From positions 124,001 to 188,000 of the forward strand of contig NZ_JAPVBH010000001.1 in assembly GCF_026967795.1 (NCBI RefSeq): 64,000 bases of DNA, given 5' to 3'. This DNA comes from Modestobacter sp. VKM Ac-2986. GTDB taxonomy: Bacteria > Actinomycetota > Actinomycetes > Mycobacteriales > Geodermatophilaceae. Positions 1 through 64,000 of the stretch are shown one piece after another. Below the pieces are notes generated by a model that had not been told where the DNA came from, did not search any database, and saw only the letters and a list, made by a program, of their open reading frames with translations. The position numbers and the translations under genes were made by a program. Within the stretch, counting starts at the first letter, position 1; every line of letters starts with the position of its first letter.

Positions 1-567
1 GGCGAGCGCGCGGCGCACCGGCTCGGTGGCCAGCGCGGCCGGCCACATCCCCTGCAGCTCCGACGGCGGGCCGGGCAGCACCAGCACCGGCGGGCCGCTG
101 CGCCCCTCCGCCACCGGGACGACCAGCCCGGGTGCGGTGCCGACCGGCTCGACGACCGTGGCCCCCGCGGGCACCATCGCCTGCTTCGCCGTGCCGGCCG
201 CGGTGGCCGCCGGGTCGGTGTGCCAGCCGCGGCGGGCGCTGAGCCGGGCCACCACGTCGGCGATCCGCTGCTCGAGCTCCGGGTCCAGCACCGAGGGACG
301 CCCCTGGTGGTCACCGACCACCGCGGCGGTGAGGTCGTCGGCGGTGGGGCCGAGGCCGCCGGTGGTGATCACCAGGTCGACCCCACTGCCGGCCAGGAAG
401 GCCAGCGCCGCCGTGAGGTCGTCCGGCCGGTCACCGACCACCACGACCGCGCCGACGTCGACCCCGAGGCCCCGCAGCGCCTCGGCCAGCCACGGCCCGT
501 TGCGGTCGGCCACCCGGCCGGTGAGCACCTCGGTGCCGGTCACCACGATGCCTGCGCGCGCTGTCAC
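1..567 (-). CDS. cinA: CinA-family molybdopterin-binding domain protein (3' part cut off by window)
   Basis: The first 189 codons are seen, starting at a GTG (567-565); the rest lies beyond the window start. The N-terminus reads [19 protein letters not shown], followed by the MoaB/MogA-like nucleotide-cofactor-binding signature [13 protein letters not shown] at about residue 78, which defines the CinA N-terminal (COG1058) domain. Full-length CinA proteins are about 410-430 residues and carry a C-terminal nicotinamide-nucleotide amidase domain, which cannot be checked here. The family acts in pyridine-nucleotide salvage and is historically linked to competence and DNA damage. The family call is firm; exact activity is not determinable from the fragment. 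Confidence 0.88.
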
Positions 568-734
568 GCACCGACCCTAGGCGCGCGACGGCGGCCGGGC
601 AGGGTGGCCCCGACCGGCGCGGGACGGCCTGCGGCCGACGGGCCCGCGGTTACGGTGGCTCCCGCCCTGTCCAGCTCTCCGCACCGGTGGGGACCGGGGC
701 CGCCGGTGCGTCCGGCGCCCACCGAGGAGGTCCG

Positions 735-1538
735 ATGAGCCAGCCGCACCCGCCGATCCCCGAGCCCCAGCCACACACCGACGGCAGCACCGGGAGCACG
801 GCCGCGTCCGCCGGCGACCTGCCGGGTGCCCCGCCGCCGGCGTCGGGCCCACGTACGCAGTCGATCCTGGTGCCGCCGAGCCAGCAGCAGGCCGCCGCGC
901 CGGAGCCGTTCCGCACCGCCCAGTTCCCCGCGGTCCGCGACGAGCCGCCCGCCGGCGACCAGCACCCCGGGCCGGCAGCCGACTCCCCCGCCGCGGGGCT
1001 GCACTCCCCGCCGCCGGTGCCCGGACCGCTGACCGCCCCGGTCGCCGCCTCGGAGCCGCACCCGCAGACCGACCCGGTCACCGCGCCGGGCCACCCCGCC
1101 GGTGACGAGCCCACCGCCGGGCCCGGCGCCGCGCACCGCGCCGGCGAACGGCTGGCCGGCGTGCGGCGCGCGGCCGGTGGCCGGGGCAGCCGCGTGCTGG
1201 CCGCCCTGGGCCTGGGCGCACTGGCGCTGATCCTGCTGCAGACCGGGCTGGTGCTCGAGGACGGGACGACCTCGCTGTGGGCCGCGGTGCCGACCTGGTC
1301 GGCCTTCGCCACCCTCGCCGCACTCGTGGCCCTGGTGCCGTCGGTGGTCGGGCTGCTGGGCCGTGGCCTGCCCGTGCGCACGGCGTGGCAGGTGGGTGCC
1401 GGCGGCGTCGCGGCGCTGGGTGCCTTCTGGGTGCTGGTCGGGCTCCCGCTGGTGGTCAGTGACCGCGGCTTCTGGCTGACCGCCGCCCTCGCCGCCGCGG
1501 CAGCGGCCGTGTGGCTGGCGCCGGGGCGCACCGAGTGA
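735..1538 (+). CDS. Proline-rich four-helix membrane protein of unknown function
   Basis: 267 residues, with ATG at 735 preceded by GAGGAGG. The first ~135 residues are low-complexity and rich in Pro, Ala and Gly with many PxP steps, so probably a disordered cytoplasmic tail. The last ~110 residues contain four hydrophobic segments: VLAALGLGALALILLQ, a long one around TWSAFATLAALVALV, GGVAALGAFWVLVGL, and a C-terminal alanine-rich helix. It overlaps the next gene by 4 bp (GTGA), so the two are co-transcribed and probably function together in the membrane. No recognised enzymatic motif is visible and I do not assign a function. Confidence 0.75.
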   Translation: MSQPHPPIPEPQPHTDGSTGSTAASAGDLPGAPPPASGPRTQSILVPPSQQQAAAPEPFRTAQFPAVRDEPPAGDQHPGPAADSPAAGLHSPPPVPGPLTAPVAASEPHPQTDPVTAPGHPAGDEPTAGPGAAHRAGERLAGVRRAAGGRGSRVLAALGLGALALILLQTGLVLEDGTTSLWAAVPTWSAFATLAALVALVPSVVGLLGRGLPVRTAWQVGAGGVAALGAFWVLVGLPLVVSDRGFWLTAALAAAAAAVWLAPGRTE

Positions 1539-1861
1539 CCCCGGCGCGGGGCTGGTCGGCCGCCGCGGCGGTGCTGGCCGCCGCGGCGTTGGGGCTGCGC
1601 TGGGACGGTCCGTTGACCGGCGCCGACGTCCCCGCCCGGGTGGCGGTCGTCGCCGCCGTGGTCCTGGCCGTGGCCGGGCTGCGGAGCGGACGGGACCGGC
1701 TGCTCACCGCCGCACTGGGCGCGGTGGCCGCCGGCGTGCTGCTGGGCGGGCCCGAGGCGGGGCCGGGACAGGTCGCGCTGGCCGCGGCTGGTATCTGCCT
1801 GGTGCTGGGCGGCCGGGCCGCCGGACGCCGGGTGCTCCCGGGGCGCAGGGCCCGCGGTTGA
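1535..1861 (+). CDS. Small hydrophobic membrane protein, unknown
   Basis: 108 residues starting at the GTG within the GTGA overlap with the preceding gene. It is almost entirely hydrophobic with three to four predicted helices (WSAAAAVLAAAALGLRW, VAVVAAVVLAVAGLR, LLTAALGAVAAGVLL, VALAAAGICLVLGG) and an Arg-rich C-terminus (GRRVLPGRRARG) that would be cytoplasmic by the positive-inside rule. The stop lies 3 bp from the stop of the convergent kinase gene. No family is recognised. Confidence 0.65.
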   Translation: MTPARGWSAAAAVLAAAALGLRWDGPLTGADVPARVAVVAAVVLAVAGLRSGRDRLLTAALGAVAAGVLLGGPEAGPGQVALAAAGICLVLGGRAAGRRVLPGRRARG

Positions 1862-1864
1862 CCG

Positions 1865-3616
1865 TCAGCCCTGGGCGCTGACCTCGCCGTCCTTCGGCTT
1901 GCCCTTGTCCTCGCCCCTGCCGTTCCCGTTCCCGTTGCCATTGCCGTTGCCGTTCCAGTTGCCCGCGTCGCCGTCCTCGTCGCCGGTGGTCGGCGCCGGG
2001 GAGGTGGGGCTGGGGGCCGGCTCGGTCTCGCCGGGGTCGGTGGGCTCCACGGTGCCCTCGGTGGGCTCGGTGGGGTCGGACTCCTCGACCGGGGTCGTCT
2101 CCTCCGGCGCCGGCTCCTCGGAGGGCTCGGTGGTCTCCTCCGCCGGGGCGCTCGTCGTCGGGGTCGGCGTCGGCGTGGCGGGCTGCGGGGCCGTCGTCGA
2201 GGGCGCGGGGGTGGACGAGGCGGTGGTGGGCGTGGCGGCCGGGGTGTCGACCGGGCGCTGGACCACCTGCTCGGCGGACCGGCGCGGAGCGGTCGGCGAC
2301 GGGGCGACCGCGGTCTCCGGGGCCACGGCGTAGCTCAGGACCACGGTCGTGCCGTCGGCCAGGACGACGACGGCGACGACGGTGCCGGGCTCGGCGTCGG
2401 CGGTCACGACCTCCTCGAGCTGCACCCGCAGGCCGAGGCCCTCCAGCTGCGTCTGCACCTCGGCGACGGGGCGGCCGACGTGGTCGGCGGCCACGACCTC
2501 GACCGTGGCGGAGGTGGGGGCGACCGGCCCGGGCCCGCCGGCGCCGATCGCGGCGGCCGTGGCGGTCGTCTCCCCGCTCGGGGCGACGGTCTGCAGGACG
2601 GCCGTGGCCACCCCGGCGCCGACCAGCAGCGCCAGCACCGGGACCAGCATCCGGCTCAGCCGGCTCCCGCCGGCGGGGGCCGCAGCGGCGCGCGCGGTGG
2701 AGGCACCGGAGTAGGCGGCGGCGTCGGGCAGCAGCCAGAAGCTCTGGGTGTCGGTGCGCTGCACGGGCGGGAGCTGACGGCCGGCGAGGACCTCGTCGAC
2801 GGCGGCGACCACGGCCGCGCCGTCGGGGTAGCGCTGCGCCGGGTCCTTGACGATCGCCCGCTCGACCAGGGTGCGGATGGCGGCCGGGACGGCCTCGGGC
2901 AGCGGCTCGGGCTGGTCGCGCAGGTGCCGCAGGGCGATGGTGACCGAGTTGTCGCCGTCGAAGGCCCGCCGGCCGGTGAGGCACTCGTAGCCGACCATGC
3001 CCAGGGAGTAGACGTCGCTGGCGGCGGTGGCGTGCGCGCCGGCGGCCTGCTCCGGGGACAGGTACGAGGCGGTGCCGACGACCTGGCCGGTCTTGGTCAG
3101 CGGCACGCTGCCCGCGGACCAGGCGATGCCGAAGTCGGTGATCTTGACGACGCCGTCCTCGCGGACCAGCACGTTGCCCGGCTTGACGTCGCGGTGCACC
3201 ACGCCGGCCTCGTGGGCGGCGGCGAGGGCGGCGGCGGTCTGGCGCAGGACGTCGACCGTGCGGTCGGGGGTCAGCTTCCCGACGCGGGCCAGCTGGACCG
3301 ACAGCGACTCACCCTCGACCAGCTCCATCACCAGGTAGGCCAGGTGCTCGTCGGAGCCGTCGACCGCGGGCTCCTCGCCGTAGTCGTAGACGGCGGCGAT
3401 GTTGGGGTGGCTGAGCGCGGCGGCGTGCTGGGCCTCGGAGCGGAACCGGGCGAGGAAGACCTCGTCGCCGGTGTACTCGCTGCGCAGGACCTTGACCGCG
3501 ACGGGCCGGCCGAGCAGCTGGTCCTGGGCGCTCCAGACCTGCCCCATGCCCCCGGCCGCGAGCAGCGTGCGCAGCTCGTAGCGGTTCCCGAGGACCTTCC
3601 TCATGGGCTCCGTCAC
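1865..3616 (-). CDS. Transmembrane Ser/Thr protein kinase with one PASTA domain (PknA-like paralogue)
   Basis: 583 residues from a GTG at 3616 (VTEPMRKVLGNRYEL) with GAGGGG upstream. Residues ~10-275 form a Hanks-type kinase: glycine loop AAGGMGQVW, VAVKVL lysine, HRDVKPGNVLV catalytic loop, DFGIAW and SPEQA activation-segment anchors. A transmembrane helix (MLVPVLALLVGAGVATAVL) follows at roughly residue 325, then one PASTA-like repeat (PVAEVQTQLEGLGLRVQLEE). The tail is Pro/Thr/Glu-rich and ends in alternating Asn-Gly. The kinase domain closely resembles that of pknA at 31337 (both have SEYTGD after the lysine and [14 protein letters not shown]), suggesting duplication. It probably senses cell-wall muropeptides or surface state, which is inference from PASTA. 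A separate promoter is likely, since a hairpin lies between it and the upstream glycerate kinase gene. Confidence 0.9.
   Translation of the reverse strand: MTEPMRKVLGNRYELRTLLAAGGMGQVWSAQDQLLGRPVAVKVLRSEYTGDEVFLARFRSEAQHAAALSHPNIAAVYDYGEEPAVDGSDEHLAYLVMELVEGESLSVQLARVGKLTPDRTVDVLRQTAAALAAAHEAGVVHRDVKPGNVLVREDGVVKITDFGIAWSAGSVPLTKTGQVVGTASYLSPEQAAGAHATAASDVYSLGMVGYECLTGRRAFDGDNSVTIALRHLRDQPEPLPEAVPAAIRTLVERAIVKDPAQRYPDGAAVVAAVDEVLAGRQLPPVQRTDTQSFWLLPDAAAYSGASTARAAAAPAGGSRLSRMLVPVLALLVGAGVATAVLQTVAPSGETTATAAAIGAGGPGPVAPTSATVEVVAADHVGRPVAEVQTQLEGLGLRVQLEEVVTADAEPGTVVAVVVLADGTTVVLSYAVAPETAVAPSPTAPRRSAEQVVQRPVDTPAATPTTASSTPAPSTTAPQPATPTPTPTTSAPAEETTEPSEEPAPEETTPVEESDPTEPTEGTVEPTDPGETEPAPSPTSPAPTTGDEDGDAGNWNGNGNGNGNGNGRGEDKGKPKDGEVSAQG
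1921..1962. repeat. Hexanucleotide repeat encoding Asn-Gly tail
   Basis: Seven consecutive degenerate 6-bp units (CGTTCC / CGTTGC / CATTGC / AGTTGC) lie within the kinase gene and encode the minus-strand Asn-Gly dipeptide run near its C-terminus. Because units are 6 bp, slippage would change length without shifting frame. Confidence 0.8.
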
Positions 3617-3729
3617 GTGCGCCGTCCCCTCGTCACTGCCTGCTCGTCCGGTGCTGATCCCGACCGTCCGGCGCTGGCGGGCTGGACGCACCGGGCGGAG
3701 GGATGCCCCCGGAGGGGCGGTCGTACACA

Positions 3730-3754
3730 CCTGGGACGCAACAATCGTCCCAGG
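3730..3754 (-). terminator. Hairpin after glycerate kinase gene
   Basis: A perfect 9-bp inverted repeat (CCTGGGACG / CGTCCCAGG) with a 7-nt loop sits 10 bp beyond the stop of the glycerate kinase gene and upstream of the kinase gene start. There is no clear U-tract, which is common for high-GC actinobacteria, so efficiency is uncertain. Confidence 0.55.
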
Positions 3755-3764
3755 CGCCCCAACG

Positions 3765-4868
3765 TCATGTCGAGAGGGGCTGTTCCCGGGCCAGCTGCGC
3801 GGCTGCGGCGGTGAGCCAGCGCGCCGGGTCGGCCATCGCCGCGGCCCCGGAGCCGGCCAGGTCGGTGAGCGACAGCGCCCGGGCGACCGGCAGCGCGCCG
3901 TCTCCCGCGACCCGGCCGGCGACGACGGCCACCGGGACCCCGGCGGCCCCCGCCCGCTCGACCAGGTGCCCGACGACCTTCCCGCGCAGCGACTGGTCGT
4001 CGAACTGGCCCTCACCGGTCACCACCAGGGCCGCACCCCGCAGCGCGGCGTCCAGTCCGGCGGCCTCGGCGACCGCGCGGGCGCCGCTGACCGAGCCCGC
4101 TCCCCAGCAGGTCGCGAAGCCGTAGGCGGTGCCGCCGGCCGCGCCCGCCCCCGGCGCCTCGCGGTCCCCGCCCAGGACGTCGGCCAGCCGGGTGAGCGCG
4201 GCGTCCAGCTGGAGGACCTCTGCCTGCGACGCGCCCTTCTGCGGCCCGAACTGCCCGGCCGCACCGAGCGGGCCGAGCAGCGGTGCGGTGACGTCGACCA
4301 GGCAGCGCACCCCGCCGGGTGGCGGGGGCACCAGGCCGGTCAGGTCCACGTGCGCCAGCCGGGCGAGCGCCGCGCCCCCGGGCGGCAGGTCGGCGCCGTC
4401 GGCGTCGGTGAAACGGGCGCCCAGCGCCGCGAGTGCGCCGGTGCCGCCGTCGGTGGTGCACGAGCCGCCGAGGGTGAGCAGCACCCGGTGCACGGCCGGG
4501 TCGGCGACGACCGCGGCGAGCAGCTCCCCCAGGCCCCGGGTGGTGGCCCCGAGCGGGTCGAGCTCGGCCAGCAGCGGCAGGCCCGCGGCCCGGGCCATCT
4601 CCACCACCGCCGTCCCGTCGGGCAGCAGCAGCCAGGCGGCGTCCACCGGGCGGCCGTCGGGGCCGGTCACGGGCTGGGTGCGCCAGGCGCTGCGCGGGAC
4701 GTCGTGGCCCAGCGCCTCCAGGGTGCCCTCACCGCCGTCGGCCAGCGGCACGGTGAGCAGCTCGTCGTCCGGGCGGACCCGGCGCCAGCCGTCGGCCAGC
4801 GCGTCGGCGGCCTCGGCGGCACCGAGGGTGCCCTTGAAGGAGTCCGGCGCGAACACCACGCGGGTCAT
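3765..4868 (-). CDS. glxK: Glycerate kinase (GlxK/GarK family)
   Basis: 367 residues from ATG at 4868 (MTRVVFAPDSFKGTL). APDSFKGT is the hallmark N-terminal motif, and PLADGGEGTLEAL, GGSCTTDGGTGALAALG and VVTGEGQFDDQSLRGK are the other conserved blocks of the type-2 glycerate kinase family. It phosphorylates glycerate with ATP and feeds glyoxylate or glucarate catabolism into glycolysis. Length matches the family norm (~370-380). It is monocistronic: a hairpin follows the stop and the gene upstream is divergent. Glycerate kinase is firm, but whether the product is 2- or 3-phosphoglycerate is not visible. Confidence 0.92.
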   Translation of the reverse strand: MTRVVFAPDSFKGTLGAAEAADALADGWRRVRPDDELLTVPLADGGEGTLEALGHDVPRSAWRTQPVTGPDGRPVDAAWLLLPDGTAVVEMARAAGLPLLAELDPLGATTRGLGELLAAVVADPAVHRVLLTLGGSCTTDGGTGALAALGARFTDADGADLPPGGAALARLAHVDLTGLVPPPPGGVRCLVDVTAPLLGPLGAAGQFGPQKGASQAEVLQLDAALTRLADVLGGDREAPGAGAAGGTAYGFATCWGAGSVSGARAVAEAAGLDAALRGAALVVTGEGQFDDQSLRGKVVGHLVERAGAAGVPVAVVAGRVAGDGALPVARALSLTDLAGSGAAAMADPARWLTAAAAQLAREQPLST

Positions 4869-4946
4869 GCCGGCAGCCTGGCCGCTCGGGCACCGGCAGG
4901 GCAAGCCGGTGCGGTTCCCCGCCGCGGCGCCGGGGTAGTCGGGTCC

Positions 4947-5885
4947 GTGCTCCTCGCCGACTCCCCCATCCCCGAGCTGCAGACGCTGAGCCGGGCCCAG
5001 TACGACCTGGTCGAGTACGCCCTGGCCGGTGCGGGCTTCGCGTTGCTGGCCTACACCCTGTACAGCTGGACCAGCCGGGGCGAGGTGGGTGTCCGGTACC
5101 GCCCCGCGGTGCTGGCCGGCCTGTGCATCGGGGCGGTGGCCACGGTGTCCTACCTGCTGCTGTTCCTGCGCTGGGGCAGCGGCTTCGACCTCACCGACGC
5201 CGGCTACGTGCCCAACGACCGGGCCCGGCTGGCGCTGTCGCCGCGCTACGTCGACTGGTCGGTGACGGTGCCGCTGCTGACCGCCGAGCTGCTGGCCGTG
5301 TGCGCGCTGGCCGGCGCCCGGGTCCGGTCGCTGCGGGCCAGCTCGATGACGGCGGCGTTCCTGATGATCCTCACCGGCCACCTGGGCGCCCAGGTCGTCG
5401 ACGAGGGCCGGGACACCACCGCGCTCGTCGTGTGGGGCCTGGTCAGCTGCGTCTTCTACGCCTACCTCTACGTCGCCCTGATCGGCGCGGTGCGCTCGTC
5501 GCTGCCCGCGATGGGCCGCGAGGCGGCGGTGAGCCTGCGCAACGCCACGATCGTGCTGCTGGCCGGCTTCGGCGTCTACCCGCTGGTCTATGCGATCCCG
5601 GTGTTCGTCGACGTCACCGCCGCCTGGTTGACGACGATCCAGCTGGCCTACTCCGCGGCCGACGTCGTGGCCAAGGTCGGCTTCGGCGTACTGGTGCACA
5701 AGGTCGCGAAGCTGCGCACCGCCGAGGACGTCGTGGCCGGCGTCGACACCCACCCGGAGGCCGTGTGGGTCGGCAACGTCGAGCACAGCCGCGCCGTGCT
5801 GCCGGCGGTGCGGTCAGGAGAAGAGCGCGCGACCCCACCAGTCGTCGGGGCCGGTGACCCCCGGCGGGCAGGCGAACACCGCTGA
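4947..5885 (+). CDS. Microbial rhodopsin, proton-pump type (D-T-E motif)
   Basis: 312 residues from a GTG at 4947; seven hydrophobic helices span about residues 20-257. Helix C reads RYVDWSVTVPLLTAEL, placing Asp103, Thr107 and Glu114 at the bacteriorhodopsin 85, 89 and 96 positions, the D-T-E set typical of proteorhodopsin/xanthorhodopsin-type outward proton pumps. Helix G has ADVVAKVGFG with the counter-ion Asp239 and the retinal Schiff-base Lys243. Leu111 at the spectral-tuning position predicts green absorption (inference). Oddities: the helix F position equal to bacteriorhodopsin Trp182 is Phe208, Trp189 is Tyr215, and I find no His equivalent of the proteorhodopsin helix B His. The last ~70 bp overlap the 3' end of the convergent efeB gene. 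No carotenoid dioxygenase or other retinal gene is in this window. The start is uncertain because no strong ribosome-binding site is seen. Confidence 0.9.
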   Translation: MLLADSPIPELQTLSRAQYDLVEYALAGAGFALLAYTLYSWTSRGEVGVRYRPAVLAGLCIGAVATVSYLLLFLRWGSGFDLTDAGYVPNDRARLALSPRYVDWSVTVPLLTAELLAVCALAGARVRSLRASSMTAAFLMILTGHLGAQVVDEGRDTTALVVWGLVSCVFYAYLYVALIGAVRSSLPAMGREAAVSLRNATIVLLAGFGVYPLVYAIPVFVDVTAAWLTTIQLAYSAADVVAKVGFGVLVHKVAKLRTAEDVVAGVDTHPEAVWVGNVEHSRAVLPAVRSGEERATPPVVGAGDPRRAGEHR

Positions 5886-7070
5886 GGAGGTGTGCTGCAC
5901 GTACTCGTTCATCGCGTCGGTGCGCAGGTTGCGCTGCACCTGCACGAACCCGGTCCCCGGGTCGCGCTGGTAGGCGATGAAGAACAGCCCGGCGTCCAGC
6001 CGGCCCAGCCCGTCGGTGCCGTCGACGAAGCTGTAGCCGCGGCGCAGGATCGCCGTCCCGGAGTTGGTCGGGTGGGCCAGGGCGACGTGCGACCTCGCGG
6101 GCAACGCGGCCAGGTCCACCGGGTCGAACTCCGCTGCGTGGCCCAGCGGCGCGCCGGCCTTCTTGGTGCGGCCGATCGTCTCCTCCTGGTCCACGAGCGT
6201 GGCGCTGTCCCACTGCTCGATCCGCATCCGGATCCGCCGGGTCACCACGTAGGACCCGCCGGCCAGCCAGTCGGCACCCGGGTCGCCGTCGGCCACCCAG
6301 ACGAACTGGTCGAGGGCCTTGGGCGCCTCGGCCTTGAGGTTGTCGGTGCCGTCCTTGAAGCCGAACAGGTTGCGCGGCGTGGCCTGCGCGCTCGAGGTCG
6401 ACGACGTCCGGCCGAAGCCCAGCTGCGACCAGCGGACGCTGACCACGCCGGCGCCCAGCCGCACCAGGTTGCGGACGGCGTGCACGGCGACCTGCGGGTC
6501 GTTGGCGCAGGCCTGCACGCACAGGTCGCCGCCGCTGATCGCCGGGTCGATCGCCTCGCCCGGGAAGGCCGACAGCTCGGCCAGCGGCGCGGGACGGCGG
6601 TCGGCCAGCCCGAAGCGGTCGACGCCGTCGGCGGTGGTGAACAGGGTCGGCCCGAACCCGATGGTCAGGGTCAGCCCGGACGGCGGGAGGTCCAGCGCCT
6701 CACCGGTGTCGTCGGGGACGGCGTACGGGCCGCCCTCGACCGCACCGACCTCGCCGGCGTCCTGCCCGGCGGTCATCCGCCGCGCCGCCGCCGTCCAGGC
6801 CTGCAGCACCTCGACCAGCTCGGCGCGGTCGTCGGTGATCACGTCGAGGGCGACGAAGTGCAGTCGGTCCTGCGCCGGGGTCACGATGCCGGCCTGGTGC
6901 TCCCCGGTGAAGGGGACGGCGTCGGTGGCCGTGGACGCCGCGGGCGCCACCGGCTCACCGGCGGTGGCCCGCCCGATCGCCCCACCGGCGGCGCCGGCCG
7001 CGATGACCCCCGCCGTACCCGCACCGGCCAGCCCGAAGAACCGGCGGCGTGACAGACCCTCAGCGCTCAT
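5814..7070 (-). CDS. efeB: Deferrochelatase/DyP-type peroxidase EfeB, Tat-exported
   Basis: 418 residues from ATG at 7070. The N-terminus has a twin-arginine signal (LSRRRFFGLAGAGTAG) ending in an alanine-rich region, so the folded heme protein is exported. The body is a DyP peroxidase: LFGFKDGTDNLK contains the GxxDG motif with the distal Asp, HAAEFDP and HVALAHPTNSG carry candidate heme-ligand histidines, and GYSFVDGTDGLG is a second conserved block. In the EfeUOB system EfeB oxidises ferrous iron or handles heme at the cell surface to deliver ferric iron to EfeO and EfeU. It lies 13 bp after efeO in the same operon. The 3' end overlaps the convergent rhodopsin gene by 72 bp. Confidence 0.95.
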   Translation of the reverse strand: MSAEGLSRRRFFGLAGAGTAGVIAAGAAGGAIGRATAGEPVAPAASTATDAVPFTGEHQAGIVTPAQDRLHFVALDVITDDRAELVEVLQAWTAAARRMTAGQDAGEVGAVEGGPYAVPDDTGEALDLPPSGLTLTIGFGPTLFTTADGVDRFGLADRRPAPLAELSAFPGEAIDPAISGGDLCVQACANDPQVAVHAVRNLVRLGAGVVSVRWSQLGFGRTSSTSSAQATPRNLFGFKDGTDNLKAEAPKALDQFVWVADGDPGADWLAGGSYVVTRRIRMRIEQWDSATLVDQEETIGRTKKAGAPLGHAAEFDPVDLAALPARSHVALAHPTNSGTAILRRGYSFVDGTDGLGRLDAGLFFIAYQRDPGTGFVQVQRNLRTDAMNEYVQHTSSAVFACPPGVTGPDDWWGRALFS

Positions 7071-7083
7071 GGCAGACGTGGAC

Positions 7084-8235
7084 TCACTTCTCGGCGACGA
7101 CGGCGGCGACCTGGCTGACCGACTCGGTCAGGGCGGTGATGGAGTCGCTGAGCCCGCGCAGCTGGTCCTGCGTGAGCTGCTCGTAGGACGTCCACCCGTC
7201 ACCGGAACGGTACTGGGCCAGCTCCTCTTCCGTGGCGGCGAACCGTTCGTCGATCTCGGCCACCAGCTCGGCGTCGTGCGTCTCCAGGTAGGGCCGCAGC
7301 GCCTGGACGGCGGCCTCGGAGCCCTCGAGGTTGGCCGAGAAGTCCCACAGGTCGGTGTGGCTGTAGCGGTCCTCCTCGCCGGTGATCTTGCCGGTGGCGA
7401 TCTCGTCGAGCAGCGCCTTGGCGCCGTTGGCCAGCTGCAGCGGGTCGAGGGTCACGTCGTTCGCCAGCGTCACGATCTCCCCGACGTCGACCTTCAGCCG
7501 GTCGGCGTAGGGCCCCATGTCCGAGACGTCGCCGGTCTCCCACAGCGCCTTCTCGATGCGGTGGAAGCCGGTGAAGTCCTCACCCTCGGCCTGGTCGCCC
7601 TCGCGGCCGTCGATGACCGGGTCCAGGTCACCGAAGACCTCCGCGACCGGCTCGATCCGCTCCCAGTAGGTGCGGGCGACCGGGAACAGCGCCTTGGCTC
7701 CCTCGATGTCGCCGGCCTTGACGGCGTCGGTGAAGGCGGTGGTCCGCTCCAGCAGCGCGCCGGTCTGGGACTGCACGTAGCGCTGGTAGTCCACGCCGGC
7801 CTGGGCCAGCGACTCGTCCTGGCTCAGCGCGGGGGCCTCGCCGGAGACGACGAGCGCCGAGCGGATGCCGTCGCCGATCATGCCGGGCTTGCAGGCGGTC
7901 TCGTACTGACCGGCCGGCAGCTCGACGCGGAGCTCGCGGGCCACGCCGGGGGCGATGTTCTCGACCTCGGCCATCACCCGGTCGCCGTCGGCGTAGACGT
8001 AGAACTCGGTGACCTTGCTGCCGGAGTTGGTGACGGTGAACTGGTGGACGCCGGCGGGCAGCTCGGTCGAGGCCACGTCGCAGGCGTCGTCGCTGGCGGC
8101 GACCGCGATGTCGTCGGCGGCCGGGGCGGCGGCGCCGGGGGCGTCGGCCCCCTCGTCCCCGCAGGCGGCGAGGGTGAGGGTGGTCAGCCCGGCCAGGACG
8201 GCCAGGGCGGTACGCCTACGAGCGGGCTTCGACAT
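7084..8235 (-). CDS. efeO: Iron uptake lipoprotein EfeO (cupredoxin plus M75/imelysin domain)
   Basis: 383 residues from ATG at 8235. A lipoprotein signal peptide with lipobox LTLAAC puts the mature N-terminal cysteine at about residue 25. Residues ~45-135 form a cupredoxin-like domain, with the ligand segment ETACKPGM. Residues ~150-383 form the M75 peptidase-like (imelysin) domain with the HxxE motif in FHRIEKALW. EfeO is the periplasmic or surface iron-binding component that passes iron to EfeU. The start overlaps the end of efeU by 20 bp, indicating translational coupling. Confidence 0.95.
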   Translation of the reverse strand: MSKPARRRTALAVLAGLTTLTLAACGDEGADAPGAAAPAADDIAVAASDDACDVASTELPAGVHQFTVTNSGSKVTEFYVYADGDRVMAEVENIAPGVARELRVELPAGQYETACKPGMIGDGIRSALVVSGEAPALSQDESLAQAGVDYQRYVQSQTGALLERTTAFTDAVKAGDIEGAKALFPVARTYWERIEPVAEVFGDLDPVIDGREGDQAEGEDFTGFHRIEKALWETGDVSDMGPYADRLKVDVGEIVTLANDVTLDPLQLANGAKALLDEIATGKITGEEDRYSHTDLWDFSANLEGSEAAVQALRPYLETHDAELVAEIDERFAATEEELAQYRSGDGWTSYEQLTQDQLRGLSDSITALTESVSQVAAVVAEK

Positions 8236-9094
8236 GCTGCGGGGTCTCCGAGACGACGGGGGCCGGCGTGCTGCCGGCCGTGTTCTTGCGGGCGGGGAGG
8301 AGGAAGAGCACGAGCACCGGCACCAGGTAGGCGAGCCAGGCGAGGGTCTCCAGCACGGTGGGCTGGGGGGTGATGTTGAACAGGCCGGCGGCCAGGGCGC
8401 CGTACCAGCTGCCCGGGTCGAGCCAGCCGGAGGCGTCGAAGGCCAGCGTGGACAGCCCCGGCAGGACGCCGGCCTCCTGGAAGTCGTGCACGGCGTACTT
8501 GAAGATCCCGGCGGCGACGAGGACGAGCAGCGCACCGCTGACCATGAAGAACCGGGACAGGTCGATCCGGATCGCCCCGGCGTACAGGCCGACCCCGACG
8601 ACGACGGCGGTCAGCAGGCCGGCGCCCAGGCCCAGCAGCGGCGCCGAGGTGGTCGCGCCCTGCGCGGAGGCGAAGAACAGCAGCGTCGTCTCCAGGCCCT
8701 CGCGGGCCACGGAGAGGAACGCGATGCCGACGACGGCGCCGACACCCAGCCCGATCGCGCCGTCCAGCTTCCCGCGCAGCTCACCGGACAGCCGGCGGGC
8801 GGTGCGCCGCATCCAGAACACCATCCAGGTGACCAGCGCGACGGCGAGCACGGAGGTGACCGCGTCGAAGAGCTCCTGCTCGGGGCCGCCGAGCACGGTC
8901 GTGGACACGTAGCTCAGCGCCCAGCCGAAGCCGATCGACAGCGCGGCCGCCGCGCCCACCCCGGCCCACACGGGCAGCAGGTGCCGGCGACGTCCGGTCT
9001 TGACCAGGTAGGCGACCAGCACGCTGACGATGAGGACCATCTCCAGGCCCTCACGCAGACCGATGAGGTAGCTGGCGGCGAACACCTGCCCCAT
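8216..9094 (-). CDS. efeU: High-affinity iron permease EfeU (FTR1 family)
   Basis: 292 residues from ATG at 9094, preceded by GGAGG. Two REGLE motifs are present (LIGLREGLEMVL near residue 15 and SVAREGLETTLL near residue 130), the iron-coordinating signature of the Ftr1p/EfeU family, within about seven hydrophobic helices. It is the membrane channel of the EfeUOB system and the first gene of the operon efeU-efeO-efeB. Regulation by iron is indicated by a DtxR/IdeR-type box 36 bp upstream. Confidence 0.96.
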   Translation of the reverse strand: MGQVFAASYLIGLREGLEMVLIVSVLVAYLVKTGRRRHLLPVWAGVGAAAALSIGFGWALSYVSTTVLGGPEQELFDAVTSVLAVALVTWMVFWMRRTARRLSGELRGKLDGAIGLGVGAVVGIAFLSVAREGLETTLLFFASAQGATTSAPLLGLGAGLLTAVVVGVGLYAGAIRIDLSRFFMVSGALLVLVAAGIFKYAVHDFQEAGVLPGLSTLAFDASGWLDPGSWYGALAAGLFNITPQPTVLETLAWLAYLVPVLVLFLLPARKNTAGSTPAPVVSETPQHVEARS

Positions 9095-9129
9095 GGGGAC
9101 CTCCGGATCCAGATCCCGCGCCGTCCGAC

Positions 9130-9148
9130 GTAGGGAAGGCTCACCTTA
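9130..9148. promoter_or_regulatory. DtxR/IdeR-type iron box upstream of efeU
   Basis: The 19-bp segment gtagggaaggctcacctta matches the DtxR/IdeR consensus TTAGGTTAGGCTAACCTAA at 14 positions, and two more positions are A/T swaps. It lies 36 bp upstream of the efeU start, where a repressor would block the promoter under iron-replete conditions. Binding is inferred from the match. Confidence 0.75.
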
Positions 9149-9191
9149 GGTGGCCGTCGTCCGCCGGTACAGCCCCGGTCCCCGGAGACGG

Positions 9192-9233
9192 CCCTGCCGC
9201 CCACCTCGCCGGTCGGCGGGGTGGGCGGCAGGG
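9192..9233 (-). terminator. Hairpin downstream of DUF4394 gene
   Basis: A perfect 14-bp inverted repeat (CCCTGCCGCCCACC / GGTGGGCGGCAGGG) around a 14-nt loop begins 17 bp beyond the stop at 9251. It separates the DUF4394 gene from the efeU promoter. Confidence 0.7.
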
Positions 9234-9250
9234 TCGGCCGGCTGGGACGG

Positions 9251-10147
9251 TCAGCGCTGGTTGGGCACGATCGCCAGGTCGCTGACCTGGCGGTCCCGGG
9301 GGAAGTCGCCCTCCGCCGTGACCCGGCCGGTCAGCAGCGACACCTCGTAGAGGCCGTACCGGTTCCCGACCCGCAGGGTGACGTAGGGGAACAGGTCCAC
9401 CGTGCTGCCCTTGCGCACCGAGCTGTAGATGTCGAAGCCGGCGTCCCCGGTGGCGTCGACCCCGAGCTTGCCGGTGGCGGCCAGCACCCCGGCGTTGGCC
9501 GGGGACTGGATGACGACCTGGTCCAGCGCGGTGTCCACGTCGAACAGCGTCGTGGCCGTCGCGGCGTCCGCGTCGTTGTTCGTGTAGGCGGCCGCGGTGA
9601 CGCCGGTGGCCGTCGTGGGCGTGGTGGCCGGGGCCACCGCCGGGTAGCTGAGCGTGCCGTCGACGAGGGTGCCGCCTTGTGCGTCGACGTTGTGCCGCAG
9701 GTTCTGGCCGGTGTTGCTGACGATCCGGAGCCGGTCGACCACGGGGTTGAAGTCCACCCCGAAGGCCGTGCCGGCCAGGGCGGTGCTCAGCTGGGAGACC
9801 TTCGTGGCCGTCGCGTCGACCAGCGTGTAGACCCCACCCTTGTCGCCCACGCCGTACAGCTTGCCGTTGGCCGGGCGGTGGTCGATGCCCACCAGCCGGG
9901 TGTCCCCGGCCAGGCCGCGGACGCCGCCGAGGTCGCGGGCCCGCTCCGGCCGGTCGGTGTCGAAGGAGACCAGCCGGAGGCCGTCGGGGGTCAGGCCGAC
10001 CGCCTTCAGCCGGTCTCCCTGGGACCCACTGGCGGCGGGCTGGCTCCCGGGCTGGCCGTTCCCCGTGGCGAGGGCGGCGGGCGCGGTGACCAGCACGAGA
10101 CCGAGCACAGCCGCTCCGGTGGCGACCCGCGTGCGCATCCTGGACAT
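9251..10147 (-). CDS. Exported DUF4394-domain protein
   Basis: 298 residues from ATG at 10147 with AGGAG upstream. A Sec signal peptide (VATGAAVLGLVLVTAPAALA) ends near residue 27. The mature region matches DUF4394: repeated beta-strand blocks such as LVGIDHRPANGKLYGVG, GVDFNPVVDRLRIVSNTGQNLR, TLFDVDTALDQVVIQSP and GLYEVSLLTGRVTAEG, which look like a beta-propeller. Function is unknown; the family is secreted and common in soil actinobacteria and proteobacteria. It is a single-gene unit with its own terminator hairpin. Confidence 0.88.
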   Translation of the reverse strand: MSRMRTRVATGAAVLGLVLVTAPAALATGNGQPGSQPAASGSQGDRLKAVGLTPDGLRLVSFDTDRPERARDLGGVRGLAGDTRLVGIDHRPANGKLYGVGDKGGVYTLVDATATKVSQLSTALAGTAFGVDFNPVVDRLRIVSNTGQNLRHNVDAQGGTLVDGTLSYPAVAPATTPTTATGVTAAAYTNNDADAATATTLFDVDTALDQVVIQSPANAGVLAATGKLGVDATGDAGFDIYSSVRKGSTVDLFPYVTLRVGNRYGLYEVSLLTGRVTAEGDFPRDRQVSDLAIVPNQR

Positions 10148-10316
10148 GGTGATCTCCTGGTGTCGGTACTGCCTGGACGGACCAGGGCCGGGCCGTCCGC
10201 GCCGGCCCCGTGGAGGACCGTCGTCAGGGAGTACGCAGCCCGAGGCCCGGGCGTTGAACCGGGGCCGGAGAATTCTCGGGGACGCCCCACCGCGCCGCAC
10301 GACCGAGAGGACGACG

Positions 10317-11096
10317 ATGTCCGAGCCCACCGTCACCCGCACCGACACCGGCGGCGTCGCGACGCTGACCCTGCTGCGACCGGCGCTGACCTCCCGGCTG
10401 CGCACCGAGCTGCTGGCCGTCGTCCGGGAGCTCTCGGCCGACGCGTCGGTGCGCGCGGTCGTGCTCACCGGCAGCGGTCGGGCGTTCTGCCTGGGCCAGG
10501 ACCTCACCGAGCACGCCGAGGTGCTCCGCGGCGGGGCCGCCGACTCCCTCGGGGTCGTGGCCGCCGAGTACAACCCGCTGCTGCTGGCGCTGGCCGCGGT
10601 GCCGGTGCCGGTGGTCGTCGGGGTCAACGGTGCCTGTGCCGGGGCCGGGCTGGGGCTGGCGCTGGCCGGTGACCTGCGGGTCGCCGCCGCCGGGGCCAAG
10701 CTCAGCACCGCGTTCGCCGGCATCGGGCTGTCCAGCGACTCGGCGGTCGCCGCCCGGCTGGTGCACTGCGTCGGCGGGTCCCGGGCCGCCGAGCTGCTCC
10801 TGCTGGCCGAGCCCTTCACCGCCGAGACCGCCGCCGGCTGGGGTCTGGTGCACCGCGTCGTCCCGGTAGAGGAGGTGCACGCCGAGGCGCAGGCGCTCGC
10901 CACCCGGCTGGCCACCGGACCGACGGCCGCGTACCGGGCGGTGAAGACGGTGCTGGCCACCGCCGGCACCGACACGCTGAAGACGACGCTGGCCCTGGAG
11001 GCGGGACTGCAGGGCGAGTTGGGCGCGACCGCCGACCACCGCGAGGCCGTCGAGGCGTTCCTGGCCAAGCGGCCGGCCCGGTTCACCGGCCGCTGA
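10317..11096 (+). CDS. Enoyl-CoA hydratase/isomerase family protein
   Basis: 259 residues from ATG at 10317. Crotonase-fold signatures: GRAFCLGQDLTEH (first oxyanion-hole strand) and VNGACAGAGLGLALAGDLRVA (second oxyanion-hole glycine region), then FAGIGLSSDSA and the C-terminal GPTAAYRAVK helix. FCxGQDL resembles the PaaG group (epoxyphenylacetyl-CoA isomerases) more than classic hydratases, which usually have FxAGADI, but no paa genes are nearby. The position usually held by the hydratase Glu (GLxPDxG/E) reads IGLSSDSA, so isomerase chemistry is more likely than simple hydration (inference). Confidence 0.88.
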   Translation: MSEPTVTRTDTGGVATLTLLRPALTSRLRTELLAVVRELSADASVRAVVLTGSGRAFCLGQDLTEHAEVLRGGAADSLGVVAAEYNPLLLALAAVPVPVVVGVNGACAGAGLGLALAGDLRVAAAGAKLSTAFAGIGLSSDSAVAARLVHCVGGSRAAELLLLAEPFTAETAAGWGLVHRVVPVEEVHAEAQALATRLATGPTAAYRAVKTVLATAGTDTLKTTLALEAGLQGELGATADHREAVEAFLAKRPARFTGR

Positions 11097-11200
11097 GGCC
11101 TCAGCCGGCCAGGACCGGGTGGGTGGGGCCGCTCGTCCTACCGGCCACCGACGCGGTCATCTCGGTGGACCGCACGCCCGCGCCGCGTCAGGATGAACCG

Positions 11201-11488
11201 GTGTCCGGCGGAGAGGACGTGCTCCACGCCCCCGACGGGGAGCTGCTGACCCACGGACGCCGGGTGACCCACCGCGCAGCCCGCCCGTGGCTGAGACGGG
11301 ACGACGCGCTGGTCGGCGTGTGGCCGTGCGACTCGCTGGTCGAGTGGGTCCCGGCGGCCGACCGACCGGCGTTCGCGGCACAGGAGCGGCGGGCGGAGGG
11401 ACGGGACTGCAACGTCGCCGGCGACGTCCTGCTGTTCCGTCTCGCCGACGGGCGACCGGTCGTCGTCGTCCAGGGGCCGCCCTGCTGA
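11201..11488 (+). CDS. Small hypothetical protein
   Basis: 95 residues from a GTG at 11201 with AGGA seven bases upstream; an in-frame start at 11123 would add 26 residues. The protein is soluble with no membrane helix: VLHAPDGELLTHGRR, WLRRDDALVGVWPCDSLVEWV, and a beta-rich C-terminus (GDVLLFRLADGRPVVVVQGP). It ends 9 bp from a convergent membrane-protein gene. No family is recognised. Codon use is typical of the genome (GC-rich third positions), which supports coding. Confidence 0.5.
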   Translation: MSGGEDVLHAPDGELLTHGRRVTHRAARPWLRRDDALVGVWPCDSLVEWVPAADRPAFAAQERRAEGRDCNVAGDVLLFRLADGRPVVVVQGPPC

Positions 11489-11496
11489 ACGGTCCG

Positions 11497-12081
11497 CTAC
11501 CGCTGACGCCGCAGGGCCAGTGCGGTCATGCCCCCGTCGAACAGGACGAAGTAGAGCGGGAAGACCAGGGACTGCGCCGGCTCCCCCAAGGTCGCGAGCA
11601 GGCTGAACACGCTGGCGACGAAGAACAGCGACCAGAAGCCGGCGCTCTCGCTGGCGGGTCGCCGCCACGCGCGACGGTAGGTCGGGACGCCGCCGACGAG
11701 GTGCGCCAGCAGGCTGAGGACCAGGCTGACCACCGGGGCGTCGAAGACCAGCCACACCAGGACGCTCACCGCGAGGATCGCCAGGCAGGCGTACTCGAGG
11801 CGGCCGACCTCGCGGGTCCCCTTCCACAGGCTGAGCAGGCACATGACGGCGTTGCCCACCAGGAAGACGCCGGCGAGCAGGACCGCTCCCGAGCCGCTCC
11901 CGCTGGCGACGACCCCGGCCGAGCTGATGCCGGCCAGCAGCAGCCAGACGACCCGGCTGAAGACGCTCGGCGCGTACCCCCGGACGAGGACGTCGCGGGC
12001 GCCGACGACGTAGGAGGCGCTGCCGAACGCGAGGACGAGCAGTTCGAGCGCCAGGTGCACCCGGGAACGGTAACGAGGCAC
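11497..12081 (-). CDS. Polytopic membrane protein, unknown (six to seven helices)
   Basis: 194 residues with about six or seven hydrophobic helices (LALELLVLAFGSASYVVG, VVWLLLAGISSAGVV, AVLLAGVFLVGNAVM, LAILAVSVLVWLVF, VVSLVLSLLAHLVGGVP, LFFVASVFSLLATL). The segment AHLVGGVPTYRRAWRRP resembles the second half of a PQ-loop-like repeat, in which a Pro precedes a cytoplasmic basic turn, but I do not see a full PQ-loop pair. Start is ATG at 12081; an internal GTG at 12060 is also possible. No function is assigned. Confidence 0.7.
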   Translation of the reverse strand: MPRYRSRVHLALELLVLAFGSASYVVGARDVLVRGYAPSVFSRVVWLLLAGISSAGVVASGSGSGAVLLAGVFLVGNAVMCLLSLWKGTREVGRLEYACLAILAVSVLVWLVFDAPVVSLVLSLLAHLVGGVPTYRRAWRRPASESAGFWSLFFVASVFSLLATLGEPAQSLVFPLYFVLFDGGMTALALRRQR

Positions 12082-12134
12082 CCGGCCGGCGCCTCACCGG
12101 CAGCGGTGGCGCCCGGTCGCCGCGGTGCGCGGGG

Positions 12135-12347
12135 TCAGACGGTGGCGCAGGCCGGGCAGACGTCGGGCGCGGCCGGCGGCCAGTGCTGGTCGGTGTCCAC
12201 GCGCGCCAGCGCGCCGCACAGGGTCAGCTCGCACGCGGCGTCGACCTCGGCCGCGGGCCGGTGCACCTCCACCGCGTGCCACAGGGCCGCCGCCGGTCCG
12301 TGCGCTCGACTGCGCGCTGCCACCAGGGTCGGGGTCGAGGTGCTCAT
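12135..12347 (-). CDS. Small cysteine-containing hypothetical protein
   Basis: 70 residues from ATG at 12347 (MSTSTPTLVAARSRAHG). It has four cysteines: CELTLCG in the middle and the C-terminal PDVCPACATV. The CPAC pair together with CxxxxC could form a small zinc-binding site (inference). It is divergent from the downstream MBL-fold gene, with about 130 bp between the starts. No named family is recognised, but the conserved-looking cysteines and acceptable codon use argue for a real gene. Confidence 0.55.
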   Translation of the reverse strand: MSTSTPTLVAARSRAHGPAAALWHAVEVHRPAAEVDAACELTLCGALARVDTDQHWPPAAPDVCPACATV

Positions 12348-12479
12348 GACCTCTTGTCGGCAGCCGACCGCCCGTGGTTGAGCGTGCAACCCGGACGTCA
12401 CACGACCGGATGCCTGCCCGACACGTGCGCGCCCCGGCATGCGACGGTGCAGACCCCACCCCACCCCCTGGAGGTCCCG

Positions 12480-13112
12480 GTGCAGCTCACCAAGCACGGA
12501 CACGCCTGCGTCGTCCTCTCCGCCGACGACCGCCGGCTGGTCGTCGACCCCGGCGCGTTCACCGCGGACGACGCCTGGGCCGGCGCCTCGGCGCTGCTGG
12601 TCACCCACGAGCACGCCGACCACCTCGTCCCGGCGAAGGTGCGGGCCGCCCTGGACGCCGACCCGGCCCTGGAGGTGTGGACCAACACCTCGGTCGCCGA
12701 GCAGCTGGACCACGCCCGGGTGCACGCCGTCGGCCACGGGGACACCGTCACCGCCGCAGGCTTCGAGGTCTCCGTGCACGGCGAGTGGCACGCGGTCATC
12801 CACCCCGACCTCCCGCGGGTGCGCAACGTCGGGTTCCTGGTGGAGGGGCAGGTGTTCCACCCCGGCGACGCGCTGACCGTCCCGGAGGTCGCCGTCCCGA
12901 CGCTGCTGCTGCCGGCGCACGCGCCCTGGTCCAGGACCGGGGAGCTGATCGACTACCTGCGCGAGGTGCGCGCCGAGCGGGCCCTCGCGGTGCACGACGG
13001 GCTGCTCAACGACACCGGCCTCGGTCTGCTCGCCGGCCTGTTCGGCGAGCGCGGCCCGGGTCAGCCCACGCCCTACGAGCGGCTGAGCCCCGGCGAGTCC
13101 GTCGACGTCTGA
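12480..13112 (+). CDS. MBL-fold metal-dependent hydrolase (UlaG-like)
   Basis: 210 residues from GTG at 12480 with GGAGG upstream. VTHEHADHL at about residue 41 is the metallo-beta-lactamase HxHxDH motif; DPG, HPGD and PAHAPW supply the other metal-ligand regions, and VHDG lies near the C-terminus. The size and the opening TKHGHACVVL with no lactamase insert fit the COG2220 (UlaG-like) group of cytosolic hydrolases, whose substrates are mostly unknown. Its 3' end overlaps the convergent EAL gene by 40 bp. Confidence 0.88.
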   Translation: MQLTKHGHACVVLSADDRRLVVDPGAFTADDAWAGASALLVTHEHADHLVPAKVRAALDADPALEVWTNTSVAEQLDHARVHAVGHGDTVTAAGFEVSVHGEWHAVIHPDLPRVRNVGFLVEGQVFHPGDALTVPEVAVPTLLLPAHAPWSRTGELIDYLREVRAERALAVHDGLLNDTGLGLLAGLFGERGPGQPTPYERLSPGESVDV

Positions 13113-14908
13113 GCCGGCAGGGGCACCCGGGCGCTCCCGAGCCGGGCGTCCAGCCGGGCGAGCTGGAGCTCGTAGCGCCGGCTGCGCTCCTGCTCGGTGA
13201 CCAGGGCGCGCTCGGCCTCCACCTGCGCGGTGACGTCGGTCTGGACGCCGATGTACCGCGTGACCCGCCCGTCGGCGTCGGTGACCGGGGTCAGGTGGCA
13301 CTCGTTCCACCACGTGCTGCCGTCGGCCCGGCCGTTGAGCAGCACCTCGCGCACCTCCTCCCCCGCCTCGATCGCGGCGCGGAGCCGGCCGACCGCAGCC
13401 GGGTCGGTGTCCGGCAGCTGGAGGAAACGGCAGTTGCGGCCCAGCACCTCCGCGGCGGGATGGCCCGACATCCGCTCGAACGCGGGGTTGACGTAGACCA
13501 GGGGCTGGTCGGGCAGCCGGAGGTCGACGACGGTGACCCCGGTGTCGATCGCGGCCAGCGCCCGGTGCAGCAGCCCCTCGCCGGGGTCACCGGCCCCGAG
13601 CGGGACGTTCAGGCGGGGGACGGCCGCCGGGGCGGGTGCCGTGGGCTCCTCCGGCCGGGGCGCCACCCGGGACAGCAGCGCCCGCGCGGCGCGCACGACG
13701 GTGTCCCGCTCGTAGGTCAGCGCGAAGGCGAAGCGCCGCTCGCTCTCCGCCCCGGTGTCGCCCAGGTCGCGGGCCAGCAGGGCGGCGCTGAAGTGCGGGC
13801 TCAGCACCACGATGTCCCACTCGCTGCGCACCGGGTCGTCGGCCCGCAGGTCGGCGTTGCGCAGGCCCGGGATCGGCTCGCCGGTCAGGTCCTCGGCCAG
13901 CGCGGCGACGAACCCCACCCGCTCGACGACGTCCCGGTAGCGCAGCCGGGTGGCCGGGGTGACGTGCCCGGCGGTCTGGAAGGCGGTGACCAGCACCGAG
14001 GTCTCCCCCAGCCGCATGGCCTGCCGTTCCAGCTGCTTGCTCACCTCGACCAGCAGCGCCTTGGGCGCCTCCCGCACCGGCGCACCGGGCGGCAGGCACG
14101 CGAACGGCGACACGGCGTCGCACGGCGGGTCGACGGGGTGCGGTGGGGGCAGCCGCAGCGCACCCGCCCGCCGGCCGGCCGCGAGCCCGGTGCCGGGACG
14201 GCCGAAGAGCCAGCCCTGCCCGAGGGTCGCGCCCAGCGCCCGGGCCGTGGCCAGGTGCTGGTCGTTCTCGATCCCCTCGGCCAGCAGCACCGCGCCGCTG
14301 GACTCCGCGTAGGCGTTGACCGCGTTCATGATCTCCGCGATCGCCGGGCCGGGGCGCTCCTGCACCAGCCGCAGGTCCAGCTTCACCACGTCCGGGCGCA
14401 GCAGCGGCATGAACGCCAGGGACAGCGACTCCGCGCCGACGTCGTCCAGGGCGACCGCCCAGCCGTGCTCGCGGACCCGGGCCACGGTGCGCAGCAGCTC
14501 CGCCGGTCGGGCGGCCAGCGCCCGCTCGGTGATCTCCAGGACCACCTGCAGGCTGCCGGCCCAGCGGTCGGTCCGGTCGAACAGCGTGGCCAGCGGCTCC
14601 TCGTCCAGCGCGTCGGGCTCGACGTTGACGAAGACGGTCAGCGGCGCGAGCAGGCCCGCGCGGACCGCGCCCCGCAGCGCCGCGGCCCGGCAGGCCTGGT
14701 CCAGCTCGGTCAGGCACCCCTCGGCCCGGGCGGCGGCGAACAGGTCGTCGGGTGCGTGCAGCGGACCCTCCGGGCCCCGGGCGAGCGCCTCGTAGGCGAC
14801 CACCGTGCCGCTGTCGAGCTCCACGATCGGCTGGAAGACGCTGGTCACGGACCGGTCGTCGAGCACGGCGCGCACGCCGGACACCGGACGTCCACCCAAC
14901 TGCTGCAC
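13073..14908 (-). CDS. EAL-DICT-LOV protein: putative blue-light-regulated c-di-GMP phosphodiesterase
   Basis: 611 residues from GTG at 14908, which has GGAGGGGG eight bases upstream; a longer reading from 14956 is possible but lacks such a site. Residues ~15-260 are an EAL domain with the catalytic set intact: YEALAR (Glu40), FVNVEP, VLEITE, ALDDVG, VKLD, AEGIEN and GQGWLFGRP. Residues ~285-430 match a DICT sensory domain (VSKQLERQAMRLGETSVLV; DIVVLSPHFSAALLARDLG). Residues ~440-560 are a LOV-type PAS domain with the photoactive cysteine in GRNCRFLQ (Cys493) and the FMN contacts LLN, WWN and GVQ. A coiled-coil-like helix (AQVEAERALVTEQERSRRYELQLARL) follows. The expected reaction is c-di-GMP to pGpG under blue-light control (inference). 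Divergent from a GAF protein gene. Confidence 0.9.
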   Translation of the reverse strand: MQQLGGRPVSGVRAVLDDRSVTSVFQPIVELDSGTVVAYEALARGPEGPLHAPDDLFAAARAEGCLTELDQACRAAALRGAVRAGLLAPLTVFVNVEPDALDEEPLATLFDRTDRWAGSLQVVLEITERALAARPAELLRTVARVREHGWAVALDDVGAESLSLAFMPLLRPDVVKLDLRLVQERPGPAIAEIMNAVNAYAESSGAVLLAEGIENDQHLATARALGATLGQGWLFGRPGTGLAAGRRAGALRLPPPHPVDPPCDAVSPFACLPPGAPVREAPKALLVEVSKQLERQAMRLGETSVLVTAFQTAGHVTPATRLRYRDVVERVGFVAALAEDLTGEPIPGLRNADLRADDPVRSEWDIVVLSPHFSAALLARDLGDTGAESERRFAFALTYERDTVVRAARALLSRVAPRPEEPTAPAPAAVPRLNVPLGAGDPGEGLLHRALAAIDTGVTVVDLRLPDQPLVYVNPAFERMSGHPAAEVLGRNCRFLQLPDTDPAAVGRLRAAIEAGEEVREVLLNGRADGSTWWNECHLTPVTDADGRVTRYIGVQTDVTAQVEAERALVTEQERSRRYELQLARLDARLGSARVPLPAQTSTDSPGLSRS

Positions 14909-15024
14909 ATCGCCCCCTCCCGGCGTCCGGCACAGGCACCTGGAGTCTGACAGCATCTGCCTGCTCCCAACGGGTGAGCGTTCTCAGGTCGGCCGACAGC
15001 GACGACACGAGGCAGGGGGACGCG

Positions 15025-16143
15025 ATGGGCACCGACTACGAACTGCCCACCTGGGCCCCCCTCCCGGCGGTGGCCGACGAGGGATTCGACCGGCTGGCCG
15101 CGACCGTGGCCCGCACGCTGGGTGTCGACCGGTCGCTCGTCGTCCTGGTCTCCAAGGCCGGCCAGGTCCTCCCCGGGGCCTTCGGGCTGCCCGAGCCGTG
15201 GGCGACCCGCCGGTCGATGCCGCTGAGCCACTCGCTGAGCCAGCGGGTGACCGCGACCGGGCGACCACTGGTGCTGCGGGACGCGCGGGAGGACCCGGCG
15301 ACCGCGGAGAGCCCCTCGGTGCAGGAGCTGGGCGTGGTCGCCTACGCCGGGATGCCGCTGTGGGGGGCGCAGGGCCGGCCGATCGGGGTCCTGGTCGCCT
15401 GCGACCTGCAGCCCCGGGACTGGACGGCGGCCGAGCTGGACACGCTGAGCCGGCTGGCCGCCGAGGGCTCCCGCCAGCTGCAGGTGCAGGCCGTCGAGCT
15501 GGCCGAGCGCGAGGCCCTGGCCGCCGCCGTCCGGGACGACGGCACGGCCCGGGCCGCGGCCGAGCGCGCGCGCAGCATGCTGGTCGAGGCCGAGGCCGAG
15601 GCCGACCGCACCCGGCTGGTCGCCCGGCTCAGCGGCGCACTGCTGACCGCCGGCTCGCTGCCCGAGGTGCTCCGCGCGGTCGACCGGTTCGTGCGCTCAC
15701 CGCTGGGCAGCCGCACGGTGCTGCTGGGCGTGGCCGAGTCCGGCTGCACCGACGTGCGCGTCTGGTCGGTGACCGCCGGCGCCCCGCCCCCGGCCGAGCC
15801 GGTGGCGACCCTGGCGCTCACCGACCCGCACCCGCTCACCGCCGCGATGACCGAGCGCCGGCTGGTCACCGTGGCGACCCGGGCCGAGGGCAGCGGCGAG
15901 TTCCCGCAGCTGGCGCCGCTGGGCCCCGACACCGAGACGGTGCTGGCCGCGCCGCTGGTGCTGGGCCAGCACAGCGCGATCGGGGCGCTGGCGCTGGGCT
16001 GGACCCAGCGGCGCGAGCTGGACGCCTCGGTGTGCGCGGTCGCCGCCGACCTGGCCCTGCACGTGGGCCACGCGCTGGACCGGCAGCTGCTGCAGGAGCA
16101 CCGCCGGTGGCTGGCCACCGGCCCGGCGGACCCGGTCACCTGA
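15025..16143 (+). CDS. Tandem GAF-domain sensor protein without an output domain
   Basis: 372 residues from ATG at 15025 (AGGCAGGGGG upstream). Residues ~15-155 form a GAF domain (FDRLAATVARTLGVDRSLVVLV, VAYAGMPLWGAQGRPIGVLVACD). Residues ~155-205 are an alanine/glutamate-rich coiled coil (AELAEREALAAAVRDDGTARA). Residues ~205-360 are a second GAF-like domain (SGALLTAGSLPEVLRAVDRFV, VLAAPLVLGQHSAIGALALGW). No GGDEF, EAL, kinase or HTH domain follows, so it must act through a partner. It is divergent from the EAL-DICT-LOV gene with starts 117 bp apart, so shared regulation is likely. Ligand unknown. Confidence 0.82.
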   Translation: MGTDYELPTWAPLPAVADEGFDRLAATVARTLGVDRSLVVLVSKAGQVLPGAFGLPEPWATRRSMPLSHSLSQRVTATGRPLVLRDAREDPATAESPSVQELGVVAYAGMPLWGAQGRPIGVLVACDLQPRDWTAAELDTLSRLAAEGSRQLQVQAVELAEREALAAAVRDDGTARAAAERARSMLVEAEAEADRTRLVARLSGALLTAGSLPEVLRAVDRFVRSPLGSRTVLLGVAESGCTDVRVWSVTAGAPPPAEPVATLALTDPHPLTAAMTERRLVTVATRAEGSGEFPQLAPLGPDTETVLAAPLVLGQHSAIGALALGWTQRRELDASVCAVAADLALHVGHALDRQLLQEHRRWLATGPADPVT

Positions 16144-16186
16144 GCTCTCCGAACACCCGGGCCCTCGAGCACCCGGGCCGGGCGTC

Positions 16187-16510
16187 TCAGCCGGGGTCCA
16201 CGGCCCCCGCACCGTGCGGCCGGGCCGCGAACATCGCCACGGAGTCCGTCCCGCCCGGCACCTGGTCCCACGCCGAGGCCCACTCGGCGGAGGCCAGCGC
16301 GGCGTCCAGCGCGTCCTGGGAGTCGAAGACGAACTCGGCGACCAGGTGGTACGCGGGCCTGCCGACGACCTGACGGGTGACCGAGTGGACGCGGTTCTCG
16401 ACCAGGCCGGCGGTCGTCTCCACCAGCCCGGCGTGGACGGCGGCGTACCGCTCCTCGAAGCCGGTCGGGTCGTCCGGGGTCTGGTACAGGGCGAAGTAGC
16501 TGACGGTCAT
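16187..16510 (-). CDS. EthD-family small protein
   Basis: 107 residues from ATG at 16510. The opening VSYFALYQTPDDPTGFEERYAAVH is the characteristic EthD ferredoxin-like (dimeric alpha/beta barrel) start, with the conserved His near residue 26, and AEFVFDSQDALDAALAS forms the second half. EthD proteins are small accessory or degradative proteins, first noted in ethyl-tert-butyl-ether catabolism. No catabolic operon surrounds it. It lies 26 bp after the GntR gene on the same strand, so the two are probably co-transcribed and controlled by that regulator. Confidence 0.82.
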   Translation of the reverse strand: MTVSYFALYQTPDDPTGFEERYAAVHAGLVETTAGLVENRVHSVTRQVVGRPAYHLVAEFVFDSQDALDAALASAEWASAWDQVPGGTDSVAMFAARPHGAGAVDPG

Positions 16511-16536
16511 GACAGCCCCCTACCCCGGCGACGGGC

Positions 16537-17277
16537 TCACCGACCGCCGACGGAGACCTCGAACTCGACCTGGCTGACGTCGGGCCGCAACCGGGAGAAG
16601 GAGTGCACCAGCGGGTGGCCGCTGCGGTCGCGCACGGTGGTGCGCACGACCAGCAGCGGGGAGCCGGTGGTCACGTCCAGGACGCCGGCCTCGTCGGCCG
16701 CCGCGGTCCCGACGTCGACCATGATCCGGGCGTGCGCCAGGTCGGCCTCGTACTCCCGGCGCAGGAACTCGTACAGCGAGCCGTGCCCGAAGTCCTCGGT
16801 CGCCGCCTTCGGGTAGCGGGAGGCGGGCAGGAAGCTGCGGACGACGTGGTTGGGCAGCCCGTCGACGCTGCGCAGCCGGACCAGCTCCACGACGTCCTCG
16901 GCCGGCCCCATCGACAGCTCGGCGGCGATCGCGGGCGCGGCCGGCACCACCCGCTGGGTCAGCACGGTGGTGCCCACCTGCGCGCCCTGCTCGGTCATCA
17001 CCGAGTGGAAGCCGGCGATCCGGTGCACGAAGCTCTCGCGGTACTCGTGCCGGATCCCGGGCCGGCTGACGAAGGTGCCGCGGCCCTGTTCACGCACCAG
17101 GTGCCCGTCGGCCACCAGCCCGTCGACCGCGCGGCGCAGGGTGATCCGGCTGACGCCGTACTCGGCGCACAGCACCGGCTCGGGAGGGAGCAGGGTGTGC
17201 TCGGGCAGCGCCGAGGCACGACGCCGCAGCGCCTCGCGCACGGCGAGGTACTTGGGTCCCCCTTCGGAGCTCGACAC
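16537..17277 (-). CDS. GntR-family (HutC/UTRA) transcriptional regulator
   Basis: About 246 residues from GTG at 17277 (VSSSEGGPKYLAVREAL); a TTG at 17286 is an alternative. Residues ~8-75 are a GntR winged helix (LPPEPVLCAEYGVSRITLRRAVDGLVADG then LVREQGRGTFVSRP). Residues ~85-240 are a UTRA effector domain (SVMTEQGAQVGTTVLTQRVVP; EDVVELVRLRSVDGLPNHVVRSFLP; GSPLLVVRTTVRDRSGHPLVHSFSRLRPD). HutC-type regulators typically bind sugar-phosphate or small carbon metabolites. It is divergent from a 6-phosphofructokinase gene and two palindromes lie in the shared spacer, so autoregulation plus control of pfkA is a reasonable inference. Confidence 0.9.
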   Translation of the reverse strand: MSSSEGGPKYLAVREALRRRASALPEHTLLPPEPVLCAEYGVSRITLRRAVDGLVADGHLVREQGRGTFVSRPGIRHEYRESFVHRIAGFHSVMTEQGAQVGTTVLTQRVVPAAPAIAAELSMGPAEDVVELVRLRSVDGLPNHVVRSFLPASRYPKAATEDFGHGSLYEFLRREYEADLAHARIMVDVGTAAADEAGVLDVTTGSPLLVVRTTVRDRSGHPLVHSFSRLRPDVSQVEFEVSVGGR

Positions 17278-17313
17278 GGAGCGCAACGGTACGGCACACG
17301 TCCGGTCGTCAAG

Positions 17314-17325
17314 ACGTCATGACGT
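17314..17325. promoter_or_regulatory. Perfect palindrome in GntR-pfkA spacer
   Basis: ACGTCATGACGT is a perfect 12-bp palindrome in the divergent spacer, about 37 bp from the GntR start and 44 bp from the pfkA start. It is a candidate operator; a second palindrome follows 5 bp later. Confidence 0.5.
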
Positions 17326-17330
17326 ACGGT

Positions 17331-17345
17331 GTGGTCTGGACCACT
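17331..17345. promoter_or_regulatory. GntR/HutC-type operator (TGGTCTGGACCA)
   Basis: gtggtctggaccact contains TGGTCTGGACCA, an interrupted palindrome differing by one base from the DasR/NagR-type operator core TGGTCTAGACCA, which is typical of HutC-family GntR regulators. It lies 23 bp upstream of the pfkA start, just before the ribosome-binding site, so occupancy would block pfkA transcription. Assignment to the adjacent regulator is inference. Confidence 0.65.
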
Positions 17346-17368
17346 GCCTGGCCCGGAGGAGAGAGCTC

Positions 17369-18397
17369 ATGCGCATCGGAGTGCTGACCGGCGGAGGCGA
17401 CTGCCCCGGCCTCAACGCCGTCCTGCGGGCGGTGGTCCGGACGTCGGTGATCGAGTACGGCAGCGAGGTCATCGGCTTCCGCAACGGCTGGCGCGGCCTG
17501 CTCGACGACGAGGCCACCCCGCTCGACATCGGCAAGGTCGACCGGCTGCTCACCCGCGGCGGGACGACGCTGGGCACCATGCGCGCGGCGCCGAAGGCCC
17601 TGCACGACGGGCTGGGCCGCACCCGCGAGGTGCTCGAGTCCCACGGCATCGACGTGCTGATCCCGATCGGCGGCGAGGGCACGCTGACCGCCGCGGCCTG
17701 GCTCGCCGACGAGGGCGTGCCGGTGGTCGGCGTCCCGAAGACGATCGACAACGACATCGACTGCACCGACCTGACGTTCGGGTTCGACACCGCCGTCAGC
17801 ATCGCCACCGACATGATCGACCGGCTGCACACCACCGCCGAGTCCCACCAGCGGGTGCTGCTGGTGGAGGTCATGGGCCGGCACGCCGGCTGGATCGCCA
17901 TGCACGCCGGGATGGCCGCCGGGGCCCACCTGATCCTCATGCCCGAGCAGCCCTTCGACGTCGAGGAGATCTGCCAGCTGATCAGCGCCCGCTTCGACCG
18001 CGGCGACACGCACGTCATCGCGGTGATCAGCGAGGGCGCCACCCCCAAGCCCGGCACCATGGAGCTGCGCGACGGCGGCATCGACGAGTTCGGGCACCGG
18101 CGGTTCACCGGCGTGGCCCAGCAGCTGGGCTGGGAGCTGGAGGCGCGCAGCGGCAAGGAGGTGCGCACCACGGTGCTCGGCCACGTGCAGCGCGGCGGCA
18201 CCCCGACCTCCTTCGACCGGGTGCTGGCCACCCGTTTCGGCATGCACGCCGCCCACGCCGCGCACCGCGGCGACTTCGGCAACATGGTCGCCCTGCACGG
18301 CACCGAGATCGCCCTGGTGCCGCTCAAGGAGGCCGTCGCCCGGCTCAAGACCGTCCCGCCGGACCGTCTCGCCGAGCTCTCCGCCTTCACCGGCTGA
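17369..18397 (+). CDS. pfkA: 6-phosphofructokinase, group III type
   Basis: 342 residues from ATG at 17369 with GGAGGAGAG upstream. Motifs: TGGGDCPGLNAVLRAVV (nucleotide-binding start), IPIGGEGTLTAA, VPKTIDNDIDCTDLTFGFDTA, and VEVMGRHAGWIA. The catalytic TIDND is present. The glycine after the acid in GGEGT together with the Lys in PKTIDND is the combination reported for ATP-dependent Streptomyces-type PFKs rather than PPi-dependent ones, so ATP use is inferred. It converts fructose-6-phosphate to fructose-1,6-bisphosphate. A strong nested hairpin follows the stop. Confidence 0.94.
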   Translation: MRIGVLTGGGDCPGLNAVLRAVVRTSVIEYGSEVIGFRNGWRGLLDDEATPLDIGKVDRLLTRGGTTLGTMRAAPKALHDGLGRTREVLESHGIDVLIPIGGEGTLTAAAWLADEGVPVVGVPKTIDNDIDCTDLTFGFDTAVSIATDMIDRLHTTAESHQRVLLVEVMGRHAGWIAMHAGMAAGAHLILMPEQPFDVEEICQLISARFDRGDTHVIAVISEGATPKPGTMELRDGGIDEFGHRRFTGVAQQLGWELEARSGKEVRTTVLGHVQRGGTPTSFDRVLATRFGMHAAHAAHRGDFGNMVALHGTEIALVPLKEAVARLKTVPPDRLAELSAFTG

Positions 18398-18464
18398 CGG
18401 GGCCCGTCCACGCGCGGTGGGGCCCGGACCGGGCCGGTGACCCCGGGGACCACCTGGTCCTCAC

Positions 18465-18508
18465 GACAGTCGAGCCCTGCCCCCACCTGGGGGCAAAGCT
18501 CGACTGTC
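18465..18508. terminator. Bidirectional terminator between pfkA and metallophosphoesterase gene
   Basis: A nested perfect hairpin: outer 11-bp arms GACAGTCGAGC / GCTCGACTGTC and inner arms TGCCCCC / GGGGGCA. It lies between convergent stops at 18397 and 18529 and can serve both strands. Confidence 0.8.
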
Positions 18509-18528
18509 CGCAGGACACCTCCCGCAGG

Positions 18529-19800
18529 TCAGCGGCGCGGGCGCACCGGCTGGCCGGGCTGGAGCTCGATGACGGTGACCTCCGGGCGGGCGCCGACCCG
18601 CATCGGCGGGCCCCAGTACCCGGCGCCGGTGGTCACGTACAGCTGGGTGGGGCCCTGCTGCGACCAGCCCTCGGTGACCGGCTGGTCCAGCTTCACCAAG
18701 TAGTCGAAGGGCCACAGCTGGCCGCCGTGCGTGTGCCCGGACAGCTGCAGGTCCACCCCGGCCAGCCGCGCCTGCTCGACCTGCACCGGCTGGTGGGCCA
18801 TCAGCACCACCGGGACGGCGTCGTCACGGCCGTCCAGCGCGGCGTCGAGGTCGGCGCCGTGGCCGACCAGCCCGGAGGCGGCCGCCGTCCGGTCGTCGAT
18901 GCCGGCCAGGTCGAAGGTGGCCCCGCCGCGGGTGAGCGCCACCCGCTCGTTGCGCAGCACCTCCACGCCCAGGGTGGGCAGGTGCCGCAGCCAGGCGGCG
19001 GTGTCGACGAAGTACTCGTGGTTGCCGGTCACGAAGAACACGCCCTGGTCGCTGACCAGGTCGCCCAGCGGCGCGACGTCCTCGCGGAGCTCCTCGACCG
19101 AGTCGTCGACCAGGTCACCGACGATCGCCACGACGTCCGGGCGCTGGGCGTTGACCGTCTCCACCACCCGCTCGAACCGCCGCCCGCCGTAGGTGGCGGA
19201 CAGGTGCCCGTCGGAGAAGGTGACGATCCGGAACCCGGCCAGCGCCGGGTCCAGCCGCGGGACGTGGATCGGGATCCGCCGGACGACGGGCGCGGAGTTG
19301 GCGAAGACCGCACCGGTGCCCGCCGTCCCCACCGCCACCGCGCCGGCCCCCACCGCGAGCGTGCGGGCCAGGAACAGCCGCCGCCCCGGATCGGGGACGG
19401 CCGAGCTCCCGGCCGGGGCCGCCGCGACCGGCTCGACAGCGGGGGACTCGACGGCGGCCGGCTCGACGGCGGCCGGCTCGACGGTGGCGGGCCCGGGCAC
19501 CGCCGGGGCCCGCCGGCGCCGCACGGTCTGCACCACCCGGGCCACCAGGCGCACCGGCTCGGTCACCAGGACGGCGAGGAACAGGTAGAACGCCAGCCCG
19601 AGCCAGCTGTAGCCGACCCAGTTCAGCGGGGTGGCCACCGCCAGCGGCACCTGGCCGCGCAGCACCACGGTGAGCACGACCAGGAGCATGAGGCCGGCCA
19701 GCAGCAGGGTCAGCCGCCGCCGGGTGCGCCCAGGGGTGGTCGTGCCGCGGACCAGCCGCCACCAGAGGTAGCCGTGCAGCAGGGCCATGGCCAGCAGCAC
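18529..19800 (-). CDS. Membrane-anchored metallophosphoesterase (YkuE/YaeI-like)
   Basis: 423 residues from GTG at 19800. The frame stays open upstream, and a CTG preceded by GAGGAG near 19840 could add a few residues to the first helix, so the start is uncertain. Residues 1-140 hold about four membrane helices, then a Pro/Ala/Val-rich linker and a Tat-like segment (RRLFLARTLAVGAGAVAVG). The C-terminal ~260 residues are a calcineurin-type phosphoesterase: FSDGHLS (DxH), VGDLVDD, TGNHEY, MAHQP and SGHTHGGQ supply the metal ligands. Related proteins hydrolyse phosphodiesters or UDP-diacylglucosamine-like lipids; the substrate here is unknown. Confidence 0.87.
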   Translation of the reverse strand: MLLAMALLHGYLWWRLVRGTTTPGRTRRRLTLLLAGLMLLVVLTVVLRGQVPLAVATPLNWVGYSWLGLAFYLFLAVLVTEPVRLVARVVQTVRRRRAPAVPGPATVEPAAVEPAAVESPAVEPVAAAPAGSSAVPDPGRRLFLARTLAVGAGAVAVGTAGTGAVFANSAPVVRRIPIHVPRLDPALAGFRIVTFSDGHLSATYGGRRFERVVETVNAQRPDVVAIVGDLVDDSVEELREDVAPLGDLVSDQGVFFVTGNHEYFVDTAAWLRHLPTLGVEVLRNERVALTRGGATFDLAGIDDRTAAASGLVGHGADLDAALDGRDDAVPVVLMAHQPVQVEQARLAGVDLQLSGHTHGGQLWPFDYLVKLDQPVTEGWSQQGPTQLYVTTGAGYWGPPMRVGARPEVTVIELQPGQPVRPRR

Positions 19801-19875
19801 GACCGTGCCGAACCCCAGCAGTCGGATCAGGGACAGCGGGGACTCCTCGGGCGGTGGCGGACGGTCCGCCCGACG

Positions 19876-21456
19876 CTACTTCGTCGCGGCCCGCAGCGCG
19901 GGGCGCAGCTGGGGCCAGCGCACCCAGAACTCCCGCTCGGCCTGCTCGGACCGGGCCTGCTCCAGCGCGTGCAGGCGGCCCCAGGTCCAGGCGTTCTCCC
20001 CGGCGGCGAAGGCCTGCAGCCCCAGCTGGACGCACAGCGGGCGGGTGATGAAGGTGTCCTGCCGGTCGCCGAGCACCTCCTGCACGCCCTTGATCGCGGT
20101 GACCAGCTCCGCGACCGGCCGGCCCAGCACCGGCACCGCGGCCTCGGCGGTGTAGCGCAGCCGCTTGGCGGCCTTGCGGACGTCGTGCAGCGCCTCGTCC
20201 TCGGTGGCGCCCTCGGCCAGCTCGACCGACCGCTGCAGCCGGCGGGTGGTGCGCGCGAGCACCTCGCGCAGCACCTCGTCGGCCGGGCGCACAGCGGTCT
20301 CGGTCAGCGGCGGCTCGGCGACCAGGGCGTCGAGGTCCTCCCGCAGCCGGAGGTAGGCCGCCCCGGAGAGCACCTTGCGGGCCGCCGCGTCACCGGCGGC
20401 CTCGTCCTTGACCGCGGCCTGCTGCAGCCGGGCGGCGACCGGACCGAGCACCAGCTCGACGGGCTGCGCAGCGACCAGCTCGCGCAGGTGGGCCACGGCC
20501 ACCTCGGCGTCCCGGGTGGGCGACAGCGCCGAGCCGACGACGGCCAGCTCCTCGCGCACCGGGTCGGTCTGCGTGCGGTCGAGCACCGGCCGGAAGGCGG
20601 CCAGCGTGCTGCGCAGCCGGCGGCAGGCCACCCGCACCTGGTGCACGCCGTCGGCCTGGCCGGTGCGGACCATCAGGTCGGCGTCGGAGAGCGCCTGGAC
20701 CTGGCTGCGCAGGGCCGCGGCGACCACGTCGCCCGCGGCCGCAGCCGGTGCGCGCCGCTCGCCCTTCCCCTTCTTGCCCTTCTTCCCCTTGTCCTTCTTC
20801 CGCGGCGCCTCGGCGGCCGGTCGCTCCGGCACCAGCGCGGTCAACCGGTCACCGAGCACCCGGGCGAGCTTGGACGGGGAGTCGGCCGGGCGGGCACCGG
20901 CGTCCAGGAGCGCCTCGGCGACGGCCCCGAGCACCGCCTCGTCACCGTCGACCAGCTCCACCTCGACCTCGCGCCACGTGGTGACGACGGCGGCCTCGCC
21001 GGGGCCGGCGGGGTAGGCGGTGCCGGTCACGTGGTCGTCGGCGACCTCGACCAGGACCCGGCCCTCGGCGTCGGCCAGCTCGGTGACCACCCGGCGGGTG
21101 CGCAGCAGCGCGACCTGGGCGGCCGGCGCCTGCCGCACGATGCCCAGGACCGGCTCGAGCACGGCCTTCGGCGGGGTCTTGGCGGCGCGGCCGACCGGGG
21201 AGTGCAGCTCCCGGCGGGCGCCCGCCACGGCCGGCAGCTTCACGTGCCAGCCGGCGTCCGTGCCGCCGGTGCGCCGGCGCAGGGTGACCCGGGCGCGGGC
21301 CAGCCGCAGGTCGGCGGTGTCGTAGTAGGCGGCGTCGAGGTGGTGCTCGACCGGCTCGCGGACCTCGGCCACACCGGGCACCCCGGACAGGTCGGGCAGC
21401 ACGAACGTCTCCTCGACGTCGAACTTCTGCTCGATCTCCAGCTGCACGTCAGCCAT
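19876..21456 (-). CDS. CYTH-CHAD domain protein (polyphosphate-associated)
   Basis: 526 residues from ATG at 21456 with AGGAG eight bases upstream; an in-frame start at 21465 adds three residues. Residues ~1-200 are a CYTH (triphosphate tunnel metalloenzyme) domain with the EIEQK signature at the start and paired Arg/Lys strands (VTLRRRTGG, WHVKLP). A striking lysine/glycine stretch (KKDKGKKGKKGKGERR) at ~220-240 links to a CHAD domain (~250-500), an alpha-helical His-rich/Arg-rich fold (VHQVRVACRRLRSTLAAFRPVLD; LHDVRKAAKRLRYTAEA) that binds polyphosphate. The expected role is polyphosphate binding or triphosphate hydrolysis; it may sit on polyP granules. Confidence 0.92.
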   Translation of the reverse strand: MADVQLEIEQKFDVEETFVLPDLSGVPGVAEVREPVEHHLDAAYYDTADLRLARARVTLRRRTGGTDAGWHVKLPAVAGARRELHSPVGRAAKTPPKAVLEPVLGIVRQAPAAQVALLRTRRVVTELADAEGRVLVEVADDHVTGTAYPAGPGEAAVVTTWREVEVELVDGDEAVLGAVAEALLDAGARPADSPSKLARVLGDRLTALVPERPAAEAPRKKDKGKKGKKGKGERRAPAAAAGDVVAAALRSQVQALSDADLMVRTGQADGVHQVRVACRRLRSTLAAFRPVLDRTQTDPVREELAVVGSALSPTRDAEVAVAHLRELVAAQPVELVLGPVAARLQQAAVKDEAAGDAAARKVLSGAAYLRLREDLDALVAEPPLTETAVRPADEVLREVLARTTRRLQRSVELAEGATEDEALHDVRKAAKRLRYTAEAAVPVLGRPVAELVTAIKGVQEVLGDRQDTFITRPLCVQLGLQAFAAGENAWTWGRLHALEQARSEQAEREFWVRWPQLRPALRAATK

Positions 21457-21529
21457 GGCGTTCACTCCTCGTTCAACTCTGCGTCACCGTTGCGTTGCCC
21501 TCGTCCGGCGTCCGTCCTACAGGACCAAG

Positions 21530-22555
21530 ATGAACACGGCACCGCTGCACGACGGGTCCGCCCCGGCCCGGCACGATGACACCGTGAGCCCCTCCCCGCG
21601 TGTCCCTGCCCGCGTCGCGCTCGCGCTCACCGCTCCGTGGGCCGGGTTCGCCGCCCTCCGGGCGCTCGGTGCCGAGCGGGGCTTCCCGCTGGTGCCGGCA
21701 CTGTCCTTCACCCCGCAGGCGGCGCTGACCTCGGTGCTGCCGCTGACCGCGGCCCTGCTCAGCCGGTCGCGGGGCGTCACCGCACTGGCCGCCGGGTCGG
21801 CCCTCGTGCTCGGCGCCACCGTGCTGCCGAGGGCACGGCCGAGCGCGCCGGTCTCCGACGCCGCCGGGCCGCGACTGCGGGTCGTCTCGCTGAACACGCT
21901 GCACGGCCGCGCCGACGCCGCGACGGTGGTCGCCCTCGTCCGGGAGCACGACGCCGACGTCGTGGCGCTGATGGAGGTCACCCCCGAGGGGGTGACCTCG
22001 CTCGTGGACGCCGGGATCGCCGACCTGCTGCCGCACGGCCACGTGATGCCGGCCGGGCCCGACCAGCCGCCGGGGTCGGGGGGTGCGGTCTGGACCCGGC
22101 TGGAGGTCCAGCAGCGGACGATGGTCCCGGGCCGCTTCGGCCAGCCCGCGGTCCGGCTGACGGTGCCCGGCGCCCTCGACGTCGAGCTCACCGCGGTGCA
22201 CACCCACCCGCCGCTGCAGGGCCCGGCCCGGGTCGCCGACTGGGAGCAGGACCTGCGCGAGCTGCCCGACCCCGAGGACGGAGTCCTGCGGGTGCTCACC
22301 GGCGACTTCAACGCCACGCCCGACCACGCCTCGTTCCGCCGGCTGCTGCGCCACGGCTGGGTCGACGTGGCCCGCGCGACCGGTGCCGGGCTGCGGTCGA
22401 CCTGGTCACCGGTCCGCGGTGGCCGCCCGCGGCTGACGCTGGACCACGTGCTGGTCGACGAGCGGATCACGCCGCAGTGGCTGCAGGTCGTGCACGTGCC
22501 CGGGAGCGACCACCGGGCGCTCGTCGCCGAGATGCGCCTGCCGGCCCTCGCCTGA
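21530..22555 (+). CDS. Endonuclease/exonuclease/phosphatase (EEP) family membrane protein
   Basis: 341 residues from ATG at 21530 with AGGA upstream; GTG at 21584 is an alternative. The first ~95 residues contain two or three hydrophobic helices (VALALTAPWAGFAALRAL, ALTSVLPLTAALL, VTALAAGSALVLGAT). Residues ~115-340 are the EEP fold: VVSLNTLHGRAD, DVVALMEVTP (metal Glu), HTHPP, TGDFNATPDH and the terminal GSDHRALVAE catalytic His block. Such proteins are surface-tethered phosphodiesterases or nucleases; the substrate is not predictable. Divergent from the CYTH-CHAD gene by 73 bp. Confidence 0.88.
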   Translation: MNTAPLHDGSAPARHDDTVSPSPRVPARVALALTAPWAGFAALRALGAERGFPLVPALSFTPQAALTSVLPLTAALLSRSRGVTALAAGSALVLGATVLPRARPSAPVSDAAGPRLRVVSLNTLHGRADAATVVALVREHDADVVALMEVTPEGVTSLVDAGIADLLPHGHVMPAGPDQPPGSGGAVWTRLEVQQRTMVPGRFGQPAVRLTVPGALDVELTAVHTHPPLQGPARVADWEQDLRELPDPEDGVLRVLTGDFNATPDHASFRRLLRHGWVDVARATGAGLRSTWSPVRGGRPRLTLDHVLVDERITPQWLQVVHVPGSDHRALVAEMRLPALA

Positions 22556-22584
22556 CCGACAGGGCCGACGAGGGGGAAGAGTGT

Positions 22585-22619
22585 CCCGGGCGGCGGGTTC
22601 CGCAGCACCGCCGCCCGGG
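22585..22619 (+). terminator. Terminator hairpin after EEP gene
   Basis: A perfect 12-bp inverted repeat (CCCGGGCGGCGG / CCGCCGCCCGGG) with an 11-nt loop begins 30 bp after the stop at 22555. The next gene is convergent, so it may serve both. Confidence 0.7.
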
Positions 22620-22731
22620 CTGCCCCCAGCTTCCCTGCTCGCCCGGAGTCCGCTCGCCAGTTGTGTGACATCTGTGTGAACTCACCCGCGCACCGCCGCG
22701 TCGGTCACCCAGCGCGCCCGGGTCGTACCGG

Positions 22732-22947
22732 TCAGCTGACCTGCACGTCCTCCTGATCGGTGACGGAGACGACGTCGCCGCGGTGGACCTGCCGGCCGCG
22801 GCGGTCCTCGACCTCACCGTTGACCCGCACCTCCCCCGCGGCCAGCACGTCCTTGACCTGGGCGCCGGAGGGCACGGCGTCGACCAGCTTCAGCAGCTGA
22901 CCCAGCCGGATGGACTCCTCGCCGGAGCGGAGCTCGATGGTGCGCAC
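22732..22947 (-). CDS. S4-domain RNA-binding protein (YbcJ-like)
   Basis: 71 residues from ATG at 22947. The entire length is one S4-like fold: IRLGQLLKLVDAVPSGAQVKD, VLAAGEVRVNGEVEDRRGRQV, HRGDVVSVTD. The LAxGEVxVNGxxExRRGRQ block is characteristic of the YbcJ/RNA-binding S4 group, single-domain proteins expected to bind structured RNA or ribosomal particles. It lies 18 bp downstream of the MOSC gene on the same strand and is probably co-transcribed with it. Confidence 0.9.
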   Translation of the reverse strand: MRTIELRSGEESIRLGQLLKLVDAVPSGAQVKDVLAAGEVRVNGEVEDRRGRQVHRGDVVSVTDQEDVQVS

Positions 22948-22965
22948 CCGCCCATCCTCCCCGGC

Positions 22966-23691
22966 TCAGCCCGCGGCGACCTCATCGCCCACCGTGACCG
23001 TGCCCGGCCGGGTGACCAGCGCGCCCACGGCGAGCGCCCCACCGCGTTCCCGGTGGACGGTCTTGAGCACCCCGGTGTCCCGGGCGATCCCGCCGCCCTG
23101 CGGCCGGGTGGTCATCACGCAGCGCGGCACCCGCCGGACGACGTCCAGCTCCGCGGTGCCCACCTGCACGCGCCGGCCCACCAGCTCGTCCTCCCCGGCA
23201 CCGGCCAGGACGAGGTTGGCCCGGAACCGCCGCCGGTCCCAGTCGCCCAGGGTGCCGGTCGACAGCAGCGTCACCCGGGCGTCGGCGTTGTCGTGGAAGG
23301 CGCCGTCGGCCCCGGAGAAGGGGTTCCACCGCCCGCCCTCGTCGTCGACGTCGGCGGGGTCCTCGTAGCGTCGGTCCCCGTGCACCTCGGTGGCCGGCCG
23401 CAGGGTCACCCGGCGACCGGCCCAGTCGGAGAGGACGTCGTCCTCGGCGGTGGTGGTGCCGTCGGGCAGCACCACCTCCGCGGTGCCGTCGGCGCGCAGC
23501 CGGCCGGCGGCGAACAGCAGCTCGGGCACCCGGCGCGCGGTGAGGCCGAAGCCGGTGGTCACGTCGAACAGCGCCCAGCCACGGTCACCGCTCACGCCCT
23601 CGGGCCCGAGGTCGGCCCGCTCCAGGCGCTCGCCCAGCAGCGACTTCACCGGGAACCGCCAGACCTCGAGGACCTCGAGCGGACCGGTCAC
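22966..23691 (-). CDS. MOSC-domain protein
   Basis: 241 residues from GTG at 23691, overlapping the stop of the upstream aldose epimerase gene by 4 bp (GTGA). The N-terminal ~75 residues (LEVLEVWRFPVKSLLGERL, GVSGDRGWALFDV) form the MOSC_N beta-barrel. The following MOSC domain carries the cysteine in VVRRVPRCVMTTRPQGG that would bind molybdenum cofactor sulfur and the region FRANLVLAG. MOSC proteins such as mARC, YcbX and YiiM transfer sulfur or reduce N-hydroxylated compounds with Moco. No redox fusion domain is present. Confidence 0.88.
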   Translation of the reverse strand: MTGPLEVLEVWRFPVKSLLGERLERADLGPEGVSGDRGWALFDVTTGFGLTARRVPELLFAAGRLRADGTAEVVLPDGTTTAEDDVLSDWAGRRVTLRPATEVHGDRRYEDPADVDDEGGRWNPFSGADGAFHDNADARVTLLSTGTLGDWDRRRFRANLVLAGAGEDELVGRRVQVGTAELDVVRRVPRCVMTTRPQGGGIARDTGVLKTVHRERGGALAVGALVTRPGTVTVGDEVAAG

Positions 23692-24623
23692 GCCGGCGTC
23701 CACTCCAGCGTCCAGCTGCCCGACCAGGTCTCCCCCGGCGCCACGACCAGCACGTCCACGTCGTCGGCGAGGGCGTTGGGCGGGCAGGTCATCGGCTCGA
23801 CGGCCACGCTGCGCCGCCGCTGGTCGGCCGGCAGGGTGTCGCCGGTGTAGACCTGCAGCCACGGCCAGGCGCCGTCGACCGCGACGGTCAGCGCACCGGC
23901 CGGGCCGCTGAGCCGGGTGCGCGCCCAGCCGTCGTCGTCGCGCACCAGGTCGGTCACCGCCGTGTCGATCGGGAGGTCCCCGATCCGGCCGATCGCACCG
24001 TCGAAGGGCCGGCTGTCGCCGGTGGGCAGGCCGCCCTCGAGCACCAGGGCGGTGCGGGCCGGCACGGAGAGCTCGGCGGCCGACACGTCACCGGGGGCGT
24101 CCGCGCCGACGGAGAAGTAGGGGTGCATGCCCGCTCCGAAGGGGGCGTCCTGGTCGCCGGCGTTGCGCACCCGCACCGTGACGGTCAGCTGCCCCGGCGC
24201 CAGCGCGTAGTCGACCGCCGCGGCCAGCCGGAAGGGCCAGCCGGTGCGCTGCTCGATCGTCGTCCCGACGGTGACCGCGTCCTCCCGCTGCGCCAGCACC
24301 TCCCACCGCTGGGCGGTGACCAGGCCGTGGACGGCGTTGGGCGAGGCCTCGCTGACCACGTCCAACTGCAGGTCCCGGCCGCGCCAGGACCACTGGCCGC
24401 CACGCAGCCGGTTGGGCCAGGGCAGCAGCACGCCGCCGCGCCGTCCCGCGGGCACGGTGCCGGCGGGGTAGCCGTCGAGCACGGGCCAGTCGCCCACGAC
24501 GAGCTCGCGCAGCCCCCCGCCGCGCAGGTCCACGACCAGCCGGGCGTCGCCGGCGGTCACCTCGGTCTCCAGCGGCTCGGTGCGGGGCCAGAGCTGCTCG
24601 GGCGACGACGGGTCCAGCGACAT
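23688..24623 (-). CDS. Aldose 1-epimerase family protein
   Basis: 311 residues from ATG at 24623 with GGAGG upstream. The galactose-mutarotase fold is recognisable: LLPWPNRLRGGQWSWRGRDLQL, NAVHGLVTAQRW (catalytic HG), PFGAGMHPYFSVG (HPYF His) and a C-terminal VAVEPMTCPPNAL with the catalytic Glu. It interconverts alpha and beta anomers of a hexose or hexose-6-phosphate. First gene of an operon with the MOSC and S4 genes; a parS site lies 58 bp upstream of the start. Confidence 0.92.
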   Translation of the reverse strand: MSLDPSSPEQLWPRTEPLETEVTAGDARLVVDLRGGGLRELVVGDWPVLDGYPAGTVPAGRRGGVLLPWPNRLRGGQWSWRGRDLQLDVVSEASPNAVHGLVTAQRWEVLAQREDAVTVGTTIEQRTGWPFRLAAAVDYALAPGQLTVTVRVRNAGDQDAPFGAGMHPYFSVGADAPGDVSAAELSVPARTALVLEGGLPTGDSRPFDGAIGRIGDLPIDTAVTDLVRDDDGWARTRLSGPAGALTVAVDGAWPWLQVYTGDTLPADQRRRSVAVEPMTCPPNALADDVDVLVVAPGETWSGSWTLEWTPA

Positions 24624-24680
24624 GGGGTCCTCCAGGGGAGACGGCCGGGGAGGACAGCTCACCACAGCCGACCGGCGTCC

Positions 24681-24694
24681 GTTCCACGTGGAAC
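24681..24694. other. parS centromere site
   Basis: GTTCCACGTGGAAC, a perfect 14-bp palindrome identical to the core of the three other sites in this window (48064, 62398, 62433) and one base per arm different from the Streptomyces/Bacillus parS core GTTTCACGTGAAAC. It sits in the spacer between the aldose epimerase and DUF1707 genes and should bind ParB. Confidence 0.88.
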
Positions 24695-24777
24695 GTGCCG
24701 TCAGGTGGTGACAGACGTCAGTGGTCCCGCGGCCGGGTCCGGCACCACACTGAGGACGCCGATCCGAGGAGGACCCC

Positions 24778-25233
24778 GTGCCCGAGCCCCACCTGCGTGC
24801 CGCCGACGTCGACCGGGCCGCGGTCGCCGACCGTCTCGGTGCCGCGATGTCCACCGGCCGACTGACGGTCACCGAGTACGACGAGCGGCTGTCCCGGGCC
24901 TACGCGGCCCGCACCTACGGCGAGCTGGCCGAGCTGACCACCGACCTGCCGGTGACGCCCGCTCCGGTGGGCCTGGCGGCGGCGGAGCCCGTGGCGGCGT
25001 CCGGCGCCTGCGCGCGGACTGCCCACGCCGGCGGGGACGACCTGGCCGCCGCGTGGCGGAACTGGGCGGTCACCGCGGTGATCGTGCTCGTCGTGTGGAC
25101 GGTGACCTCGGTGAACGCCGGGCAGGTGCTCTACCCGTGGCCGGTGTGGGTCATCGGGCCCTGGGGCGCGGTCCTGCTCAGCCAGAGCCTGGCCGCCCAC
25201 CGGGGTGCCGGCCGCGACCGGCTGCCCGGCTGA
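24778..25233 (+). CDS. DUF1707-domain membrane protein
   Basis: 151 residues from GTG at 24778 with GAGGA upstream. Residues 5-55 match DUF1707 (LRAADVDRAAVADRLGAAMSTGRLTVTEYDERLSRAYAARTYGEL split across two short helices), a short SHOCT-like domain common in actinobacterial membrane proteins. Two transmembrane helices follow (WAVTAVIVLVVWTVTSV and PWPVWVIGPWGAVLLSQ), separated by a short loop. No function is known. A terminator hairpin follows. Confidence 0.88.
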   Translation: MPEPHLRAADVDRAAVADRLGAAMSTGRLTVTEYDERLSRAYAARTYGELAELTTDLPVTPAPVGLAAAEPVAASGACARTAHAGGDDLAAAWRNWAVTAVIVLVVWTVTSVNAGQVLYPWPVWVIGPWGAVLLSQSLAAHRGAGRDRLPG

Positions 25234-25267
25234 CCCGGCCGGCTGCCAGGCTGACCCCGGACGCACG

Positions 25268-25300
25268 AGAGCGCCGGTGCCTGTCGGCATCCGGCGCTCT
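25268..25300 (+). terminator. Terminator hairpin after DUF1707 gene
   Basis: A perfect 10-bp inverted repeat (AGAGCGCCGG / CCGGCGCTCT) with a 13-nt loop, 34 bp after the stop and before the convergent tRNA-Leu. Confidence 0.75.
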
Positions 25301-25328
25301 GTCCCCGCTCCCGGAGGAGCAGTCTGGG

Positions 25329-25411
25329 TGGGCAAGGGGGGACTTGAACCCCCACGTCCTCTCGGACACACGGACCTGAACCGTGCGCGTCTGCCATTCC
25401 GCCACTTGCCC
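25329..25411 (-). tRNA. tRNA-Leu (anticodon CAG)
   Basis: The reverse strand folds as a class II tRNA: acceptor arms GGGCAAG/CTTGCCC, anticodon loop TTCAGGT with CAG, a long variable arm (TGTCCGAGAGGACG) and T-loop GGTTCAAGTCC. The CCA end is not encoded. Its place upstream of fhaA matches other actinobacteria. Confidence 0.96.
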
Positions 25412-25594
25412 TGGCGAGGGAGAACTCTAGCAGCCGCCCGCCGGGCTCCCGTCCACCACCCCCGACACGGGTCCCCCGGCGCGGCCCGGGGCGCCCGGGG
25501 CGCCGTCCTGGTAGAACGGTCCAGCGAGCCCGGGCGGACGTCCCCGTGCGCCGGACTCGCGCCTGCGCGCACGGTCCGGCGACCCTCCCCCGGT

Positions 25595-25600
25595 TACGAT
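25595..25600 (+). promoter_or_regulatory. Possible -10 element upstream of fhaA
   Basis: TACGAT, fitting the TANNNT housekeeping -10 consensus, lies 47 bp upstream of the fhaA start. No clear -35 element is visible, as is usual in high-GC actinobacteria. Confidence 0.4.
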
Positions 25601-25646
25601 CGGCGCTCAGGTGCAGGGGAGGTCAGCCGAACGCGAGGGAGCGACT

Positions 25647-26426
25647 GTGGGTGTGCTGCAGCGCTTCGAGCGACGGCTCGAGGGCATGGTCGGGCTGGCG
25701 TTCGCCCGCGTGTTCAAGGGCAAGGTCCACCCGGCCGAGATCGCCCACGCCCTGCAGCGCGAGGCCGACGAGCAGCGCTCCGTCCTCGGCGGTGGCCGCG
25801 TCCTGGCCCCCAACGTCTTCGTCGTGACCCTCGGCCCCACCGACCACGACAACCTGGCCGAGTGGTCCGAGCAGCTGTCCGGCGAGCTCGCCGACATGGT
25901 CCGCGAGCACATCGAGGGCGAGGGCTACCAGACCTTCGGCGACGTCGAGGTCCGCCTCGAGCGCGACGAGGACCTGCGCACCGGCGTCTTCGAGGTCGCC
26001 TCGCACGTCGGCGACGACGGCCCCCGCGCCGCGCCGGCCGCGATGGCACCCCCGCCGCCGGGTGTCCCCCCGCTCCCCCCGTTGCGCGGCGCCGCCCCGG
26101 TCGCGGGCCCGCCGGTCACCGGCCACCCCGCGGCCCAGGTCACCCACCTGCTCGTCGTCGACGGCCCGGGCACCAAGCACGTGCTCGAGCAGGGCAGCAA
26201 CGTGCTGGGCCGGGGCACCGAGGCCGACATCCGGCTGCCCGACACCGGGGTCAGCCGCAAGCACGCCGACGTCCAGCTCGACGGCGACCACGTGGCCGTC
26301 CAGGACCTGGGCTCGACCAACGGCACGCTGGTCAACGGCCGGCGCGTCGGCTTCCAGGAGCTCTTCGACGGCGACGTGATCCGCGTCGGCCACTCGGTGC
26401 TGGTCTACCGCCAGGACGGCGCGTGA
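25647..26426 (+). CDS. fhaA: FHA-domain protein FhaA (DUF3662 plus FHA)
   Basis: 259 residues from GTG at 25647 (GAGGGAG upstream). Residues 1-125 form the DUF3662 domain (LQRFERRLEGMVGLAFARVFKGKVHPAEIAHAL split; VAPNVFVV-like strand LAPNVFVVTLGP). A short Pro-rich linker follows, then a C-terminal FHA domain (~165-259) with LGRGTEADIRLPDTGVSRKHAD and DLGSTNGTLVNGRRV, the phosphothreonine-binding motifs (Arg, Ser-x-x-His, Asn-Gly). FhaA binds phosphorylated partners such as MviN and regulates peptidoglycan precursor export with PknB. First gene of the operon that ends at pknB. Confidence 0.95.
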   Translation: MGVLQRFERRLEGMVGLAFARVFKGKVHPAEIAHALQREADEQRSVLGGGRVLAPNVFVVTLGPTDHDNLAEWSEQLSGELADMVREHIEGEGYQTFGDVEVRLERDEDLRTGVFEVASHVGDDGPRAAPAAMAPPPPGVPPLPPLRGAAPVAGPPVTGHPAAQVTHLLVVDGPGTKHVLEQGSNVLGRGTEADIRLPDTGVSRKHADVQLDGDHVAVQDLGSTNGTLVNGRRVGFQELFDGDVIRVGHSVLVYRQDGA

Positions 26427-26463
26427 CCGGGTCGGTGCACACCGTCGCGAGCGGGATGGCATC

Positions 26464-26925
26464 GTGACGTCGGAGATCGTGCTCCAGGCCTTCCGCTTCG
26501 GCTTCCTGCTGTTGCTGTGGCTGTTCGTCTTCGCCGCCTTCCGGGTGGTGCGTGCCGACCTCTTCGGTGGCCGCACCGGCCGGGTGGCGTCGGTGCCGCC
26601 CCGCGCGGCACCGGCCCGCAAGCGGGGTTCCCGGGGCCCCCGGCACCTCGTCGTCACCGCCGGCCCCCTCACCGGGACCCGGATCACCCTCGGGGAGCAG
26701 GCCATCCTGATCGGCCGCGCCGACGACTCGACCCTCGTGCTCACCGACGACTTCGCCTCCTCCCGGCACGCGCGGCTGACCAACCGCGGCGGGCAGTGGT
26801 ACGTCGAGGACCTCGGGTCCACCAACGGCACCTACCTGGACCAGCAGCGCGTGCAGGGTCCGCTGCTGGTCGGGTCCGGGCAGCCGATCAAGATCGGGCA
26901 GACCGTCCTGGAGCTCCGCACGTGA
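26464..26925 (+). CDS. fhaB: FHA-domain protein FhaB (FipA-type), membrane-anchored
   Basis: 153 residues from GTG at 26464. An N-terminal transmembrane helix (FGFLLLLWLFVFAAFRVV) precedes a basic linker (PARKRGSRGPR) and a C-terminal FHA domain with LIGRADDSTLVLTDDFASSRHARL and DLGSTNGTYLDQQRV. The phosphothreonine-binding Arg, Ser-Ser-Arg-His and Asn-Gly are all present. It is the second gene of the phosphorylation and cell-division operon and an expected substrate and partner of PknA/PknB. Confidence 0.95.
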   Translation: MTSEIVLQAFRFGFLLLLWLFVFAAFRVVRADLFGGRTGRVASVPPRAAPARKRGSRGPRHLVVTAGPLTGTRITLGEQAILIGRADDSTLVLTDDFASSRHARLTNRGGQWYVEDLGSTNGTYLDQQRVQGPLLVGSGQPIKIGQTVLELRT

Positions 26926-26998
26926 CCGGGCTCGTACGGTCACGCAGCAGCAGCGCACCCCGGGTCCAGGCACCGACGAGCCCCAGCGAGGAGGGACG

Positions 26999-28452
<1,454 letters not shown>

Positions 28453-28453
<1 letters not shown>

Positions 28454-29877
28454 TGGCTGGGCTGACGAGCGCTGCCGGCACGGACCCGAACGCGGCCCCG
28501 GTCGGCACCGGACCCACCCCGAAGCGGCGCAACACCGAGCTGCTGCTGCTGGGCTTCGCCGTCCTGCTCACGATGGCCGCGCAGTGCATCGTCGACCTGA
28601 CGCTGACCGACGCGCTCCGCCCGGAGCTGGCCACCTTCGGCATCTGGTTCAGCGCGCTGTGGCTGGTCGCCCACCTGGTGGTGCGCCGCTTCGCCCCCTA
28701 CGCCGACCCGCTGCTGCTGCCCTGCATCGCGATGCTCTCCGGCCTGGGCCTGGTGATGATCCACCGGCTCGACATCGCCGGGAACACCCTGGGCCGCAAC
28801 AACTCCGGGGAGGACGCCCCCGTCCAGCTGCTGTGGGCCACGGTCGGGCTGGCGCTGTTCATCGCCGTGCTGGTGGTGGTCCGCGACCACCGGGTGCTGG
28901 CCCGCTTCGCCTACACGCTGGCGCTGGTCGGCCTGGTGCTGCTGGCCATCCCCGCGGTGCTGCCCAACTCCGAGATCAACGGCGCCAAGCTGTGGATCCG
29001 GGTGGCCGGCTTCTCCATCCAGCCCGGTGAGTTCGCCAAGATCTGCCTGATCGTCTTCTTCGCCGCCTACCTGGTCGACAAGCGCGACGTGCTCGCCCTG
29101 GCCAGCCGGCGGGTGGCCGGCCTGGAGCTGCCCCGGGGCCGTGACCTCGGTCCGGTGCTGCTGGCCTGGGTGGCCTCGATCCTGGTGCTGGTCTTCGAGC
29201 GCGACCTGGGCAGCTCGCTGCTGCTGTTCGGGATCTTCGTGGTGATGCTCTACGTCGCCACCGAGCGGGCCAGCTGGCTGGTCATCGGCCTGCTGCTGTT
29301 CTCCGGCGGCGCCTACGTGGCCTACCAGGCCTTCTCGCACGTCCGCGTGCGCGTCGACACCTGGCTTGACCCGTTCGCCTACGCCGACACCGGCGGCTAC
29401 CAGATGGTCCAGTCGCTGTTCAGCCTCGGCACCGGTGGGCTGTTCGGCGCGGGCCTGGGCGGCGGGCGCCCCGACCAGGTGCCGGTGGCCAAGAGCGACT
29501 TCATCGCCGCCGCGATCGGCGAGGAGCTGGGCCTGTTCGGCCTGGTCGCGCTGATCGTCCTCTACCTGGTGCTGGTCGAGCGCGGCCTGCGCACCTCGCT
29601 CGTGGTCCGCGACGGCTTCGGCAAGCTGCTGGCCGCGGGGCTGGCCTTCGCCCTCGCCTGGCAGGTGTTCGTCGTCCTCGGCGGGGTCACCGGGCTGCTC
29701 CCGCTGACCGGCCTGACCACGCCGTTCGTCGCCTACGGCGGCTCCTCGCTGGTCGCAAACTTCGGCCTGATCGCGCTGCTGGTCCGGATCAGCGACGCCG
29801 CCCGCCGCCCGTCCGCACCGCCGGCGGCACCGGTGGCCAAGCTGACCGAGGCGCCCACGGAGGTGGTCGGGCCGTGA
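28453..29877 (+). CDS. rodA: SEDS peptidoglycan glycosyltransferase (RodA/FtsW family)
   Basis: 474 residues from GTG at 28453, sharing one base with the pstP stop (TAGTG). About ten to twelve hydrophobic helices. SEDS motifs are seen: FSIQPGEFAKICLIVFFA, VFERDLGSSLLLFGIF (the catalytic-region Asp in ERDLGSS), YQMVQSLFSLGTGGLFGAGLG, KSDFIAAAIGEELGLFG, and GLLPLTGLTTPFVAYGGSS. With the adjacent class B PBP it polymerises and crosslinks peptidoglycan during elongation. The C-terminus is short and Pro/Ala-rich. Confidence 0.95.
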
Positions 29878-31337
29878 ACGCCCCGCTGCGCAAGGTGGCC
29901 ATCGCCGTCCTGGTGCTGTTCACCCTGCTGATCGTCAACGTCAACGTCATCCAGGTCGTGCGGGCCGACGGGTTGCGCGACAACGAGCGCAACACCCGCC
30001 GGATCTCCGACCAGTACAACCGCGAGCGCGGCGCCATCGTGGTGGCCGGCAACGAGATCGCCTCCTCGGTGCCCAGCGCTCCCGACGACCCGCTGCGCTA
30101 CACCCGCACCTACGCGCAGGGCCCGCTCTACGCCCCGGTCACCGGCTACCAGTCGATCCTCGGCACCGCCGAGGGGCTGGAGGAGGCGGAGGACGCGGTG
30201 CTCAACGGGGACGACGACCGCCTCTTCGGGCGCCGGGTGGCCGACCTGTTCACCGGCCGCGACCCCTCCGGCGGCAACGTCGAGCTGACCCTGGACCCCG
30301 CGGTCCAGCAGGCGGCGATGGAGGGCCTGGACGGCGTCACCGGCGCCGTCGTGGCCCTGGACCCGGCGACCGGCGCCGTCCTGGCCCTGGCCAGCACCCC
30401 GACCTACGACCCGAACCGGCTGTCGGTGCACGACCCGGACGCGGTGCGGGCCTACGACTCGGAGATCACCCCCGAGGAGGGCTCCGGCGCCGTCGACCCG
30501 CGCAGCAACCAGGCGACCGACGAGCGCAACCACCCGGGCTCGATCTTCAAGGTCGTCGTCTCGGCCGCGGCGCTGGCCGGCGGTGACTACACGCCCGACA
30601 CGGTGATCGCCGCCCCCCGCGACTACGTGCTGCCCGGCACCACCACCGACCTGCAGAACTTCGGCAACGAGGCCTGCGACCCCTCGGGCCAGCAGCGGCT
30701 CATCGACGCGCTGACCATCTCCTGCAACACCGCCTTCGCCCAGCTGGGCATCGACCTCGGCGAGGACCGGGTGCGGGAGATGGCCGCGGCGTTCGGGATC
30801 GACGATGAGACCCTCGACATGCCCTTGGAGGTCGCGGGCAGCACCCTCGGCACGTTCGAGGGCGACGCCCAGCTCGGGCAGAGCTCGATCGGTCAGTCCA
30901 GCGTGCAGCTGACCCCGATGCAGGCGGCGATGATCGCCTCGGCCGTGGCCAACGACGGCAGCCTGATGAAGCCGTTCCTGGTCGACTCGATCCAGGCGCC
31001 GGACCTGTCGGTCATCGACCAGACCGACCCGGAGGAGATGTCGCAGCCGGTGTCGGCGGAGGTCGCCGAGCAGCTGACCACGATGATGCGCAGCGTGGTC
31101 GACAACGGCACCGGCCGCCGGGCCCGCATCGACGGCGTGCAGGTCGCCGGCAAGACCGGGACGGCGGAGACGGGCACGGACGCCCCGGACCACAACTGGT
31201 TCATCGGCTTCGCGCCGGCGGACGACCCGACGATCGCGGTCGCGGTCTTCGTCAAGAACGGTGGCGGCACCGGCGGCGACACCTCGGCACCGATCGCGCG
31301 CGCCGTGCTGGAAGCCCGCCTCGGACAGGGGAACTGA
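29874..31337 (+). CDS. pbpA: Class B penicillin-binding protein PbpA
   Basis: 487 residues from GTG at 29874, in a 4-bp GTGA overlap with rodA. A single N-terminal transmembrane helix (VAIAVLVLFTLLIVNVNVIQVV) precedes the pedestal region and a C-terminal transpeptidase. Active-site motifs: HPGSIFK (SxxK) near residue 222, ISCN (SxN) and VAGKTGTAE (KTG). It is the D,D-transpeptidase partner of the adjacent SEDS protein. A low-affinity beta-lactam target by family. Its stop overlaps the pknA start (TGATG). Confidence 0.95.
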   Translation: MNAPLRKVAIAVLVLFTLLIVNVNVIQVVRADGLRDNERNTRRISDQYNRERGAIVVAGNEIASSVPSAPDDPLRYTRTYAQGPLYAPVTGYQSILGTAEGLEEAEDAVLNGDDDRLFGRRVADLFTGRDPSGGNVELTLDPAVQQAAMEGLDGVTGAVVALDPATGAVLALASTPTYDPNRLSVHDPDAVRAYDSEITPEEGSGAVDPRSNQATDERNHPGSIFKVVVSAAALAGGDYTPDTVIAAPRDYVLPGTTTDLQNFGNEACDPSGQQRLIDALTISCNTAFAQLGIDLGEDRVREMAAAFGIDDETLDMPLEVAGSTLGTFEGDAQLGQSSIGQSSVQLTPMQAAMIASAVANDGSLMKPFLVDSIQAPDLSVIDQTDPEEMSQPVSAEVAEQLTTMMRSVVDNGTGRRARIDGVQVAGKTGTAETGTDAPDHNWFIGFAPADDPTIAVAVFVKNGGGTGGDTSAPIARAVLEARLGQGN

Positions 31338-33109
31338 TGGCCGTCCGCGTGGGCACCGTGCTGGCCGGCCGGTACCAGGTCACCGAGCCGATCGCGACCG
31401 GCGGCATGGGCGAGGTCTGGCAGGCCCGCGACCGCACGCTGGGCCGGATCATCGCCGTCAAGGTGCTCAAGAGCGAGTACACCGGTGACTCCAGCTTCCT
31501 CATCCGGTTCCGCAACGAGGCCCGGCACACCGCGGCGCTGTCGCACCCGAACATCGCCTCGGTCTACGACTACGGCGAGACCACCGAGGACGGCCAGCGG
31601 CTGGCCTACCTGATCATGGAGTTCGTCGAGGGCAAGCCGCTGGTCACGATCCTGGCCGAGCGCGGCCGGCTCACCGCCGAGCAGACCCTCGACGTGCTGG
31701 GCCAGGCCGGCGACGGGCTGTCGGCCGCGCACGCGGCCGGGATGGTGCACCGGGACATCAAGCCGGGCAACCTGCTGGTCCGCCCCGACGGCGTGGTGAA
31801 GCTGACCGACTTCGGCATCGCCTACGCCCGGGACGCCGCCCCGCTGACCCGCACCGGCATGGTCGTGGGCACCGCGCAGTACCTGTCGCCGGAGCAGGCG
31901 CAGGGCCACGTGGTGACCGCGGCCTCCGACGTCTACTCCCTCGGCGTCCTCGGCTACGAGTGCGTCGCCGGTGTGCGCCCCTTCGACGGCGAGTCGCAGG
32001 TGGCCATCGCACTGGCCCAGATCAACCGGCCGCCGCCCCCGCTGCCGGGCGACGTGCCCCCCGCGGTGCGCCAGCTCATCGACCGGGCGCTGTCCAAGGA
32101 CCCGGCCGCCCGCTTCCCCGACGGCGGCGCCTTCGCCGCGGCCGTCCGCGAGGTCGCCGCCGGTCGCGCGGTGCCCCCGCCCACCGGCGTCACCCAGGTG
32201 CTCGCCGCCGACGGCGCGGCGACCACGGTGATCCCGGTGGCGGACGCCGCGACCGGGGTCATCCCCGCCACGGGCCCACGCACCATGCCCCCGCTGCACG
32301 GTCCCCCGACCGGCGGCGGGGCGACCCCGGCCGAGGACTGGGACGGCGAGGACGACGACCCCGCGGGCGGCCGCCGCACCCGCGCACTGTGGGCCGCGGC
32401 CGTGGCGCTGCTGCTCGCGCTGGCGGTCGCCGGCGTCGTCGTCCTGAACTCCGGCGGGGACGAGCGGGACGCCGACGGCACCGCTGCCCTCACCGGTTCC
32501 ACACCGTCCGCGGTGACCTCGGCACCGGCCGGCCCCACGGGCACCGACCTGGTCACCATCGACCCGGCGTCCTACATCGGCGAGAACCTCGACGACGTGA
32601 CCGACCTGCTCGAGACCGCGGGGCTGGTGGTCGCCGCCGAGGAGGCCACCGACGAGCAGCTCGCCGCGGCCGGGATCGAGCTGGCCGAGGACGACGTGGC
32701 CGCGGTCGACCCCGACGTCTCGCAGGTGGACCGCGGCTCGATCGTCACGCTCTACTACGCGACCGAGGACTACGCGCCCCCCGCGGAGGAGACCAGCACC
32801 GCGCCGACGAGCGACGCTGGGCAGCAGACCACCAGCGCGCCCACCTCGGCTGGCGGCGGGGCCCCCGGTGGTGGCGGCCGGCCGGCACCCGTCCCCAGCG
32901 CCACGTCGACCAGCCGCACGCCCGTCGCGCCTGTCCCGTCCGGCGGCAGCAGCAGCGCTCCGGTGACCACCGCCCCGACGACGACCGCGACCACGGCGAG
33001 CACGAGCGCAGCGCCCACGAGCTCGGCCGCGCCCACGACGACCGAGTCCACGACGACCGAGTCCACCGCGGCGCTGGGCGAGGCCGTGGGCACGTCGACC
33101 GCCCCGTGA
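31337..33109 (+). CDS. pknA: Ser/Thr protein kinase PknA
   Basis: 590 residues from ATG at 31337, overlapping the pbpA stop by one base. The kinase domain (~12-270) has [10 protein letters not shown] (glycine loop), [14 protein letters not shown] (Lys), [11 protein letters not shown] (catalytic loop), TDFGIAYA and SPEQAQG. A transmembrane helix ([16 protein letters not shown]) is followed by an extracellular segment with one PASTA-like unit ([20 protein letters not shown]) and a Thr/Ser/Pro-rich tail of ~110 residues. Actinobacterial PknA often lacks PASTA, so the single degenerate repeat is unusual. It regulates cell shape and division proteins. Confidence 0.95.
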
Positions 33110-33172
33110 GCCACCGGTGACACACGCGTTCCGCGCCGTCCGCGTCCTCCCGGTGGGGCTCCGGCCAGCGAT

Positions 33173-33178
33173 TAGGCT
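33173..33178 (+). promoter_or_regulatory. Possible -10 element for pknB
   Basis: TAGGCT, fitting TANNNT, lies 85 bp upstream of the pknB ATG in the 150-bp gap after pknA, so pknB may have its own promoter as well as read-through. Confidence 0.45.
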
Positions 33179-33262
33179 CGCCGACGGCCCGCCGCTCCGC
33201 GGTCGGGTGGTCCCGGCGTCGCGACCACCGCTCCGCACTCCCCGAGAGGACCCCCGATCCCG

Positions 33263-35068
33263 ATGACCACCCCCCAGGTGCTCGGCGAGCGCTACGAGAT
33301 CGGTGGGGTGCTCGGCCGGGGCGGCATGGCCGAGGTGCACCGCGGGCGGGACCTGCGGCTGGGCCGTGAGGTCGCGGTGAAGGTGCTGCGCCAGGACCTC
33401 GCCCGCGATCCGTCGTCCCAGGTGCGCTTCCGCCGCGAGGCCCAGGCCGCGGCGTCGCTGAACCACCCGGCGATCGTGGCCGTCTACGACACCGGCGAGG
33501 ACCGCACCGCCACCGGCGCCACCCCCTACATCGTCATGGAGTACGTCGAGGGCGAGACGCTGCGCGACCTGCTGCGCACCGAGGGGCGCCTGCCCCCCGA
33601 GCGCGCGATGTCGCTCACCGCGGACATCTGCGCCGCCCTGGACTTCAGCCACCGGAACGGCATCGTGCACCGCGACGTCAAGCCCGGCAACGTCATGATC
33701 ACGCCGCAGGGCACGGTCAAGGTGATGGACTTCGGCATCGCCCGCGCCGTCTCCGACTCCGCCGCGACGATGACCTCGACGGCCGCGGTGATAGGGACCG
33801 CCCAGTACCTCTCCCCCGAGCAGGCCCGCGGCGAGGGCGTCGACGCCCGCTCCGACGTCTACTCCGCCGGCTGCCTGCTCTACGAGCTGGCCACCGGCAC
33901 CCCGCCGTTCACCGGCGACTCCCCCGTGGCGGTCGCCTACCAGCACGTGCGCGAGGACCCGCGGACGCCGTCGACGATCAACCCGGAGATCCCCCCGGCC
34001 CTCGACGCCATCCTGCTCAAGGCGATGAGCAAGAACCCGGCCAACCGGTACCAGTCGGCCGCCGACATGCGGGCCGACCTGCTGCGCGCCGTCGCCGGCC
34101 AGCGGGTCGAGGCCACGCCGGTCATGAGCGAGGCCGACCGCACCACGATCATCGGCGCCACCTCCGCCGGCCGGTACGACGACCAGTGGGACGAGCAGGA
34201 CGACGGCCGCGGCAAGCGGCGCACCCTCATCGCCGCCGTCGTCGGCGGGCTGCTGCTGCTCGGGCTGGTCATCGCCGGGATCGTGGTCTTCAACAGCGGC
34301 GGCGACCGGGAGCCCACCGCCCCGGCCGTCGTCCAGGTGGCGGTCCCCAACCTGGTCGGGCAGACGGAGGAGGAGGCCACGACGGCGCTGACGACGGCCG
34401 GCCTGACCGTCGGCGAGGTCACCGACGAGGCCAGCGCGACGGTCGCCGAGGGCCAGGTCGTGCGCACCGACCCCACCTCCGGCACCCAGCTGGCCGAGCG
34501 GTCGCCGGTCGCCCTCGTGGTCAGCGCCGGCCCGGACAGCCTGACCGTGCCGGACCTGGCCGGCCGGGAGACCGCCGACGCCCGGGACCGGCTCAAGGCC
34601 ACCGGCTTCACCGGCAGCATCAGCACCGACCAGGTCGACAGCCTCCAGCCGGAGGGCACCGTCGTGGAGAGCGACCCGCCCGCCGGCACCCAGGCCGCCC
34701 CGGACGCCGACATCACGCTCCAGGTGTCCACCGGGACGATCGACCTGCCCGACGTCCGCGGGCTCACCACGGCCGCCGCCCGGGAGCGGCTGATCAGCGC
34801 CGGCATCGACAACGGGCTCATCACCGAGTTCAACCGAGAGGACGACACCGTCGCCCCGGGCAGCGTCATCGACACCGACCCGGGCCCGGGCTCGTCGGTC
34901 TCCGTCGACGACTCGATCGAGCTGCAGATCGCCGTCCCCGTCCCGGTCGAGGAGGAGCCGGCGCCCAGCAGCACTCCGCCGGCCACCAGCAGCAGCCCGG
35001 CGACGCCCAGCAGCACCCCGCCGTCGAGCTCGGCACCGGCGACCCCCACCACCACCCCCGCGGGCTGA
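33263..35068 (+). CDS. pknB: Ser/Thr protein kinase PknB with three PASTA domains
   Basis: 601 residues from ATG at 33263. The kinase domain (~10-270) has LGRGGMAEVHRG, EVAVKVL, HRDVKPGNVMI, MDFGIARA and [11 protein letters not shown] with Thr/Ser residues in the activation loop (SDSAATMTSTAA) for autophosphorylation. A transmembrane helix (LIAAVVGGLLLLGLVIAGIVVF) near residue 330 leads to three extracellular PASTA repeats (VPNLVGQTEEEATTALTTAG; VPDLAGRETADARDRLKATG; LPDVRGLTTAAARERLISAG) and a Pro/Ser/Thr tail. The PASTA repeats bind muropeptides or lipid II. Mycobacterial PknB has four, so one fewer here. Last gene of the operon. Confidence 0.97.
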   Translation: MTTPQVLGERYEIGGVLGRGGMAEVHRGRDLRLGREVAVKVLRQDLARDPSSQVRFRREAQAAASLNHPAIVAVYDTGEDRTATGATPYIVMEYVEGETLRDLLRTEGRLPPERAMSLTADICAALDFSHRNGIVHRDVKPGNVMITPQGTVKVMDFGIARAVSDSAATMTSTAAVIGTAQYLSPEQARGEGVDARSDVYSAGCLLYELATGTPPFTGDSPVAVAYQHVREDPRTPSTINPEIPPALDAILLKAMSKNPANRYQSAADMRADLLRAVAGQRVEATPVMSEADRTTIIGATSAGRYDDQWDEQDDGRGKRRTLIAAVVGGLLLLGLVIAGIVVFNSGGDREPTAPAVVQVAVPNLVGQTEEEATTALTTAGLTVGEVTDEASATVAEGQVVRTDPTSGTQLAERSPVALVVSAGPDSLTVPDLAGRETADARDRLKATGFTGSISTDQVDSLQPEGTVVESDPPAGTQAAPDADITLQVSTGTIDLPDVRGLTTAAARERLISAGIDNGLITEFNREDDTVAPGSVIDTDPGPGSSVSVDDSIELQIAVPVPVEEEPAPSSTPPATSSSPATPSSTPPSSSAPATPTTTPAG

Positions 35069-35080
35069 CCCCCAAGGAAC

Positions 35081-35120
35081 ACAGCGGGCCCCTCTCCCGA
35101 CCGGGTGAGGGGCCCGCTGT
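35081..35120. terminator. Bidirectional terminator between pknB and trpG/pabA
   Basis: A perfect 14-bp inverted repeat (ACAGCGGGCCCCTC / GAGGGGCCCGCTGT) with a 12-nt loop between convergent stops at 35068 and 35131. Confidence 0.88.
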
Positions 35121-35130
35121 CGTCACCGGC

Positions 35131-35823
35131 TCAGACGGTGGCGGTGCTGAGCCTCCGCGTCGCGGCCGAGGCCGCCTCGACCAGCGCCGGGTCGGGGGCC
35201 AGCCCGCAGCCCACCAACCAGTTCGCCAGCAGCTGGTGGCCGCCCTCGGTGAGCACCGACTCCGGGTGGAACTGCACGCCCTCGATGGGCAGCTCACGGT
35301 GCCGCAGCGCCATGACGATCCCCGACGGGGTGTGCCCGGTGACCTCGAGCTCGTCGGGGACGGTGTCGGCCTCGACGGCCAGCGAGTGGTAGCGGGTGGC
35401 GGTGAAGGGCGAGGGCAGGCCGGACAGCACGCCCACGCCGTCGTGCACGACCTGGCTGGTCTTGCCGTGCAGCAGCTCCGGTGCGCGGCCCACGACGCCA
35501 CCGAAGGCCTCGGCGATGGCCTGGTGGCCGAGGCAGACGCCCAGCACGGGCAGGCCCGCCTCGGCGGCCGCCCGCACCATCGGCACGGTCACCCCGGCGT
35601 CCACGGGGGTGCCGGGGCCGGGCGAGAGCAGCACCCCGGCGACGTCGAGGTCCTCGAGCTCAGCGACGGTGACCGCGTCGTTGCGCCGGACCAGGCTGGG
35701 CACGCCCAGCTGGCCCAGGTACTGGACGAGGTTGTAGACGAAGCTGTCGAAGTTGTCGACGACCAGCACCGGGCGGACCGGTGCGGGCTCCGTGCCGGCG
35801 GCAGGGGCGTCAGGGAGGCTCAC
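35131..35823 (-). CDS. trpG: Anthranilate/aminodeoxychorismate synthase glutamine amidotransferase (TrpG/PabA)
   Basis: 230 residues from GTG/ATG at 35823; the family core begins at VLVVDNFDSFVYNLVQYLG, so ~18 residues precede it. It is a class I glutamine amidotransferase: LLSPGPGTP, PVLGVCLGHQAIAEAFGG (nucleophile Cys), and GVQFHPESVLTEGG (His and Glu of the triad). It supplies ammonia to chorismate for anthranilate or p-aminobenzoate. No trpE or pabB is adjacent, so a dual role is possible. Position next to pknB is conserved in actinobacteria. Confidence 0.92.
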   Translation of the reverse strand: MSLPDAPAAGTEPAPVRPVLVVDNFDSFVYNLVQYLGQLGVPSLVRRNDAVTVAELEDLDVAGVLLSPGPGTPVDAGVTVPMVRAAAEAGLPVLGVCLGHQAIAEAFGGVVGRAPELLHGKTSQVVHDGVGVLSGLPSPFTATRYHSLAVEADTVPDELEVTGHTPSGIVMALRHRELPIEGVQFHPESVLTEGGHQLLANWLVGCGLAPDPALVEAASAATRRLSTATV

Positions 35824-35935
35824 GGCTGGTTCAGGGCTCCAGGGGACGACGACGACAGGACCGGCGGGCGCCAGGGCGCGCGCTGCCGGGTCCAGGTGTA
35901 CACGCCCGGCCCGCGGACGTCACCCGCCGCCCGGC

Positions 35936-36682
35936 TCAGTCGGCGCGGGCGTACTGCATGTCCAGGGTGCCGTCGTAGGGCGCCAGCGTCACGGTGCGCT
36001 CGTCCTGGACGTCGTAGGTGAGCCCGTAGCGGTCGGCGGCGTCCCGCAGCACGCGGACCTGCCCCGAGGCGTCGAGCTGGTCACGCATCTCCTCCGCGCT
36101 GCCCACCGCGGTCACCACGAAGGGCGGCGAGTAGGTGCGGCCCTGCAGCAGCAGGGTGTTGCCGACGCAGATGACCGCGCTGGTGGCGGTCAGCCGCCGG
36201 CCCATGATCGACACCCCGTCGGCGCCGGCGGCCCACAGCGCGTTGACCACGCCCTGGACGTCGGACTGGTGGATGACGACGTCGTCGGGCCCGGCGCCGG
36301 TGGGCAGCGCGCCGTTGGGCTCGAGCTCGGCGTCGTCCAGGGTGACGGTGAGCCCGGGCCCGGCGAGGGCGGTGAGACCGGCGGAGGGCTGCCCCGAACG
36401 GCCGAGCGCCTGCGCCTCGGCGACGGCGCCGTTGCGCCCGGCGGCCTGGTCGGTGAGCGCCTGCACGTCGGCCTGCAGGGCGGCCAGCGTCGCCTGCTGG
36501 TCGGCGACCGAGCCCTCGCGCTGGGCGATGAGGTCGGTCAGCCGGGAGCTCTGGCCGGCGCGCAGGTCGGTGCCCTGGGCCGTGGTGCTCGAGGTGGCGA
36601 AGATGAACCCGGCCACCAGGGCGACGACGGGCACCAGCGCCGTCCACGGGCTGATCCGCAGCGAGCCGACCGACCGGCGCAC
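35936..36682 (-). CDS. DUF881-domain membrane protein
   Basis: 248 residues from GTG at 36682 with GGGGAGG upstream. One N-terminal transmembrane helix (ISPWTALVPVVALVAGFIFA), then a coiled coil (RLTDLIAQREGSVADQQATLAALQADVQ), then the DUF881 domain (GPGLTVTLDDAE, IHQSDVQGVVNALWAAGAD, VGNTLLLQGRTYSPPFVVTAVG). The family sits beside crgA and trpG in actinobacteria and resembles FtsQ/FtsL-associated or division-site proteins, but its role is not established. Divergent from crgA. Confidence 0.9.
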   Translation of the reverse strand: MRRSVGSLRISPWTALVPVVALVAGFIFATSSTTAQGTDLRAGQSSRLTDLIAQREGSVADQQATLAALQADVQALTDQAAGRNGAVAEAQALGRSGQPSAGLTALAGPGLTVTLDDAELEPNGALPTGAGPDDVVIHQSDVQGVVNALWAAGADGVSIMGRRLTATSAVICVGNTLLLQGRTYSPPFVVTAVGSAEEMRDQLDASGQVRVLRDAADRYGLTYDVQDERTVTLAPYDGTLDMQYARAD

Positions 36683-36776
36683 GTCGACCTCCCCTGCTGG
36701 CTCCGCGCGGCTCCGCCGGGCGCCGGATCAGGTGACCCGGCCCGCACGGGAGAGCTGCTCCGCTCGCCCTGCAGCT

Positions 36777-36782
36777 TAGGCT
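36777..36782 (+). promoter_or_regulatory. Possible -10 element for crgA
   Basis: TAGGCT (TANNNT) lies 53 bp upstream of the crgA start, in the divergent spacer with the DUF881 gene. Confidence 0.45.
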
Positions 36783-36834
36783 GGACGCAGTTCACGCCGG
36801 GGCGACAGGCCACGGCCCGGGAGGGAGTCCGCAG

Positions 36835-37107
36835 GTGCCGAAGTCGAAGGTGCGCAAGAAGTCGGTGTACACGCCGCCGGAGGGGGTCCTCCCCTCGTCG
36901 GCCGCCCGGGCGCGCGCCGTCCAGCCGAGCCCCCGCTGGTACGCCGTCCTGATGGTCGCGCTGATGCTCGTCGGGCTGCTGTGGATCGTCGTCTACTACG
37001 TCGCCGGCGACCGGATCGGCCTCATGACCACCCTGGGCCCCTGGAACTTCGCCATCGGCTTCGGCCTCATGGTGGCCGGCCTCATCATGTCGATGCGCTG
37101 GCGCTGA
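36835..37107 (+). CDS. crgA: Cell division protein CrgA
   Basis: 90 residues from GTG at 36835. Starts PKSKVRKKSVYTPPE, a conserved cytoplasmic tail, and has two transmembrane helices (WYAVLMVALMLVGLLWIVVYYV and FAIGFGLMVAGLIMSM) joined by GDRIGLMTTLGPWN. This is the full CrgA fold and length. CrgA is an inner-membrane divisome protein that binds FtsZ, FtsQ, FtsI and CwsA and coordinates septation in actinobacteria. A terminator hairpin follows. Confidence 0.96.
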   Translation: MPKSKVRKKSVYTPPEGVLPSSAARARAVQPSPRWYAVLMVALMLVGLLWIVVYYVAGDRIGLMTTLGPWNFAIGFGLMVAGLIMSMRWR

Positions 37108-37131
37108 CCGCGCCCTGACCCTCGGTCCGAC

Positions 37132-37160
37132 AGGCCCCCGTCCGCTCCGGACGGGGGCCT
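37132..37160 (+). terminator. Terminator hairpin after crgA
   Basis: A perfect 13-bp inverted repeat (AGGCCCCCGTCCG / CGGACGGGGGCCT) with a 3-nt loop, 24 bp after the crgA stop. Confidence 0.85.
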
Positions 37161-37341
37161 TCGTCGTCCCCGGGGCACGCTCCCGGGGCGCCTCCAGGAC
37201 GGGCTCCCGGCGGTCCCGTCGTCCGCCGCGCTGGGGACGACGACGGTGACCGTACGGAGCGCTGCGGTCACCCCGCGACAGAGTCGACAAAGCGGTCAAC
37301 GTGCAGGTCAGACGCTCGTCAGCGGTCGGCGCCGACATCGT

Positions 37342-37721
37342 CTGTGCACAGCCGCGGCATTTGTCCACAGGCTGCCTGGCGGTCCGTCCACGGGGTTGTC
37401 CACGACATGTGGAGTCTGCGAGCCCGGTCATGCGCGGCTGACCTGCACGGATGCCCCTGGTGTGACCACTGGGGCGCAAACCACACGGGGGTGACTACAC
37501 CCGTGGAAGTCCGTCCCCAGCTGTGTACACAACTGTGGGAAAACAGGGGTGTTCCCCTGGTCGGCGGCGCCCTACTACCCGCCTCCGGCGATCGCAAACC
37601 AACAGCGTGACGGCTTGTTCGTCGGCGTGTCCCGGCCTCTTGTCGACAACTCCAGCCAGTGAGCGAACGACGCTGTTCGGTGAGGATCCGGCCCTTCGAC
37701 GGTGGGTCCGCCTGTGGACGA
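37342..37721. promoter_or_regulatory. Non-coding DnaA-box cluster between crgA and PH-like gene
   Basis: This 680-bp spacer (37108-37788) has no convincing gene. It holds one perfect actinobacterial DnaA box TTGTCCACA at 37361-37369, single-mismatch boxes at 37396-37404 (ttgtccacg), 37640-37648 (ttgtcgaca) and 37713-37721 (tgtggacga, reverse), and weaker two-mismatch matches at 37342, 37524 and 37534. Positions 37515-37545 resemble a palindromic module repeated in oriC. DnaA binding here is predicted, not shown; possible roles are DnaA titration, an accessory origin element, or local transcription control. Confidence 0.6.
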
Positions 37722-37788
37722 CGAGCCCGCCGGGGCCGCGCACGCGCCGGGTCGGCAGCCGGGCCGTACGGGGTGACAAGCTGGCCGG

Positions 37789-38190
37789 GTGCAGTGGTCG
37801 CCCCGCGTCGGCGAGACGGTCGCGGTGGCGGTCGCTGGCCTCGGACTCGCGCTGGCCGCCCTGGTGGTCGACCCGGTCGGCCGGGTGCTGGTCGGGGGCG
37901 CCGCGCTGCTGCTGCTCGGCCTGGCCCTCCGCGACGCCCTGGTGCGGCCCCGCCTGCGGGCCGACGCGGTCGGCGTGACCGCGCGGGCGCTGACCGGCAG
38001 CACGGCGATCGCCTGGCCGGCACTGCGGGCGCAGGTGCGCAGCCAGCGGCGGTGGGGCGTGCGGTCGACCACGCTGGAGCTGGAGGACCGCACCGACGAC
38101 ACCGTCCTGGTCGTGCTGGGGCGCCGCGAGCTGGGCGCCGACCCCGGCGTGGTCGCTGGTGTGCTGCACGCCGCCGGGGCCGGCTCCTGA
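37789..38190 (+). CDS. PH-like domain membrane protein (actinobacterial, Rv0010c-type position)
   Basis: 133 residues from GTG at 37789. Two close hydrophobic helices (ETVAVAVAGLGLALAALVV and VGRVLVGGAALLLLGLAL) form a hairpin, followed by a beta-rich PH-like domain (RLRADAVGVTARALTGSTAIAWPALRA; STTLELEDRTDDTVLVVLGRREL). It is in the same place as the PH-domain gene between crgA and ppiA in mycobacteria. Function unknown. Convergent with the rhomboid gene, 25 bp between stops. Confidence 0.8.
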   Translation: MQWSPRVGETVAVAVAGLGLALAALVVDPVGRVLVGGAALLLLGLALRDALVRPRLRADAVGVTARALTGSTAIAWPALRAQVRSQRRWGVRSTTLELEDRTDDTVLVVLGRRELGADPGVVAGVLHAAGAGS

Positions 38191-38215
38191 CCGCTGGTCT
38201 CCGCGGCGGGAGGGG

Positions 38216-39100
38216 CTAGCGCAGCCCGCCGAACACCAGGACCAGCAGGACGACGACCAGCAGGGCCGTCCCGCCGAGGACGACCGGGCGGTTGCGCCGG
38301 CCGAACACCATCACCGCGGCCACCAGCGCCCCGGCCACGAGGCCGCCGAGGTGCCCCTGCCAGGAGATGCCGGGCAGGAAGCTGACCACCAGGTTGATGG
38401 CCAGCAGGGTGAGCAGGCCGCGCAGGTCCTCCCGCCGGGACAGCAGCAGTACGCCCAGCCCGCCCAGCAGGCCGTAGATGGCCGCCGAGGCGCCCACGAC
38501 CCCCTGGTACGGCGGGGCGAAGAGCTGGATCGCCGCGGCGCCGCCGAGGGCGGACACCAGGTAGAGCGTGAGGTACCGGCCGCGGCCGAGCTGGCGCTCG
38601 AGCTCGGAGCCGAAGACCAGCAGCGCGAGCATGTTGAACACCAGGTGGACCAGGCTGACGTGGGTGAAGGCACTGGTGACCACCCGCCACCACTCGCCCT
38701 GGTCGATGGCGACGGGCGCGGTGGCAAAGGCGTTCTGCAGCGGGGAGGCGAAGCTGCGGAGCGGGTTGACCCCCTGGCTCACCGCGGAGACGGCGGTGGC
38801 CAGCGCCACCAGCACGTTGACCCCGATCAGGGTCAGCGTGACCGGGCCGAAGCGCCGGCTGGCGACCCGCAGTCCGGTGGTGCGCTTGGGCCGCCGGACC
38901 CCGGCGTTGCCGGCCTTGACGTCGTCCGGGCACTGGAAGCCGACCGAGGCCGGGTTCATGCACTCGGGGCAGATCGGCCTCCCGCAGCACACGCAGGAGA
39001 CGCCGGTGGGTCGGTCGGGGTGCCGGTAGCAGGTCGCGGCAGGGGGCGCCGGCTGCGGGTCTCCCGCGCCGGCGCCCCCGTTGCCCTCAGCCGTGCTCAG
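38216..39100 (-). CDS. Rhomboid family intramembrane serine protease with N-terminal zinc-ribbon-like motif
   Basis: 294 residues if started at the CTG at 39100; no ATG, GTG or TTG lies between the preceding ppiA stop and the conserved N-terminal motif. The start forms a CTGA overlap with the ppiA stop and has GAGGTG eight bases upstream. The N-terminus would read [15 protein letters not shown], then [26 protein letters not shown], a Cys/His cluster usual in actinobacterial rhomboids. Six or seven helices follow; catalytic Ser is in [10 protein letters not shown], the His in WQGHLGGL, and HLVFNMLAL is the oxyanion-side helix. It cleaves membrane substrates within the bilayer; target unknown. 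Truncated alternatives would lose the ribbon. Confidence 0.85.
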
Positions 39101-39633
39101 CTGCGCTGCACCTCGACGGACTCGATGACGACCTCGTCCACCGGCTTGTCGCCGCGGGAGGTGGGCGTCGTGGCGATGGCGTCGACGACCTTCTTGCTGG
39201 CCTCGTCGGAGACCTCACCGAAGATCGTGTGCTTGTTGTTCAGGTGCGGGGTGTTGGTGACGGTGATGAAGAACTGGGACCCGTTGGTGCCCGGACCGGC
39301 GTTGGCCATGGCCAGCAGGTAGGGGCGGTTGAAGGCCAGGTCGGGGTGGAACTCGTCGCCGAACTTGTAGCCCGGGCCGCCGGTGCCCTGCCCGAGCGGG
39401 TCGCCGCCCTGGATCATGAACCCGTCGATGACGCGGTGGAAGACGGTGCCGTCGTAGAGCTTGGCGGTGGTCTTCTCCCGGGTGCGGGGGTCGATCCACT
39501 CGCGGGTGCCCTCCGCCAGCTCGGCGAAGTTGGCGACCGTCTTGGGCGCGTGGTCGGGGAACAGGTCGACGGTGATGTCGCCACGGTTGGTGTGCAGGAC
39601 GGCACGCCGTGCTGCGGGAGTCTGCTCAGTCAC
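39097..39633 (-). CDS. ppiA: Peptidyl-prolyl cis-trans isomerase, cyclophilin type
   Basis: 178 residues from GTG at 39633 with GGGAGA upstream. The cyclophilin fold is clear: [37 protein letters not shown] (catalytic Arg in FHRVI, Gln-Gly-Gly-Asp), [12 protein letters not shown] and [11 protein letters not shown]. No signal peptide is seen, so it is cytoplasmic. It accelerates proline isomerisation during protein folding. Near-universal neighbour of gyrA and crgA in actinobacteria. Its stop overlaps the rhomboid start. Confidence 0.96.
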
Positions 39634-39956
39634 GGGACCACTCTCCCACTGACCACCCCCGCCCCGCTGGGTGCCCGTTCCTGCAGCCGCCCGGGCAGCC
39701 GTGCCGCGCACGGGCGGGCGGGCCGCCGGGCCCCGTCGGCCCGGGTGCGACCGCGGACGGGGCCGGTGCCCGGCGTCGACCTGGACCACACGCGCCCCTG
39801 CTCGCACCCGACTCGACGCACGGTGGACCCTCGACGTCGCGGAGGTGGTCGTCGGCCGGTGCACGCCGCGGCACCGACGTGGTGCGGGGTCGGCGGCGGC
39901 CGCGCAGGAGGACGGCCCCGGGTCCTGCACGGGGCCCCGTCGTCCTGGTGAGGGAG

Positions 39957-40029
39957 TGGAGACGAGGGGAATCGAACCCCTAACCCCCGCCTTGCAAAGG
40001 CGGTGCTCTGCCAATTGAGCTACGTCCCC
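39957..40029 (-). tRNA. tRNA-Ala (anticodon TGC)
   Basis: The reverse strand folds as a cloverleaf: acceptor GGGGACG/CGTCTCC (one G-U pair), D-arm GCTCAATTGGCAGAGC, anticodon stem CGCCT with loop TTTGCAA reading TGC, T-loop GGTTCGATTCC. Conserved position downstream of gyrA. Confidence 0.96.
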
Positions 40030-40071
40030 GGGCGGCGCGGCGGGCGCACCGGGTGGTTCAGTGCAGGTGGA

Positions 40072-40215
40072 TCACGAGGAGCGGGGGGTGCTGACCGCGT
40101 CCGGGCCGCTGGTGGCCTGGGCCCAGAGGTCGGCCTCGCCCTTGGTGGACGTGCGCTTGCGGACCGCCACCACGGTACCGGCAGCGAGCGCTGCCACCAC
40201 CAGCTTCTTCAGCAC
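40072..40215 (-). CDS. DLW-39 family small protein
   Basis: 47 residues from GTG at 40215 with a strong GAGGAGG upstream. The sequence begins MLKKLVVAALAAGTVVAVRK, a single hydrophobic helix, and then KGEADLWAQAT contains the defining DLW motif near residue 29. DLW-39 proteins are tiny conserved actinobacterial proteins encoded next to tRNA-Ala/tRNA-Ile near gyrA, as here. The function is unknown; one membrane helix with a short basic-acidic tail is all that can be seen. Confidence 0.88.
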   Translation of the reverse strand: MLKKLVVAALAAGTVVAVRKRTSTKGEADLWAQATSGPDAVSTPRSS

Positions 40216-40328
40216 GCGGGACCTCCTCGGACTGTGGTGGCCACCGCGGCGCTGGTGACCGCTCGGGGGACCTCGGGCAGGGGAACCGGACCGCGTGGTC
40301 CTGGGTTCCCCCGCCGTCGGTGCACGGG

Positions 40329-40402
40329 TGGGCGTGGGAGGACTTGAACCTCCGGCCTCATCCTTATCAGGGATGCGCTCTAACCGCCTGAGCTACACGC
40401 CC
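40329..40402 (-). tRNA. tRNA-Ile (anticodon GAT)
   Basis: The reverse strand folds as a cloverleaf: acceptor GGGCGTG/CACGCCC, D-arm GCTCAGGCGGTTAGAGC, anticodon loop CTGATAA with GAT, T-loop GGTTCAAGTCC. Encoded between DLW-39 and the DUF3566 gene. Confidence 0.96.
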
Positions 40403-40462
40403 GTGGACCGATGAACAGCTTACCTGGCCCCCCGGAGCCCCCTGACAGGGGGCTCCGGGGTC

Positions 40463-40518
40463 GGCCCCCTCGCAGGGCCCCACCGTGAGCCTGCGAGCGG
40501 TGGGGGGCGAGGGGGTCC
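40463..40518 (-). repeat. Dispersed 56-bp hairpin repeat, copy A
   Basis: Outer arms CCCCCTCGC / GCGAGGGGG and an inner stem CCCCACCG / CGGTGGGG around a short loop containing GAGCCTGCGA. It sits 1 bp beyond the stop codon of the DUF3566 gene. Related copies occur at 44170, 46517 and 52836. Probably a transcription terminator that has spread or been templated. Confidence 0.85.
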
Positions 40519-40519
40519 T

Positions 40520-41377
40520 TCATTCGCGCTCGGCGAGGGTGAGCTCGAGGCCGCCCACCAGGTCGGAGCACAGGTTGTAGACGAACGTCCCGACGGTGCA
40601 CAGCGCGGTCAGCAGCAGGATGTTCACCGCACCGATCACGGCGGCGCCGGTGAAGACCAGGCCGGCGGTGATGGTGAAGGACTCGGTGGCGACCCCACCG
40701 GTGGAGGTGCTGACCTGGCCGATGAGGTCGTTGACGCTGTCGAAGACGCCCAGCCCGCTGAGCACGCCGTAGAGGACGCCCACGGCGACCATCCAGACGA
40801 AGAACAGCGCGATCGACACGACCAGCGAGATCTTCAGCGCCGACCAGGTGTCGATGTGGCGCAGCTGCAGCCGGGCCCGGCGCGGGCCGCGACGGCCCTT
40901 GCCGGCGGGCCGGGTGCCGTCACCGGCGGTCCGGGGACCAGCGGTGGGGCGCGGGGTGTCCGCCGGGCGGGCGGTGTCGACCGGCCGGGTCGGCTCGGCC
41001 GGGCGGACGCCGGCCGGGGGCAGGCTGACCGACTGCGTGGCGTCCACCGGGGCGGCGCTGCGGGCGGCGGACCGCACGCCGGCGGAGATCCGGTTGCCCT
41101 GCCCGGTCGCGGGCGGCGTCACCGGGGGCACCGGCGTCGCGACCGCGCGGGTCTCGTCGGCCGGCGTGGGCTGCCCGGCGAGCGGACGGGCGGTGGCGGC
41201 GGTGGACCCGCCCGCCACCGGGGGCGCCGGCGTCTCGGCCGCGGCGCCGTCCGGTCCGTCGGCGGGTGCCTGCTCCGGCACGTCGCTGACCTGGGGGGCG
41301 CCGGCCGGATCCGCGTCGGCCGTTCCCGACCCCTCACGGGAGTCGGTACGCACCGAACTACGCGCCCGGTCGCTCAT
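40520..41377 (-). CDS. DUF3566 transmembrane protein
   Basis: 285 residues from ATG at 41377. The first ~165 residues are low-complexity, Pro/Ala/Thr-rich and disordered (repeated RPADTARP-like units). The C-terminal ~115 residues are the DUF3566 domain: ARLQLRHIDTWSALKISLVVSIALFF, GVLYGVLSGLGVFDSVNDLIG and TGAAVIGAVNILLLTALCTVGTFVYNLCSDLVGGLELTL, with two or three membrane helices. It lies after gyrA in nearly all actinobacteria, and is a suspected cell-envelope or growth-pole protein. Function not established. Confidence 0.9.
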   Translation of the reverse strand: MSDRARSSVRTDSREGSGTADADPAGAPQVSDVPEQAPADGPDGAAAETPAPPVAGGSTAATARPLAGQPTPADETRAVATPVPPVTPPATGQGNRISAGVRSAARSAAPVDATQSVSLPPAGVRPAEPTRPVDTARPADTPRPTAGPRTAGDGTRPAGKGRRGPRRARLQLRHIDTWSALKISLVVSIALFFVWMVAVGVLYGVLSGLGVFDSVNDLIGQVSTSTGGVATESFTITAGLVFTGAAVIGAVNILLLTALCTVGTFVYNLCSDLVGGLELTLAERE

Positions 41378-41530
41378 CCCAGTCTCCTGTCCGCCTGCGG
41401 CCCTCGCCGCGTTGCTTCACCCACCGGCGCCGTCCCGGAGGGGACGGCGACGCGGTCGGTGCGGTGGTCGTCGCGCAGGCCGGGACCAGGACGCCGTCGT
41501 CCCGGGACCCGACCTGGCATCCGCCCCACC

Positions 41531-43999
41531 CTAGGCTTCGGGCTCGTCGTTGTCCGTCGTACGCGCGATCGCCACGATGGAGACGTCTTCCGGCAAGTTC
41601 ATGAGCTTGACGCCCATGGTCGCCCGGTCCCGGGTGTGCCGGACGCCGTTGACCGGCGTGCGGATCACCCCGCCGCCGGAGGTGATCGCGTAGAGCTCGT
41701 CACCGAGCACCACGGCCAGCGCACCCACGAGCGCGCCCTTGCGGGCCTTGGGGTCGGCGGTGAGCACGCCCTTGCCGCCGCGGTTCTGCTCCGGGTAGTG
41801 CTCGATGCCGGTGCGCTTGGCGTAGCCGCCCTCGGTGGCGACCAGGACGTCGACACCCTCCTGGACGACGATCATCGACAGCAGCGTGTCGTCGTCGGCC
41901 AGCGAGATGCCGCGAACGCCCTCGGTGGCCCGGCCCATCGGCCGCAGCTGCTCGTCGGTGGCCTTGAAGCAGATCGACATGGCCTTGCGGGTGACGAGCA
42001 GCAGGTTCTGGTCCTGGCTGATCAGCGCGGCCCCGACCAGCTCGTCGTTCTCGCGCAGGTTGATGGCGATCACGCCGCCGGTGCGCGGGGAGTCGAAGTC
42101 GGTCAGCCGGGTCTTCTTGACCTGGCCGCGGGCGGTGGCCAGCACCAGGTACGGGGCGACCGTGTAGTCCTTGATCTGGATGACCTGGGCGATCTTCTCG
42201 TCCGGCTGGAAGGCCAGGATGTTCGCCACGTGCGCACCGCGGGCGGTGCGGGCCGCCTCGGGCAGCTCGTAGGCCTTGGCCCGGTAGACCCGGCCCTTGT
42301 TGGTGAAGAACAGAATCCAGTCGTGGGTCGAGCCCACGAAGAACTGCTGGACCAGGTCGTCCTGCTTGAGCTGGGCCCCCATGACGCCCTTGCCGCCGCG
42401 CCGCTGCGAGCGGTAGAGGTCGGCCTTGGTGCGCTTGGCGTAGCCGGTGCGGGTGATCGTGACGACCACCTGCTCCTCGGCGATGAGGTCCTCCATGGAG
42501 ACGTCACCGTCGTTGGCCACGAACTGGGTGCGCCGGTCGTCGCCGTACTTCTCGGCGATCTCGGCCAGCTCGTCGCGGATGATCTGCCGCTGCCGCTCGG
42601 GGTCGTCGAGGATGGCCTGCAGCTCGGCGATGCGGGCCTCGATCTCGGCCAGCTCGTCCAGGATCCGCTGCCGCTCCAGGGCGGCGAGGCGGCGCAGCTG
42701 CAGGTCCAGGATCGAGACGGCCTGGATCTCGTCGACGTCCAGCAGCTCCATCAGGCCGGTGCGGGCGGCCTCGGCCGACTCGCTGGCCCGGATGAGGGCG
42801 ATGACGGCGTCGAGCTGGTCGAGGGCCTTGGCGTAGCCGCGCAGGATGTGCGCGCGCTCCTCGGCCTTGCGCAGCCGGTAGCGGGTGCGCCGGACGATGA
42901 CCTCGATCTGGTGCATGACCCACATGCGCACCAGCTCGTCCAGGCGCAGCGTGCGGGGCACGCCGTCGACGATGGAGAGCATGTTGCAGCCGAAGGTGGT
43001 CTGCAGCTGGGTGTGCTTGTAGAGGTTGTTCAGCACGACCTTGGCGACGGCGTCGCGGCGCAGGGTGATGACCAGCCGGCGGCCGACGCGGTCGGAGGAC
43101 TCGTCGGCGATCTCGCTGATGCCCTGCAGGCGGCCGTCGCGGACGCCGTCGGCGATCGCCTCGGCCAGGTTGTCCGGGTTGACCTGGTAGGGCAGCTCGG
43201 TGACGACCAGCTGCACCCGGCCCCGGGAGTCCTCCTCGACGGTGACGACGGCGCGCATGCGCACCGAGCCGCGACCGGTGCGGTAGGCGTCCTCGATGCC
43301 CTCGCGGCCGACGATCAGGCCGTGGGTCGGGAAGTCCGGGCCCTTGACGTGCGTCATGCAGGCGGTGAGCGCCTCTTCGGGCTCGGCGTCGGGGTGGTCG
43401 AGCATCCAGAAGACGGCGGCGGCGACCTCGCGCAGGTTGTGCGGGGGCATGTTGGTCGCCATGCCGACGGCGATGCCGGCCGAGCCGTTGACCAGCAGGT
43501 TCGGAAACCGGCCGGGCAGGACGAGCGGCTCGGCCTTGGTGCCGTCGTAGTTGGGCTGGAAGTCGACGGTCTCCTCGTCGATGTCCCGCAGCATCTCCAT
43601 GGCCAACGGGGTCAGCCGGGCCTCGGTGTAGCGCATGGCAGCGGCGGGGTCGTTGCCCGGGGAGCCGAAGTTGCCCTGACCGTCGATCAGCGGGTAGCGC
43701 AGCGCCCAGGGCTGGGCCAGCCGCACGAGGGCGTCGTAGATCGCCGAGTCACCGTGCGGGTGGTAGTTGCCCATGACCTCACCGACGACGCGGGCGCACT
43801 TGACGGTGGCCCGGTCGGGGCGGAAGCCCTGGTCGTACATGGCGTAGAGCACGCGGCGGTGCACGGGCTTGAGGCCGTCGCGCACCTCGGGCAGCGCACG
43901 GCCCACGATCACCGACATCGCGTAGTCGATGTAGCTGCGCTGCATCTCCTGCTGGAGGTCGACCGGTTCGACGCGGTCGCGGCTGGGGGTCTCGGTCAC
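41531..43999 (-). CDS. gyrA: DNA gyrase subunit A
   Basis: 822 residues from GTG at 43999 with GGAGA upstream. The N-terminal breakage-rejoining domain holds [27 protein letters not shown] split across helices, the catalytic Tyr in [10 protein letters not shown], and the quinolone region [11 protein letters not shown]. Ser at the position of E. coli Ser83 and Asp at position 87 are wild-type, unlike mycobacteria which carry Ala at 83. The C-terminal beta-pinwheel carries QRRGGKG (the GyrA box) and repeated [12 protein letters not shown]-type blades. Partner of gyrB upstream; makes negative supercoils. Confidence 0.98.
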
Positions 44000-44028
44000 G
44001 TCTGGTTCTCCACAAGTCGATGCACAGC

Positions 44029-44037
44029 GGTGGACAA
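44029..44037 (-). promoter_or_regulatory. DnaA-box-like site in the gyrA leader
   Basis: ggtggacaa matches the reverse DnaA box TGTGGACAA at eight of nine bases, 30 bp upstream of the gyrA start codon. Confidence 0.45.
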
Positions 44038-44081
44038 ATGCCCAGGTCAACCAGCGAGTGGGAAGTCATCGCCGGGGCGGT

Positions 44082-44119
44082 CGCCACGCCGGGCAGCTGG
44101 TCACTGCCCCGGCGTGGCG
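44082..44119 (-). terminator. Long hairpin in the gyrB-gyrA spacer
   Basis: Arms CGCCACGCCGGGCAG and CTGCCCCGGCGTGGCG pair with one bulge around a 7-nt loop. With the repeat at 44170 it places two hairpins between gyrB and gyrA, so gyrA may depend on its own promoter or on attenuation. Confidence 0.6.
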
Positions 44120-44169
44120 TCAAAGACGGTCACCCGTCTGGTCGATCGGGCCCTTGGATGGGGCCCTTC

Positions 44170-44224
44170 GGCCCCCTCGCAGGGTCCCGCCACGAGGTAC
44201 GAGTGGCGGGGGGCGAGGAGGTCC
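44170..44224 (-). repeat. Dispersed 56-bp hairpin repeat, copy B
   Basis: Outer arms CCCCCTCGC / GCGAGGAGG, inner stem CCCGCCAC / GTGGCGGG, loop GAGGTACGA. It abuts the gyrB stop codon. The inner stem sequence differs from copy A on both arms, so pairing is kept. Confidence 0.85.
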
Positions 44225-46258
<2,034 letters not shown>

Positions 46259-46516
46259 GTGGGGCCCTTCTCTTGCGCAGCCGCTCGGCCGGGGGCGACC
46301 ACGTCGACGCAGGCGTCGACCGGCGCAGGGCGGCTCTGAGAGGGCTGCTGGCGGTGTGTCACCTCCAGAGTACCGGGTCGCGGACGCCAGGACCGGCCGT
46401 CCACGCCCTCACGTCACGCGAGAGCCCCTCACGACCCATCCGCCACCACCGGTCTTGCCCCCCACCCGGACACGCCGTCCTCGGTCGGCACCGGCGGCTC
46501 CCGCACGGGCACCGTC
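46259..46516. other. gyrB upstream region without a gene
   Basis: A 258-bp stretch between the gyrB start and repeat copy C. It must carry the gyrB promoter, but no confident -10/-35 pair or DnaA box is visible to me. Contains no plausible coding sequence. Confidence 0.5.
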
Positions 46517-46572
46517 GGCCCCCTCGCAGGGTCCCGCGACGAGCGTGCGAGTCGTGGGGGGCGAGGGGCTCC
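46517..46572 (-). repeat. Dispersed 56-bp hairpin repeat, copy C
   Basis: Outer arms CCCCCTCGC / GCGAGGGG, inner stem CCCGCGAC / GTCGTGGG with a G-U pair, loop GAGCGTGCGA. Ends 1 bp before the stop codon of the permease gene. Confidence 0.83.
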
Positions 46573-46573
46573 T

Positions 46574-47989
46574 TCAGTTGACGGGGCCGCCGGAGGTGAA
46601 CCGTTCGGGGTCCAGCGGCGGGACGGCGGGCCCGGTGCGCCGGTTGACCAGCACGGTGACCACCCACAGCAGGACGCCGATGCCGAGCAGGACGCCGGCG
46701 ATCCGGTACTGCTCGGTGGGCCGACCGGCCCACGGCGTGGCCAGGAATGCGCAGGCCAGCGCCCCGACGACCGGCAGCACGGTGGGCGTGCGGAAGTGGT
46801 CGCCCTCGACGGGGTCCTTGCGCAGCACCAGCACGGCGACGTTGACGACGGTGAAGACGACGAGCAGCAGCAGCGCCGTCGTCCCGCCGAGTGCGGGGAC
46901 GGCGCCGACGAAGGTGATCAGCCCGAAGGCCAGCGCGGTGGTGAACAGGATCGCCGTGGTCGGGGTGCGGCGGGTGGCGCTCACCCGGCCCAGCAGCGGG
47001 GGCAGCACGTGCTGGTTGCTCATGCCGTAGACCAGCCGGCTGGCCATCAGCATGTTGATCAGGGCGGAGTTGGCGACGGCGAACATCGTGATGACACCGA
47101 AGAGCCCGATCGGGAAGCCGGGCGCCCCGGCCTCGACGACCTGCAGCAGCGGCGTGTCGCCCTGGCTGAGCTGGTCGGCCGGCACCAGCGCGATCGCCGA
47201 GATCGACACCAGCACGTAGATGAGGCCGGTGGCCAGCAGCCCGGCCAGCAGCACCTTGGGGAAGATGCTCCGCGGCTCCTTGCACTCCTCGGCCATGTTC
47301 ACCGAGTCCTCGAAGCCCACCATCGCGAAGAAGGCCAGCCCGGTCGCGGCGATCACCCCGCCGACCAGGGACCGCTCACCGGTGTCGAACTCCGTCACCC
47401 GGGAGAAGTCGCCCTCCCCCGCACCCAGGGCCCAGGCGCCCACCCCGATGACGATGAGCAGGCCGGTGAGCTCCACGCAGGTGAGCACCACGTTGGCCTT
47501 GACGCTCTCCCCCACGCCGCGCAGGTTGACCAGCGCGACCAGGCCCATGAAGCCCAGGCCGATGAGGGTGATGCCGATGCCGGAGTCGAAGCCGAGCCCG
47601 AACACGTCGGCGGCGTTGGCGCTGAACGCCCGGGCGGCGGTGGAGGCCGAGGTGATGCCCGAGCTCATCACCGCGAACGCCACGAGGAACGTGACGAAGT
47701 GGATGCCGAAGGCCTTGTGCGTGTACAGCGCGGCGCCGGCGGCCTGCGGGTACTTGGTGACCAGCTCCAGGTAGCTGAAGGCGGTGACCAGCGCGACGAG
47801 GAAGGCGACCAGGAACGGCAGCCACACCACACCGCCCACCTGGGCGGCCACCTGGCCGGTGAGGGCGTAGATGCCGGTGCCGAGGATGTCGCCGACGATG
47901 AACAGCAGCAGCAGGCCCGGCCCCATCACCCGCTTCAGGCTCGGCTGACCGTTCGCGGACTCGTCCTCGGTGCGCACGGCCTCGGCCAT
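46574..47989 (-). CDS. APC-superfamily amino acid permease
   Basis: 471 residues from ATG at 47989 with GGGAGG upstream. Twelve hydrophobic helices; the first, GPGLLLLFIVGDILGTGIYALTG, has the unwound GTG/GIY substrate motif of APC transporters, and GFEDSVNMAEECKEPRSIFPK carries the conserved helix 6-7 motif FEdxxnmaEE typical of the CAT/YfnA group. It imports amino acids or polyamines by proton symport; substrate unknown. Between gyrB and an ABC transporter; not part of the usual actinobacterial order. Confidence 0.92.
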   Translation of the reverse strand: MAEAVRTEDESANGQPSLKRVMGPGLLLLFIVGDILGTGIYALTGQVAAQVGGVVWLPFLVAFLVALVTAFSYLELVTKYPQAAGAALYTHKAFGIHFVTFLVAFAVMSSGITSASTAARAFSANAADVFGLGFDSGIGITLIGLGFMGLVALVNLRGVGESVKANVVLTCVELTGLLIVIGVGAWALGAGEGDFSRVTEFDTGERSLVGGVIAATGLAFFAMVGFEDSVNMAEECKEPRSIFPKVLLAGLLATGLIYVLVSISAIALVPADQLSQGDTPLLQVVEAGAPGFPIGLFGVITMFAVANSALINMLMASRLVYGMSNQHVLPPLLGRVSATRRTPTTAILFTTALAFGLITFVGAVPALGGTTALLLLVVFTVVNVAVLVLRKDPVEGDHFRTPTVLPVVGALACAFLATPWAGRPTEQYRIAGVLLGIGVLLWVVTVLVNRRTGPAVPPLDPERFTSGGPVN

Positions 47990-48063
47990 CGTGGTGCCTC
48001 CCTGTGTCGTGCCAGGGATGTTCCTGTGCCTCCGGTCACCTGTCGACCCCCGAGCGCGTCTTC

Positions 48064-48077
48064 GTTCCACGTGGAAC
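48064..48077. other. parS centromere site
   Basis: GTTCCACGTGGAAC within a longer perfect palindrome (CTTCGTTCCACGTGGAACGAAG spans 22 bp from 48060). It lies between the permease and ABC-transporter genes, about 14 kb from parAB. Confidence 0.9.
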
Positions 48078-48095
48078 GAAGACGCAACGCGCCCG

Positions 48096-49919
48096 CTACA
48101 CGAGCAGCTGGGCGGTGGCGAGCTCGCGGTAGAGCGGGCTGGTGTCGACCAGCTCGTGGTGGGTGCCCGAGGCGACCACCCGGCCGGCGTCCAGGACGAC
48201 GATCCGGTCGCTGTCGAGCACGGTCGACAGCCGGTGGGCGACCACCAGCAGGGCACGGTCGGCGGCCGCGGCGGCCAGGGTGTCCCGCAGCAGGCCCTCG
48301 TTGCGGGCGTCGAGGCTGGCGGTGGGCTCGTCGAGGAGCAGCAGCGCCGGCCGGGACAGCAGCGACCGGGCGATGGCCAGCCGCTGGCGCTCCCCGCCGG
48401 ACAGCAGCACGCCGTCGTCCCCGACCGGGACGTCGAGCCCGAGCGGGGAGCGCTCGACGACGCCGGTGAGCCCGACGTCGGCCAGCGCCGTCCACAGCTG
48501 CTCGTCGGTGGCGTCCGGGGTGGCCAGCTGCAGGTTCTGCCGCACGGTGCCGGCCAGCACCGGCGCCTCCTGCTCGACGTAGCCCATCCGGGCGCGCAGC
48601 GCGGCCCGCGGCAGCTCGCGGGTGTCGGTGCCGGCCCACCGGACGGCGCCGGCCGACAGCGGGTAGAAGCCCTCGACCAGCGCGAGGACGGTCGACTTGC
48701 CCGCACCCGACGGGCCGACGAGGGCGACCCGGCTCCCGGCGGGGACGGCGAAGGAGACGTCGCTGAGCACCGGGGTGCCGTCGGGGTAGCCGAAGCCGAC
48801 GCCGTCGAGCTCGAGCAGCGGCACCGGGTCGGCGGCCGACGGCACGCGGAGCACCACCGACGAGCGGCCCGGGCGCTCGGGCACGTCGTCGTGCTCGGGG
48901 TCGAGGGCGAGCACCTCCTGCACGCGGGCCAGCGCACCGAGCCCGGTCTGCAGCTGGGTGTAGCTGCTGATCACTTCACCCAGCGGCCTGATCAGCAGGA
49001 ACAGGTAGAGGATGAACGCGACCAGGTCGGCCACGGCGATCGAGCCGGTGGCCACCCGGTACCCGCCCAGCCCGAGGACGGCGAGGAACGCGCCCTGCAC
49101 GGCGATGCCGGCGGCCGGCGAGACCAGCGCCTGCAGCCGGGCGACCTGCACCCCGGCGCCGTAGGCCCGCTCCGCGCTGGTGCCGACGGTGGCCACCTCC
49201 CGCTCCGTGGCCCCGCTGGCGCGGATGGTGCGCACCGCCGACAGCGCACGCTCCACCGCCGAGCTCATCTCCCCGACCTGCTCCTGCGCCTGCCGGGACA
49301 GCTCACGGACCCGGCGGGAGGCCAGCACCGCCACCGTCACCCCGACGCTCACCGCGAGCACGGTGACCAGCAGCAGCCAGACGTCGACCACCGCCATCGC
49401 GATCAGCGCACCGACGCCGACCACCACCGACCCGGCCAGCTCCACGACGCCGCTGGTGACCGTGGCCCGCAGCAGGGTGGTGTCCGAGCCGACCCGGGAC
49501 ATCAGGTCACCGGTGCGCCGCCGGTCGTACTCGGCGACCGGCAGCCGGAGCAGCCGGTCGGTCAGCAGCCGCCGGGTGCTCAGGACGACGCCCTCCGCCG
49601 TCCGCTGGAGCAGGAACTGCTGGCCGGCGCCGAGCACCGAGGCCAGCACCAGGACGACGACCAGCGCCAGGACCCCGGGCAGCACGGCCTCCCCGGAGCC
49701 GACCGCCCGGATGACCCGGGCGACCAGCGCGGGCTGGGCCAGCGCCGCGGCAGCGGAGACCAGCGACAGCGCGGCCGCCGCGGCGAGCGCGCGGCGGTGC
49801 GGGCGCAGCAGCGGCAGCAGCTCGCGCAGCCCCGCCGTCGGCGGCTTCCCCCCTGGCGCCTCCTCCCCTCGCGCCTCCTCCCGTGCTGCCGTCGGCCGTG
49901 CGGTCTCCCCGGTCGTCAC
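48096..49919 (-). CDS. ABC transporter, fused permease and ATPase (type IV exporter half-transporter)
   Basis: 607 residues from GTG at 49919 in a GTGA overlap with the upstream gene. Residues ~30-310 hold six membrane helices of the ABC exporter fold. The ATPase (~365-600) shows Walker A GPSGAGKST, Q-loop (YVEQEAPV), signature LSGGERQRLAIA, Walker B ALLLLDEPTA and H-loop VVAHRLST. It works as a homo- or heterodimer to export a lipid, peptide or drug; substrate unknown. Only one half-transporter gene is here, so a homodimer is most likely. Confidence 0.94.
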   Translation of the reverse strand: MTTGETARPTAAREEARGEEAPGGKPPTAGLRELLPLLRPHRRALAAAAALSLVSAAAALAQPALVARVIRAVGSGEAVLPGVLALVVVLVLASVLGAGQQFLLQRTAEGVVLSTRRLLTDRLLRLPVAEYDRRRTGDLMSRVGSDTTLLRATVTSGVVELAGSVVVGVGALIAMAVVDVWLLLVTVLAVSVGVTVAVLASRRVRELSRQAQEQVGEMSSAVERALSAVRTIRASGATEREVATVGTSAERAYGAGVQVARLQALVSPAAGIAVQGAFLAVLGLGGYRVATGSIAVADLVAFILYLFLLIRPLGEVISSYTQLQTGLGALARVQEVLALDPEHDDVPERPGRSSVVLRVPSAADPVPLLELDGVGFGYPDGTPVLSDVSFAVPAGSRVALVGPSGAGKSTVLALVEGFYPLSAGAVRWAGTDTRELPRAALRARMGYVEQEAPVLAGTVRQNLQLATPDATDEQLWTALADVGLTGVVERSPLGLDVPVGDDGVLLSGGERQRLAIARSLLSRPALLLLDEPTASLDARNEGLLRDTLAAAAADRALLVVAHRLSTVLDSDRIVVLDAGRVVASGTHHELVDTSPLYRELATAQLLV

Positions 49920-50980
49920 CCGGCAGCGGCCAGGGCGCCGGCGAGGGCGGCGAGCAGGCGGGCGTGGTGCTCGATGAGCTGCGGCCGGTTCGGGTCCGGG
50001 CGGACGGCGGCCACGAAGCCGGCGGCCGACCACAGCTCGTCGCCGTCGTCGGTGCCCAGCAGCGACTGGCGGACCAGCGGGTCGGCGACCAGCCGGCGCA
50101 CCTGCGGCCCGTCCTCGACGGCCATCAGCAGCCAGCGCCGGTCGAACTCGGGGTCCGGGCTGGGGATCTGCAGCATGCCGCCGGTGCCGTGCCGCCACAG
50201 CCGGGCCGGGGAGAGCCGGAAGGTGGGCACCGCGCCGAGCACCGGGGCGGCGGTGACCGCGTGGGTGCTGACCCAGGAGCGCCCCACCGGGGAGGCGATG
50301 TCGAAGGCGACCAGGTCCAGGCCGTCGCCACGGCCGCGCAGCACGCGGCTGGGCCGGTCCTCGCGCCCGGGCCGCACCGGCGCGCTCTGCAGCAGCGGGA
50401 GCAGCTCGGCGTCCTGCGGGCTGGTGCCGTCGGAGGGGACCCAGCCCCACTGCTGCGCCCACTGCAGGGTGCCGAAGGGGTCGGTCGGGTCCGGCGCCGG
50501 GCCCTGGTCGTACTGCTCGAGCTCGTCGGCCGGGCGGTCGTCCTCGGCCGGGTCCTTCCGCTCGTCGTCCCCGGCGCGCGACCGGCCGCCGAACAGGCCG
50601 CCGAGACCACCGAGACCGCGGCGGGGGCGGCCGGCGTCCGGGTCGTCCTTCGTCACCGGCTCGTCGGCCGGCCAGGAGGTCGGCGCCGGCGCGGGGGCCG
50701 GGGCAGCGGCGGGCAGGCCGGGGCGGTCGGGCTCGACCGCCGGCAGGTCCCACCCGGCCGGCTGCCAGCCCGCGCCGTCGGCGGCGGTGCTGCCGGTGGA
50801 CCCGGTGCCGCCGGGCGTGCCCGGGCCGGCCGGGTCGCTCGAGGCGGGGTCACGCGGGGTCGGGTCACCGGGGACCGGCCCGCCGGGGACGGGGTCACCG
50901 CCCAGGTGAGCCGGCTCCTGCCAGCCGGCCGGTCGGCCGTCCTCGAAGCCGTCGCCGTCACGGTCGCGCGGGCTGCTCAT
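49916..50980 (-). CDS. Unknown protein with disordered N-terminus and C-terminal actinobacterial domain
   Basis: 354 residues from ATG at 50980 with GAGGAG upstream. Residues 1-170 are low-complexity (Pro/Gly/Asp-rich, DPTPRDPASSDPAGPG). Residues ~180-354 are folded: DPFGTLQWAQQWGWVPSDG, VLRGRGDGLDLVAFDIASP, FRLSPARLWRHGTGGMLQIPSPDPEFDRRW, and ADPLVRQSLLGTDDGDELWSAAGFVAAVRPDPN. It has no membrane helix or catalytic motif that I recognise. Co-transcribed and translationally coupled with the ABC transporter, so it may be an accessory or regulatory protein for it. Confidence 0.8.
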   Translation of the reverse strand: MSSPRDRDGDGFEDGRPAGWQEPAHLGGDPVPGGPVPGDPTPRDPASSDPAGPGTPGGTGSTGSTAADGAGWQPAGWDLPAVEPDRPGLPAAAPAPAPAPTSWPADEPVTKDDPDAGRPRRGLGGLGGLFGGRSRAGDDERKDPAEDDRPADELEQYDQGPAPDPTDPFGTLQWAQQWGWVPSDGTSPQDAELLPLLQSAPVRPGREDRPSRVLRGRGDGLDLVAFDIASPVGRSWVSTHAVTAAPVLGAVPTFRLSPARLWRHGTGGMLQIPSPDPEFDRRWLLMAVEDGPQVRRLVADPLVRQSLLGTDDGDELWSAAGFVAAVRPDPNRPQLIEHHARLLAALAGALAAAG

Positions 50981-50995
50981 CGCCGGGTGCTCCTC

Positions 50996-51031
50996 GTCTC
51001 GCTGTGCGTCTGCGTCTCGCTGTGCGTCTGC
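50996..51031. repeat. 18-bp perfect tandem duplication
   Basis: Unit gtctcgctgtgcgtctgc is present twice in direct tandem between the unknown protein gene and dciA. Short spacer duplication, no evident function. Confidence 0.85.
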
Positions 51032-51057
51032 CTCGCCGGGTCCCCGTCGCGGGCACC

Positions 51058-51558
51058 TCAGCCGTACGTGTCGCGCGGCCCCCGGCCGCGGACGGTGCGC
51101 GGGCCCTTCTTCCAGCTCGGCGCCGTCGGACCCACAACGCGCAGCCGGGTCACGACGTCCCCGCCCACCCCGGCGCGCAGCCGGCCGAGGATGCTCGGGG
51201 CCAGCAGCCGCAACTGGGTGGCCCACGCGGTGGACTCGGCGACGACCAGAAGCTCGCCCTCGCTGAGCGACTCCGGCCGGCAGTGTGCGGCGATGTCGGC
51301 CCCCACCAAGGCGTCCCACCGGCCGAAGACGCTGCCGACCCGGGTGCGGGCGGTCCAGTCCTGCTGGCTGATCAGGGAGTCGACCAGCGAGCCCAGGGTC
51401 TGCGGGTCGTCGGCGCCGGGACCCGGGCCGGTCCACCGGCGGCGGGGCCCGGCGATGCGGCGGCGGGTGGGCTGGGGCCGGGACGCCGACGCCGCGCGGG
51501 CGGCCTCGAGCGCGGCCCGGGCGATGTCGGAGGGGCGTGCCGGTCGTTCCTCAGCCAC
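51058..51558 (-). CDS. dciA: DciA family (DUF721) replicative helicase loader
   Basis: 166 residues from GTG at 51558, overlapping the end of recF by 8 bp. Basic N-terminal tail ([16 protein letters not shown]) and the DUF721 domain: [32 protein letters not shown] and [32 protein letters not shown]. DciA loads the DnaB helicase in bacteria without DnaC, including actinobacteria. The location between recF and gyrB is standard. Confidence 0.93.
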
Positions 51559-52762
51559 CGTGGACCTCTCCCGTCTCCTCGTCGTCGGACACCGACCCGG
51601 CTCCCGGGTCGGCCTCGGCGGGCAGCACGGTCGCCCGGCCGTCGGCGACCTGCACCCGGGTGCCGCGCAGCGCCACGGGCACGTCCTCGGCGACGGCGGC
51701 GGTGATCAGCGTCTGCTCGGCGCTGCCGGCGACCTCGGCCAGCGCGGACCGCCGTCCGGCGTCCAGCTCGGCGAAGACGTCGTCCAGGACGAGGATCGGG
51801 TCGTCGCCCTCGGCGCGCAGCAGCGCGAAGCACGCCAGCTTCACCGCGAGGGCGAAGGACCAGGACTCCCCGTGGCTGGCGTAGCCCTTGGCCGGTGCCG
51901 GGCCCAGGTGCAGCACCAGGTCGTCGCGGTGCGGGCCGACCAGGGTGATCCCGCGGTCGACCTCCTCCTTGCGGCGCTCGGCGATCCGGTCGCGCAGGGC
52001 CGCGGCGAGCTCGTCGGCGCGGGGCAGCGCGCGGTCGGGGTCGGCCGGGGTGCCGTCGCCGGCCAGCGGGACGCTGCTGGTGTAGCCCAGCGCGGCCCGG
52101 TCGGCGCCCGGTCCGGCCACCCCCGCGTAGGCGTCGGTGACGTAGGGGGCGAGGTCGGCGACCAGCTGCAGCCGGGCGGCCAGCAGCTGCCCGCCGAGCT
52201 CGGTGAGGTGGCCGTCCCAGACCTCCAGGGTGGCCAGGGCGTTGCCGCGGGCGAGCTTCGCCGTCTTCAGCAGGGCGTTGCGCTGCTTGAGCACCCGGTC
52301 GTAGTCGCTGCGCACGCCGGCCAGCCGCGGCGTGCGGCTGACCAGCAGGTCGTCGAGGAACCGGCGGCGCTCGGCCGGGTCGCCGCGCACCAGCGCGAGG
52401 TCCTCGGGGGCGAACAGCACGGTCCGGACCAGGCCCAGCAGCTCACGCGGGCGCTGCAGCGGTGCGCGGTTGACCCGCACCCGGTTGGCCCGGCCGGGGT
52501 TGATCTCCACCTCGACGAGCAGCTCGCGCTCGTCCTTGCGCAGCGCCGCCCGGACGACGGCCTGGGTGGCGCCGTGCCGCACCAGGGGGGCGTCGGCGGA
52601 GACGCGGTGGCTGCCCAGCGTGGCCAGGTAGCCGACCGCCTCGACCAGGTTCGTCTTGCCCTGCCCGTTGCGGCCGACGAGCACCGTGGGCCCGGGGGTC
52701 AGCGCGAGGTCGGCCAGCTCCCAGCTGCGGAACTGGCCGACCTGCAGGTGCCGGAGGTACAT
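51551..52762 (-). CDS. recF: DNA replication and repair protein RecF
   Basis: 403 residues from ATG at 52762. SMC-like ATPase: [15 protein letters not shown], Walker [39 protein letters not shown] (signature-side motif), [13 protein letters not shown] and Walker [17 protein letters not shown]. RecF loads RecA at gaps with RecO and RecR. The C-terminal tail is acidic and slightly long. The start is unambiguous because the conserved N-terminus follows directly. Confidence 0.95.
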
Positions 52763-52835
52763 CGCTCGGACCTCCGACGACGTGCTGGAACGGACTGCGT
52801 ACGGGTCCCCGCGCTCGACGTGCGTGACGGGGTCA

Positions 52836-52891
52836 GGCCCCCTCGCAGGGTCCCAGCACGAGCCTGCGAGTGCTGGGGGGCGAGGGGGTCC
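52836..52891 (-). repeat. Dispersed 56-bp hairpin repeat, copy D
   Basis: Outer arms CCCCCTCGC / GCGAGGGGG, inner stem CCCAGCAC / GTGCTGGG, loop GAGCCTGCGA. Ends 4 bp before the stop codon of gnd. The inner stem differs on both arms from copies A-C, yet pairs perfectly. Confidence 0.87.
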
Positions 52892-52895
52892 TTCG

Positions 52896-53828
<933 letters not shown>

Positions 53829-54147
53829 GCCGGTCCTCCTCGTACTCGATGTCTGCGCCGGCCCGCGGTGTGCCGCGGTCGGTCCCTCGGTCGTCGTCCT
53901 GCGTGTCCAGGAGTCCCCGCCACGCTGCCGGGTCCTGTGCCGCCGGCCGCAGGGGCCGGGGCTCACCGGCGCCCATCGTGCTCGCCCGGTGCCCCGGACG
54001 CGCGCCGGGGTCCCCGGACGCGCCGGAGGCCGGGTCCGCTGCGGCCTCGCTGCAGGGACCCGCGCCGCGCGGAGCGTGGCGTGGGGGCCGGAAGGACCCC
54101 GTCCTCCTCATCCCTCGCGAGCTCGGGACGAGCCTCGGGACGGGGCC
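53829..54147. other. Spacer between gnd and dnaN without a gene
   Basis: 319 bp with no plausible coding sequence. A 12-bp direct repeat CCCCGGACGCGC occurs at 53992-54003 and 54012-54023. The gnd ribosome-binding site lies at the proximal end. No DnaA box is evident. Confidence 0.55.
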
Positions 54148-55299
54148 TCAGCCGGGCAGGCGCACCGGCATGATCAGGTAGCGGTAGCTGCCGGGGCGCT
54201 CCGCCGGACGGTCGTCGTCCCCGGTCTGCTCGCTGACACCGGAGAGCACCGCGGGCTTGAGCGCGGTGGTGAAGTCCATCCGGGCGCGCGGGGTGTGCAC
54301 CGCGGCCAGCCCGTCGAGCAGGAACGTCGGGTTGAAGCCGATGGTCAGCGGGTCGCCGTCGAACACGACGTCGCAGCGCTCCTCGGCCTGGCCCTCGTCG
54401 TCGGTGCCGCCGGCCTTGAGCGTGACCTGGCCGGGGGTGAACTCGCAGCGCAGCGGGGTGCCGCGCTCGGCGACCAGGGCGACGCGCTTGGCGGCGTCGG
54501 TGAACAGCCCGACCGGCAGCTCGGCGAAGGAGGACGACTCGTTGGGCATGATCGCGCGGTACTTGACGAACTCGGCGTCCAGCAGCCGGGTGGTGGTCTG
54601 CCGGTCCTTGCCCGACATGCCCAGGATGCCCTCGCCGGAGCCGCCCGAGGACAGCGAGAGCACGACCTCCGGTCCGCTGGTCAGCGTCTTGGCGGCGTCG
54701 GCCAGCGTGCGCGCCGGGACCAGGACAGCGGCGGACAGACCCGGGGTCTCCGGGCGCCAGGCGAACTCGCGGACGGCGAGCCGGTAGCGGTCGGTGGCGG
54801 CGAGGGTGACCACGTCGCCCTCGATCTCCAGCCGGACGCCGGTGAGCATCGGCAGAGTGTCGTCGCGCCCGGCCGCCACGGCGACCTGGCTGACCGCCTC
54901 GGCGAAGGCGTCGCTGTCGACCACGCCGGCGGCCGAGGGCATCGACGGCAGCGAGGGGTAGTCCTCCACCGGCAGCGTCGGCAGGCTGAAGCGCGCGTTG
55001 CCGCAGGTGATCGACATCCGTGCGCCCTCGGCGACGACGTCGACCGGGTGCGGCGGCAGGGCCCGGGTGATCTCGGCCAGCAGCCGGCCCGGCACCAGGG
55101 TGCGGCCGTCCTCGGTGGACTGGACGTCGATCTCCGAGCGGGCGGAGACCTCGTAGTCGAAGCCGGAGACCGACAGCTGGCTGCCCTGGACCTCCAGCAT
55201 GATCCCGGCCAGCACCGGCACCGACGGCCGCGGCGGCAGGCTGCGTGCCGTCCATGCCACGGCCTCGGCGAGCACCTCGCGTGCCACCCGGAACTTCAT
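54148..55299 (-). CDS. dnaN: DNA polymerase III subunit beta (sliding clamp)
   Basis: 383 residues from ATG at 55299 (MKFRVAREVLAEAVAWTARSL); an in-frame GTG at 55311 would add four residues. Three repeated clamp domains are visible: LAGIMLEVQGSQLSVSGFDYE, FSLPTLPVEDYPSLP, MLTGVRLEIEGDVVTLAATDRYRLAV and the C-terminal SYRYLIMPVRLPG typical of DnaN. It tethers DNA polymerase III to DNA. It sits immediately downstream of oriC. Confidence 0.96.
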   Translation of the reverse strand: MKFRVAREVLAEAVAWTARSLPPRPSVPVLAGIMLEVQGSQLSVSGFDYEVSARSEIDVQSTEDGRTLVPGRLLAEITRALPPHPVDVVAEGARMSITCGNARFSLPTLPVEDYPSLPSMPSAAGVVDSDAFAEAVSQVAVAAGRDDTLPMLTGVRLEIEGDVVTLAATDRYRLAVREFAWRPETPGLSAAVLVPARTLADAAKTLTSGPEVVLSLSSGGSGEGILGMSGKDRQTTTRLLDAEFVKYRAIMPNESSSFAELPVGLFTDAAKRVALVAERGTPLRCEFTPGQVTLKAGGTDDEGQAEERCDVVFDGDPLTIGFNPTFLLDGLAAVHTPRARMDFTTALKPAVLSGVSEQTGDDDRPAERPGSYRYLIMPVRLPG

Positions 55300-56244
55300 C
55301 TCGTGATCCACCCCTTGCTGGTGTGCCGTGCTGGTCTGCGCTGGGTCCTGCGGCGCGGTGTGGGCGTCATCCTCCCCCGAGCGCCCCCCTGCTTGACCAG
55401 TCCCCCGCTCCCGGACTCCCCGGGTGCTGTCTCTCGTCCCTGGTGGAGCGTGCTCTTGCCCTGGTGCCGGGCAGCGGGCGGAGCCCTGCCCGGCACTCCC
55501 CAGCCTGAATGTGGTTCGAGAACTCCTCGGCAGATATAGCTCATCTTCGTCATCACGGGTGTGGATGCTGGGGAACGACGCCCTTCTCGCAGGTCAACCG
55601 CGGTTTCCCCCTGTTGGCCCGCTGTGGGCCCAGAGCCCCGTACCTGTGTCGACACGTGGACAACTCGACAGTTCTGCACCGTCGTCGGCGTCTCTCCACC
55701 CCGTCTCCCCCGGAAACCCGCAGGTCCGTCCCCATCCCCAGGGGAAGCACGGGTTGTCCACCGGCCGCAGGTGTCGACATGTGGACTCCCGGGGGACATC
55801 ACGGGGACGACGGGTGACGGCCTGACCTGCGCGGACGGGGTGCGGGCCTGATCGGTCCACGACGACGACCGCTCTCCCCAACCTGTGTACAGATCTGGGG
55901 ACAAGGCGACACGGGACGTCGGTGGGCGACCGTCCCGGGGGTCGGAGGACCGCCTGCTGCACCCCCTGGACCGGTGAACGTGCAGGTCGAGCGCGGGATC
56001 GGCGATGTGGACGGACGCCGCGGCGACCCCGGGACGGTGTTCCCCCAGCCTGTGTCGACAGCTGGGGACGGCGGTCCGGCGGCTCGATTGTCGACAACCG
56101 GTGACCGTCCGACCCCGTCGCGGAGGCGTCCGTGTCCCCTGTGGGCGGACGCCGAGGCCCCTCGCCTGTGGGCAACGGGCTGGGGGCGGGGGGACGTCGG
56201 ACGTCGTCCCCCCGCCGGCCGGGACGGGCACCCGGCGCTCGGCG
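55300..56244. other. oriC: Replication origin region oriC (between dnaN and dnaA)
   Basis: 945 bp without a gene. DnaA-box-like sites (actinobacterial consensus TTGTCCACA) are seen at 55655-55663 (cgtggacaa), 55754-55762 (ttgtccacc), 55896-55904 (tggggacaa) and 56088-56096 (ttgtcgaca), each one mismatch, with two-mismatch sites at 55780 and 56006. A palindromic module of the form CCCCA-N-CTGTGT-N-ACAG-N-CTGGGGAC occurs at 55876-55906 and 56043-56069. The least GC-rich stretch (GCAGATATAGCTCATC at about 55530) is the best candidate unwinding element, close to dnaN. Assignment rests on position plus box density. Confidence 0.85.
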
Positions 56245-58101
56245 CTACTGGCGGGCGCGGCTCTTGATGCGGGCGGTGAGCTCGGTGACCTGGGTGTAGG
56301 TCGCGCGGCGCTCGCTCATCAGGCCGGTGATCTTCTTGACCGCGTGCATGACCGTGGTGTGGTCCTTGCCGCCGAACGAGGCCCCGATCCGGGGCAGGGA
56401 CAGCTCGGTCAGCTCACGGCACAGGTACATGGCGATCTGCCGGGCATTGACCAGGGTGCGGCTGCGGTTGGCGCCCTGCAGCTCCTCCATGGTCACCGAG
56501 AAGTACTCGGCGGTGGCGGCCATGATGATCGCCGCGGTGATCTGCGGGCCCTGCTCGTCGCTGATCAGGTCCTTGAGCACCAGCTCGGCCAGCGCGAGGT
56601 CGACCGGCTGCTTGTTCAGGCTGGCGAAGGCGGTGACCCGGATCAGCGCGCCCTCGAGCTCGCGGATGTTGGTCTGCACCTTGCTGGCGATGAACTCCAG
56701 GACGGCGTCGGGTGCCTGCAGCCGCTCCCCCCACGCCTTCTTGCGCAGGATCGCGATGCGGGTCTCCAGGTCCGGTGCCTGGACGTCGGTGATCAGGCCC
56801 CACTCGAAGCGGGTGCGGAGCCGGTCCTCCAGCGTCGTCAGCTTCTTCGGCGCCCGGTCGGAGGTGATCACGATCTGCTTGCTGGCGTTGTGCAGCGTGT
56901 TGAAGGTGTGGAAGAACTCCTCCTGCGTCCGCTCGGCGCGCTCCAGGAACTGGATGTCGTCGATCAGCAGGAAGTCGATGTCCCGGTAGCGGCGGCGGAA
57001 GTCCTCGGCCCGGCCGGAGTGCACCAGGTTGATGAACTCGTTGGTGAACTCCTCGGTGCTCACGTAGCGCACCCGCACGTTGGGGAACATCCGCGCCGCG
57101 TAGTGCCCGATCGCGTGCAGCAGGTGGGTCTTGCCCAGCCCTGAGTCGCCGTAGATGAACAGCGGGTTGTAGGCCCGGGCCGGCGCCTCGGCCACGGCGA
57201 CCGCCGCGGCGTGGGCGAACCGGTTGCTGTTGCCGATGACGAAGCTGTCGAACACGTACTTGGCGTTGAGACCCGGGTCCAGCCCACCCGGACGGCGGTC
57301 GGCGAACAGCGGGACGGCGCCACCGCCGCGGGCCGAGCGGTCGGCGGGCCGGCGGTCGTCGTTGCCGGCCTGGCGGTCCCCGCGGTCGTCGGACTCCCGG
57401 TCCCAGGGGGCGAGGCGGGCCTGGACGCCGACACCGGCTCCGCTGTCCTCGCCCGCGGCCTCGCCCGCGGCCTCGCGCGGGGTCTCCTCGGCCACCGACC
57501 CGCGGGACCAGTCGCGGCCGTCGCCGGACTCCGGCAGCCAGGCCTCGGCCCGGACGGCGTCGGTGCGCACCCCGAAGGCGCTGCGCCCGTCGTCGACCCG
57601 GTCACGGTCGGCCCGGTCCTCCGCGGCCCGGTCGGAGGCGGCCCGCTCCCGGGCGGCGAGCTCGGCGGAGGCTCGGTCGTGGGCGATGCGGTCCTGGGCG
57701 AGCTGGTCCTGGGCCATCCGCTCGTCGGCCGACCAGTCCGGGGCCTGACCCAGGGGGGCGAGGCGCTCGCGCTCGGCCGGGGCCCAGCGGCGCTCCTCCT
57801 GCCCGCGGGCGGGCGCGGTCGCCTCGGTGGCCTGCGTCGCCGGCACGTCCTCCAGCTGCACCGCGACCCGGATGGCCCGCCCGAACTCGGCCGAGAGGGC
57901 CTCGGCGAGCTGGATCCGCATCCGGGACTCCAGCACGGTCTGGGTGAACTCGTTGGGCGCGGCGAGCACGGCGGTGTCCTCCACCAGGCCCAGCGGCCGG
58001 GTGAGGTTGAGCAGTGCGTTCTGCTGCGGGGACAGGCTGGTCGCCAGACGCTCGCGGATCTGGTCCCAGACCGTCGCCAGGTCGACCGTGGAGTCGGCCA
58101 T
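56245..58101 (-). CDS. dnaA: Chromosomal replication initiator protein DnaA
   Basis: 618 residues from ATG at 58101 with GAGGAGGG upstream. Domain I is residues 1-90 ([20 protein letters not shown]). Domain II (~95-275) is unusually long, charged and repetitive ([39 protein letters not shown]). The AAA+ domain has Walker [11 protein letters not shown] and Walker [10 protein letters not shown]. Domain IV carries [18 protein letters not shown], the box-binding signature. It opens oriC. A cluster of DnaA boxes upstream suggests autoregulation. Confidence 0.98.
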
Positions 58102-58156
58102 CGACTGTGTCCCTCCTCGTGCTCCGGGTGCTGCGCCCCGGTCCCGCCGGGTGCGT

Positions 58157-58257
58157 CCGTCCACAGGGGACGGACGACGATCGGTGAACGGCTGGATCCC
58201 CCGTCCACTCCCCAGGTGTGGACACCCGGGAGGGCGTCGTCCACATGAGTGTCCACA
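58157..58257. promoter_or_regulatory. DnaA-box cluster in the dnaA upstream region
   Basis: Four DnaA-box-like sites occur within 101 bp upstream of dnaA: 58157-58165 (ccgtccaca, two mismatches), 58217-58225 (tgtggacac), 58237-58245 (tcgtccaca) and 58249-58257 (gtgtccaca), the last three with one mismatch each. They lie in the 740-bp spacer (58102-58841) between the divergent dnaA and rpmH genes, which otherwise has no gene. Confidence 0.65.
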
Positions 58258-58639
58258 GTCTGTGCACGGTCGGCGACGCGGGTGCCGGTGTCGGTGGTGC
58301 CGACGGCCGGGTCCTGCGTCGCCGCTGGTCAGCGCAGTGGGTGGGTGGTCGGGGAGTGAGCTGGTGACCGGTCGGACGACGGCGTGGGCATACGGACCGA
58401 CGACCATTCGTCCAACACGGGGCGACGGCGACGCTAACAGCCCCATCCACAGCCCGGCAACGAGCCGCGCACACGTCCCGGCGCCCGGGCACCCACCGTG
58501 GCCGCGTCCGTCGTCCCCAGGCCCGGACGGCGGTGCGGTGGGGACGGGGACGGTGAGGGCGAGGGCGGTGTACCAGCGCCCGCACGGCGGTGCGGCACGG
58601 GCGGGTGGGCCGACCGCCCGGCACCTGCCGGTCCTCGGC

Positions 58640-58645
58640 TATGCT
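58640..58645 (+). promoter_or_regulatory. Possible -10 element for rpmH
   Basis: TATGCT (TANNNT) lies 197 bp upstream of the rpmH start, which would give a long leader RNA. No clear -35 is visible. Confidence 0.4.
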
Positions 58646-58841
58646 GGTCGGAGTCTGTGTGCAGGACCCGTCGCACCCGCTCCACCCGGGGTGCGGCCCG
58701 GGGCCCGCGCGCAGCAGACCAGCCCCGGGGTGCCGGGTGCCGGTCGCGGGCCCCCGGGGTCGGCGACCTGCCCGTCCCCCGCGCGTGCGCTGCCCGTCCG
58801 GGTCCGCGCCGCACCGACGTCGTCAGCAGTAGGAGTCCCTC

Positions 58842-58979
58842 GTGAGCAAGCGCACCTTCCAGCCGAACACCCGCCGCCGGGCCAAGACCCACGGCTTCCG
58901 GCTGCGCATGCGCACCCGGGCCGGCCGCGCCATCCTCGCCGCCCGCCGTGGCAAGGGTCGCGACAAGCTCTCCGCCTGA
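58842..58979 (+). CDS. rpmH: 50S ribosomal protein L34
   Basis: 45 residues from GTG at 58842 with AGGAG upstream. The sequence ([20 protein letters not shown], then [23 protein letters not shown]) is the complete, highly basic L34, which sits in the 50S subunit near the exit tunnel. First gene of the rpmH-rnpA-yidD-yidC-jag-rsmG cluster, divergent from dnaA as in most bacteria. Confidence 0.98.
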
Positions 58980-58980
58980 G

Positions 58981-59370
58981 GTGCTGCCGGCGCAGGCACG
59001 CCTGCGCAGGCGGCCGGACTTCACCGCGGTCGTGCGGTCCGGCCGTCGTGCCGGGCGCCCGACCCTGGTGCTGCACTACCTCCCCGAACGGCCCGTCGCC
59101 ACGGCCGGGCGTCCGCTGGACGTCCCGGCCGGGCCGCGGGCCGGTTTCGTCGTCGGCAAGACGGTGGGCAACTCCGTCTGCCGGCACCGGGTGACCCGGC
59201 AGCTGCGCCACCTCGTGGCGGCAGAGCTCGACCGGCTCCCGGCCACCGCCGACCTCGTCGTCCGTGCCCGTCCCGAGGCGGCCGACGCCGGCTCGGCGGT
59301 CCTCGCGCGCGACCTGGACGCCGGCCTGGACCGGCTGCTGGGCAGCCGCCCGCGGGCCGCACGGCCGTGA
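58981..59370 (+). CDS. rnpA: Ribonuclease P protein component
   Basis: 129 residues from GTG at 58981, one base after the rpmH stop. RnpA features: [27 protein letters not shown] (beta strand and central cleft), [23 protein letters not shown] (the basic RNR-type helix; here [11 protein letters not shown] replaces the usual NKVKRRLR) and [12 protein letters not shown]. It binds the pre-tRNA leader and the RNase P RNA. The stop overlaps the yidD start by 4 bp. Confidence 0.95.
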
Positions 59371-59768
59371 CCGCCTCCCCCGCCCGGGCCCTGCTGGCCG
59401 CGGTGCGCTTCTACCAGCGCGCGATCAGCCCGGCGTTCCCGCCGCGCTGCCGCTTCGAGCCCAGCTGCAGTGCCTACGCCGCCGAGGCCCTCGAGGTGCA
59501 CGGCGCGGCGCGGGGCAGCTGGCTGGCCGTGAAGCGGCTGGCCAAGTGCGCCCCCTGGCACCCCGGCGGTCTCGACCTGGTGCCCGCACGACCTGCCCGG
59601 TCCGAGGCCGATGGAACCGTCGGGGAGGGCCGCTCGTCGTCCACCTCGGCGCAGTCGTCGGCACCTCCCGCGGCACCTGCTCCACCGGCTCGGGGCGCAC
59701 GCCGCCCCGGCCGAGCCACCCCGCCGGCTCCCCGCCGGTCCGCGCAGCAGGAGGCTGGCGTTGCTTGA
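59367..59768 (+). CDS. yidD: Membrane protein insertion efficiency factor YidD
   Basis: 133 residues from GTG at 59367 (GTGA overlap with rnpA). Residues 5-75 are the conserved YidD domain ([39 protein letters not shown] split at the Cys-rich block; [13 protein letters not shown]) with an amphipathic membrane-associated helix. A ~55-residue Pro/Ala/Ser-rich C-terminal tail is longer than usual. It assists YidC-dependent insertion. The yidC start lies inside the end of this gene. Confidence 0.93.
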
Positions 59769-60894
59769 CTGGATGTACACCGCGATCGCCTGGGTGATGA
59801 AGACGTGGCACTCCGCGTTCTCCACCTTCCTGGACCCGGCGAGCGGGTGGACGTGGGCGCTGTCCATCGTCTTCCTGGTCATCACCATCCGCGTGCTGCT
59901 GTTCCGCCTGTTCGTCAAGCAGGTCAAGTCCCAGCGCGCGATGCAGGAGATCCAGCCGGAGATGGCCAAGCTGCGCAAGCAGTACGGCAGTGACCGGCAG
60001 GGCCTGAGCCAGGCGATGATGGCGCTGCAGAAGGAGCGCGGGGTCAACCCGCTGGCCGGCTGCCTGCCGCTGCTCCCGCAGATCCCGGTCTTCATCGCGC
60101 TCTTCCACGTGCTGCGCCGGCTCGCCCCGGGCAAGGACGGGCTCTACAGCTGGGACGACGAGCTCACCGACCAGGCCGCGAGCGCCAAGCTGCTCGGTGC
60201 GCCGATCTCCGCCTCGTTCAACATGGACGGCGCCAAGGAGCAGGCCATCCTCGGCCTGACCGGCGGCAGCTACAGCAACATCCGCATCGTCGCGCTCGTG
60301 CTGATCGTGGTCATGTGCTTCACGACCTTCTTCACGCAAAAGCAGATCCAGAAGCGCTCCGGCCCGGTCGAGGGCCAGGCGGCCATGGTGCAGAAGCTGC
60401 TGCTCTACGGCATGCCGATCAGCCTCTTCGTCTCCGGCTTCTTCTTCCCCATCGGCGTGCTGCTCTACTGGTTCACCAACAACCTGTGGACGCTGGGCCA
60501 GCAGTTCTACATCCTCAAGGCGCTGCCGATGCCGGGCTCCCCGGACGCGCTCGCCAAGGCCGCCGCCGAGAAGCCGGCCATCGACCCGAAGACGCTGGCC
60601 CCCAAGCCCGGCGCCAAGCCCGTCCGCCCCAAGGCCGGCAAGCCGGCCACCGTGGCCCCCGCCTCGACGGTGGACGCGAACGGCTCCGTCGTCGACCCCT
60701 CCCCGGTCGAGGGCGATGTCGTCCCCCCGGCAGCGGACGCCGTCGGCACCGGCTCGTCCGCGACCGGCGCGACCGCGGCGGGCTCGGCCAACGGGCGTCC
60801 GTCCGGCAGTGCCAACCGGCCGCGGTCCGGGTCCTCGGGCAGCCGTTCGGCCGCCGGCCCGGCCAACCGCGGGAAGCGCAGCAAGCGCCGCTGA
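59761..60894 (+). CDS. yidC: Membrane protein insertase YidC
   Basis: 377 residues from TTG at 59761 with GGAGG eight bases upstream; the start overlaps yidD by 8 bp. Five membrane helices of the Oxa1/YidC core: [56 protein letters not shown] and [22 protein letters not shown], with [23 protein letters not shown] as the cytoplasmic coiled coil and Arg/Lys in helix 1 for the hydrophilic groove. The C-terminal ~110 residues are basic and low-complexity ([12 protein letters not shown]), a ribosome-binding tail common in actinobacteria. Confidence 0.96.
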
Positions 60895-60985
60895 CCGGCC
60901 TGGGCACCCGGGCCACCACCCGTCGCGTGCCCGGCTCTCGACCACCGGGTTCGCCCGGCCGCCTGCACCACACGGAGGACCTGAC

Positions 60986-61627
60986 ATGAGTGCACCCCAC
61001 AGCGACACCGCCACGACCGCCGAGGCGACCTCGGACGCGGTGCTGACCCCGGTCGGCGGGTCCGGTGACCCGGCCCTGCCCGACGCCGACGCCGCCTCGG
61101 TCGACGCCGTGGTCGAGCCCGTCGACGTCGACGAGGACGACCAGGACGAGGACGACGACAGCGGTGAGGGCCTGCTCGTCCGCGAGGGCGACGTGGCCGG
61201 CGACTACCTCGAGCGCCTGCTGGACATCCTCGACGTCGACGGCGACATCGACCTGGACGTCGAGGGTGACCGGGCCTCGGTCGCGGTCGTGGGCGGCGAG
61301 CTCAAGACGCTGATCGGGCCGGAGGGCGCCACGCTGGAGGCCCTGCAGGAGCTGACCCGGCTCGCGGTCGCCCAGTCCACCGGCATCCGCAGCCGGCTGA
61401 TGCTCGACATCGGCGGCTTCCGGGCCAAGCGGCGCGCCGACCTCACCGCCCTGGCCTCGGCCGCGGCGGAGCGGGTGGGGCAGAGCCGGCAGCCCGAGCG
61501 CCTGGCGCCGATGAACCCGTTCGAGCGCAAGGTCGTCCACGACGTCATCGCCGGCGCGGCCGGGGTGCACAGCGAGTCGGAGGGCGAGGAGCCCAACCGC
61601 CGCGTCGTGGTCCTGCCCGACCGGTGA
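60986..61627 (+). CDS. jag: R3H/KH RNA-binding protein Jag
   Basis: 213 residues from ATG at 60986 with GGAGG upstream. The first ~70 residues are acidic (VDVDEDDQDEDDDSGEG). A KH-like region (YLERLLDILDVDGDIDLDVEGD and LKTLIGPEGATLEALQELTRL) is followed by an R3H domain (ERLAPMNPFERKVVHDVIAGAAGVHSESEG; the R-x-x-x-H spacing fits). Jag/KhpB proteins bind RNA and affect cell elongation. It lacks the Jag-N domain of Firmicutes, as usual in actinobacteria. Confidence 0.94.
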   Translation: MSAPHSDTATTAEATSDAVLTPVGGSGDPALPDADAASVDAVVEPVDVDEDDQDEDDDSGEGLLVREGDVAGDYLERLLDILDVDGDIDLDVEGDRASVAVVGGELKTLIGPEGATLEALQELTRLAVAQSTGIRSRLMLDIGGFRAKRRADLTALASAAAERVGQSRQPERLAPMNPFERKVVHDVIAGAAGVHSESEGEEPNRRVVVLPDR

Positions 61628-61685
61628 GCGGCCAGGCCAGCGGCCCGGCGCCCCGGCGACCCGGTGTGCCCGCCGGGGTGACCGC

Positions 61686-62393
61686 GTGACCGGCCCGGAC
61701 ACTCCGGTCGAGCAGCAGGACGATCCGGCCGATCACGTTCCGGAGATGCCCGCGGTGGCGTCAGCGGTGTTCGGTGCGGCCACCGACGCGGCGGTCCGGT
61801 ACGTGGCCATGCTGGCCGGGGACGGGGTCACCCGCGGGCTCATCGGGCCGCGCGAGGTCCCGCGGCTGTGGGACCGGCACCTGCTCAACAGCGCGGCGCT
61901 GGCCGAGGCCGTGCCGGCAGGTGCCCGGGTGGTCGACGTCGGCAGTGGCGCCGGGTTGCCCGGCATCCCGCTGGGGCTGGCCCGGCCGGACCTGACGCTG
62001 ACCCTGGTCGAGCCGATGGCGCGCCGCGTCGAGTTCCTCACCGACGTGGTCACCGCCTTGGAGGCCCCCTGGCGGATCGTCCGCGGCCGCGCCGAGGAGC
62101 GCTCCGTCGTCCGGGCCGTGGGGCCGGTCGACGTCGTCACCGCTCGGGCGGTCGCGCCGCTGCCCCGGCTCGTGGGCTGGTGCAAGGGACTGCTGGTCCC
62201 GGGCGCCCAGCTGATCGCCCTGGTGGGCGAGCGGGCCGCCGCGGAGGTACCCCGTCTGGTCCCCGAGCTCGAGGCGGCGGGGATGCGGGACGTCCACACG
62301 CGCGCGGTCGGCGGGGAGCTGGGCTCGGCAGCCACTACCGTGGTCGTCATGACCCGGAGTGGTCCTGCCCGGACCGCACGCAGGTCCGGGTGA
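61686..62393 (+). CDS. rsmG: 16S rRNA (guanine-527-N7)-methyltransferase RsmG (GidB)
   Basis: 235 residues from GTG at 61686. RsmG fold: AVRYVAMLAGDGVTRGLIGPREVPRLWDRHLLNSAAL contains the conserved WDRHLLNS motif, VVDVGSGAGLPGIPLGLARPDL is the SAM-binding loop, VEPMARRVEFL the acidic loop, and VTARAVAPLPRLVGW the catalytic region. It methylates G527 of 16S rRNA and loss gives low-level streptomycin resistance. Two parS sites immediately follow. Confidence 0.95.
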   Translation: MTGPDTPVEQQDDPADHVPEMPAVASAVFGAATDAAVRYVAMLAGDGVTRGLIGPREVPRLWDRHLLNSAALAEAVPAGARVVDVGSGAGLPGIPLGLARPDLTLTLVEPMARRVEFLTDVVTALEAPWRIVRGRAEERSVVRAVGPVDVVTARAVAPLPRLVGWCKGLLVPGAQLIALVGERAAAEVPRLVPELEAAGMRDVHTRAVGGELGSAATTVVVMTRSGPARTARRSG

Positions 62394-62397
62394 GCTC

Positions 62398-62411
62398 GTT
62401 CCACGTGGAAC
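62398..62411. other. parS centromere site 1 upstream of parA
   Basis: GTTCCACGTGGAAC, inside a 20-bp perfect palindrome (CTCGTTCCACGTGGAACGAG at 62395). 5 bp after the rsmG stop. Confidence 0.94.
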
Positions 62412-62432
62412 GAGCACGATCGACACATCGAC

Positions 62433-62446
62433 GTTCCACGTGGAAC
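62433..62446. other. parS centromere site 2 upstream of parA
   Basis: GTTCCACGTGGAAC, 24 bp upstream of the parA start. Two parS sites spaced 35 bp apart next to parAB are typical of chromosomal partition loci. Confidence 0.94.
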
Positions 62447-62469
62447 ACGGTGGTGAGGAGGACGCACCG

Positions 62470-63534
62470 ATGACTGACCCCGGTGAGCGGCTGCGCTCCA
62501 GTCTCGCCGCCGACCAGGCCGTCGGTCCGGACTTCGACAGCCCGATCGCCATGGAGGCCATGCGGGCCACCCGGGTGCTGCACGCGGCCGACCAGGACCC
62601 GTTCCCGGCGCCCGGCCGCATCCGTGTCGTCACGATCGCCAACCAGAAGGGCGGCGTCGGGAAGACGACGTCCACGGTGAACCTCGGCGTCGCGCTCGCG
62701 TTCTACGGGCTGCGCACCCTGGTCATCGACCTGGACCCGCAGGGGAACACGAGCACCGCCCTCGGCGTCGAGCACACGATCGGCACCCCCTCGATCTACG
62801 ACGCGCTCGTCGGCGACAACACCCTCGCCGAGGTCACCCACCCGACCACGGCCAGCCCCAACCTCTTCTGCGTCCCGGCGACGATCGACCTGGCCGGCGC
62901 GGAGATCGAGCTGGTCTCCGTCGTGGCCCGTGAACACCGGCTCCGCCGGGCGATCGAGACCTATCTGCACGAGTTGCCCGCCACCGAGCGGCCGCACTAC
63001 GTGCTCATCGACTGCCCGCCGTCGCTGGGGCTGCTCACCCTCAACGCGCTGGTGGCCGGCGACGAGGTGCTCATCCCCATCCAGTGCGAGTACTACGCGC
63101 TGGAGGGCCTGGGCCAGCTGCTCTCGAACATCGACCTGGTGCGCCAGCACCTCAACCCGGGGATCGCGGTGAGCACCATCCTGCTCACCATGTACGACGG
63201 GCGCACCAAGCTCGCCGACCAGGTGGCCGACGAGGTGCGCAACCACTTCGGCGACCTGGTGCTCAAGTCCGCGATCCCCCGCAACGTCCGGGTGAGCGAG
63301 GCGCCGGGCTACGGCCAGTCGGTGCTGACCTACGACCCGGGCTCCCGTGGCTCCACCAGCTACGTGGAGGCGGCCCGTGAGTTCGCCGAGCGCGGCGCCC
63401 TGCTCCCGGCGGCCACGGCCCAGCCCACGACGCCGCCTCCCCCGCCGCCGGTCGCCGGTCCGCCCTCGGTGGCGGCCATGGTGCTCGGTGAGCCGGTGAC
63501 CGCGCCCACGCCCCGTGGACGGCACGCCACGTGA
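62470..63534 (+). CDS. parA: Chromosome partitioning ATPase ParA (Soj)
   Basis: 354 residues from ATG at 62470 with GAGGAGG upstream. Walker A of the deviant type VTIANQKGGVGKTTSTVNLG, then LVIDLDPQGNTSTALG (Walker A'), YVLIDCPPSLGLLTLNAL (Walker B), CEYYALEGLGQL and ARNVRVSEAPGYGQSV-like SAIPRNVRVSEAPGYGQSVL. The C-terminal ~50 residues are Pro/Ala-rich. It forms a DNA-bound gradient that moves ParB-parS complexes to the poles. Confidence 0.98.
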   Translation: MTDPGERLRSSLAADQAVGPDFDSPIAMEAMRATRVLHAADQDPFPAPGRIRVVTIANQKGGVGKTTSTVNLGVALAFYGLRTLVIDLDPQGNTSTALGVEHTIGTPSIYDALVGDNTLAEVTHPTTASPNLFCVPATIDLAGAEIELVSVVAREHRLRRAIETYLHELPATERPHYVLIDCPPSLGLLTLNALVAGDEVLIPIQCEYYALEGLGQLLSNIDLVRQHLNPGIAVSTILLTMYDGRTKLADQVADEVRNHFGDLVLKSAIPRNVRVSEAPGYGQSVLTYDPGSRGSTSYVEAAREFAERGALLPAATAQPTTPPPPPPVAGPPSVAAMVLGEPVTAPTPRGRHAT

Positions 63535-63622
63535 GCCGCGCTGCGGCCACGCCGGGCCCCATGGGCCCCAGCACCACCCCCGGGCCGCGTCAGCGGACCA
63601 CGGGCACGAGCGAGGAGGACCA

Positions 63623-64000
63623 GTGACGAAGCGCGGCGGTCTCGGCCGGGGCCTGGCGGCCCTCATCCCCACGAGCGCGCCTGCGGCGACGGCCACGCCC
63701 GCCGCCCGGGCCGCCGAGGCGGCGGAGGCGGCCGTCACCGGTGCGGCGGAGGGTCGCGCGGCGTCGGTGCACGAGCTGCCCGCCCGCGTGTTGGAGGAGG
63801 TGGCCGGCGTCCCCGGGGCGCAGCTGCGCGAGCTCCCGGTCGGCGACGTCGTCCCGAACCCGAAGCAGCCCCGCCAGGTGTTCGACGACGAGGCGCTGGA
63901 GGAGCTCACCCACTCGGTGCGGGAGTTCGGCCTGCTGCAGCCGATCGTCGTCCGGGAGGGCGCGAGCGGCCGGTACGAGCTCATCATGGGCGAGCGCCGG
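63623..64000 (+). CDS. parB: Chromosome partitioning protein ParB (5' part only)
   Basis: 126 codons from GTG at 63623 with GAGGAGG upstream are inside the window; the end lies beyond it. The N-terminus TKRGGLGRGLAALIP is the ParA-interacting motif. ELPVGDVVPNPKQPRQVFDDEALEEL, HSVREFGLLQPIVVRE and the final GERR are the ParB N-terminal CTPase domain with its conserved GERR CTP-binding motif. The HTH and dimerisation domains are not seen. It binds the parS sites listed above. Not a pseudogene; simply truncated by the window. Confidence 0.97.
   Translation, partial: MTKRGGLGRGLAALIPTSAPAATATPAARAAEAAEAAVTGAAEGRAASVHELPARVLEEVAGVPGAQLRELPVGDVVPNPKQPRQVFDDEALEELTHSVREFGLLQPIVVREGASGRYELIMGERR

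What the first reader, a model, noticed from the sequence alone, without database searches (positions are those of the whole stretch)
13073..14908. EAL-DICT-LOV fusion: a likely blue-light-controlled c-di-GMP phosphodiesterase
Seen: an EAL domain with all expected catalytic residues (YEALAR, FVNVEP, LEITE, ALDDVG, VKLD, AEGIEN, GQGWLF), a DICT domain, and a PAS domain with a full LOV signature (GRNCRFLQ with the photoactive cysteine, plus LLN, WWN, GVQ flavin contacts). Known: LOV cysteines form a blue-light FMN adduct. LOV and BLUF are known to regulate EAL domains elsewhere, usually with the sensor at the N-terminus. The output-first order with a DICT linker and C-terminal LOV is an unusual arrangement that I do not recognise as characterised.
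Basis: partly seen in the sequence, partly recalled or inferred. Interest (0 to 1): 0.75.

Follow-up and report, generated by a model that had tools for sequence, protein, structure and literature searches.

The report
Light-sensor enzyme that lost its cyclase
In the bacterium Modestobacter, a gene related to proteins that carry both an enzyme for destroying and an enzyme for making the signal molecule c-di-GMP, with a blue-light sensor between them, has lost the making half in place, leaving what looks like a light-sensing destroyer whose control by light is inferred but not shown.

Summary
The minus strand of 13073-14908 (GTG start; frame open to ATG 14956) encodes EAL, DICT and a LOV-type PAS domain with all catalytic and photochemical residues. 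In 94 of 115 related frames the protein continues into a C-terminal GGDEF domain, joined to the LOV by a 35-residue linker as in light-activated diguanylate cyclases (LadC). The window protein belongs to one Modestobacter clade (12 intact genes plus one frameshifted) in which the GGDEF was deleted in situ; sister Modestobacter genes at the same locus still have it. Eleven of the 13 genomes with the short gene also have a GGDEF-bearing paralogue beside pheS. After the loss EAL, DICT and LOV stay under purifying selection while the LOV-to-GGDEF helix relaxes. Blastococcus rows with a ruined GGDEF motif also keep LOV and EAL. The likeliest reading is a c-di-GMP phosphodiesterase to which LOV photochemistry still matters, probably by LOV dimerisation or docking, since the DICT-LOV tether looks flexible. 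Light control, its sign and FMN binding are untested. New variant of a known kind.

The parts
13073..14908 (-). EAL-DICT-LOV protein from the GTG start preferred here (611 aa); the longest reading starts at ATG 14956 (627 aa; residue numbers below use this one)
14195..14860 (-). EAL domain (aa 33-254), catalytic residues intact; loop 6 reads DDVGAESLSL instead of DDFGTGYSSL
13766..14065 (-). DICT domain (aa 298-397 by Pfam; the modelled fold covers about aa 283-430)
13571..13663 (-). Pro/Ala-rich tether between DICT and LOV (aa 432-462), low model confidence at 440-456, length-variable in relatives
13226..13570 (-). LOV (PAS) domain, aa 463-577
   Evidence: sequence; conserved in 97 of 98 rows
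13133..13231 (-). J-alpha / coiled-coil helix (aa 576-608) that leads into GGDEF in the long relatives; relaxed in the short clade
13073..13112 (-). C-terminal tail encoded antisense to the last codons of the convergent MBL gene: taken as the scar of the GGDEF deletion
14943..14957 (-). DNA-level conserved gatgctgtcagactc upstream of the GTG start; candidate promoter/operator of the divergent pair
15025..16143 (+). divergently transcribed GAF-GAF protein, conserved neighbour at this locus
12402..13112 (+). convergent metallo-beta-lactamase-fold gene (Lactamase_B_3), conserved neighbour; true start not determined

Best explanation
The gene encodes a c-di-GMP phosphodiesterase that carries a photoactive LOV domain at its C-terminus. 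SHOWN by comparison: it is a derived form of a four-domain protein, EAL-DICT-LOV-GGDEF, in which a LadC-like LOV-GGDEF module stands behind an EAL-DICT phosphodiesterase. In one Modestobacter clade the GGDEF was deleted in place, so the protein has no cyclase domain, while in most of these genomes a GGDEF-bearing paralogue persists elsewhere. INFERRED: the LOV binds FMN, forms the blue-light cysteinyl adduct and still influences the EAL. Since the LOV-to-GGDEF helix is no longer well constrained and the DICT-LOV tether looks flexible, the signal most likely acts through a light-dependent change in LOV-LOV dimerisation or docking that alters EAL dimer geometry, in the manner of inverted LOV receptors such as PAL, and not through a rigid helical lever. 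Losing the cyclase would turn a protein with opposed activities into one whose only c-di-GMP output is breakdown.
For: Domains and residues. Architecture: 94 of 115 frames EAL-DICT-LOV-GGDEF, 17 EAL-DICT-LOV, 4 EAL-DICT-GGDEF (13 of the 115 are repeat copies, removed). Tree: the short clade (12 short rows plus frameshifted fragment L136) has support 100/99; with its sister group L020, L135, L080, L132 it again has 100/99, nested among long forms. Same GAF and MBL neighbours in the 12 short loci and in the GGDEF-bearing L020/L041, where GGDEF lies between LOV and MBL. 40-bp overlap with the MBL 3' end in 10 of the 11 short loci measured (of 13). LOV-GGDEF linker 35 residues in 75 of 75 parsed rows, the LadC long-linker value (PMC10396304). 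dN/dS in the short clade: EAL 0.20, DICT 0.25, LOV 0.37, J-alpha 0.64 (0.35-0.94); J-alpha is 0.17, 0.16 and 0.26 in the three long groups with (almost) intact GGDEF motifs; Blastococcus rows with a broken motif: LOV 0.195, J-alpha 0.335.
Against: No biochemistry. The DICT-LOV tether varies from 31 to 73 residues and is Pro/Ala rich, with pLDDT under 50 at 440-456, so direct coupling is not obvious. EAL-DICT occurs without LOV elsewhere, and L132 at this same locus has no LOV. Loop 6 of the EAL departs from DDFGTGYSSL. The short clade is less constrained in EAL, DICT and LOV than the Modestobacter pheS-linked copies (EAL 0.20 against 0.08; LOV 0.37 against 0.26), although Geodermatophilus long copies are as loose or looser (EAL 0.25, LOV 0.44). 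The J-alpha comparison rests on 26 columns, and its interval for the short clade (0.35-0.94) overlaps those of the Geodermatophilus (0.12-0.40) and broken Blastococcus groups (0.16-0.49). L016 has lost catalytic E227. Invariance of all six photochemical residues in 12 rows is only modestly above chance given 52 of 101 LOV columns invariant (P 0.016).
Confidence: 0.5

Rival explanations
1. The EAL is controlled by DICT (unknown ligand); the LOV is a left-over dimeriser of the former LOV-GGDEF module whose photochemistry does not gate the phosphodiesterase.
For: EAL-DICT without LOV or GGDEF is found in several families of the order. The LOV-GGDEF linker is fixed at 35 residues while the DICT-LOV tether varies. 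At the same locus L132 has EAL-DICT only.
Against: All six photochemical residues, including the cysteine, are intact in 12 of 12 short rows, and LOV dN/dS of 0.37 is below that of the tail (0.92) and J-alpha (0.64). In Blastococcus rows with a broken GGDEF motif the LOV has the lowest dN/dS of the five groups (0.195).
Confidence: 0.27
2. The short protein acts mainly by pairing with its full-length paralogue: through LOV (or EAL) dimer contacts it forms heterodimers lacking one GGDEF, so that the light-activated cyclase, which needs two GGDEFs, is blocked.
For: 11 of 13 genomes with the short gene also have a GGDEF-bearing paralogue beside pheS (GGDEF and pheS seen in all 11: L002, the other 10; in G021 that copy is frame-broken). 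LadC proteins are dimers (PMC10396304, section 5 part 1).
Against: G017 (99% complete) has the short gene and no long paralogue in the listing; G002 likewise, but it is 80% complete. The EAL catalytic residues would not need keeping.
Confidence: 0.12
3. The gene is decaying: GGDEF deletion was the first step of erosion, and the protein has no selected light function now.
For: Graded losses at one locus: full (L020), part of GGDEF lost (L080), GGDEF lost (short clade), no LOV or GGDEF (L132), frame breaks in G003 and G021 draft assemblies. dN/dS is raised in EAL, DICT, LOV and J-alpha relative to the Modestobacter long copies.
Against: 12 intact orthologues with EAL dN/dS 0.20 and LOV 0.37, and 10 of 11 EAL key residues invariant, show continuing purifying selection.
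Confidence: 0.08

Closest known systems
LadC, LOV-activated diguanylate cyclases (LOV-GGDEF; MsLadC; PDB 8c05 is such a dark-state structure)
   Same: LOV domain of the same type (8c05 E 9.9e-28); the window protein's long relatives have LOV then GGDEF with the same 35-residue linker, and L002 has GGDEF and an RxxD motif
   Different: The window protein has no GGDEF and has EAL-DICT in front; LadC as described is LOV followed by GGDEF (passages and section 5 part 1 of PMC10396304 seen)
SL2 of Synechococcus elongatus (LOV, GGDEF, EAL), blue-light PDE
   Same: LOV and EAL in one chain; SL2 in its blue-light state hydrolyses c-di-GMP (passage of PMC8846402)
   Different: The passage lists LOV, GGDEF, EAL in that order and no DICT; the window protein has EAL first and no GGDEF
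PAL of Nakamurella multipartita (PAS-ANTAR-LOV, PDB 6hmj)
   Same: Actinobacterial, C-terminal LOV behind the effector; the LOV is one of the two closest PDB sequences and the first-ranked Foldseek hit, though with a poor overall superposition; called an inverted architecture (PMC12797116 passage)
   Different: Effector is an RNA-binding ANTAR domain, not an EAL
BlrP1 (BLUF-EAL)
   Same: Blue-light regulated EAL phosphodiesterase (passage of PMC8846402); EAL homologous (3gfx, E 3.3e-15)
   Different: Sensor is BLUF (FAD); the passage gives BLUF linked to EAL
DICT-HD-GYP phosphodiesterases of Microcystis
   Same: DICT next to a c-di-GMP phosphodiesterase (passage of PMC7063779)
   Different: HD-GYP output with an N-terminal DICT; no LOV mentioned there

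Membership tests
EAL c-di-GMP phosphodiesterase | EAL fold above Pfam cut-off with the conserved metal and catalytic residues | tested here: met
   Pfam 133.6 bits; residues intact; aligns with 2r6o and RocR. Which residues are catalytic is recalled
EAL c-di-GMP phosphodiesterase | canonical loop 6 (DDFGTGYSSL-like) | tested here: inconclusive
   DDVGAESLSL here; the 12 commonest variants, 83 of 102 rows, all begin DDVGA[DE]. That loop 6 matters for activity is recalled, not looked up
EAL c-di-GMP phosphodiesterase | hydrolyses c-di-GMP | not testable with these tools
   needs assay
LOV photoreceptor | NCRFLQ cysteine and Asn/Gln flavin contacts in a PAS_9 domain | tested here: met
   fold match TMt 0.95 to 9vf7_D. 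Which residues contact flavin is recalled
LOV photoreceptor | FMN binding and 450 nm adduct photocycle | not testable with these tools
   needs spectroscopy
LadC (LOV-GGDEF cyclase) | GGDEF domain after LOV via a 35- or 21-residue linker | tested here: not met
   window protein has no GGDEF; its long relatives do, linker 35 in 75 of 75 parsed rows
SL2-type LOV-GGDEF-EAL | LOV first, then GGDEF, then EAL (order as listed in PMC8846402) | tested here: not met
   order here is EAL-DICT-LOV, no GGDEF
YtvA_fam (NCBIfam NF052652) | score over the curated cut-off of 250 bits | tested here: not met
   119.1 bits, LOV part only
DICT domain (PF10069) | score over cut-off 23.8 bits | tested here: met
   37.5 bits

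The most novel reading that the evidence does not exclude
Natural reversal of a light output. Deleting the GGDEF from a blue-light cyclase/phosphodiesterase left a LOV that now signals backwards, to the EAL on its N-terminal side, through a flexible tether and without its J-alpha helix. One cell thus holds two paralogous LOV proteins of one family with opposite effects of blue light on c-di-GMP, and the loss of cyclase output happened separately in Blastococcus.
Probability: 0.3. Interest if true: 0.68.

Novelty: new variant of a known kind. Interest (0 to 1): 0.47.

Why it matters
How a LOV domain signals to an effector on its N-terminal side is open (PAL is studied as an inverted case, passage). 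This family is a natural experiment: the same receptor with an intact GGDEF, with a broken GGDEF motif (Blastococcus), with the GGDEF deleted (Modestobacter) and without LOV (L132, EAL-DICT alone), while the EAL is kept in the rows seen. It makes a testable case of an evolutionary sign change in c-di-GMP light signalling, in a family known for exposed rock and soil (general knowledge). Two searches of open-licence PMC (LOV + Geodermatophil- + photoreceptor; Modestobacter + c-di-GMP) each gave one paper, judged by its listing to be on another subject. A compact PDE-only LOV protein could also be useful as an optogenetic tool.

Tried and rejected
Considered and set aside: a LOV mis-call (a generic PAS) was rejected on residues and PDB matches. 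A pseudogene as the main reading was rejected on dN/dS. A functional C-terminal peptide (the conserved ...TDSPGARRA) was rejected because it is encoded antisense to the end of the MBL gene.

DICT as a PLD-superfamily enzyme: the AlphaFold2 model of DICT alone has NucT, Zucchini and polyphosphate kinase as its top 9 PDB hits, but only the first has E under 0.001 (2.5e-4, TM 0.52). A profile-profile test against 24 HKD segments from fetched loci gave no support (hhalign prob 0.1; LOV, EAL and GGDEF controls 0.0-0.1). The His in the corresponding loop is present in only 4 of 11 DICT domains from other proteins (15 fetched, 4 read in a wrong frame and dropped). Left as a fold-level lead.

The Glantz et al. 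2016 LOV survey, recalled as likely to list such architectures, is not held, so it may already contain this one. Paper searches for DICT with EAL and LOV, LOV-EAL / EAL-LOV, C-terminal LOV with c-di-GMP, Geodermatophil- with LOV, and Modestobacter with c-di-GMP returned no description of this architecture in the listings and passages I looked at; only open-licence PMC was searched. Papers seen as passages only: PMC12797116, PMC8846402, PMC8612252, PMC7063779, PMC4844311. PMC10396304: passages plus section 5 part 1 of 3. Other listed papers: listing only. None was read whole.

Limits: the genome-contig scan used EAL peptides (EITERA.., FVNVEP) and kept the best 80 of 171 loci, so EAL conservation in those rows is partly by selection. 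The listing is cut after E 1.3e-33. dN/dS is NG86 on non-independent pairs with column bootstraps; one of the 12 rows of the Blastococcus intact-GGDEF group (L035) reads AGDEF. The tree has 67 rows chosen by me: 57 of 102 non-redundant family rows plus 10 from fetched regions; only 3 of the 11 Blastococcus rows with a broken motif are in it. The 40-bp overlap was measured in 11 of 13 short loci (L015 and L017 not).
Full report
OBSERVATION. The frame at 13073..14956 (-) is open for 627 aa. Pfam finds EAL, DICT and PAS_9/PAS above their cut-offs, and the PAS region aligns over its length with true LOV domains, best with a histidine-kinase LOV (9vf7, Meiothermus ruber by its title) and with 6hmj, which PMC12797116 identifies as PAL (passage). 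NCBIfam's YtvA model matches the LOV part only, 119 bits against a cut-off of 250.

WHERE IT IS. The closest named loci are Modestobacter, Geodermatophilaceae (that search says records very near the window's own genome may be left out), so the genome is taken as Modestobacter. The own genome (G000, 4.19 Mb) holds a second copy, L002, 64% identical over residues 29-599, which continues into a GGDEF domain: 747 aa, EAL-DICT-PAS-GGDEF by Pfam. L002 lies between pheS and an rRNA-methyltransferase-like gene (both names are mine from the sequences, not database results).

THE FAMILY. In 115 frames holding EAL and DICT from loci L001-L117 the architectures were EAL-DICT-LOV-GGDEF 94, EAL-DICT-LOV 17 and EAL-DICT-GGDEF 4, the last four lying just behind a LOV-bearing copy. 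Removing repeat copies left 102 rows: 85 long, 13 short and 4 without LOV. Of the 13 short rows 12 are in the window's genus (code g1) and one, L111, is Quadrisphaera granulorum; there the frame stops soon after the J-alpha region with no GGDEF following it, so this looks like a separate loss. EAL residues are intact in essentially every row. LOV residues are intact in 97 of 98; the exception, L116 of Kineococcus rubinsiae, has lost LOV residues and the GGDEF motif and kept the EAL residues. By contrast, by my count's table, 17 of the 85 long rows do not read GG[DE]EF, among them 11 rows (L023, L034, L037, L049, L052, L065, L071, L073, L075, L093, L108) with motifs such as TRDSF or ARDSF; those with a species title, themselves or in an identical locus, are Blastococcus (L023 is unnamed). 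Part of the EAL conservation is by selection, since the second scan searched with EAL peptides; the first set was not so chosen.

ORIGIN OF THE SHORT FORM. A 67-row tree on EAL-DICT-LOV columns, rooted on a distant paralogue group, places the 12 Modestobacter short rows and one frameshifted short fragment (L136) in a clade with support 100/99. Its sister group consists of Modestobacter L020 and L135 (GGDEF present), L080 and L132; the two together have 100/99 and are nested among long forms. The GAF gene runs divergently on one side and the MBL gene convergently on the other in the 12 short loci, L020/L041, L132 and L136. L135 has the GAF gene, but no MBL match in the 1.5 kb held beyond its GGDEF; L080 has MBL, and its other side is off the contig. 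In L020/L041 the GGDEF lies between LOV and MBL. In 10 of the 11 short loci measured the frame runs 40 bp into the end of MBL; L010 stops 10 bp short of it. The conserved C-terminal peptide is thus a by-product of the neighbour's coding sequence, and I take it as the scar of the deletion. L080 has part of the GGDEF missing, and L132 has neither LOV nor GGDEF. The GGDEF was therefore deleted in situ, once in this clade by the simplest count.

PARALOGUES. Of 13 genomes with the short gene (12 intact, G021 frame-broken), 11 have a long paralogue's listing. I fetched the other ten genomes' copies (G009 has two): all 11 fetched copies have GGDEF, and in each of the ten genomes one copy lies beside pheS, as L002 does. 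The second G009 copy (L193) has no pheS in the stretch held, and the G021 copy is broken in frame. The two genomes without are G017 (99% complete) and G002 (80%).

WHAT THE LOV WAS BUILT FOR. In 75 of 85 long rows my pattern could measure the distance from the LOV DVT motif to the GGDEF DxLT motif, and it is 35 residues in all 75; the other 10 were not parsed and look alike by eye where printed. PMC10396304 (section 5, part 1) gives 35 residues for the long-linker LadC cyclases, which blue light activates by more than 10,000-fold. The long relatives therefore look like a LadC-type cyclase behind an EAL-DICT phosphodiesterase. EAL-DICT also occurs without LOV or GGDEF in other families of the order (L118-L125; open frames of about 410-490 aa in many rows), and DICT was found in 25 of 296 genomes sampled across the phylum, so EAL-DICT may be the older unit; I did not test that with a rooted tree.

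WHAT IS KEPT AFTER THE LOSS. NG86 dN/dS with column bootstraps, in the order EAL, DICT, LOV core, J-alpha (26 columns), GGDEF: short clade 0.20, 0.25, 0.37, 0.64 (0.35-0.94), none. Modestobacter pheS-linked long copies 0.08, 0.16, 0.26, 0.17, 0.38. Blastococcus with intact motif 0.13, 0.16, 0.26, 0.16, 0.30 (one of its 12 rows, L035, reads AGDEF). Blastococcus with broken motif 0.135, 0.115, 0.195, 0.335, 0.46. Geodermatophilus 0.25, 0.28, 0.44, 0.26, 0.52. So where GGDEF is lost or its motif ruined, the helix that served it tends to relax and the LOV does not go with it. This is the main reason to think that the LOV has a second client, the EAL (or DICT). Against this: the short clade is less constrained in every domain than the Modestobacter long copies (though Geodermatophilus long copies are as loose), the J-alpha sample is small with overlapping intervals against two groups, and the invariance of all six photochemical residues in the short clade is only modestly beyond chance (6 of 6 with 52 of 101 columns invariant, P 0.016; in the broken Blastococcus rows P 0.079).

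MECHANISM. The AlphaFold2 model (mean pLDDT 87, pTM 0.68) shows well-formed EAL, DICT and LOV domains and a long J-alpha helix, with pLDDT under 50 at 1-24, 440-456 and 621-625. The DICT-LOV tether varies between 31 and 73 residues in 98 rows and is about 57% Pro/Ala/Gly/Val. A fixed helical register, as between LOV and GGDEF, is unlikely there. I therefore favour a light-dependent LOV-LOV dimer change or docking onto EAL-DICT that alters the EAL dimer. That EAL activity can be set through the dimer is described for BlrP1 in PMC8846402 (passage). The sign is unknown; hydrolysis in the lit state, as in SL2 (same paper, passage), is the default guess. In the EAL, loop 6 reads DDVGAESLSL where 2r6o and RocR have DDFGTGYSSL and DDFGAGYSSL, a family-wide feature whose effect on rate is unknown.

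KNOWN AND NEW. LOV with GGDEF and EAL is well known (about 18% of 1390 bacterial LOV proteins carry GGDEF or GGDEF plus EAL, PMC4844311 passage); SL2 is a described blue-light PDE, PAL an inverted LOV receptor and LadC a LOV cyclase. The DICT domain is listed as having no discernible purpose (PMC8846402 passage) and is said to have been predicted to act in light response (PMC8612252 passage). No description of EAL-DICT-LOV(-GGDEF) came up in open-licence PMC in searches; the Glantz 2016 survey could not be read and may list it. I rate it a new variant of a known kind.

CONFIDENCE. Domain content 0.97; descent by in-situ GGDEF loss 0.93; active PDE 0.75; photoactive LOV 0.85; light gates the PDE 0.5; opposed light outputs of the two paralogues 0.3.

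Noticed in passing
window 13652-14116 (-), DICT domain: The AlphaFold2 model of DICT alone (pLDDT 93.5) resembles the phospholipase D / HKD superfamily fold: NucT (E 2.5e-4, TM 0.52), Zucchini and polyphosphate kinase fill the top 9 PDB hits (only the first under E 0.001), and a NucT-like nuclease is the top viral hit. A profile-profile test gave no sequence support and the histidine in the corresponding loop is in only 4 of 11 other DICT domains.
   Followed up: partly
L077, L089, L104, L110: Tandem pair in four Blastococcus loci: EAL-DICT-LOV-GGDEF followed closely by EAL-DICT-GGDEF without LOV and with a degenerate GGDEF motif.
   Followed up: no
L126-L130: A third paralogue group, about 46-48% identical, also EAL-DICT-LOV-GGDEF with NCRFL, in part of the genus and in other genera of the family, not listed for the window's genome.
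   Followed up: no
L016: One short-form protein has lost the catalytic E227 (LAAGIED) while the other key residues are intact; it may be an inactive EAL.
   Followed up: no
window 15025-16143 (+): GAF-GAF protein with no output domain found by Pfam, divergent from the EAL-DICT-LOV gene and kept beside it in short and long Modestobacter copies; possible partner.
   Followed up: partly
window 9374-10180 (-): DUF4394 protein with what looks like a signal-peptide start (my reading), between an FTR1 iron permease (8216-9094) and an enoyl-CoA-hydratase-like gene (about 10290-11096, by eye only).
   Followed up: no
window 39956-40402 (-): tRNA-Ala(tgc) and tRNA-Ile(gat) lie side by side with no rRNA found by Rfam in the window, although this pair often sits inside rRNA operons (general knowledge).
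   Followed up: no
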